Position numbers and translations under genes: made by a program. A stretch of DNA of 30,857 bases from a virus. Every line of letters begins with the position of its first letter. Within the stretch, counting starts at the first letter, position 1. The stretch spans positions 1 to 30,857 of the IMG/VR virus record IMGVR_UViG_3300045921_000619; one strand, 5' to 3'. The notes beneath the pieces are model-generated. The model did not search any database. It worked only from the letters and a program-made list of their open reading frames with translations, and was not told where the DNA came from. This document shows positions 1 through 30,857 of the stretch, piece by piece.

Positions 1-396
1 CTGGTAGGTGTCGCCCAGAAGGCGGCGCATGGCGATCTGCAGATCTTCATCCGCCGTGATGCGGCTGGCCCAGGGGAAGTTCGCGCGCAGCCAGGCCGGG
101 CTAAGTTCGGTGATGACGGCGCAACGCTGCGTCTGCAGCAGATCGCAGATCACGTATCCGGGCGCGCGCTTCAGCACCTGCACTTCCATTTCGAAGTGCT
201 GCAGGCCTTCGGCGTAGGCGGCATTCCGGAAGGCCAGAAACAGGCGGCCGGTGCCCTTCTTCAAGGGCTGCGCGCGGTGAATCTGGATGGGCGAATGGTA
301 GCGATCGCTATCGAAGGGCGTGCCGTAGCCGGGCAGCATCTCCCACGCGTACCAGCGGCCGGGCAGCAGGGTTAGCGGTGGCGGATCGGTTGGCAT
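1..396 (-). CDS. Conserved phage-associated hypothetical protein (C-terminus cut by window edge)
   Basis: The minus strand is open from an ATG at 396-394 to base 1 without a stop, giving at least 132 residues; the C-terminus lies outside the window. The N-terminus is proline-rich (MPTDPPPLTLLPGRWYAWEM), followed by an alternating hydrophobic pattern typical of beta strands and then a mixed region ending in an Arg/Asp-rich helix-like stretch. Codon use (GCG, CTG, GGC, GAA) matches the phage structural genes, which supports real coding. I do not recognise a catalytic motif. From memory, proteins with this N-terminal WYAWEM-like segment occur in Acidobacteria prophages without known function. 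It is divergent from the plus-strand block starting at 799. A second ATG 17 residues in (WEM) is a possible alternative start. The Shine-Dalgarno match upstream is weak. Confidence 0.7.
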   Translation of the reverse strand, partial: MPTDPPPLTLLPGRWYAWEMLPGYGTPFDSDRYHSPIQIHRAQPLKKGTGRLFLAFRNAAYAEGLQHFEMEVQVLKRAPGYVICDLLQTQRCAVITELSPAWLRANFPWASRITADEDLQIAMRRLLGDTYQ

Positions 397-798
397 GCGT
401 ATCCAGACTATCAACGGCGGGCGCGGCGTCGATTGCGGGCTGGGTAGCGGTGCCAGGCAAGCGCGAGGGCGGTGGTGAACGATGGGCGAATCTTTTGCGG
501 TTGGATGCGCAACCATCCGCGCCGCCGCCTTCGCGCAGCCTGTTGACGGCGCGGCCCGGAAGGAGAGCGATCGGTGACGCGATAGGCGGGCGGTGCCGGA
601 AATTTTGCAGGCCGGGGTTAAGTTCCGGGCGTGCGGCCGGTAGACTCGAACAGCATTGTGTTCCCTGCGCGCAGACGGCGCAGGAGCGGCGCCATCCGTG
701 GAAAGCGCCGGACGGGCTCGAAGGCCGTCCTAAAACCGCCGCCAGGCGGCATCGCATGAAGCGGTGAATCCGACTCCCGGTTACCGATCCAGCCCGAA
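397..798. other. Divergent intergenic region, about 400 bases, probably regulatory
   Basis: This gap separates the minus-strand gene starting at 396 from the plus-strand gene starting at 799, so it should carry promoters for both directions. I see no convincing protein: the plus-strand frame through 378-767 has atypical Arg/Pro/Ala-rich composition and overlaps the start of the minus gene. Local symmetry is present: GGTTG (499-503) faces CAACC (510-514) with a 6-base gap, a possible operator. No strong -35/-10 pair was found by eye, so the promoters cannot be placed. Confidence 0.4.
499..514. promoter_or_regulatory. Short inverted repeat, possible operator
   Basis: GGTTG at 499-503 and CAACC at 510-514 form a 5-base inverted repeat with a 6-base spacer, interleaved with a second GGATG/CATCC symmetry. 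It sits in the divergent gap between two opposed genes, where repressor sites are expected. Short repeats like this arise often by chance in GC-rich DNA, so this is only a candidate. Confidence 0.2.
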
Positions 799-1140
799 GT
801 GCATCCACCGATCGCGATCGACGCCGCGCGGGGCCGTGTGCCGATCAAGGATCACGCGGGCGAAACGCTTGAATGGGTACCGATCGCCCGGGCGCGGGCG
901 CTGCTTGCGGCGGGGACGGTGGAAATCCTGGGGACGCGCCGGCGGATAAGGGCGCTGCGGTTCCGGCAGGCGGAACCGGTGATGGAACGGCGCTTCTTTC
1001 CCGTGCGCAAGGCAGGCTTCGGCGCGCCGCACCGGCGCGAAACCCAGCAGAACCCGCGGGGCTGCTGGCACCTTGAGTTTCTGCGCGAATCCACGCGCAG
1101 CCTTTTCACGAAAGTAGTGGACGATTGCCGGGCAGCGTAG
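799..1140 (+). CDS. Small conserved phage hypothetical protein
   Basis: 113 residues from a GTG start; the frame is closed by a TGA at 757-759 and no ATG lies between, so GTG 799 is the only reasonable start. The N-terminal half reads like a compact beta/alpha fold with a segment EWVPIARARALL, then GTRRRIRALRF. The C-terminal part is basic and ends FTKVVDDCRAA. The pattern of a VPIARA-like helix, a GTRRRIRAL core and a VVDDC tail resembles, from memory, uncharacterised proteins found beside sigma-like genes in Acidobacteria prophages. No catalytic residues can be named. The next gene overlaps its end by 16 bases, suggesting one transcript with 1125-2740. Its basic composition would fit nucleic-acid contact, but that is inference. 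Confidence 0.6.
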   Translation: MHPPIAIDAARGRVPIKDHAGETLEWVPIARARALLAAGTVEILGTRRRIRALRFRQAEPVMERRFFPVRKAGFGAPHRRETQQNPRGCWHLEFLRESTRSLFTKVVDDCRAA

Positions 1141-1415
1141 ATGCGGCGCAAGTGCCGGATGGCGGGCCTTCGCCGTTCGCGGTTTGCGTGGCGGACGAAG
1201 CGACCGCGCTGCTTGCGCGGTGTTGCGCGGGGATGCCGTCACGGCACCGGCAGCTGCTGGCCTGGCGGTACCGGGATGCGATGACCTTTGCCGCGATCGC
1301 GGGGCGCTGGGGCGTGACGGAAGTGGCGGTACACCGGATGCACGGCAGGCTGCTGGTGACCTTGCGGGCGCGCCTGGCGGAGCTGCGGGTGACGCGGCTG
1401 GATGAGGTGATCTAG
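1125..1415 (+). CDS. Sigma-70 region-4-like HTH protein
   Basis: 96 residues. The C-terminal half (about residues 39-85) has the layout of sigma-70 region 4: a helix RHRQLLAWRYRDAMTFAAIA, a turn at GRWGVT and a recognition-like helix EVAVHRMHGRLLVTLRARL. Region 2 is absent, so this is not a full sigma factor. It more likely works as a small DNA-binding regulator, possibly of late phage transcription, like the sigma-4-like late regulators of other phages. TTG at 1125 gives the longest form and overlaps the previous gene; GTG at 1152 is an alternative start. The stop is followed immediately by the ParB-domain gene at 1417. The HTH assignment is fairly secure; the regulatory target is unknown. 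Confidence 0.65.
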   Translation: MPGSVDAAQVPDGGPSPFAVCVADEATALLARCCAGMPSRHRQLLAWRYRDAMTFAAIAGRWGVTEVAVHRMHGRLLVTLRARLAELRVTRLDEVI

Positions 1416-1416
1416 G

Positions 1417-2022
1417 GTGGACGGAATTCGAAATCAGGATTACGCGCTGGTGGGCATTGGGGCTCTACGGCCGCACCCGGCGAACCCGCGCCGCGGCGAC
1501 GTGGGCGCGATCGCGCGCAGCGTGAAGGCCAACGGGTTCTACGGCGCCGTGGTGGCGCAGCAGGGCACGGGCTACATTCTGGCGGGGAACCACCGCTGGG
1601 ACGCAGCGCGGCGCGAGGGCCTGACGCAGGTGCCCGTGCTGTGGGTGGAGTGTACGGACGAAGAGGCGCGGCGGATCCTGCTGGTGGACAACCGCACGAA
1701 CGACGGCGCGGGCTACGACGACGAAGCGCTGGCGAAGCTGTTGGACGAGATCCGGGCGACGGATGGGCTGGACGGCACGGGGTGGACGCCCGCGGACCTG
1801 GACGCCCTGCTGCAGGGCCTGGGCGATGCGGTGATGGGCGGCAACCCTGCAAGCGAGCCGGGCGCAGGCGAAGATGGCACCGAAAGTGCTGGGGGGGAAT
1901 CTCCCAGAAGAGACCGAAGATGCCCTCTCTGCGGTGGACCGGGCCGAGGAACTGCAGCAGAAGTGGCGGACGGAGAGCGGACAGCTTTGGGTGATTCCGA
2001 GCGCCACGCTGCCAGGGCGTGA
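1417..2022 (+). CDS. ParB/sulfiredoxin-fold domain protein; probably the N-terminal half of a frameshifted ParB-methyltransferase
   Basis: 201 residues from GTG 1417, with a GAGGTGAT Shine-Dalgarno-like stretch upstream. Residues 8-95 match the ParB N-terminal (ParB/Srx) domain: strand LVGIGALRPHPANPR, a helix, strand GYILAGNHR with GNHR at 57-60 (the nucleotide-binding ParB box), then WDAARREGLTQVPVLWVE and a basic helix before DNRTND. The helical segment after residue 100 (DEALAKLLDEI) is typical of proteins in which this domain leads into a DNA methylase. After a run of seven G (1891-1897) this frame turns Arg/Gly-rich and loses its phage-like codon pattern. The plus-one frame instead continues smoothly into the methyltransferase. 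I therefore think residues beyond about 160 are an artefact of a frameshift. A true short protein remains possible. Confidence 0.75.
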   Translation: MDGIRNQDYALVGIGALRPHPANPRRGDVGAIARSVKANGFYGAVVAQQGTGYILAGNHRWDAARREGLTQVPVLWVECTDEEARRILLVDNRTNDGAGYDDEALAKLLDEIRATDGLDGTGWTPADLDALLQGLGDAVMGGNPASEPGAGEDGTESAGGESPRRDRRCPLCGGPGRGTAAEVADGERTALGDSERHAARA

Positions 2023-2740
2023 GCACCGCATTCTGTGCGGAGACTCCACGAGCATCGAGAGCATATCGAGGCTGCTGAACGGAAGCCAGCCGGTGCTGAT
2101 GGCCACAGATCCACCTTACGGCGTGAAGTACGACTCCAGCTGGCGCGCCGAGTACTCCTCTGGCGAATACAGCGTGGGAGCGATCGCCAACGATGATCGC
2201 GCGGACTGGACGGAAGTCTGGGAGCGTTGGGGCGTGCCAGTGCTCTACGTTTGGCACGGCGGCCTGCACGCGGACGTGGTCTCGGCGAGCCTGAAGACGG
2301 CGGGCTACGAGATCCGCAGCCAGATCATCTGGAACAAGGCCGTGATGGTGTTCGGCCGCGGCGCCTATCACTGGAAGCATGAACCGTGTTGGTACGCGGT
2401 GAAGAAGGGCCGAAACGCGAACTGGCAGGGCGACCGCAAGCAGACCACGGTCTGGGATTGCGGAAACGGCAGCGGCGCCGGGCGCACCGGGGACACCGCG
2501 GATGACTTCCACGCGGCGCACATCTCGCAGAAGCCCGTCGAGCTATTTCGCAGGCCGATCCTGAACCACACCGAGCGAGGCGACGTCGTGGCGGAGCCCT
2601 TCTCCGGATCCGGATCGCAACTGGTGGCTGCAGAGCAGCTTGGGCGCGTTTGCGTGGCGATGGAGTTGGAACCGAAGTTCGTGGCGGTAGCGCTGGAGCG
2701 GATGGCGGCGCTGGGATGCGAGCCGAGGCTAGCGATGTGA
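1874..2740 (+). CDS. DNA methyltransferase (N6-adenine/N4-cytosine class), probably the C-terminal half of the same protein
   Basis: 288 residues from ATG 1874. Residues 22-41 form the linker (AEELQQKW...GQLWVI) that in family members joins a ParB domain to the methylase. HRILCGDS at 51-58 is the usual entry strand. DPPY at 79-82 is catalytic motif IV, and FSGSGS at 243-248 is motif I, the S-adenosylmethionine loop. Motif IV before motif I indicates a beta-class amino-methyltransferase. The target base and recognition site cannot be read. No restriction endonuclease lies beside it, so it probably protects phage DNA or modifies host sites. ATG 1874 has a poor ribosome site and lies inside the ParB frame. 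Removing one G from the 1891-1897 tract would give one protein of about 440 residues. Codon use is somewhat less GC3-extreme than in the ParB half, hinting at separate origins. Confidence 0.85.
   Translation: MAPKVLGGNLPEETEDALSAVDRAEELQQKWRTESGQLWVIPSATLPGREHRILCGDSTSIESISRLLNGSQPVLMATDPPYGVKYDSSWRAEYSSGEYSVGAIANDDRADWTEVWERWGVPVLYVWHGGLHADVVSASLKTAGYEIRSQIIWNKAVMVFGRGAYHWKHEPCWYAVKKGRNANWQGDRKQTTVWDCGNGSGAGRTGDTADDFHAAHISQKPVELFRRPILNHTERGDVVAEPFSGSGSQLVAAEQLGRVCVAMELEPKFVAVALERMAALGCEPRLAM
1891..1897 (+). repeat. Run of seven G at the ParB-methyltransferase frame junction
   Basis: Seven consecutive G lie exactly where the ParB frame must switch to the methyltransferase frame. Six G would put both in one frame; seven do not. 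Homopolymeric G tracts are known sites of slipped-strand phase variation in bacterial methyltransferases and also of sequencing or assembly errors. The sequence alone cannot decide between these. Confidence 0.6.
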
Positions 2741-2759
2741 TGTGGCTTTGGATAGGGAA

Positions 2760-2796
2760 CGGCGGCCTTGCGACGTCCGCGAAGACAAGGCCGCCG
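2760..2796. terminator. Perfect hairpin between convergent genes, possible bidirectional terminator
   Basis: CGGCGGCCTTG (2760-2770) and CAAGGCCGCCG (2786-2796) form an 11-base perfect stem with a 15-base loop. It lies between the end of the methyltransferase at 2740 and the end of the opposing protease gene at 2825, where a terminator serving both would be expected. There is no clear U-run on either side, so classical intrinsic termination is uncertain. Confidence 0.45.
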
Positions 2797-2824
2797 GGTA
2801 GTGGAGAGGAAAGCAGGGGGCGGT

Positions 2825-3448
2825 TTAGGGATAGGCGCTTTGGCGAACCTGAGCGGTATCGCAGGCACTAGGGTTAGCCGGGACCAAGCTAGGCGCCTTC
2901 ATGACGGTGGTGAAAGCGGTGCACAAGGGACAATCGTTGAGGTTAAGGGAGTGGCCCACTTCATGCATGCCAACGTCGACGACCTGGGGTGTACTTAGGG
3001 TGTTGTCGATCTCGCAGTTGCCGTGGCCAAGGCGCCAGGTGTTGTGTGCGGTGGACCAACGCCAGTCGAAGACGCAGCGCCCGGAGACCTCAGGCAGTGC
3101 AGCCCAGAGCCACTGAAGCCAGGGGATGAAGGGGGGGTCGTTATTAGGGGGGATGGTTTGCAGTTCGAAGAAGGAAAGATCTGCGTTTGTCGCGGAGTTT
3201 AGGTTCTTCCATTTTGTCTGCGCGGATCGAATGGCATCTGCCTTTTCGGAAGGCCAGTAAGTATAGTTGCCAACGAAAAACCCGTTGTACATGATGTAAG
3301 CGAGTTGCGTTCCGCGAGGCCAAGCCTGAACAGCGCCGGGCGTGACGGTGGCAGGGGGCTGGTTCACGTTGACCTGGCAGGTTTGGGCTGACGCGAAGAA
3401 AGCGCAGAGGAGCAAAGCGGTAGCAATAGCGATGGTTCGGTTGTACAT
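2825..3448 (-). CDS. Secreted metzincin-like metalloprotease, putative
   Basis: 207 residues, starting at the minus-strand ATG 3448-3446; AGGAG is placed 7 bases upstream. Residues 1-22 are a signal peptide (hydrophobic IAIATALLLCAFFASAQT, cleavage probably after the Ala or Gln near 22). H162, E163 and H166 form a zinc-binding HExxH, and D172 falls at the third-ligand position of the HExxHxxGxxH/D metzincin signature; the usual Gly is Asn169. M183 in TTVMKAP fits a Met-turn. Seven cysteines in the mature part suggest an oxidised, exported protein. It should hydrolyse peptide bonds outside the cytoplasm; its substrate is unknown. It is the second gene of a minus-strand pair, 10 bases after the gene ending at 3459. 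Its mixed codon use differs from the phage genes, suggesting host-derived cargo. Confidence 0.75.
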   Translation of the reverse strand: MYNRTIAIATALLLCAFFASAQTCQVNVNQPPATVTPGAVQAWPRGTQLAYIMYNGFFVGNYTYWPSEKADAIRSAQTKWKNLNSATNADLSFFELQTIPPNNDPPFIPWLQWLWAALPEVSGRCVFDWRWSTAHNTWRLGHGNCEIDNTLSTPQVVDVGMHEVGHSLNLNDCPLCTAFTTVMKAPSLVPANPSACDTAQVRQSAYP

Positions 3449-3458
3449 GGGGACACTC

Positions 3459-4142
3459 CTATTGAGGAAACTGTTTGATAAATTCCGACTCTTCAACGCC
3501 GTGAAACGCTGAGTTGCCGGTTGAGACTCTTGATAAATCATCCGCCCAGACGGCATGCAAGCGGCCGTCGTGGAGGCGCCAGACCTTTTTGAAGAAGTAA
3601 GCATCGAGGTCTGGCACATAGCGAAGAAAGAAAACATAAGTTTGGCCTTCTTTGAGGTCGTCGCCATAGCCGACGACTTGCCGGGCAGTGAGGCGACCGC
3701 TGGGCATTCGCACCATGCCCTTGTTGAACCCCTCGCGAAGAACGGTGATGAGATTTCGATCAGGGACGAGGGGATTGCGCTTGAGGTTGCGGCGGACGTT
3801 GACTGAGTACTCGGAATACAGGGATTTGCGATCTTCCGACGCGTGGGGGGTGATGGCGGTGAGGTCACCGATGAGAACGGAGTCGCTGGCCTGGGTTGGG
3901 ATTTCTGGCAACTCCCGGAGAGTGACATGAATAGGCCCAGGGAGCACGTTCGGGTCATTGGGTTCAAGGGACGCTGAGCCCGGAGGCAGATTGAACTGTT
4001 TTGCGCGATTGAGCCGGATGAGGCTCGGGACCGAGTCGGTTGTTTCAGAAAGTGAATAGACAGTTTGCTGCGCGGGCAATGGCCGATAAGCAAACAGTGA
4101 CGCGGAAAAGCAAAGGGCGATAACTAGTTGTGGTTTTGTCAT
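3459..4142 (-). CDS. Exported protein of unknown function, upstream partner of the metzincin
   Basis: 227 residues. MTKPQLVIALCFSASLFAYR followed by PLPAQQ is a signal peptide with likely cleavage near Ala-Gln-Gln at 24-26, a style common in Acidobacteria. There is no further membrane segment. The mature protein is polar with charged segments (RNLKRNPLVPDRN; YGDDLKEGQTYVFFLRYVPDLDAYFF) that look like a beta-rich fold. A short conserved-looking motif KEGQTYVFFLRY is reminiscent of exported proteins that report on host metabolic state, but I do not recognise the family. It is the first gene of the minus-strand pair and ends 10 bases before the protease start, so the two are almost certainly cotranscribed. 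It could be a partner, inhibitor or substrate of the protease; nothing in the sequence decides this. Confidence 0.7.
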   Translation of the reverse strand: MTKPQLVIALCFSASLFAYRPLPAQQTVYSLSETTDSVPSLIRLNRAKQFNLPPGSASLEPNDPNVLPGPIHVTLRELPEIPTQASDSVLIGDLTAITPHASEDRKSLYSEYSVNVRRNLKRNPLVPDRNLITVLREGFNKGMVRMPSGRLTARQVVGYGDDLKEGQTYVFFLRYVPDLDAYFFKKVWRLHDGRLHAVWADDLSRVSTGNSAFHGVEESEFIKQFPQ

Positions 4143-4163
4143 GGGAGCAATAGTACTGTTGGG

Positions 4164-4192
4164 AGCTTAGTGGAGTCGGAGAGTGCCGTCAA
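4164..4192 (-). promoter_or_regulatory. Possible promoter for the exported-protein pair
   Basis: Read on the minus strand, TTGACG (4192-4187) and TAAGCT (4169-4164) are spaced by 17 bases and point at the gene starting at 4142. The -35 is five of six to consensus, the -10 only three of six. Predicted leader length is about 15 bases, with no clear Shine-Dalgarno. Confidence 0.3.
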
Positions 4193-4219
4193 TCGGTTAT
4201 TGAACGCAGTTGGCGAAAT

Positions 4220-4233
4220 GTTACAGATATAAC
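4220..4233. promoter_or_regulatory. Inverted repeat GTTA-N6-TAAC, possible operator
   Basis: An AT-rich dyad sits in the divergent gap between the minus-strand exported pair and the plus-strand gene at 4317, between the two candidate promoters. Its position suits a regulator of either direction. It is short, so chance cannot be excluded. Confidence 0.25.
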
Positions 4234-4250
4234 GTTTCCGGGAGTTCCAG

Positions 4251-4279
4251 TTGACGACGCGGCGGCGCTGGGATGTAAA
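4251..4279 (+). promoter_or_regulatory. Sigma-70-like promoter driving the 4317 gene and the morphogenesis operon
   Basis: TTGACG at 4251-4256 and TGTAAA at 4274-4279 are separated by exactly 17 bases, five of six and four of six to consensus. A start site near 4286 would leave about a 30-base leader with GGAGAG at 4305-4310, six bases before the ATG at 4317. This is the best placed plus-strand promoter upstream of the terminase block. Confidence 0.5.
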
Positions 4280-4316
4280 CCGCGCTTGGCCGATTGAAGC
4301 CAGTGGAGAGTGATCG

Positions 4317-4631
4317 ATGCAGAACAATCAAGATCTACCCGTGGATCAGGCGGGGCTGCCGGTGATTGAGCCGGGGCAGACGGTGCGGCAGAATGCGACG
4401 GCGGTGAGCGCGCAGCTGGTGCCGGAAGGCGCTGGATCGAACCGCGTGGCGCGGTTTCTTTGCACGGTGCCGTGCTTTATTCGCTTCGGGCTTGACCCCA
4501 CGGCCACGGTGGACGATCTGCCGCTGGTGGCGAACGTGCCGGAATACTTCGTGGTGCCGGCGGGGCACAAGGTCGCGGTGCTGCGCGGCGGCGGCACAGA
4601 CGGCATTTTGTACGTGACGGTAGCGCAATGA
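4317..4631 (+). CDS. Small hypothetical protein preceding the D,D-peptidase
   Basis: 104 residues. ATG 4317 is preceded by GGAGAG at good distance. The protein has a disordered N-terminus followed by a compact predicted beta-rich domain (RVARFLCTVPCFIRFGL, then EYFVVPAGHKVAVLRGGGTDGILYVTVAQ). This arrangement of a strand, a VPAG turn and a GTDGILYVT strand resembles small virion or fibre-associated beta domains, where a YF-V-PAG-H core is common, but I cannot name the family. Two close cysteines (C49 and C53) could pair or bind metal. Its stop overlaps the next start as ATGA (4628-4631), so translation is coupled to the peptidase. A role in displaying or stabilising that enzyme is plausible inference. 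Confidence 0.65.
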   Translation: MQNNQDLPVDQAGLPVIEPGQTVRQNATAVSAQLVPEGAGSNRVARFLCTVPCFIRFGLDPTATVDDLPLVANVPEYFVVPAGHKVAVLRGGGTDGILYVTVAQ

Positions 4632-5917
4632 TCTATCCGATGGCGCTGGCGGGCCGGGGTCCGCAGGGCGCGGGGGCCTGGGTGCTGGACCCGGTACCGC
4701 CGCCGCTGCCGGAACCGGAACCGGAAGAACCGGAACCGCCGGTGGAGCCGCCGGCGTACGCGTCCGTTGTGCTGGATTTCGCGACGGGCGCGGTGGTGCG
4801 CGGCGTGAACGCGGATGCGGTGCACCCGCAGGCTTCCACCACGAAGCTAATGACGGCGCTGCTGGCGTACGAATCCTGCCCGGCGCTGATGGATACGGTG
4901 GCGATTTCGGCCGCGGCCGAAGCCACGCTGGGATCGCAGGCCTGGCTGTACGAAGGCGAGGTCTACACGCTGAACCAGCTGCTGCTCGCGCTAATGCTGC
5001 CCAGCGGCAACGATGCGGCGCACGCGATCGCGGAGCACGTGGGACAAACGTACCTGGGGGGCACCAGCGCCGCCGATGGGTACGCGCGGTTCGTGGCGCG
5101 GATGAACACGCGGGCGGCCGAACTGGGCATGCTTGCGACGGTCTACATGGAACCCCACGGGGGCACATCGGACCTGGCGCACGTGACCAGTGCGCGCGAC
5201 CTGGCCGTGCTTTGCCGGGCTTGCATGCAGCAGGCGGTGCTGCTGCAGATCGCGGGGACGCTGGAAGTGGGCGCCCTGCCGGTGGCGGGGGGCACGGCGC
5301 GGAAACGCTGGACGAACAACACGCGCTTCCTGGGGCGGTACCCGGGCACGGTGGCCGGAAAGCGGGGATGGAACCCGGCCGCGCTGCATGGCCTGGCGGC
5401 GTTGCACCAGCGGGGAAGCGAATCGCTGGTGGCGGCGGTGCTGCACAGCGCGGATGCGGAAGCGGATGCGGCGGCGGAACTGGACGCGGCCTATGCCGCG
5501 CTGGGCACGCCCCTGGGCGCGCTGGCCGGGCGTGCGGCGGCGCACCACGTCACATGGGCAGGCCAGTGGTATACCTCCGCCTACAATCCGGGCCTTTACC
5601 GCGATGGCTACGGCATGTATTGCACCACGGCCTCGGCGCTGAACAGCGCAAGCTACACCTGGTGGGGAACCGGCGTGCGCATCGTGGGTCCGGTGGGGCC
5701 CAGCTTCGGGCGGATGGACGTATCGGTGGACGGGGGCGCGGTGACGATGGTGGAGCAATACAGCGCGGCGGCGGCAAAGGGCGCGGTACTGCACGAAATC
5801 ACCGGCCTGGCCGATGGTCCGCACAGCCTGCTGCTGCAGGGACGCGCGGACAAGCACGCATCCAGCACCGGGCTGTATCACCTGGCGCTGGACGAATTCG
5901 AGACCGTGCGGAACTAG
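4628..5917 (+). CDS. D-alanyl-D-alanine carboxypeptidase-like (peptidase S11) protein with C-terminal beta domain
   Basis: 429 residues; the start overlaps the preceding stop (ATGA). There is no signal peptide. A proline/glutamate-rich linker (22-42) leads into a penicillin-binding-protein-type domain. S70-T-T-K73 is the SxxK nucleophile motif, S126-G-N128 is SxN, and K245-R-G247 stands where family members have KTG; the segment before it (RFLGRYPGTVAGK) aligns with the usual pre-KTG region. The S11 family trims the terminal D-Ala from peptidoglycan pentapeptides. From about residue 310 a second domain follows (TWWGTGVRIVGP...GRMDVSVDGG), resembling a jelly-roll/carbohydrate-binding unit of tail proteins. 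Lack of an export signal and the tail-like domain suggest a virion or lysis role rather than host wall housekeeping. The Thr-to-Arg change could alter activity or make it a binding protein. Confidence 0.85.
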   Translation: MIYPMALAGRGPQGAGAWVLDPVPPPLPEPEPEEPEPPVEPPAYASVVLDFATGAVVRGVNADAVHPQASTTKLMTALLAYESCPALMDTVAISAAAEATLGSQAWLYEGEVYTLNQLLLALMLPSGNDAAHAIAEHVGQTYLGGTSAADGYARFVARMNTRAAELGMLATVYMEPHGGTSDLAHVTSARDLAVLCRACMQQAVLLQIAGTLEVGALPVAGGTARKRWTNNTRFLGRYPGTVAGKRGWNPAALHGLAALHQRGSESLVAAVLHSADAEADAAAELDAAYAALGTPLGALAGRAAAHHVTWAGQWYTSAYNPGLYRDGYGMYCTTASALNSASYTWWGTGVRIVGPVGPSFGRMDVSVDGGAVTMVEQYSAAAAKGAVLHEITGLADGPHSLLLQGRADKHASSTGLYHLALDEFETVRN

Positions 5918-5932
5918 CGGCCGCGGCAAGGC

Positions 5933-6625
5933 GTGATTGCGCGCGAGCGGAAGAATGTGGAGATCTGGGAGCGGCGGCCGGGAGAAAGCGCGCGGGCGTA
6001 TGCGGCGTTCTGCGTCTACCGGGACTTGGGCACGGGCCGTTCGCTGAACCTGGCCTACGGCGAATGGCGGCGATCGCAGGGATGCGCCGGCGACGCGGCA
6101 AAGGCGGCGGGCTACTGGGCCGAATGGTCCAGCGGGTTTGCGTGGGTAGCGCGGGCGGAAGCGTACGACGGCCACCTGGAAGCGCTGAAGCGGGCGGCGC
6201 GCGAAAGCGCACTGCGGCGGCTGGAAGAGCGGCGCCTGGACTTCGAACTGAAGAACCAGGACCGGCTGGAAGCGCGGGTGGAAAAGGCCGAGGCGATTCT
6301 GGACAAGGCAGACCGGGCGCCGATTACGGACGTAACGCAGGACAAGGCCGAACCGGACGCCGCGGGCAAGATCCAGACGGTGCGGGTGAAGGTGAAGGGC
6401 ATCAGCTTCGCGGGATACGCGCGGCTGATGAAGGCGATCGATGACGCGGCGCGGCAGGCGATTGTGGGCGTGCGGCCCGTTGAGGATGCGGGCGCGGATG
6501 CACCCGCGGCTGGGCCGGCAACGCGCGGGGAGTTCGTGTGGGTAAAGCCAGCGGATCCAGACGCGCCAGTTCCGGACGTGACAAGTCCGGAAGCGACGCC
6601 GGTGGACGGTTCCGGCGGGAAGTAG
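5933..6625 (+). CDS. Terminase small subunit-like protein
   Basis: 230 residues from GTG 5933; the next gene starts inside its end. The N-terminus IWERRPGESARAYAAFCVYR leads into LGTGRSLNLAYGEWRRSQGC and a W-rich segment WSSGFAWVARAEAYDGHLE. This is a helical DNA-binding layout I associate with small terminase-like proteins of Acidobacteria phages. Residues 80-125 are highly charged and probably coiled coil (ALRRLEERRLDFELKNQDRL), suiting ring assembly. The Pro/Ala/Asp-rich C-terminus is likely disordered and may contact the large subunit. Its place directly before a clear large terminase supports the role: recognising phage DNA and loading it on the motor. The identification relies on context and pattern, not on a diagnostic motif. 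Confidence 0.65.
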   Translation: MIARERKNVEIWERRPGESARAYAAFCVYRDLGTGRSLNLAYGEWRRSQGCAGDAAKAAGYWAEWSSGFAWVARAEAYDGHLEALKRAARESALRRLEERRLDFELKNQDRLEARVEKAEAILDKADRAPITDVTQDKAEPDAAGKIQTVRVKVKGISFAGYARLMKAIDDAARQAIVGVRPVEDAGADAPAAGPATRGEFVWVKPADPDAPVPDVTSPEATPVDGSGGK

Positions 6626-7947
6626 CCTACGATCCGCTGGCCAGCCAGGCGCGGTTCCATCTGCTGGAAGGGCGCTTCCGCGGGTTCAGCGGGCCTGTGG
6701 GATCAGGCAAGACGGCGGCCTTCGTGCAGCAGGCTTTGCGCCTGGCGTACACGAACGGCGGATGCCTGGGGCTGATTGGCGCGGCCACCTACCGGATGCT
6801 GGCCGACGTGACGCGGCGGGCCTTTCTGGAAGTGCTGGAAACGAACGCGATCCCGCACACCTTCGAAAAGGCGGCGAACAGCGTGCGGCTGCATGAGCCG
6901 GGCGCGGAGATCATCTTTCGCAGTTTGGACCAGCCGGAACGGCTGGTGGGCACGAACCTGGCGTGGTTCGGGTGCGATGAGCTTACCTACAGCAAGGAAG
7001 ACGCCTGGCGGCGGCTGGAAGCGCGATTGCGCGAACCGAAGGCGCGCGAGCTGTGCGGGTTCGCGGTGTGGACGCCCAAGGGCTTCGATTGGGTCTACAA
7101 CCGCTTCGTGGGCCCGGAACGGGTGACGGGGTATCAGGCGATCTTCGCGAAGCCGGGCGAGAACCGCTGGCTGCCGGCGGACTTCTACGAACGGCTGAAG
7201 GCCAGCTACGACGAACGGTTCTTCCGCCAGGAGGCGCTGGGCGAATACCTGCCGCAGTTCGTGGGCCAGGTCTACTACACGTTCGACCGGATGGAAAGCG
7301 TGCGGGCCGTGGAGTTTGACCCGGCCTGGCCGCTGTGCTGGGCGCTGGACTTCAACATTGACCCGATGTCCAGCGTGCTGGCCCAAGTGAAGGATGTCAC
7401 CACGCGCGCGGAGGCGCTGGCGGGGCGGCGCGTTACCGAAATCCACGTGCTGGACGAACTGGTGCTGCCGGATTGCCGGACGGAACAGGCCTGCCGGGCG
7501 ATGTGGCAACGGATCGAAAAGCTGCGGCTATGCGAGCGCGGCCTGCAGTCGATTCAGGTGTACGGCGATGCCAGCGGGGCGGCGCGGCGGACCAGTTCGC
7601 TGAAGAGCGACTGGCAGATTGTGAAGGAATTTCTTCGCCGGGAAACGCCGCTGCAGGCACAGTTCCGGATTCCCTCGGCGAACCCGCCGGTGCGCGAACG
7701 GGCGGTGGAGGTATGCAGTGCCTTGCAGGCCGCGGACGGGCGCCGGCGGCTGTTCGTGGATCCGCGATGTAGGGAACTGATCCTGGACTTCGAGCAGGTT
7801 TTCTGGAAGCGCGACGCAGCGGGCAACGCGCTGGCGGAAATCAGCAAGGCGGACCCGAAGCGAACGCACGTTAGCGATGCACTGGGCTATCTGGTGTGGC
7901 GGGAACGCGCGAAGGCGGCCGGGCCGCAGGCGGATGTGATCGTATAG
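6538..7947 (+). CDS. terL: Terminase large subunit (packaging ATPase-nuclease)
   Basis: 469 residues from GTG 6538, overlapping the small subunit by 88 bases; no better start lies downstream before the conserved region. G52-P-V-G-S-G-K-T59 is Walker A. L141-A-W-F-G-C-D147-E148 is Walker B with the catalytic Glu. TPKGFDWVYNRFVG is the coupling-motif region. The nuclease domain starts near residue 265: D271 in WALDFNIDP is the first RNase-H-fold acidic residue, a second candidate is the Asp in VYGDASG, and a third is the Asp in HVSDALGYL near the C-terminus. The enzyme cuts concatemeric phage DNA and pumps it into the prohead through the portal. Length is in the normal range. All motifs are intact, so it should be active. 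Confidence 0.95.
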   Translation: MGKASGSRRASSGRDKSGSDAGGRFRREVAYDPLASQARFHLLEGRFRGFSGPVGSGKTAAFVQQALRLAYTNGGCLGLIGAATYRMLADVTRRAFLEVLETNAIPHTFEKAANSVRLHEPGAEIIFRSLDQPERLVGTNLAWFGCDELTYSKEDAWRRLEARLREPKARELCGFAVWTPKGFDWVYNRFVGPERVTGYQAIFAKPGENRWLPADFYERLKASYDERFFRQEALGEYLPQFVGQVYYTFDRMESVRAVEFDPAWPLCWALDFNIDPMSSVLAQVKDVTTRAEALAGRRVTEIHVLDELVLPDCRTEQACRAMWQRIEKLRLCERGLQSIQVYGDASGAARRTSSLKSDWQIVKEFLRRETPLQAQFRIPSANPPVRERAVEVCSALQAADGRRRLFVDPRCRELILDFEQVFWKRDAAGNALAEISKADPKRTHVSDALGYLVWRERAKAAGPQADVIV

Positions 7948-7965
7948 CGCGGGCGTAATTGGGTA

Positions 7966-7988
7966 GCGCGGCCGAAGGCGGCCGGCGC
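7966..7988. other. GC hairpin after the terminase gene
   Basis: GCGCGGCCG (7966-7974) pairs with CGGCCGGCGC (7979-7988) around an AAGG loop, with one bulged base. It lies in the 52-base gap between terminase and the next gene. No U-run follows, so it may slow RNA decay or pause transcription rather than terminate it. Confidence 0.25.
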
Positions 7989-7999
7989 GGGGCGGATGA

Positions 8000-8686
8000 A
8001 TGGCAGCACAGGCGTTACCGCTGGCGGAGCGGATGGAAGCAGAAGATCGGCCGGGCTTGATCCCGGCGCGCTTATCGCTGGTGCGGCGGCCTGGGGAAAC
8101 CCAGCGCGCGCTGGCGGCGACGAAGGGGCTTCCGGTACCGGGCGCCTATCAGTGGCACCGCGGCGAACTGCTGGCGATGGCGCGGCCGCGCTGCACGCTG
8201 TGCTGGGGCACGGGCGCACGGCCCACCTGGGGCAGCCAGGTGCGGCCCTGCAAGTGCGTCTACCAGCACATCTTTCGGGCCTGCCTGCGGGAATACGAGC
8301 AGTGCCGAGAGGGCGCCACGAAGTGGCAGGTGACCTACGAAGGCTGGCTGGATAGCGACGGCCGAAGCACCAGCCAATACGGCCTGCCGCGCGAAGAGTT
8401 TTGCTGCGATTTCGAACTGATCGCGAAGCGCGCGCTGACGCCGCGGCAGTACCGGATCTTCCGGATGCACGTGCTGCAGGGCGCGGACGGCACCCTTTGC
8501 GGGAAGCGGCTGCGGATTGACCGGGGCACGTTCTACCACGAGGTGTACCGGATGCAGGAAACCCTGGGCTGGGCGTTCGCGGAGCTGCAGCCGTATCCGC
8601 TGTTTCCGTGCGCGGAGTACTTCCGCAGCCGGGGCGCGAAGTTCCAGGTGCAAGGGGAAAAGAATCCATGGCCGTGGGCCGCATAG
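8000..8686 (+). CDS. Zinc-binding protein with sigma-4/HTH-like C-terminus
   Basis: 228 residues; the ATG at 8000 has GGGGCGGATGA immediately upstream. C65, C68, C84 and C86 (CTLCWGTG...PCKC) form a DnaJ-type or rubredoxin-like zinc knuckle. The C-terminal third has a helix-turn-helix arrangement like phage ArpU or sigma-region-4 proteins: LTPRQYRIFRMHVLQGAD, then CGKRLRIDRGTFYHEVYRMQ, then LGWAFAELQPYPLFPCAEYF. It could be a late-gene transcription regulator or act in packaging, since it sits directly between large terminase and portal. Stop and next start overlap (8668 against 8686), so the genes are coupled. From memory, homologues occur in Acidobacteria prophages, always uncharacterised. 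Confidence 0.65.
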   Translation: MAAQALPLAERMEAEDRPGLIPARLSLVRRPGETQRALAATKGLPVPGAYQWHRGELLAMARPRCTLCWGTGARPTWGSQVRPCKCVYQHIFRACLREYEQCREGATKWQVTYEGWLDSDGRSTSQYGLPREEFCCDFELIAKRALTPRQYRIFRMHVLQGADGTLCGKRLRIDRGTFYHEVYRMQETLGWAFAELQPYPLFPCAEYFRSRGAKFQVQGEKNPWPWAA

Positions 8687-8967
8687 GAAGGCGCAACGCG
8701 CTGATGGAGATCAGCGATCTGGCGCAGGTGGTGGCGGGCCACACCGTCCGGATCGCGCATACGGAAAAGGCCGTGGAGGCCTGTCCGCTGAATGCGCACG
8801 GTGAGGCCCTGGCCGGGCACACGGTGGCGCTGCAAAACCTGGCGCAGCGCATGGAATCGCAGGAAAAGACCCTGACGGGGATGCGGAACTGGCTGATCGG
8901 CGTGCTGGCCACCAGCGCGGGCACGCTGGCGATGCTGCTGTACCAGACCCTGCCGCACGGGAAGTAG
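8668..8967 (+). CDS. Small tail-anchored membrane protein, holin/XhlA-like candidate
   Basis: 99 residues from ATG 8668, with AGGGGA eight bases upstream; a longer reading from 8608 would only add a segment antisense in character to the preceding gene. Residues about 13-68 look like an amphipathic, coiled-coil-forming helix (LAGHTVALQNLAQRMESQEK). Residues 73-94 (NWLIGVLATSAGTLAMLLYQ) are one transmembrane helix, followed by a short tail. That order, helix then C-terminal anchor, is the XhlA/hemolysin-type accessory holin layout. If so, it would act in the inner membrane during lysis. A spanin-like or membrane-tether role is also possible. No cysteine lipobox is present. It sits between the regulator-like gene and the portal, an unusual site for lysis genes. 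Confidence 0.6.
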   Translation: MAVGRIGRRNALMEISDLAQVVAGHTVRIAHTEKAVEACPLNAHGEALAGHTVALQNLAQRMESQEKTLTGMRNWLIGVLATSAGTLAMLLYQTLPHGK

Positions 8968-8973
8968 GTAGCC

Positions 8974-10479
8974 ATGGCAATCACGGTGAGGCAGCTGGCG
9001 GAGAAGCATCCGGAGTGGGCGGAGCTGCGCGAATTCTGGGCGCAGATGGAGCTGCTGTATCGCGGCGGCAAAGCGATCGTGGACAACGCCGCGCAGTTCC
9101 TGGAGCGGCGACCGGCGGAGGCGCAGCGGGTGTACGATGCGCGCTGCGCCGGGGCCACCTACCAGAACATCCTGGGCGCGGCCCTGGGCTGGTACGAATC
9201 GAAGCTGTTTGCCGAAGAACCGCAGTTCTATGCGCGGCGCGGCGAAACGGCCGTACAGGATGAGTTCCTGCAAGCGTTCCTGAAGAACTGCGATCGCTGC
9301 GGGAAGCCGTTCGTGCGGGCGATGGCCGAATGGTTCAGCCTGGCGGTGCGGGATGGCAGCGCCTACGTGCTGCTGGACCTGCCGTCGACGCCCCTGGCGC
9401 AGACCTTTCGCGCGCAGAAGATGATGGGCGCCCTGGACCCCTACCTGGTGACCTTCACCGCGGAGCAGGTGACGAACTGGGGAACGGACGCGCAGGGCAA
9501 TTTCGAATGGATCGTGATTAGCACCAGCTTCTGGCGCGGCGGCTTCGGAACGAAGCGGCAGCAGATGCGCCGCTGGCACTATTTCGACCGCACGGAATAC
9601 CGGATTTACGAGGCCGCGGCGGATGCGGCGGGTGGCGAGGACACCCGGGTGGCCACAGAGGTGGGCGCGGGCCGCCACGCGCTTGCCGATCTTCGCCGGG
9701 TGCCGATTCACCGCATCGCGGTGCCCTTCCACCTGTGGCTTGGGTACCGGGTGTATCCGCAGGTGCGGGACCACTTCAACGCGGACAACGGCCTGAAGTG
9801 GGCGCTGCTGATGGCGAACCTGGCCGTGCCGGTGGTTACTGGCGATTTCGCCGAGGATCCGAAGATCAGCGAAACGGGCTACATCAAGCTGGAGGCGAAC
9901 GGCAGCTTCGGATGGTCAGAACCCAGCGGCAGCAGCTTCGCGCACGCCGCGGCGCGGGTGGCCAGTTTGCGCGAGGAAATCTATCGCCAGATGTACCTGC
10001 AGGCGCAGGGGCGGGATTCCAGCGCGCAGGCCAGCGCGAACAGCGGCTACAGCAAGGAAATGGACATGGCGCCCAGCCGGGATGTGCTGAACGGCTACGG
10101 GGAGCTGCTGCGGGGCGCCGCCGTCGGCATCCTGGCGGACGCGCTGGCGATCCGCGGGAAGAAGGACGTGGAAGTCACCATCCAGGGCCTGCACTTCGAA
10201 GAAGGCGACGAGCTGCAGGAGATCGGCGCGGCCCAGGCGGCGCTGGAACTGGAAGTGCCCAGCGAAACGTTCGAACGCGCGGTGCTGAAGCGGATCGCGC
10301 GGCAGTACGTGGGCAAGGCAGATCCGGACACGCTGGCGGCCATCGACAAGGAAATTGACGCGGCGCCCGCCCGGGCGGCGCGGATGGAAGCACAACGCCA
10401 ACAGCGGGCGGCACAGTTCCGCGATCGCCTGGCGGAACAACTTGAAAACGGCGGCGCCAGTGACGCCGCGGAGGAATAG
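8974..10479 (+). CDS. Portal protein
   Basis: 501 residues; ATG 8974 follows the previous stop by six bases. The N-terminal helix-rich part (EWAELREFWAQMELLYRGGKAI) and the central beta region with WHYFDRTEYRIYE and RVPIHRIAVPFHLWLGYRVYPQVRDHFNADNGLKWALLM match DUF4055-type portals. A long helical stem segment (ASLREEIYRQMYLQAQGRDSS) and a Gln/Arg/Glu-rich C-terminus with coiled-coil character follow. The portal is the twelve-subunit ring at one capsid vertex through which terminase pumps DNA and to which head-completion proteins bind. Position between terminase and scaffold is canonical. Length is typical. No anomalies seen. Confidence 0.85.
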   Translation: MAITVRQLAEKHPEWAELREFWAQMELLYRGGKAIVDNAAQFLERRPAEAQRVYDARCAGATYQNILGAALGWYESKLFAEEPQFYARRGETAVQDEFLQAFLKNCDRCGKPFVRAMAEWFSLAVRDGSAYVLLDLPSTPLAQTFRAQKMMGALDPYLVTFTAEQVTNWGTDAQGNFEWIVISTSFWRGGFGTKRQQMRRWHYFDRTEYRIYEAAADAAGGEDTRVATEVGAGRHALADLRRVPIHRIAVPFHLWLGYRVYPQVRDHFNADNGLKWALLMANLAVPVVTGDFAEDPKISETGYIKLEANGSFGWSEPSGSSFAHAAARVASLREEIYRQMYLQAQGRDSSAQASANSGYSKEMDMAPSRDVLNGYGELLRGAAVGILADALAIRGKKDVEVTIQGLHFEEGDELQEIGAAQAALELEVPSETFERAVLKRIARQYVGKADPDTLAAIDKEIDAAPARAARMEAQRQQRAAQFRDRLAEQLENGGASDAAEE

Positions 10480-10482
10480 CGA

Positions 10483-11163
10483 ATGTTCATCAAGCCATGG
10501 GAACGCGCGCTGCGCGAAGGCGAACCGCAGCCGGGCGGCGGCGGCGGATTCGATCCGGTGAAGTTCAAAATCGAACTGCTGGCCGACGTCGGCAACCTGA
10601 TGAAGACGCAGTTGGGCGAGCTGGCGAAGACGTTCAAGCCCGCGGATCCGAAGCCGGACGAAAAGCCCGAACCGAAGCCGGACCCGGCGCCGGCGGGCGA
10701 TGGCAAGCCGGCAGACCCGGCGCTGGCGTCGCTGCAGGGCCAGGTAAGGGAGATGCAGGCGAAGCTGGAGGCCAGCGAGAAGGCGCGGCAGGACGCGGTG
10801 AAGGCCGCGGAAGAACGCGAGCGCACTTCGGCCATCCGGGCCAAGCTGGGCGACTTCCAATTTGCCAGCGATGCCGCGCGCGAAAGCGCCCTGCGGATCT
10901 TTGGCAGCGATGTGGTGCGCGGCGAGGACGGGAACCTGTACGGTCCGGACAAAACCACGCCCTTCGACCAGTACATCGGCAAGGCGCTGGACGAGACGCA
11001 CGATTACCTGCTGAAGCCCAAGGACGTGGGCGGCAGCGGGGCGATGAATCCGGGCCAGAAACGGCAGCCGCCGGTGGACCTGAACGACATCAAGCCGGGC
11101 ATGAAGCCGGAGGATCGGGCGCGGGTGCTGGCGGAAATCGAACGGCTGGGCAGCGCTGCCTAA
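10483..11163 (+). CDS. Capsid scaffolding protein
   Basis: 226 residues; ATG 10483 has GGAGGA seven bases upstream. The protein is acidic and helical with a Pro/Lys/Asp/Glu linker around residues 50-75. A coiled-coil stretch follows (LQGQVREMQAKLEASEKARQ), then a mixed segment with FGSDVVRGEDGNLYGPD. This composition, with a long coiled coil and low-complexity charged regions, and its place just before the coat gene identify a scaffold. It would guide coat assembly and be lost on maturation. The protein has no visible protease motif. Confidence in function rests on composition and synteny. Confidence 0.75.
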   Translation: MFIKPWERALREGEPQPGGGGGFDPVKFKIELLADVGNLMKTQLGELAKTFKPADPKPDEKPEPKPDPAPAGDGKPADPALASLQGQVREMQAKLEASEKARQDAVKAAEERERTSAIRAKLGDFQFASDAARESALRIFGSDVVRGEDGNLYGPDKTTPFDQYIGKALDETHDYLLKPKDVGGSGAMNPGQKRQPPVDLNDIKPGMKPEDRARVLAEIERLGSAA

Positions 11164-11227
11164 GGGCCGGGAATGAGGCGCGCGCGCGGCGCGGGCCACG
11201 GAAGAAACAAACAGGGGGAATGGAAAG

Positions 11228-12139
11228 ATGCCTACGATTACTTCGGCCAACCTGGCCAACGCGATTGTGAAGCTGGTGGCCGCGGATGCGCTGCCGGCAC
11301 TGATGGCGAACCTGGTGATGGGCAACCTGGTGAACCGGGATTTTGAGCCCGTGCTGGCGAACAGCGGCGATACGGTGAACGTGCCGATTCCGCCGGTGAT
11401 GACGGCGAATAACATCGCCGAGGGCGGCAGCGTCACCACGCAGAACCCGAACGCCGGGAACGCGCAGATCGTGCTGGATACGCACGTGGAAGCCAGCTTC
11501 CAGATTCCGGACGTGACCAAAGTGCTGGCCGTGCCGGACCTGATGCAGCTGTACATGGGGCCCGCGATCGCGGCGATCGCCGAGAAGATTGAGGGCGATC
11601 TGCTGGGGCTGTACGCGCAGTTCACCACCAACACGCCGGTGGGCACCGGTGGCACGGCCATCACGGAAGCGGTGATCGACGGCGCGGAAACCGCGCTGTT
11701 CAACGCGAAAGTGCCGGCGAACCAGCCGAAGTACCTGGTGGTGGACCCCAGCACTTACGGCACCATGCGCCAGTTGCCGCGCTTCAGCGAGTTCAACAGT
11801 GCGGGCGAGGCAGGCGTGAAGGCGCTGGTGGAAGGCATGATCGGCCGCATCAAGGACTTCTACGTGTTCCGCAGCCAGCTGGTGAAGAAGACCGGCGCGG
11901 CGCCCACCACCACCAACAACATCGGCTTCTCGCGCGATGCCATCGGCCTGGTGATGCGCCGGCTGCCGCGGCCGCTGCCCGGCACGGGTGCGATCGCCGA
12001 ATACGCCGAAGCCGGCAACTTCGGCATGCGCGTGCTGATGTCGTACCAGCCGGACACCCTGGCCCAGCAGTTCACCGTGGACGTGCTGTATGGCAAGGGC
12101 GTGCTGCGGAACGGTTTCGGCATCCAGGTGCGCAGCTAA
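11228..12139 (+). CDS. Major capsid protein, P22 coat-like
   Basis: 303 residues; ATG 11228 lies after GGGGGAATGGAAAG. The pattern is that of the P22 gene 5-like coat family: a short helical N-terminus, NLVNRDFEPVLANSGDTVNVPIPP, an E-loop-like stretch, DTHVEASFQIPDVTK, then ALFNAKVPANQPKYLVVDPSTY and the C-terminal beta strands. The HK97 fold is expected. There is no N-terminal delta domain for self-scaffolding, consistent with a separate scaffold gene upstream. It forms the icosahedral head shell. A strong GC hairpin follows the gene (12173-12210), perhaps balancing its expression against downstream genes. Confidence 0.9.
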   Translation: MPTITSANLANAIVKLVAADALPALMANLVMGNLVNRDFEPVLANSGDTVNVPIPPVMTANNIAEGGSVTTQNPNAGNAQIVLDTHVEASFQIPDVTKVLAVPDLMQLYMGPAIAAIAEKIEGDLLGLYAQFTTNTPVGTGGTAITEAVIDGAETALFNAKVPANQPKYLVVDPSTYGTMRQLPRFSEFNSAGEAGVKALVEGMIGRIKDFYVFRSQLVKKTGAAPTTTNNIGFSRDAIGLVMRRLPRPLPGTGAIAEYAEAGNFGMRVLMSYQPDTLAQQFTVDVLYGKGVLRNGFGIQVRS

Positions 12140-12172
12140 CAGGCCGCGCGGGTAAACGGAACATGCAGGAAC

Positions 12173-12210
12173 GGCGGGCCGCGCCATCTGGATTAGCGCC
12201 GCGGCCCGCC
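12173..12210 (+). terminator. Stable hairpin after the coat gene, possible weak terminator or mRNA stabiliser
   Basis: GGCGGGCCGCG (12173-12183) and CGCGGCCCGCC (12200-12210) form an 11-base perfect stem with a 16-base loop. Only TT follows, so termination is likely partial. A hairpin after the coat gene would raise coat mRNA relative to downstream genes. Confidence 0.5.
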
Positions 12211-12229
12211 TTCGGAAAGGAACGAAGCA

Positions 12230-12565
12230 GTGAGCAGCTTCAACATGCAGAAGTTTTGGGGCGCGGTGCGGGCGGAGCGCGAGCGGATCGTGGAGCCGTT
12301 CGTGTTCGTGACCTCGATCGCCGATGACGTTAGCGGTGCGAAAGGCGGCGCGGTGTGCCAGGTTTCGCGGGAAGACGCCGCGATTCTGGTGGTGAAGAAA
12401 ACCCACCGGCTGGCCACGGATGACGAGGTGAAGGCGTACCGCGAGGCGGAGGATGCGCTGCGCGAAGAGTACAAGGCGCTGGAACTGCAGCGGCGCACGC
12501 TGGCCGTGCTGACGCCGAACCCGGCGATCGCAACGCCGGCGGCGAAGCCGAAGGCGGACAAGTAG
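12230..12565 (+). CDS. Small hypothetical protein after the coat gene
   Basis: 111 residues from GTG 12230, preceded by GGAAAGG about nine bases away. The first half has strand-like segments (VEPFVFVTSIADDVSG, GAVCQVSREDAAILVVKKTHRL). A charged helix (DDEVKAYREAEDALREEYKALE) follows, then an Ala/Pro/Lys tail. It sits where phages often place decoration or head-associated proteins, between coat and head-completion genes, but no motif settles it. A strong terminator follows at 12624-12657, so this gene ends the head transcription unit. Confidence 0.6.
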   Translation: MSSFNMQKFWGAVRAERERIVEPFVFVTSIADDVSGAKGGAVCQVSREDAAILVVKKTHRLATDDEVKAYREAEDALREEYKALELQRRTLAVLTPNPAIATPAAKPKADK

Positions 12566-12623
12566 AGTTTTCAGGTTCCCGTGGCCCATGGCGCGGGCGT
12601 TCGTGTGTGTATCTCCTGATGAC

Positions 12624-12657
12624 GGGCACGGGCTGTGGCGGCCTGTGCCCCTTTTTT
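12624..12657 (+). terminator. Intrinsic terminator
   Basis: GGGCACGGGCT (12624-12634) pairs with GGCCTGTGCCC (12640-12650) with two G-U wobbles around a GTGGC loop, followed by C and six T (12652-12657). It is the clearest rho-independent terminator of the head-tail operon. It separates head genes from the tail-connector block, unless read through or anti-terminated. Confidence 0.75.
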
Positions 12658-12671
12658 CGCGGGAAGGACCC

Positions 12672-13613
12672 ATGCTGTTTACCGACGACGATCTGCTGAC
12701 GGCCGCGGACCTGGTGGCCCTGGATTCGGAAGTCACCGAAGTGGCCGCGGCGGAAGACCTGGTGGTGGAAGGCGAGGGCAGCATCCTGCGCCAGGCGTGG
12801 GAGGAGTGCGCGAACGAAGTGCTGGGCCGGATGGAAGCCTTCGGCGGCGAACTGGTGTTTGCGGGCGGCGGCCGCTGGGGCGCGCTGGGCGGTACGCGGT
12901 CGCGCGTTTACCTGACGCAGATCGTGGCCACGGATGCCTACGCGCGCAAGCTATCGGCGCTGCAGCGCTGGGTTCTGTACCGCGCCCTGGTGCTGTTCTA
13001 CCGGGCGGCCACCAACCGCACGGTGAACGACCGGCACGCGCTAAAGATGGCGCAATTCGCCGAAGACGCGAAGCAGCACTGGAAAGCGCTGTGGCGGCGC
13101 GGCCTGCCCGTGGTGCTGGAACCCCTTCCGTGCCCGGGCGCGCTGCACGAATGGAACGCCGGCGCGTGGGACGGTACGAAGGTAACCGGCGTGGCGGGCG
13201 GGGCTTCGGCCGAAACCACGTACACCCTGGCGATCACCTGGGTGGATGGCAGCCGGTACCAAAGTCCCACGGCGAAGGGGAACGCGGAATCGGCCGGCAG
13301 CCGGGTACTGGCGTACACGTTACCGGCGAATGAACTGCTGCAGGTATCCATCGCGGGGCTGCGGCCGCCCGATGGAACGCCGGCGGCGCGGACGCCGGCG
13401 GATGGCGCTTTCCGCACCCTGGTGGCCACGGCCTGGAACGTCTACGTGGGCGCCGCGGAAGGACCTTTGTACCTGCAGAACCCGGCGCCGGTACCGATCG
13501 GCACCAGCAGCTATACCCTGGCCGCGGCGCCCGTGCTGGGCGGGGCGGTGCTGGACCCGGGCCAGGTGCCGGACACGAACTTCACGTTCCAGAACACGCT
13601 GCAGCGGGGGTGA
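12672..13613 (+). CDS. Putative head-tail connector/head protein with C-terminal Fn3-like domain
   Basis: 313 residues from ATG 12672 with GGGAAGGA just upstream; a longer frame from 12588 is rejected because it runs through the terminator hairpin. Residues 1-145 are helical (LTAADLVALDSEVTEV, RQAWEECANEVLGRMEAFGG) with aromatic, Arg-rich helices (RWVLYRALVLFYRAATN). This resembles head-completion adaptor proteins, which have an acidic N-terminal helix. The C-terminal half is beta-rich: VTGVAGGASAETTYTLAITW and WNVYVGAAEGPLYLQN form an Fn3/Ig-like unit of the kind found on virion surfaces. A similar Fn3-like stretch is in the hub protein (22733-26527). Adaptor identity is inference from position and fold pattern. 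Confidence 0.65.
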   Translation: MLFTDDDLLTAADLVALDSEVTEVAAAEDLVVEGEGSILRQAWEECANEVLGRMEAFGGELVFAGGGRWGALGGTRSRVYLTQIVATDAYARKLSALQRWVLYRALVLFYRAATNRTVNDRHALKMAQFAEDAKQHWKALWRRGLPVVLEPLPCPGALHEWNAGAWDGTKVTGVAGGASAETTYTLAITWVDGSRYQSPTAKGNAESAGSRVLAYTLPANELLQVSIAGLRPPDGTPAARTPADGAFRTLVATAWNVYVGAAEGPLYLQNPAPVPIGTSSYTLAAAPVLGGAVLDPGQVPDTNFTFQNTLQRG

Positions 13614-13615
13614 CG

Positions 13616-13936
13616 ATGGCGGAAACGAACGAGGACCTGACACCGCAGGATCTGGCGGCGCAACTGGAAACCACCGCGGCGGTGCTGCGCGCGGAGGGTT
13701 TTCTGCTGCCGGCCGACCAGGCCGCGGCGATCGCGCACGAACTGCGTACAAGGGTGGCGCCGGCGATCGCGCGCATTCCGGCCGTCCACGATGCGGCCCT
13801 GCAACTGGATGGGCTGGCGGACCTGGTGCGCGCGCACGGGCTTTCCCTGCCGGCCAGCATGGCGGCGGAAGTAGCCAACAGCCTGCGGGCGGTGGCGGAT
13901 ACCATCGACGGATTTGCAACGGTCGCCCAGGGTTAA
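13616..13936 (+). CDS. Small helical hypothetical head/tail-region protein
   Basis: 106 residues from ATG 13616; an alternative GTG six bases upstream (13610) overlaps the previous stop. The protein is Ala/Leu-rich and predicted all-helical (ALQLDGLADLVRAHGLSLPA; AEVANSLRAVADTIDG) with heptad-like spacing and a mildly acidic charge. I do not recognise a family. It lies between the connector candidate and the MuF-like protein; the neighbouring genes abut, so it is part of that operon. It might be a small chaperone or an adaptor. Confidence 0.55.
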   Translation: MAETNEDLTPQDLAAQLETTAAVLRAEGFLLPADQAAAIAHELRTRVAPAIARIPAVHDAALQLDGLADLVRAHGLSLPASMAAEVANSLRAVADTIDGFATVAQG

Positions 13937-13939
13937 ACG

Positions 13940-15193
13940 ATGCCGGAAACCGGAAACCAAGCGCTGGACGCGATCACGCGCCGGCAGAACCTCGCGATTG
14001 ATTCCACTGTGGCCTGGTTCGAACGCGAGCTGCGCGACATCCTGGCGAAGGCGCAACTGCGGACCCTGGCCGAACTGACCAAGCGGCTGAAGGTGGAAGG
14101 GGGCCGGGTGCTGCCCAACGCGGCGAACCAGCGGGTGCTGCGGGAGATCGAGGGGCTGTTCGAAGGCGCGATGCAGCGCGCGGGCTATGACGAGCTGCTG
14201 CAGGAACTGGCGGGCAGTTTCGGCAACCAGTTCGAGTACTTCGAAGAGACGCTGAAGGTGCTGGACGTGCAGCCGCCGCGTTTCGGCAAGGCGGACGCGG
14301 AGTTCTTCGCTGGGCAGCAGGAATCCGTGACGGACACCCTGCGCGGCATTGTGCGCAACGCCGCGGAACTGATGAAGCAGCGGGCGCTGCTGAGTATCGG
14401 CGGGCTGCGGCCGGAGGACCTGGCGGAAGCGATCGCGCGCGAAAGCGGCAAGGCGATGGCGCACGCGACGACGATCGCAGACACGGCGCAATCGACGTTC
14501 TACCGGACGATTGCCGAACGGGGCTTCGCGCGGATTGAGGCGCGGCAGCCCAAGGCGCAGCCGCTGCAGTTCGGCTATTACGGTCCGGATGACAAGCTGA
14601 ACCGCCGTTTCTGCCGGGATCTGCTGGACGCCCAGGCGAAGGGCCGTGTCTATACCCGGGCGGAAATTGAGGCGATGGACAACGGGCAACTGCCGAACCC
14701 GTTCCTGACGGCCGGTGGCTACCGCTGCCGGCACCAGTGGACCTTGGCGCGGGCGATCCCGGCGACGGCAGCAGCCAAGGCGGCCGCGGAAGCGGCGGCG
14801 GATCCGGATGCCGTGGTGCGCGTGGGCCGGATGCCGCGGGACATCGCGAAGCAGTTTGCGCCGCGAAATTCGGAATACACGGTGGTGCTGACGCAGGAGC
14901 GGCTGGACCACTTCAGCCAGGCCGAAGGGCGGGCGGAACTGTTCAACGCGCGCCAGGTGACGCAGGCCGTGCTGGATCCGGAATTCGTCTATCGCGACCG
15001 CAAGAACGCGGACACAGGCATTTTCTACCGGCATCTGGATGACCAGCACCTGCTGGCCGTAACGGTGCGGTTCGCGGAACGCAAGGGCAAGCAGAAGCAT
15101 TCGATTCTGACCGCGCACCCGGTGCGGGCGCGGGGCTTCCGGCGGCTGCCGCGGCGGTACCTGGTGTGGCAGCGGGAAGCGGGCACGGAGTAG
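13940..15193 (+). CDS. MuF-like minor head protein with C-terminal PBECR-type nuclease/toxin-like domain
   Basis: 417 residues. Residues about 1-300 are the minor head protein: a helical N-terminus, FYRTIAERGFARIEARQPKA, GYYGPDDKLNRRFC, then the MuF/SPP1 gp7 signature VYTRAEIEAMDNGQ...GGYRCRHQW. From about residue 310 a separate domain begins (NSEYTVVLTQERLDHFSQAE, VLDPEFVYRDRKNADTGIFY, HLLAVTVRFAERKG, ILTAHPVRARGF). This resembles the phage-Barnase-EndoU-ColicinE5/D-RelE-like (PBECR) nuclease group, known as toxin domains on MuF proteins. H324 is a candidate active-site residue. If right, the protein may be packaged and carry an RNase into the host, or serve competition between phages. Neither an immunity gene nor a toxin-processing site is visible next to it. 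Confidence 0.75.
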   Translation: MPETGNQALDAITRRQNLAIDSTVAWFERELRDILAKAQLRTLAELTKRLKVEGGRVLPNAANQRVLREIEGLFEGAMQRAGYDELLQELAGSFGNQFEYFEETLKVLDVQPPRFGKADAEFFAGQQESVTDTLRGIVRNAAELMKQRALLSIGGLRPEDLAEAIARESGKAMAHATTIADTAQSTFYRTIAERGFARIEARQPKAQPLQFGYYGPDDKLNRRFCRDLLDAQAKGRVYTRAEIEAMDNGQLPNPFLTAGGYRCRHQWTLARAIPATAAAKAAAEAAADPDAVVRVGRMPRDIAKQFAPRNSEYTVVLTQERLDHFSQAEGRAELFNARQVTQAVLDPEFVYRDRKNADTGIFYRHLDDQHLLAVTVRFAERKGKQKHSILTAHPVRARGFRRLPRRYLVWQREAGTE

Positions 15194-15199
15194 GCGGCG

Positions 15200-15883
15200 A
15201 TGGCAGTAAACGTCCAGTTCCAGACCAGCAAGGGCGGCGACCCTGTACGGCTGGTGACGGAACTTACCGGGCGCATGCTGCCGGACGGGACCGACCTGGA
15301 GTTTGCGCTGGAGCAACAGCGGACGCGGATTCTGGAACGCACGGCGCGCGGCGTGGACTTCGAAGAGAAACCCTTCGCGCCCTACTCGCAAAACGGGCCG
15401 GTGTACTACTACGCCTCAACGCAGCGCGGGCGCAGCTTCTTTCCTGGCGCGCGGCAACTGCAGGCGATCTGGACCGGGCGCAGCACGTTCCGCGCGGAGT
15501 ACTTCAAGGTACTGGCGGCGGCGGCAAAGCGCTTCGCGCGCAAGGTGACGCCCAACGGGGGCACCACGCCAGGCGGCGGGGTGAAGTTCGAAAGCTACGC
15601 GGCGTTCAAGGCCGCCCTGGGGCGCGGCGTGGTGGACCTGATGGGTCCGCGGGCGCCGCACATGCTGCAGGCGCTGCTGGTGCGGATGCGGACTGACCTG
15701 GAAGGCGCGATTGGCATTTACGGCCCGGAGGCGGCGCGGGCCAGCGGGCATCATGACGGCAATCCGAACACGAAACTGCCGCGCCGGCGTTTCCTGGGCG
15801 CCAACGGCCAGGACAGGCAGCAGGTGATCGCCGATATCGTGGACCGCGTGGCGGCCCGGGGCCGCGAGCGGCTGGGGGAATAA
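15200..15883 (+). CDS. Phage virion morphogenesis / tail completion protein
   Basis: 227 residues from ATG 15200. Typical elements are ALEQQRTRILERTARGVDFE near the N-terminus followed by KPFAPYS, the hallmark of the phage virion morphogenesis (tail completion) family, and a C-terminal RRRFLGANGQDRQQVIADIVDRV. Members help attach or finish the tail. The central part (residues 70-135) is longer and more basic than in small family members and holds FESYAAFKAALGRG. It sits between the minor head protein and the tail terminator, as expected. The function is set by motif and order; mechanism unknown. Confidence 0.75.
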   Translation: MAVNVQFQTSKGGDPVRLVTELTGRMLPDGTDLEFALEQQRTRILERTARGVDFEEKPFAPYSQNGPVYYYASTQRGRSFFPGARQLQAIWTGRSTFRAEYFKVLAAAAKRFARKVTPNGGTTPGGGVKFESYAAFKAALGRGVVDLMGPRAPHMLQALLVRMRTDLEGAIGIYGPEAARASGHHDGNPNTKLPRRRFLGANGQDRQQVIADIVDRVAARGRERLGE

Positions 15884-15886
15884 CCG

Positions 15887-16420
15887 ATGCCACAGATTAC
15901 GAAGGCGGCGCGGGATGCGGTGCGCACCCGGCTGATGGACGCGACGCACGGCTTCAATGCGGCGATGGCGGCCGTGGCGCCGGCGTACGGCGTGGAAGCG
16001 ATCGCGCTGGACTTCAGTGCCACCGGCCGGCGCTTCTACGAAGGCTTCGTGCATCCGGACCAGGTGGAAAACTCGACCAGCATGCGCTACCCGGTGGCGA
16101 TGCTGTACGGCACCATCGCGCAGAACCGGAACCTGACGAAGCACGCGGCGTTCAGCGGCCAGGTGCAGGTGATCTTCCAGGTGTGGCTTTCGTGGCGCAA
16201 GGGCAATGCGATCGCAAACACGGAAGACCTGGTGGACGCGGTGGAGGATGCCCTGGTGCGCGTGTTTCAAGATCATGCGTGGGCGGCCGCCTACACGGAA
16301 CCGCTGGCCTATAACGGCGAACTGACCGTGGCGCGGGCGCAGTTGGAGCAATCGGGCGAGCACTGGCGGCAGGGGATTACGGCGCGGCTGACCTTTGAGG
16401 TGGATACCGCGGATCTATAG
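15887..16420 (+). CDS. Tail terminator / tail completion protein
   Basis: 177 residues from ATG 15887, three bases after the previous stop. The protein has the mixed alpha/beta layout of gpU/Gp37-like tail terminators: an N-terminal helix, a strand MLYGTIAQNRNL, GQVQVIFQVWLSW, a helix DLVDAVEDALVRVF and a closing strand pair WRQGITARLTFEV. It would cap the tail tube and join it to the head. Position just before the tail tube gene is canonical. No unusual features. Confidence 0.7.
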   Translation: MPQITKAARDAVRTRLMDATHGFNAAMAAVAPAYGVEAIALDFSATGRRFYEGFVHPDQVENSTSMRYPVAMLYGTIAQNRNLTKHAAFSGQVQVIFQVWLSWRKGNAIANTEDLVDAVEDALVRVFQDHAWAAAYTEPLAYNGELTVARAQLEQSGEHWRQGITARLTFEVDTADL

Positions 16421-16441
16421 GACGAACGGGGGGAAGGAACG

Positions 16442-17674
16442 ATGGCATATTCGCTTTCGCGCAATGAGCGCATTTTCGTGCAGAAGCAGACGGATCCGCG
16501 GGTGATTCCGAACACGGCCGGTACCGCCAGCGTGGCGGTGGCGAACTACCTGCGCTTCAAGCAGGCGCAGCTGAACCCGCAGGTGGCGTTGCTGAACCGG
16601 CCGGATAAGACCGGCACGCGCAGCGCGACGCGCGGCGTGCTGGGCCGCAAGGCGGGCAACTGGTCGATCGATCTGAGCTTGGCCACGGCGGGCACGGCGG
16701 GCGTGCTGCCGCCCTGCGATCCCATCCTGGCGGCGCTGTTCGGGCAGAACGGCAGCATCCTGGCGGGCAGCGGCGCGATCACCGGCGCCACGAATGCCAC
16801 GCCGATTGTGGTCAGCCAGGCCGGGCATCCGTACGCGAACGGCGACGTCGTCCTGATCGCGAACGTGGGCGGAAACCTTGGGGCAAACGGCATCTTCGTG
16901 GTGGCGAATGCGGCGGCCGGCACCTACGAACTGCTTGGCTCCAGCGGCACCGGCGCGTACACCAGCGGCGGCACCAGCAGCCGGGTGGGCGTGCGCTACA
17001 GCCTGGCGGACGCGATCCCCAGCTTCGCGATGTACAGCTTCCGGACGCCGGCCAGCTTGCAGCAGCGCTGCGCGTTCGGGTGCGTGGTGACGCAGGCGAC
17101 CTTCAACCTGGGCCAGGACGTGGCGGACTGGCAGGCCAACGGCGAATCCGTGTGGGTGCTGGATTCGGACAGCTTCAGCGGCGCGGACCTGATCCAGAAG
17201 GGCAGCCTGACCAGCTTTCCGGTGGAACCGGTGGGCACGCTGCCCGCCGATGGCGGCATCATTGCCGGGTTCACGGGCCGGGCGGTGATCGCGGGAAGCA
17301 CCATCAGCAACATCCGCCAGGCCACCGTCCAGCTGACCACGGGCAACGTGCTGGTGAAGGACAACTTCGGCAGCTACTACCCGGAAGAAGCCGAGGGCGA
17401 CGAACGCGCGGTGACTGTGAACTTCAGCGTGCATGATCGCGACGACGCTGGCACGAAGGCGCTGTATGCCGCCGCGCTGGCCAAGACGCCGGTGGACCTG
17501 GTGCTGCAGATCGGCACCATCGCGGGCAACGTGTTCGTGTGGCAGTTGCAGGGCGTGGAACTGGGCGACCCGACCTTGGACGATGGGCAGCGCCGCTTCG
17601 TGCGCAGCTACAGCGGCCAGGCGAAGGGCAGCGGCGCCGGCGCGCTGGATGAAGCGAACCTGACGGTGATCTAA
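16442..17674 (+). CDS. Major tail tube protein with inserted FCCH-like beta domain
   Basis: 410 residues; ATG 16442 is preceded by GGGGGGAAGG. The two ends (1-110 and about 183-410) form the tail tube fold, with DRDDAGTKALYAAALA and the strand-rich C-terminus. Between them, residues about 112-180 hold an inserted domain: ITGATNATPIVVSQAGHPYA, NGDVVLIANVGGNLGANGIF, TYELLGSSGTGAYTSGGT. This matches the ubiquitin-activating-enzyme FCCH-type repeat found in many phage structural proteins. It probably decorates the tube surface. Position before the chaperone pair and tape measure supports tube identity. A related module appears in the 27094 protein. Confidence 0.8.
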   Translation: MAYSLSRNERIFVQKQTDPRVIPNTAGTASVAVANYLRFKQAQLNPQVALLNRPDKTGTRSATRGVLGRKAGNWSIDLSLATAGTAGVLPPCDPILAALFGQNGSILAGSGAITGATNATPIVVSQAGHPYANGDVVLIANVGGNLGANGIFVVANAAAGTYELLGSSGTGAYTSGGTSSRVGVRYSLADAIPSFAMYSFRTPASLQQRCAFGCVVTQATFNLGQDVADWQANGESVWVLDSDSFSGADLIQKGSLTSFPVEPVGTLPADGGIIAGFTGRAVIAGSTISNIRQATVQLTTGNVLVKDNFGSYYPEEAEGDERAVTVNFSVHDRDDAGTKALYAAALAKTPVDLVLQIGTIAGNVFVWQLQGVELGDPTLDDGQRRFVRSYSGQAKGSGAGALDEANLTVI

Positions 17675-17698
17675 GGCGGCGGCGCGGGGGAGGATGGC

Positions 17699-18283
17699 TT
17701 GAACTACGAATCGACGATCACGAAGGAATCGGCGGTCTGCCCGGGCGTGTGGTTCACGTTCCGGCGAATGAGCGAAGGGATGCGTATAGACCTGCGCCGC
17801 AAGCTGGCGGAGGCCTTCGGGCGGCTGCGGGACGTGGCGCAGGATCGCGAGGACTTCAACGCGACGCTGGCCGAGCGCGTGGCGAAGCCACTGGACACCA
17901 TCACCGTGGGCGAACTGACGGCGGCCGAACGGCGGCAGCTGGCGGCGATCGAAGAGCGCCAGGCGCTGGTGCAGGAAACGGAAATCCAGCCGGAGTATTT
18001 CCGGCTGGGCTTCGTGCGCGTGGCGGGCCTGACGATTGATGGCCAGGATCCGGACGGCGCGCTGCTACGGACGGCGGGCCCGCCGGCGCTGGTGCGCGAA
18101 ATCACCGACGCGATTGTGGCCGAAAGCGCGCTGACGCCGGCGGAACGCGAAAATTTCGGATCGCCTACCACTTCTGGCGCACCGGTGGCTGGGCCAACGA
18201 ACGATACCACTGCGCCACTTGCAAGCGGCAGCGATTCCATCTGCAGCGGATCTGCAGGAAGCACTTCGCCGGCGCACCCGTAG
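17699..18283 (+). CDS. Tail assembly chaperone, short (G-type) form
   Basis: 194 residues from TTG 17699, with GGGGGAGG eight bases before it; an ATG at 17694 would stop after two codons. The N-terminal half has WFTFRRMSEGMRIDLRRKLA and a charged helical stretch DREDFNATLAERVAKPLD, then EYFRLGFVRVAGLTIDG. This is the make-up of tail assembly chaperones that coat the tape measure. Past the slippery site AAATTTC (18151-18157) the zero-frame tail is a Ser/Thr/Pro/Gly-rich stretch of about 40 residues that looks non-conserved. Most ribosomes should finish this form; a minority shift to make the longer G-T product. Confidence 0.75.
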   Translation: MNYESTITKESAVCPGVWFTFRRMSEGMRIDLRRKLAEAFGRLRDVAQDREDFNATLAERVAKPLDTITVGELTAAERRQLAAIEERQALVQETEIQPEYFRLGFVRVAGLTIDGQDPDGALLRTAGPPALVREITDAIVAESALTPAERENFGSPTTSGAPVAGPTNDTTAPLASGSDSICSGSAGSTSPAHP

Positions 18284-18591
18284 CGCGGCCGGAAGTGTGG
18301 ATGGCGGATTACCGCGGCGCCGGGGCCGGCGGACGCGGGGGCACGCTGTACACGATCGCAGGCGTCGAAAGCCGGGAATGCCCGGTGTCGCGGATTGACG
18401 AAAGCACGCGGGCGGCCGTCGAGCAGTTCGCGCGCGCCCGGCGCATGAAGGAAGCGACCGGAGCGGCGCCGTGGGGCCCGGACCTATCGGCCTGGCCCGC
18501 GCGGGAAGTGGATCTGTTCGATCTGCTGGAACTGGAACACGCCCGGACGGAGAACGCGCGCTACGAAGCGGAACGGGAATCGAGGGACTGA
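17699..18591 (+). CDS. Tail assembly chaperone, frameshifted (G-T-type) form, made by -1 slip at 18151-18157
   Basis: Shifting one base back at A-AAU-UUC gives a protein of 297 residues: 153 from the zero frame and 144 from the -1 frame, which is open across the junction to the stop at 18591. The extension begins RIAYHFWRTGGWANERYHCA and carries C172, C175, C186 and H189 in a C-x2-C-x10-C-x2-H zinc-finger-like array, then a Gly-rich part and an acidic helical end. An independent start at GTG 18295 would skip the zinc motif and has no good ribosome site. The G/G-T pair between tail tube and tape measure is one of the best conserved frameshift arrangements in long-tailed phages. The long form normally binds the tape measure through its T part. 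Confidence 0.8.
18151..18157 (+). promoter_or_regulatory. Programmed -1 ribosomal frameshift site A-AAT-TTC
   Basis: In the zero frame the codons are GAA AAT TTC; AAATTTC fits the X-XXY-YYZ slippery heptamer exactly. After slipping, AAA TTT CGG continues in the -1 frame to 18591. Seventeen bases further, TGGCGCA (18175-18181) pairs with TGCGCCA (18211-18217), extended by GTGG/CCAC with a 3-base bulge, which could form a stimulatory stem. The spacer is longer than the usual 5-9 bases. Confidence 0.8.
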
Positions 18592-18594
18592 AAG

Positions 18595-21336
18595 ATGGCC
18601 GAATCCGTAGAACTTGTCTTTCGGATGCAGATCGAAGGGCAGCAGCAGTTGGACGCCATCGTGCGATCGGTGCGCGGCATCGCCTCGGAGGTGCGGCAGG
18701 GCGGCAAGCCCATCGAAGACTACGGGCGCGCGTTCGACAAGGCGGCCGAAAAGGCCCGCGTGATGAAGGAAGTGCTGGGCGATACGGCCGCGGCCGCGAA
18801 AGCCAGCACCCAACCCATCACCAACGCCGGCACGGCGGTAACCACGTTCGGGACGGGCCTGCAGGCCCTGCGCGGTGTGCTGGTGGGTGGCGGCATTGCC
18901 ACCACGATCACGGCCGCCGGCAAGGCTGGGTTTGACCTGGTGAAGCAGTTCGGCGCCGCTGCGCAGCAGACCGAGAAGCTGGCCACCAGCCTGGGCATCG
19001 GCATCGCCGAAGCCGAACGCTGGCAGGCCATCACGCGCCTGGCGGGCACCGGCACGAATGGCCTGGAGGCGGCGGCCGGGCGCGTGGCTGCCGCGCTGCA
19101 GGATACCAGTGGCGCGGGCGCGAAGGTGATCGCGGTGCTGCGCGAACTGGGCGTGAACGTGAACACGGCCCGTGGGGAAACCCGCGAATACGGCGCCGTG
19201 GCCCGGGACGCCATCCAGGCGCTTTCGCAGATTGAGGACGCGACCAAACGCTACGCCCTGGCGCAGCGGCTACTGGGCAGCGACGGCGCCAAGCAGATGC
19301 AGCCCGTCCTGGCGCAGTTCCGCGAACTGAACGCGGAGCTGGACCGCCTGGGCATCGGGCTGGATGACAAGCTGACCAAGAACCTGGCCAAGGCCGGGGG
19401 CGAAATCGACAAGCTAAGCCTGGCCTGGGACGCGATCAAACAGAAGCTGGCGGAGGCCATCGCGCCGGTGGTGATTCCCGTGGTGGCCGCGGGCACCGAC
19501 GCCCTGACGGCACAGCGCCGGCCGCAGGATATCGGCGGACGCACCGCTGGCGTGCTGCTGGACGTGCAGGCGCTGAACGGGCGCCCGCAGTTGCCGGCGA
19601 CGATTGCGCAGTACGCCGCAGGCCTGGGCGTGGGCCTGGGGCCGGGCGCGGAAGAAATCGGCCGGACCTTTACCGACGTCCAGGGCCGTTTGCTGGCGGC
19701 GCCGCCGAAGCCCAAACCCGGCCGGGTGGTGGCCGATACGCGCGGCGCGCAGTTCCAATCGCTGATCGATTCGCTGGACGCGCAGGGCCTGGATCCGCTG
19801 GCGAAGCTGATCGAAGACACAGAAAACCGGCTGCAGGCGCTGGTGGCGAAGTATGGTCCGCTGACGGGCGCGGAACAAGCGGCGTTTGGCGGCGCCTTGC
19901 AGGGCGCCTTCCGACGGCAGGCGGGGCGGAATGCGCCGGTATCCAGTGCGGTGGACCTAGGAACCACGGGCTTTCAGTACGGCGGCCTGCGGACGCTGCC
20001 GGTTTCGGCCGAAGTGGATCCGCGGCTGGCCGAAACCACCATCGCGCAGTTCCAGGAACGGCGCGTGCGGGCACTGCAGCAATCCACGAACTTCCAGGAA
20101 CAGATTACGCGGCTGACGGCCGGGCCGGGCGGCGAGCTGGCGGCGATCCAACAGATCGCCCTGCTGCGCGCAGATGCGGCCCAGCGCGAATTCGCCATCA
20201 CGCGCGATCGCGCACGGCTGGAAGAGCAGTTAGACATGGCCCGGAAGGAACGGGTGCTTTCGATTCTGGAGCTGCAGCGGAAGCAACTCGAGGATTACAA
20301 GAACACGGCTGGCCAGGTCTACGATGCGCTGACGCAGCGCGGCGGCGGCGGGCTGCGGGATTTCTTCCGCGGCCAGGCCAACATCCTGCAGCGGCAGTTG
20401 TTCGTGAACGCCAGCGCCGGCATCTTCCAGCGCTTCGGGAGCACCCTGGGCCGGGTGGGCGCGGCCAGCGGGCTGGGTGGGCTGCTTTCCGGGACAATCT
20501 TCGACCCCAAGAACGCCGAAACCGTGACGGCGGCAAACACGACGGCCACCGAACGGAACACGATCGCCCTGGAGCGCAACACGGCGGCCACGGCGGGCGG
20601 CAGGATCGCGGGGCAGATTCCCGGGCTGACCGGCAGCACCGGATTGTCCGGGCTGGGCGGGTTGATTCGTTCGGCGACGCCAGGCAGCAGCGGGAACACG
20701 GGATTGCTGGGCGGCCTGTTCGCGGGGTTATCCAGTCCGTTGACGGCCGGGCTATTCCGCGGATTCCAGGGCGGCGACTATTCGATCGTCACCGGGCCAG
20801 GCACGGCCACCAGTGCTTCGGCGCTGGGGCTGACTTCCACCAGCGCCCGCGTGGCGAACGTGGGCGCATCGGCCGCCATCGTGGCGGGCGGTACCGCTGG
20901 GATTCTTTCGGGGCTACGCCAGGGCGGCGCGCGGGGCACGGCCACGGCGGTGGCCAGCGGCCTGGGCGTGGCTTCCACGATCCCGGGCCCGCAACAGCCC
21001 TTCCTGCAGGCCGCCGCGCTGGTGGCTGGCCTGGTGACGGGACTGTTTCCGGACGCGAAGAAACAGCGTGAAGACGAAATCGGGCGCACGCTGCAGGGCA
21101 GCCGGTACACGGATGCGCTGGGCGTGGACCGGTTTACGGATCAGTACGGCCGCGGCGTGGATTACAACCGCCGCGGCGAAATCCGCGTGCAGCAGCCGGT
21201 GACGGTGAACGTGCAGGCGATGGACGCGAAGGGCTTTCTGGAGCGCGCCGAGGACATCGGCAACGCGGTGAAAGCGGCCCTGCAGGGCGGGCATGACGTG
21301 GCCGATTCGATGCGCGGGCTGGTGTTTGTGCGATAG
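18595..21336 (+). CDS. Tail tape measure protein
   Basis: 913 residues, the second longest gene class in the window; ATG 18595 lies three bases after the chaperone stop. It is Ala/Gly-rich and mostly helical with long coiled-coil segments (for example FDKAAEKARVMKEVLGDTAA; RARLEEQLDMARKERVLSIL). Hydrophobic stretches lie near residues 93-115 and near the C-terminus (AAALVAGLVTGLF). A Thr/Asn-rich repeat near residues 640-665 (NTTATERNTIALERNTAATA) has heptad-like periodicity. The protein spans the tail lumen and sets tail length; by the usual relation of about 1.5 angstrom per residue the tail would be on the order of 130-140 nm. No peptidoglycan hydrolase motif is visible within it. Confidence 0.9.
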   Translation: MAESVELVFRMQIEGQQQLDAIVRSVRGIASEVRQGGKPIEDYGRAFDKAAEKARVMKEVLGDTAAAAKASTQPITNAGTAVTTFGTGLQALRGVLVGGGIATTITAAGKAGFDLVKQFGAAAQQTEKLATSLGIGIAEAERWQAITRLAGTGTNGLEAAAGRVAAALQDTSGAGAKVIAVLRELGVNVNTARGETREYGAVARDAIQALSQIEDATKRYALAQRLLGSDGAKQMQPVLAQFRELNAELDRLGIGLDDKLTKNLAKAGGEIDKLSLAWDAIKQKLAEAIAPVVIPVVAAGTDALTAQRRPQDIGGRTAGVLLDVQALNGRPQLPATIAQYAAGLGVGLGPGAEEIGRTFTDVQGRLLAAPPKPKPGRVVADTRGAQFQSLIDSLDAQGLDPLAKLIEDTENRLQALVAKYGPLTGAEQAAFGGALQGAFRRQAGRNAPVSSAVDLGTTGFQYGGLRTLPVSAEVDPRLAETTIAQFQERRVRALQQSTNFQEQITRLTAGPGGELAAIQQIALLRADAAQREFAITRDRARLEEQLDMARKERVLSILELQRKQLEDYKNTAGQVYDALTQRGGGGLRDFFRGQANILQRQLFVNASAGIFQRFGSTLGRVGAASGLGGLLSGTIFDPKNAETVTAANTTATERNTIALERNTAATAGGRIAGQIPGLTGSTGLSGLGGLIRSATPGSSGNTGLLGGLFAGLSSPLTAGLFRGFQGGDYSIVTGPGTATSASALGLTSTSARVANVGASAAIVAGGTAGILSGLRQGGARGTATAVASGLGVASTIPGPQQPFLQAAALVAGLVTGLFPDAKKQREDEIGRTLQGSRYTDALGVDRFTDQYGRGVDYNRRGEIRVQQPVTVNVQAMDAKGFLERAEDIGNAVKAALQGGHDVADSMRGLVFVR

Positions 21337-21339
21337 CAG

Positions 21340-21368
21340 TTGACATCCGCGGCGGCCTGCGGCAAGAT
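21340..21368 (+). promoter_or_regulatory. Sigma-70-like promoter with consensus -35
   Basis: TTGACA at 21340-21345 is a perfect -35; CAAGAT at 21363-21368 follows with a 17-base spacer as the -10 (three of six, with the important second A and final T kept). Transcription would start near 21375. It lies four bases after the tape measure stop codon. Confidence 0.5.
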
Positions 21369-21374
21369 GCAAGA

Positions 21375-21452
21375 GGTTCATGGATACGTCAGTCTCCTGG
21401 CGATGGTTACTGGGTTACCTTTCGATCCCCACACTGCGGTGTGGGGATTTTT
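21375..21452 (+). ncRNA. Candidate short RNA or attenuated leader, about 78 nt
   Basis: If the promoter at 21340-21368 fires, the transcript from about 21375 would end at the terminator after some 78 bases, giving a small stable RNA. With read-through or anti-termination it would be the leader for distal tail genes. An ATG at 21380 opens 26 codons (MDTSVSWRWLLGYLSI...) ending at 21460 within the terminator region, so a leader peptide is also possible. No known RNA family was recognised. Confidence 0.35.
21425..21452 (+). terminator. Intrinsic terminator
   Basis: ATCCCCACAC (21425-21434) and GTGTGGGGAT (21439-21448) form a perfect 10-base stem with a TGCG tetraloop, ending in five T (21448-21452). 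This is a textbook rho-independent terminator placed inside the tail operon, 60 to 75 bases after a promoter. Confidence 0.85.
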
Positions 21453-21513
21453 CTATATAGGCACTTTGGCTATTTCCTTCATTCACTGCCGAATATCCAG
21501 CGGAATATAAGAC

Positions 21514-21870
21514 ATGCCTAGCTTCCCTGCCCTGCGCAGCGGCGCCGTCACCATGTACGGGCTGCAGCGCGAAACGCGTTTCGGCACCGGGGTGGTGCAG
21601 TTCTGCGACGATTCCGAACAGCGCTGGAAGGCGCACGGGGCGCTGGCGGCATTCACGCTGGAATTCCGGAACATCGGCGGCTATGACCTGGCGAATATCC
21701 TGGAGTTCTTTCGCTCGATGAAAGGCGCTTTCGATAGCACCTGGGACTTAACCATCGACGCCACAACCAATTCGAACCTATGTTTCGACCAGGATGAAAT
21801 CACCTGGACCGAAACGAAACCCGACCGCTTCAGCCTATCGCTGCGGGTGCGCCAGGTGCGCGCCGCGTAG
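21514..21870 (+). CDS. Distal/minor tail protein, DUF2460-like
   Basis: 118 residues from ATG 21514 with only a weak ribosome site (GGAAT further upstream). The fold pattern is that of DUF2460/minor tail proteins: LRSGAVTMYGLQRETRFGTG, then CDDSEQRW, FTLEFRNIGGYDLANILEFF, SMKGAFDSTWDLTIDA and a closing strand pair FSLSLRVRQV. It likely forms part of the distal tail or baseplate ring. It resembles the next gene in its core (a helix ending LEFFRSMKG against LQAFFQSMHG), so the two are probably paralogues. It is the first gene after the promoter-terminator gap. Confidence 0.65.
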   Translation: MPSFPALRSGAVTMYGLQRETRFGTGVVQFCDDSEQRWKAHGALAAFTLEFRNIGGYDLANILEFFRSMKGAFDSTWDLTIDATTNSNLCFDQDEITWTETKPDRFSLSLRVRQVRAA

Positions 21871-21919
21871 ACGCCTTCACGCATCGCCGGACGCCGGCGG
21901 CCTCCCAGTCCACAAACCC

Positions 21920-22732
21920 ATGCCTTACTATCCGCAACTGATCGCGGGCGGCGTCACCGTCCAGCGGCCGTACCAGTGCGCCCAGGCGGCGCTGACCACG
22001 CACGAGGACCAGCCCACGGGGCGGCGCTTCGCGCGCAGTTGGCGCACGAATCCGCTGGGCCGGTGGACGCTGAACTACCAGCACCTGACCGATGCCGAAC
22101 TGGCGACGCTGCAGGCCTTCTTCCAATCGATGCATGGGCGCTATGGCGAGTTCACGTTCCTGGACCCGGGTGGCAACCTGGCGCAGTATTCGGACGATTT
22201 CAGCGCGGGCGCGTGGGAAAAGTACGATGTGACGCCCGGCGCGGCCGTCACGGATCCGTTTGGCGGCACGCGGGCGGTCAGCTGCCTGGCCACCAGCGGC
22301 AACGGAATGCTGGCCACGCCCGTGCTGCCTGGCGGCAGCGGGGCGGGCCTGGTGCTGTGCGCCAGCGTGTGGGTGCGCGCCGCGGCGCCGCAATCGCTAT
22401 CGATCGGGTTCATTGACGCGGGCTTCACGGTGCTTTCGGCGAAGACGGCCGATCTGCCGCCGAACACCTGGGTGCGGATCCAGCATGCGCACACCCTGGC
22501 CAGCGCTTCGGCCATCCGGATGCTGCTGGGCGGCTTCGGCACCTGGAATGCCAGCACCCTGGAGCTGTTCGGCGCCCAGTGCGCGCCGATGCCCGGGCCC
22601 GGCGCTTACGTGCGATCGCCCGCGAACTGGGCGCTGCGCATGAAGTGCCGCTTCGATACGGACCTGCTGCAGGTGCGGACCCTGGGCCCGAACCAGCACG
22701 CGGTGACGGTGCCGATTCTGGAGTACCTGTAG
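21920..22732 (+). CDS. Distal tail protein with inserted jelly-roll/carbohydrate-binding-like domain
   Basis: 270 residues from ATG 21920; the frame is open back to 21794, but that part is antisense-like and overlaps the previous gene, so it is left out. The core (1-85 and about 232-270) repeats the layout of the preceding protein: LNYQHLTDAELATLQAFFQS then GRYGEFTFLDPGG, and a closing CRFDTDLLQVRTL. An inserted domain (about 89-231; GSGAGLVLCASVWVRAAAPQ, WVRIQHAHTLASASAIRMLL, WNASTLELFGAQCAPM) matches a jelly-roll carbohydrate-binding unit as seen in tail proteins that touch the host surface. The ribosome site is weak. It is probably a tail-tip component involved in adsorption. Confidence 0.65.
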   Translation: MPYYPQLIAGGVTVQRPYQCAQAALTTHEDQPTGRRFARSWRTNPLGRWTLNYQHLTDAELATLQAFFQSMHGRYGEFTFLDPGGNLAQYSDDFSAGAWEKYDVTPGAAVTDPFGGTRAVSCLATSGNGMLATPVLPGGSGAGLVLCASVWVRAAAPQSLSIGFIDAGFTVLSAKTADLPPNTWVRIQHAHTLASASAIRMLLGGFGTWNASTLELFGAQCAPMPGPGAYVRSPANWALRMKCRFDTDLLQVRTLGPNQHAVTVPILEYL

Positions 22733-25700
22733 ATGCCGGTAGGAACGATCCATGCGGCCAAAGAGCAGGCGCTGACTTTTCAGCCGCTGCTGCTGGCCAC
22801 CTTCACCTTTGCGGATGGCACGGTGCTGCGCCTGGCCACGCACGGCCTGCGGGCCGCGGACGGCGGCTTCCAATACGGCGGGCACGATTACCTGCCGCGC
22901 ATCCTGAACCAGGACATCGCGGCCGTGCAGGCGCTATCGGACGGCGGCGTGGACGTGGCGCCCCAGGTGACCCTGGCGCTGAACGACGCCGATGGGTTCC
23001 TGTGGACGAACTACGAACAGCCGAAGGGCTTCAAGGGCGCGAAGCTGGCGCTAACGTTTGTGTTCTGGAACGTGGGCGCGGACGATTTTTCGAGCGATGC
23101 GGTGACGAAGTTCCTGGGGATCTGCAGCGCGCCGCAGGTGGACGAAACGCAGCTGACCGTGACAGCCACCAGCCTGCTGAACATGCAGGCGGTGACGCTG
23201 CCGCCGGTGCGGGTGCAGAAGCGCTGCCCGTGGATCTTTCCCACGACGAAGGCGCAGCGGGTGGCCGCGGCGCTGGATGAGGACAGCTGGTTCTGGGAGT
23301 GCGGCTATTCGCCGGACGTGACGGATACGGACGGCGCGAGCGGTACCGCGGCGGCGCGCGGCAACCTGGACGGCGGCGTGCCATTCACCAGCTGCAACTA
23401 CACGAAGGAACAGTGCCAGGCGCGCGGGATGTACGCGCAGGATGGCCTGGTGCGCATCACCGGGCGCTTCGGCGGGGTGCAGTGGGATCCGCCGCAATCG
23501 TGGCGCGGGCGGGCCTATTCGAGCGGCAAGTTCGAGGAGGGGCTGAACTCGCCCAACGAGGCGAAGTACAACGATCCGGTGCCGATGGTCTACGGCGAGG
23601 GCTGGGTGGAACCGGTGCTGGCGAACATCGTGGGCGACCCCAATTCGACGCGCTTCGAGGCCGTGCTGTGCTACGGCGAAGTGGATGGCGTGGACCGGGT
23701 GATCGTGAACGATGTGGAAGTGCCCTTCTACCAGGACGGGCGCGATCCGCTGTTCGCCTGGTGGTGGGTGAACCGCGGCGATCGCGACGGGGCGGCGAAC
23801 CCGCTGCCGGGCTGGGCAGACCAGAACGGTGACGGCACGGGCGACCCGTACGGCAGCCTGGCGACGATTGCCATCGTGGTCTACCGGCAACTGGTGGATT
23901 CGCAGCAGATTCCGCGGGTGCGGGTGCTGCTGCGCGGGCCGAAGCTGCGCGTTTACACGAGCGATACGGCCCACACGAAGGCGGGCTGGCCGCAGTACCT
24001 GAACCCGGTTTGGCAGCTGATGGAGCTGCTGGTGTGGGCGGGCTGGGACTACGCGGACCTGGACATTCCGGCGTTCCGCGCGGCGGCGCTGGTGTGCGAG
24101 GGGCTGGTGAACTACAAGAACCAGCACGGCGTGACGGCATCGCATTCGCGCTTCCAAAGCGCGCTGCTGTTGCGCAGCCGGCGCAGTGCGGCGGAAATCA
24201 TCCGGGGCATCAGGAACTGCGGGCGCCTGCTGCTGATTCCGAACAGCGACGCCGGCGGGAAACTGCGGCCGCTGGTGCGGCAGACCCTGGCGGCGCAGCA
24301 ACCGGCGGCGGTAGCGGGATCAAATGATACGGCGCCGATCGCCAGCAAGCTGCCGGACGGGACGGCGGCGAACGGCTACCCGGCCTATCGCTTCAACGAA
24401 TCGAACATCGTGCGCCGCGGAGCCGGAGCCTCGGGACGCAGCGGCACGCTGCGGGTGCTGCAGCGGACGAACAGCGATTCGCCGAACCGGATCTCCGTCA
24501 CCTATCAGGACATCGACAACCGCTTCGCGCAGGATTCGCTGACCGTGGTGGAAACCGATGCGCTGGTGCGTAACAGCAACCAGGAAGTGGCGGGCAGCTT
24601 TCCGCTGGATGGCGTGGTGCACTTTGACCAGGCGCGGCGCCTGATCGGGACGCACTTCGCGGAAACCCTGCGCGGCAACGGCCGCAACTATCCAGTGGGC
24701 GATGCCGGCGGCACGCTGACGTTTGAATTCGAAACGACGTTCAAGGCCGTACACCTGTGGATGGGGGCGCTGTGCGTGCTGGATTGGGACGCGCTGGGGA
24801 TTGCCAACCAGCCGGTGCGGATCCAGCGAATCCAGCCGGCGGCGAACTTCGAAACGTGCAAGATCACGGCCAGCTGGCACAGCGACGAATGGTACCTGGA
24901 CACCTGGGGCCAGGAAGACGCGCCGCGCTACAGCGGGCAACGGCGCAATGGGGAGGCCCGGCCGCCGTGGCCGCTGCTTTCGCAGATCGGCCAGCGGGCG
25001 CTTACGAATCCGGATCCGATTTCGGGGTGGGATCGGAAGTTCACCATCCGGCAAAGCGATGGCACGGACGGGCGGCGCTGCCGCGTGGAAGTGACGCTGC
25101 CGGCCAACACCTTCAGCGCGGACCTGCAGCCGCCCTTCGTGCCCAACCAGGGCAGCACGGCGCCCACGAGCGGCAGCCTGGCGGGCGGGCAAACCTACTG
25201 GTGCTGGCTGGTGGCCACCGCGCCCGGGTTGACCTCGAGGCCTTCGGCGCCGTGCCAGATCAGCGTGCCGGTGGGCACGAACACGAACACGATCACCGTG
25301 CCGGGCATCGAATGGCAGCCGGGCACGACGGGCTATCACCTGTACGTGGGCCGCGATCCGTTCCAGCCCTTGCAGCAATTGACGGCCACCGGGACACCCG
25401 CCTCCCTGACGTTCGCCGGCCCGATTGACCCGTACCTGGCGCAGTTCCCGATGCCGGATCCGGAGTTCGACCGCGTGGAGTTCCGCGTGAAGCGGGTGGT
25501 GAAGCCGGGAGTGCTGGAGTTCGCACCCACCGCGGCGACGGCCACCACGATCACGATGGCGGGCGCGGGCTGGACGGTGGACGAATGGGCGGGCCGCGAT
25601 CTGAGCGAGCTGGGCCACGATGTGGGCGGGGGCGATTGGCCGCGCGGCTGGGGCTGGCGCGTAGTTTCGAACACGGCGGACACCCTGACCCTGGACCCTG

Positions 25701-26527
25701 CCTTCGGCGAAAACGCGAACAGCATTCTGGCCTTCGCGCCGGGCGAGAAGTACCTGCTGACCATCCGGCTAAAGCCTTCGGCGTGGACGGCCAGCACGAT
25801 CACAGACCCAAAGCTGGGCGCGGCGGTGAACGCGCTGCAGGGCAAGCTGCTGCGGGTGATCGCCGGAACCGGGCGCGGGCAGCTACGGACGATCGCGGCG
25901 AACACGGCGACGGAGATCACGATCGAAGGCGCGTGGGACACGACGCCCGATGCCACGACGCGGTTCATCATCGAAGAGCCGGAATGGGCGGTGGTGCACC
26001 GCACGGAATCGATCGACGTGGAAAGCCTGATTAGTCCGCTGGGGCGCTTCACGGTGCCGGTGGACGGCCTGGCGCGGCGGCCGCTGCTGATGCTGGTGGC
26101 GCCGGTGGATGGCGGCGGCAACGCGTGCTTTGAGGCGATCTGCCAGGTGCAGGATTTCTATCTGTACTACGATCCGCTGCCCACGGGGCACACCCAGACG
26201 GGCATTCACCTGTACGTGGATGGCACGCTGGCGATCGGCAGCGACCAGGCGCCGCGCTTTAGCCTGCTGGTGACGGCCGCGGCGAACGGCGCGAAGGCGG
26301 AAGTGAAGCAGGCGCCGGTGGGCGCGGACCTGACGGTGGAGATCCGCCAGGGCGCGGCGCTGTGGATGACGCTGACGATTCCGGCCGGGCAGACCTACGT
26401 TTCGTCCACCGTGACGCAGATCAACGAAGCGGCGGACCTGGTGGCCGGCGAGAATCTGTCGATCGATCTGACCGCCGTGGGAACCACGTTCCCGGGCGCG
26501 GACTTGAGCGTAACGATTTACCTGTAA
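22733..26527 (+). CDS. Tail hub / host-specificity (gpJ-like) protein
   Basis: 1264 residues, the longest gene here; ATG 22733 directly follows the previous stop. The N-terminal 150 residues resemble DUF2163-type tail-assembly domains (ATFTFADGTVLRLATHGL, GGFQYGGHDYLPRILNQDIA). The middle has the gpJ/hub-like pattern: GDPNSTRFEAVLCYGEVDGV, a VDSQQIPRVRVLLRG stretch, and near residue 423 NPVWQLMELLVWAGWDYADL. A set of beta domains follows, including an Fn3-like unit near residues 803-903 (WCWLVATAPGLTS ... HLYVGRDPF). The C-terminus is strand-rich and probably exposed. It should form the tail tip centre and contact the host. A strong Shine-Dalgarno for the next gene overlaps its stop. Confidence 0.8.
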   Translation: MPVGTIHAAKEQALTFQPLLLATFTFADGTVLRLATHGLRAADGGFQYGGHDYLPRILNQDIAAVQALSDGGVDVAPQVTLALNDADGFLWTNYEQPKGFKGAKLALTFVFWNVGADDFSSDAVTKFLGICSAPQVDETQLTVTATSLLNMQAVTLPPVRVQKRCPWIFPTTKAQRVAAALDEDSWFWECGYSPDVTDTDGASGTAAARGNLDGGVPFTSCNYTKEQCQARGMYAQDGLVRITGRFGGVQWDPPQSWRGRAYSSGKFEEGLNSPNEAKYNDPVPMVYGEGWVEPVLANIVGDPNSTRFEAVLCYGEVDGVDRVIVNDVEVPFYQDGRDPLFAWWWVNRGDRDGAANPLPGWADQNGDGTGDPYGSLATIAIVVYRQLVDSQQIPRVRVLLRGPKLRVYTSDTAHTKAGWPQYLNPVWQLMELLVWAGWDYADLDIPAFRAAALVCEGLVNYKNQHGVTASHSRFQSALLLRSRRSAAEIIRGIRNCGRLLLIPNSDAGGKLRPLVRQTLAAQQPAAVAGSNDTAPIASKLPDGTAANGYPAYRFNESNIVRRGAGASGRSGTLRVLQRTNSDSPNRISVTYQDIDNRFAQDSLTVVETDALVRNSNQEVAGSFPLDGVVHFDQARRLIGTHFAETLRGNGRNYPVGDAGGTLTFEFETTFKAVHLWMGALCVLDWDALGIANQPVRIQRIQPAANFETCKITASWHSDEWYLDTWGQEDAPRYSGQRRNGEARPPWPLLSQIGQRALTNPDPISGWDRKFTIRQSDGTDGRRCRVEVTLPANTFSADLQPPFVPNQGSTAPTSGSLAGGQTYWCWLVATAPGLTSRPSAPCQISVPVGTNTNTITVPGIEWQPGTTGYHLYVGRDPFQPLQQLTATGTPASLTFAGPIDPYLAQFPMPDPEFDRVEFRVKRVVKPGVLEFAPTAATATTITMAGAGWTVDEWAGRDLSELGHDVGGGDWPRGWGWRVVSNTADTLTLDPAFGENANSILAFAPGEKYLLTIRLKPSAWTASTITDPKLGAAVNALQGKLLRVIAGTGRGQLRTIAANTATEITIEGAWDTTPDATTRFIIEEPEWAVVHRTESIDVESLISPLGRFTVPVDGLARRPLLMLVAPVDGGGNACFEAICQVQDFYLYYDPLPTGHTQTGIHLYVDGTLAIGSDQAPRFSLLVTAAANGAKAEVKQAPVGADLTVEIRQGAALWMTLTIPAGQTYVSSTVTQINEAADLVAGENLSIDLTAVGTTFPGADLSVTIYL

Positions 26528-26540
26528 GGAGGGGGCGGCG

Positions 26541-26789
26541 ATGCTGCAGAAACTGAACACGCCAGGCGGGCACCTGGCGCTGGTTTTCCTGGCGTTCCTG
26601 GTGGGCGTGCTGATGGTGGTTTTCCAGGTGGAGCACGGCACCTATGTGCTGCTGACGGCGGCGGGCGTGTTCTTTGGCGCGGTTAGGAGTGGGGATCGGG
26701 ATCCAGTTGCTCCCAGCACCCAGATACCCAAATCTCAAACCCTTCCCCGGAAACCTGCGGCGGCCCTGAAACCGTCCGTTTCGCGATGA
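26541..26789 (+). CDS. Small two-helix membrane protein, holin candidate; C-terminus overlaps an opposing gene
   Basis: 82 residues from ATG 26541 with a near-perfect AAGGAGG eight bases upstream, one of the strongest ribosome sites in the window. Residues about 12-29 (LALVFLAFLVGVLMVVF) and 34-48 are two membrane helices joined by a short turn, as in class II holins. From about residue 48 the sequence turns Pro/Lys/Ser-rich and is antisense to the minus-strand gene 26683-27072, which suggests an originally shorter or different C-terminus was replaced when that gene was inserted. If a holin, it forms the inner-membrane hole at lysis. Its location inside the distal tail block is unusual, and no endolysin is adjacent. 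Confidence 0.6.
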   Translation: MLQKLNTPGGHLALVFLAFLVGVLMVVFQVEHGTYVLLTAAGVFFGAVRSGDRDPVAPSTQIPKSQTLPRKPAAALKPSVSR

Positions 26790-27072
26790 ACTCCCAAGAC
26801 TTCGATTCCAGTTCCGCGGCGTATCGTCGGAAGTGCCGATAGACTACCAGCGCTTCCGCGGTCCACTGTGGTCTGTGGCGCAGTGCGCAAAGGCGCTCCT
26901 CAAGCCATTGATCCCGCAAGTCGAAGTAGACCTTGAGATACTCCCGCAACAGTTCATCGAAGCAGCAGTCACGCTGAAGCTCGACGAAGTACTCCACATC
27001 GTGCCACTGCTGGCTGATGAACCGGCGCCGATAGCGGCCGTGGCCGTGCAAAATGTAGCGACCTGATCCCAT
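26683..27072 (-). CDS. Reverse-strand unknown gene embedded in the tail operon
   Basis: 129 residues from the minus-strand ATG 27072-27070; a longer minus frame back to 27363 is antisense to the next tail gene and rejected. The protein is rich in Trp, Tyr, Phe, Arg and Glu: HGHGRYRRRFISQQWHDVEY, VELQRDCCFDELLREYLKVY, DQWLEERLCALRHRPQWTAE, ELESKSWEFIAKRTVSGPPQ, EGFEIWVSGCWEQLDPDPHS. It is probably mostly helical with a beta-like C-terminus. Codon use is mixed and natural, unlike the extreme GC3 of neighbours, so it looks imported. I do not recognise it. Its opposite direction, small size and location fit a moron: an accessory gene, perhaps defence, anti-defence or superinfection related. TTAGGA occurs at both edges (26683-26688 and 27081-27086). 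Confidence 0.7.
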   Translation of the reverse strand: MGSGRYILHGHGRYRRRFISQQWHDVEYFVELQRDCCFDELLREYLKVYFDLRDQWLEERLCALRHRPQWTAEALVVYRHFRRYAAELESKSWEFIAKRTVSGPPQVSGEGFEIWVSGCWEQLDPDPHS

Positions 27073-27086
27073 ACGCCTACTTAGGA
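26683..27086. repeat. Flanking TTAGGA direct repeat around the reverse-strand gene
   Basis: TTAGGA at 26683-26688 and 27081-27086 brackets the gene almost exactly. Six bases are too few to prove a target-site duplication, but the boundaries match the region of different composition. Confidence 0.25.
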
Positions 27087-27093
27087 TATCGCC

Positions 27094-30000
27094 ATGCCTC
27101 CGCCCACCTGGTCGCAGCCTTCCACGCTGATGAAGCTCGATCCGCGTTGCACGCTGAACCTGCGCGGCTTTGACCGCCGGGGCGCGGCCGCGGCGCTGTG
27201 CCAGGTGACGGCGGACGCCTTCCAGGTGCACGGCGTGTTCCGCGATATGGCGGACTTCGCGGTGCTGAAGATCTGGGACGCGGACAATTTCTTCGAGCAC
27301 TACACGCTGCGCTACCTGCCGGATTTCGACTTCACCGGCGTGGTGCTGACCTTCGATCTGCACTACGCAGGCCTGCAGCCGATCGACAGCCCAAAGTTCA
27401 ACTGGATCGATTGGGCAACGCTGGATTGCGTGCGCGCGGACGGCAGCACGGCCCAGGTGAAGCTGTGGGATACCGCCACGCTGCAGGCGGGCACCTTCAC
27501 GCCGGCGCAGGCCACCGTGACGGTGGTGGACAACGGCCTGCAGGCCTTCGACCGCGTGACGCTGTGGCTGAACAACATCGCCTTCGATTACATCGTGCCG
27601 AACCCGGCCACGGGCGTGACCGCCGCCACGATCGCGGCCGCGCTTCGCGACCAGATCAACACGGCCAACTGGCCGGCGCTTTCGCCGACGCTGGGGCTGA
27701 TCGCAACATCGAGCGGCGCGGCGCTGACGGTGAAGGCCGCGCGCTGGGGCACGGTGAATACCAGCGGCACTGCCGTCACCTGGGCCAGCGGCGAGAAGTT
27801 CACGGCCATCCCGGCGGGCAGCACCATCTGGATCAACGGCACGGCGTACACCGTGGATAGCGTGGCTTCAAGCACTTCCCTGACCCTGACGGCCAGCGCG
27901 GGCACGCAATCGGGCGTGCGCTACCTGGCCGAGCGCGGCGGGCGCGACGGCAACATGCTGACGCTATACGGCCTGTGGAAGAACGCCAACCTGACCTTCG
28001 ACGCCGCCGAATACGCGCTGGCGGGCGGCAGCAGCGATTGCACCTGGCGCGTCGCGATCGACTTCACCGCGCGCGGCGTTGACCAGCTGCGCGAGGCCTG
28101 GCTGACCTTCGCGCCGGCGCTGGCCAACGGCGCCGCCTACGCGGACACGGAATTTGCGGCCACGTTTACCGACTGGGGCTGCACGGATCCGAACGGGAAG
28201 CTGCCGCTGAAGGTGGCGGGCCCGGGCAGCGTGCGCATCGGCAGCCGCGACCGCTGGGCCAGGTTCACCGGGACGGGCTGGGCCGAACAGGACGCGAACA
28301 ACCTGTGGCAGGGCTTCGCGCGGGTTTCGAACACGACCGGCGACCAGCTGCTGATCCGCTACCACTGCCAGCACGCGCATGACCTGTGGCTGGGCACGGC
28401 GCTGTATCGCGACAAGGGCATCGTGCAGGTTTCGCTGGATGGCGACACGCCCACAAACCTGGATTGTTTCCTGGACGTGGAACCGCCGGTGATGACGCGG
28501 CGCCGCGTGCGGGCCGGGGTGGCCGCCGGGCAGCACGAACTGCTGGTGACCGTGACCGGCACGAAGCACGCGGACAGCCTGGGGACCTGGTTCACCTTCG
28601 ATTACCTGGAGGCCGCGGTGGCCGCGGATCCGCCGGCGCCGGCGGCGGCCTATACGAACGTTTCGGCAGCGCTGGATTACGGAACCGACCACACCTACAA
28701 GCTGCCGGCCGGGCGGATCGTGGCGATGCTGGACCGCATGGGCCTGCGCGGGCCGATGAACGAATACGTTTCCGTGTTCTGGTGGAACCAGCGGCAGCGC
28801 GTGGGCGGCGTCTGGAAGACGCTGACGGTGCAGTTCGGCGGCACCTGGGCGGACGGCGACGCGGCCTTTGTCCAGATCGGCGCGTTCACCATGGGCAAGA
28901 GCGTGTTCCCGGCGGACACCATCAGCACCATCGCGGCGCACTTCGCGCACTTCATCAACGGCACGCTGGTGGCGATGTGGGCGGAAACCACGGGCACGGC
29001 GGGCGAACTGCGGATCCACGTGCGGACGCCCATCTGGGGCGATACCCACGAGGTTTCAAAGGTTTCGGCGGCGGGGACCTTCACGACTTCCGGCGACCTT
29101 GCGGTAGGTACGGAAGGCACGTGGGTGGTGGACGATGCCGCCACGCCCGTGCTGAACGTGGCGGCGCGAAAGTGGCATGAGGACTTGTACCACCAGGTGG
29201 CCGCGAAGGGCTGGCAGATCGTTTCTTCGTTTTCGATGGAGCTGGTGAATCCTCCGGAGGGCCCGGGGGCGGTGTGGGCCGCGCGCTACGCGGACGGCAG
29301 CATCGTGGAAACGGACACGGGCTTCGGCGGACTGAAGACCACGCACTGCAGCTTCACCGCGCCGGTGCTGGCCTACCAGAAACAGGCGTTTCTGGAAGCG
29401 GCCGCGCTGATGGACGCGGCGGGCCTGACGCCCTGGCTGCAGTTCGGTGAGTTTCTGTGGTGGTTCTTTTCGTCTGTGGCGCGCAGCGTGGTGGGCGTGA
29501 CGGGCAACCAGATCCAAACCAACACGGCGCACGGCCTGGCTACGGGCGATCGCGCGGTGATCGCGGGAACCCGAGTTCTGGACGGCACGCGCACCATCAC
29601 GGTGACGGGCGCGGACACCTTCACGGTGGACGGCACGGTGCTGCCGGGGGCGTGGACGGGCGCGGGCCAGGTGCGCAGCGGTTCGATGGGCTTCTATGAC
29701 GCCGAAACCACCGCGGCGGCGGCCACGGCGCTGGGCCACGCGCTGACGGTGTTCACCTGCCAGGACGATGATCCGGACGCCTTCCATGGCGGCGCCGATG
29801 CGGCATGGCTAGCTGGGCGCATACGGGCGCATGCAGACGCCATCCGCACACACGTGCAAACCAGCTACCCGGCAGCGAAGTTCGAATGGCTGCACGCCTG
29901 CGATGTCAGCCACCCGCAGTGCTACCACACGCTGGACCGGCCCTTCCCGCAAGGTGGGCGCCTGAACGCCCGGGTTAACACGCCATCCACGTGGACGTCA

Positions 30001-30303
30001 AAAGCAGGCAGCGGCCTGGACCGGATCAAAGTGGAGGCGCTATCGTGGGGATCCTTCTATCGAAACCTGGACCGCGCCGCGCAGGCCTGCGCCTGGCCAC
30101 TGACGGCGCCGCGGGATTGGCCCGCCGCGGATGTGATCTACCTGCTGCCGATCTACAACGGTGGTTGCCCGTGGCAATCGGAGTACCTGCGGGCGCTCAA
30201 TGGAGGTGTGGCAGCAGTGCTCTTCTGGGCATTGGATCACTTGGCGCTGATGAGCTGGCCGCTGCCGCTGCCGAAGAACGGCCGGGGAGCGCGCTTCATT
30301 TAG
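27094..30303 (+). CDS. Large tail protein with FCCH-like insert and TIM-barrel-like C-terminal region
   Basis: 1069 residues from ATG 27094 with AGGA (27083-27086) upstream. The N-terminal 400 residues are beta-rich (NNIAFDYIVPNPATGVTAAT; TVDSVASSTSLTLTASAGTQ). About 690-1066 looks like a TIM-barrel glycoside-hydrolase-type unit: GWQIVSSFSMELVNPPEGP, GLTPWLQFGEFLWWFF, HALTVFTCQDDDPDAF, KFEWLHACDVSHPQCY, DVIYLLPIYNGGCPWQSEYL. An FCCH-like module (about 795-862; VGVTGNQIQTNTAHGLATGD) interrupts this barrel. Acidic residues in FSMELVN and LQFGEFLW lie at strand ends, where barrel hydrolases have catalytic Glu, so surface polysaccharide cleavage is possible. I have a faint memory of such proteins being labelled non-contractile tail sheath. 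A structural role without catalysis fits equally well. Confidence 0.65.
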   Translation: MPPPTWSQPSTLMKLDPRCTLNLRGFDRRGAAAALCQVTADAFQVHGVFRDMADFAVLKIWDADNFFEHYTLRYLPDFDFTGVVLTFDLHYAGLQPIDSPKFNWIDWATLDCVRADGSTAQVKLWDTATLQAGTFTPAQATVTVVDNGLQAFDRVTLWLNNIAFDYIVPNPATGVTAATIAAALRDQINTANWPALSPTLGLIATSSGAALTVKAARWGTVNTSGTAVTWASGEKFTAIPAGSTIWINGTAYTVDSVASSTSLTLTASAGTQSGVRYLAERGGRDGNMLTLYGLWKNANLTFDAAEYALAGGSSDCTWRVAIDFTARGVDQLREAWLTFAPALANGAAYADTEFAATFTDWGCTDPNGKLPLKVAGPGSVRIGSRDRWARFTGTGWAEQDANNLWQGFARVSNTTGDQLLIRYHCQHAHDLWLGTALYRDKGIVQVSLDGDTPTNLDCFLDVEPPVMTRRRVRAGVAAGQHELLVTVTGTKHADSLGTWFTFDYLEAAVAADPPAPAAAYTNVSAALDYGTDHTYKLPAGRIVAMLDRMGLRGPMNEYVSVFWWNQRQRVGGVWKTLTVQFGGTWADGDAAFVQIGAFTMGKSVFPADTISTIAAHFAHFINGTLVAMWAETTGTAGELRIHVRTPIWGDTHEVSKVSAAGTFTTSGDLAVGTEGTWVVDDAATPVLNVAARKWHEDLYHQVAAKGWQIVSSFSMELVNPPEGPGAVWAARYADGSIVETDTGFGGLKTTHCSFTAPVLAYQKQAFLEAAALMDAAGLTPWLQFGEFLWWFFSSVARSVVGVTGNQIQTNTAHGLATGDRAVIAGTRVLDGTRTITVTGADTFTVDGTVLPGAWTGAGQVRSGSMGFYDAETTAAAATALGHALTVFTCQDDDPDAFHGGADAAWLAGRIRAHADAIRTHVQTSYPAAKFEWLHACDVSHPQCYHTLDRPFPQGGRLNARVNTPSTWTSKAGSGLDRIKVEALSWGSFYRNLDRAAQACAWPLTAPRDWPAADVIYLLPIYNGGCPWQSEYLRALNGGVAAVLFWALDHLALMSWPLPLPKNGRGARFI

Positions 30304-30312
30304 GGGGACGCG

Positions 30313-30857
30313 ATGAGGATTCGACGGATGTGGGTTGCGCTGTGTGTGGGACTGCTGGGCCTGGCGGGACCGGCCATAGGGGGCACGCGGGTTCGCGATA
30401 CGTTGTTTGACGCCAAGGGCAACCGCGCACAGGGCGTGTGCGTGATTCAGTGGGGCCCGTTTGTGACAGCGCAGGGCAAAGCAATCGGCGCGGGATCCAA
30501 ACGCTATGCCGTCCGGAATGGCGTGCTGGACTTGGAGCTCGAGGTCACCGCAGGGGCGATCCCAGCCGGGACTGCATACGCCGTCCGCTGCAGCTTCGCT
30601 GGCAGTTTGCCGGGACCGGTGGAACGCTGGCATGTACCCCAAAGCGATGCGCCCGTCAGCCTGGCGGCCGTGCGCGTGACGCAGGCCCTGCCGGTACCAG
30701 TAGCCGATCTGAATGTGGGGGTGGCGGATGTGGTGGGATTGGACGAGGTGCTGGCGGACCGGCCGGTAAAGGGTCCGAACTGGCTGCCGTTCCGTACAGC
30801 GGTGATCGATTTGGAAGGTAAGCTGGGGGCAGCAAACGGGGCGCTGCACGATTGCGT
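30313..30857 (+). CDS. Exported or virion beta-domain protein, cut by the right edge
   Basis: At least 181 residues, running past the window end with no stop. MRIRRMWVALCVGLLGLAGP with a basic start and a hydrophobic core is a signal peptide or N-terminal anchor. The following part, RVRDTLFDAKGNRAQGVCVI then QWGPFVTAQGKAIGAGS and YAVRNGVLDLELEVTAGAIP, follows a beta-domain pattern I associate with phage tail-fibre and exported proteins (a turn DAKG followed by a strand, then NG-V-L). A signal peptide on a tail-operon product is unusual. ATG 30313 is nine bases after the previous stop with GGGGG upstream. Its end and full domain content are outside the window. Confidence 0.65.
   Translation, partial: MRIRRMWVALCVGLLGLAGPAIGGTRVRDTLFDAKGNRAQGVCVIQWGPFVTAQGKAIGAGSKRYAVRNGVLDLELEVTAGAIPAGTAYAVRCSFAGSLPGPVERWHVPQSDAPVSLAAVRVTQALPVPVADLNVGVADVVGLDEVLADRPVKGPNWLPFRTAVIDLEGKLGAANGALHDC

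Follow-up and report, generated by a model that had tools for sequence, protein, structure and literature searches.

In phage lambda, the G protein binds the tape measure protein and the T part binds the major tail protein, bringing it to the tape measure (PMC5009743). The lambda gene lies between those for the major tail protein and the tape measure, gives a short G product and has a -1 slip site, GGGAAAG, near the end of G. Other long-tailed phages employ other slip sites for such proteins: AAAAAAC and GGGAAAC have been reported for the pre-tape-measure chaperones of phiCbK and Colossus (PMC3556154), and GGGGGAA, the "fivetwo" motif of the SEA-PHAGES chaperones, has been explained by G:U re-pairing (PMC10274946). 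We have also read GGGGGAA in the gp24/gp25 sequence of mycobacteriophage D29. The locus described here resembles that of lambda in its gene position, its short G product, its -1 slip near the G end and the similar length of its T extension. It differs in its slip site (AAATTTC), in the lack of detectable sequence similarity of G and T to any named family and in having four invariant cysteines in T, where the lambda T part has none after the junction.

The locus comes from an IMG/VR virus record (IMGVR_UViG_3300045921_000619), a stretch of 30,857 bases with a GC content of 0.67 that we refer to as the window. Terminase, portal, P22-like coat protein and J-like tail protein are also encoded in it. 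The genes and signals around the junction are the following:

16442..17674, plus strand: the upstream neighbour, a tail (tube-type) protein matching phrog_290 (minor tail, E=3.6e-9) and phrog_584 (major tail, E=7.6e-8)
17699..18283, plus strand: the zero-frame tail assembly chaperone G, with a TTG start, 194 aa and a stop at 18281-18283, identified from its ORF and 12 distinct relatives
18151..18157, plus strand: the -1 slippery heptamer A-AAT-TTC, in phase (GAA AAT TTC) in the ORF between the tail-protein and tape-measure genes
18157..18591, plus strand: the T extension, 144 aa and a stop codon read in the -1 frame (fusion residues 154-297), identified from the open frame, dN/dS and homologues
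18158..18283, plus strand: the dual-coded stretch, the zero-frame tail of G over the start of T, with both frames open
18595..21336, plus strand: the downstream neighbour, the tape measure protein (phrog_8462, E=7e-13)

A place between the tail protein and the tape measure is the classic one for a frameshifted tail chaperone, and the further mark of a G/GT-type gene is likewise present: towards the end of G there is an in-phase -1 slip site, beyond which the -1 frame stays open. The first-pass annotation of this DNA had proposed AAATTTC, in the phase A-AAT-TTC, as the slip site at this junction, and it is indeed found at 18151-18157. As a plain string the heptamer is not rare, with 2 occurrences in the window against 1.35 expected; when heptamers of the type X XXY YYZ (Y being A or T, and Z not G) are counted in phase, that at 18151 is the only one in the likely genes, which comprise 8,287 codon sites. 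Open from 18040, after a TGA at 18037, the -1 frame runs to the TGA at 18589-18591. It provides the 144 codons that had been claimed for it, from 18157 to the stop ending at 18591, and its first ATG, GTG or TTG is GTG 18295, exactly where a gene caller had been predicted to begin, with the loss of the start of T.

The -1 frame evolves as coding sequence. Our comparison pair was the window and the relative L018, whose fusions are 72% identical; simple pairwise dN/dS in overlapping frames is a rough estimate, but the contrast is nonetheless clear, with 0.22 for the T frame versus 1.68 for the zero-frame tail in the dual-coded stretch and, in the distal part of T, 0.19 in the -1 frame versus 2.0 when the zero frame is read through. 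Residues 1-153 of G are common to the G-T fusion and the last 41 form a tail rich in S, T, G, A and P. The AlphaFold model of G is confident to about residue 140 and predicts disorder at 154-193. In the zero-frame tail (window 18158-18280) the S/L-P-T-T-S-G start is kept in nearly all relatives despite this predicted disorder, and the nucleotides of the same stretch are almost invariant among them.

Relatives are encoded by 14 IMG/VR records, besides the near-identical contig L001/L017, and they provide 12 distinct junctions, or 13 with that of the window. Aligning homologues across the junction had been suggested as a check, and in this alignment both the slip site and the frame relation are kept at all 13: relative to G, T invariably occupies the -1 frame, and an in-phase slip site lies no more than one codon from a common aligned position (13/13). 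What the first-pass annotation had named as evidence against its reading, such as homologues lacking the slip site or without conserved cysteines, was not encountered: none of the 13 homologous junctions is without an in-phase slip site, and the cysteines are retained as well. The sequence of the site is nevertheless of five types:

AAATTTC: the window and L018
AAATTTA: L020, L021/L022 and L028
AAAAAAC: L023, L024, L025/L026, L029 and L036
GGGAAAC: L019
GGGGGAA, replacing the canonical heptamer and of the same class as in mycobacteriophages: L027 and L033

On a tree of the fusions, these types require at least four changes of slip site, and no lineage is without one. Two of the search queries included the start of T, which biases them towards conserved junctions; a search with the G part alone, which does not select for the junction, gave 7 loci, all 7 of them with both a slip site and T. 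Some relatives thus share AAAAAAC and GGGAAAC with phiCbK and Colossus, and L027 and L033 share GGGGGAA at the junction with D29 gp24/gp25 and the SEA-PHAGES "fivetwo" class, from which the window differs by its canonical heptamer. In the set of 12 T domains, those of the relatives are 37-73% identical to that of the window. In L028 the T frame opens just 15 nt upstream of the junction and that of L024 lacks any start codon, so that in these two phages T is accessible solely through a change of frame. Among the INPHARED phages, neither the fusion nor the T part found a relative by tblastn, and neither alignment did so in the GTDB genomes, where the narrowness of the search patterns makes this weak evidence of absence. 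Two of the IMG/VR contigs have peculiarities of their own. L029 has a second frame change at about 3070-3120, some 25 codons into T, with the conserved T sequence continuing in the third frame, and this is either a sequence error or a broken gene; L006 (3606-4200) has, compared with the window, extra small ORFs between the tail protein gene and G.

Neither the G part nor the T part has a significant Pfam, PHROGs or NCBIfam match, and fold searches with the models of both gave no significant match among solved structures. One relative matches the phrog_344 tail assembly chaperone, at an E-value of only 0.049. Membership of a named family is not needed for the frameshift mechanism, and tail chaperones diverge strongly in sequence.

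Considering its position, its slip site and its two reading frames, the locus is very probably a lambda G/GT-type tail assembly chaperone gene with a programmed -1 frameshift. We infer that ribosomes slip here at a rate such that the majority would complete the 194-aa G and a minority, slipping back by one base on A-AAT-TTC, would make a 297-aa G-T fusion that begins with residues 1-153 of G. If the proteins work as in lambda, the product of the next gene downstream, the tape measure protein, would be coated by the G part, and the tail tube protein, from the gene just upstream, would be brought in by the T part; neither product would remain in the finished tail. With regard to stimulators, the RNA downstream of the slip site folds no better than expected by chance (z -0.32). 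A downstream 4-bp hairpin and an H-type pseudoknot were considered and rejected: they fit 93% of the cells, but the columns are mostly invariant, compensatory changes and covariation are absent and the folding is at chance level. An upstream Shine-Dalgarno-like stimulator was also rejected as inconsistent.

Could the -1 ORF instead be a separate gene that begins at its own GTG 18295 by reinitiation, the heptamer being incidental? This GTG sits 11 bases past the stop of G, where ORF callers start, but among the 46 residues that precede it are the best-conserved ones of T (A-Y-H-F, GG and three invariant cysteines), and this segment shows selection in the -1 frame; moreover, the first in-frame start is shifted or missing in relatives, whereas slip sites are retained at every junction. 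We consider a separate gene very unlikely. An RNA polymerase, rather than a ribosome, might slip to produce the fusion, and A-runs such as AAAAAAC in some of the relatives could permit this, but at AAATTTC, AAATTTA and GGGAAAC there is no homopolymer longer than four bases, which makes polymerase slippage extremely improbable as the source. As for the notion that a sequencing or assembly error has split one continuous gene, a single wrong base count could make such a split and L029 does have its second frame change inside T. The homologues refute it, however: 13 distinct sequences, drawn from many metagenomes, show the same frame relation at the same codon, each with a slip site, and the near-identical contig L001/L017 matches base for base over 2,300 bases; the probability of such an error is practically nil.

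The programmed frameshift is, as a mechanism, of an ordinary and known kind, and it is the four-cysteine T domain that is the new part of this system. Its conserved cysteines are encoded as follows:

18211..18222, plus strand: C172-x2-C175, the first half of the candidate metal site (invariant in 12/12 T domains)
18253..18255, plus strand: C186, the third invariant cysteine (12/12)
18379..18381, plus strand: C228 in the ECPVS motif, the probable fourth ligand (12/12)

The first-pass annotation had described a zinc-finger-like C-x2-C-x10-C-x2-H array here, and it located C172, C175, C186 and H189 correctly in the window. The three cysteines of this array prove to be invariant, but only 2 of the 12 T domains have His at position 189, with Tyr there in 9 and Arg in 1. 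The histidine is thus not conserved and C-x2-C-x10-C-x2-H is not a signature of the family. C228, which was absent from that description, proves to be invariant, and the candidate metal site is accordingly of a Cys4 (C172, C175, C186, C228) rather than a C3H type. Judged from the alignment, T has the four conserved potential metal ligands that a zinc treble clef or zinc ribbon would need. The AlphaFold model of the window's T, of moderate confidence, has C228 where a beta hairpin ends, ahead of a helix, a predicted placement compatible with a treble clef; the other four T models are poor (mean pLDDT 45-58). When the T profile was compared with the PDB, the only matches at E<=10 were to eL24/TRASH-type zinc proteins, the best of them borderline (E=0.015), covering a stretch that starts ahead of C186 and extends over the conserved W and Y-R. 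Foldseek with the T model gave no zinc-domain match. The eL24/TRASH proteins are a treble-clef zinc family, and in TRASH domains a helix cysteine is paired with a nearby ligand. In the T domains described here, unlike in these proteins, the position of the nearby ligand is Y/H/R and the fourth cysteine comes 42 residues on, and any homology to eL24/TRASH is tentative.

We lean towards metal binding by the four-cysteine T part; T is a new sequence family that probably folds around a metal ion, most likely zinc. The alternative, to which we give appreciable but lesser weight, is that the frameshift is real but that the four cysteines bind no metal and have a structural or other role. The lack of a confident zinc-family match, the long spacing (41 residues) from C186 to C228 and the only moderately confident T structure model speak for such a role. 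On the other hand, all four cysteines are invariant at 37-52% identity, disulfides are unlikely given that an assembly factor is presumably cytoplasmic, and the sole PDB sequence matches at E<=10 are of the eL24/TRASH type, from a treble-clef zinc family. If T does bind zinc, a Cys4 zinc site could be the core of the T domain in this uncultured phage lineage, and the frameshift could set how much is made of an adaptor that depends on metal and brings the tail tube protein to the tape measure, perhaps through an eL24-like treble clef; we rate this full scheme at even odds.

A cysteine motif at the start of T had been thought atypical, and the small sample of described systems that we have compared agrees with this, there being no cysteine pairs in T of lambda, HK97, P2, D29 or phiCbK (n=5). 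The T parts of lambda, P2, D29 and phiCbK, unlike that of the window, have no cysteine after the junction and the T-frame ORF of HK97 has a single one near its start. In the open-licence literature, we found no relevant report of zinc in tail chaperone T domains. The window adds to the phages with frameshifted tail chaperones an uncultured lineage that is unrelated in sequence to the named families, and it shows five interchangeable types of slip site at one aligned junction. The invariant cysteines offer a simple way to test how a T domain functions. Ordinary gene calling would lose the best-conserved region of this protein.

Elsewhere in the window, an ORF at 27094-30303 has matches to a non-contractile tail sheath TIM-barrel domain (E=5e-12) and to the corresponding N-terminal domain (E=2e-6), in a record that likewise carries tape measure and J-like tail genes. 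Finally, a D-Ala-D-Ala carboxypeptidase (Peptidase_S11, E=3e-31) is encoded at 4628-5917, immediately before the gene for the large subunit of the terminase.
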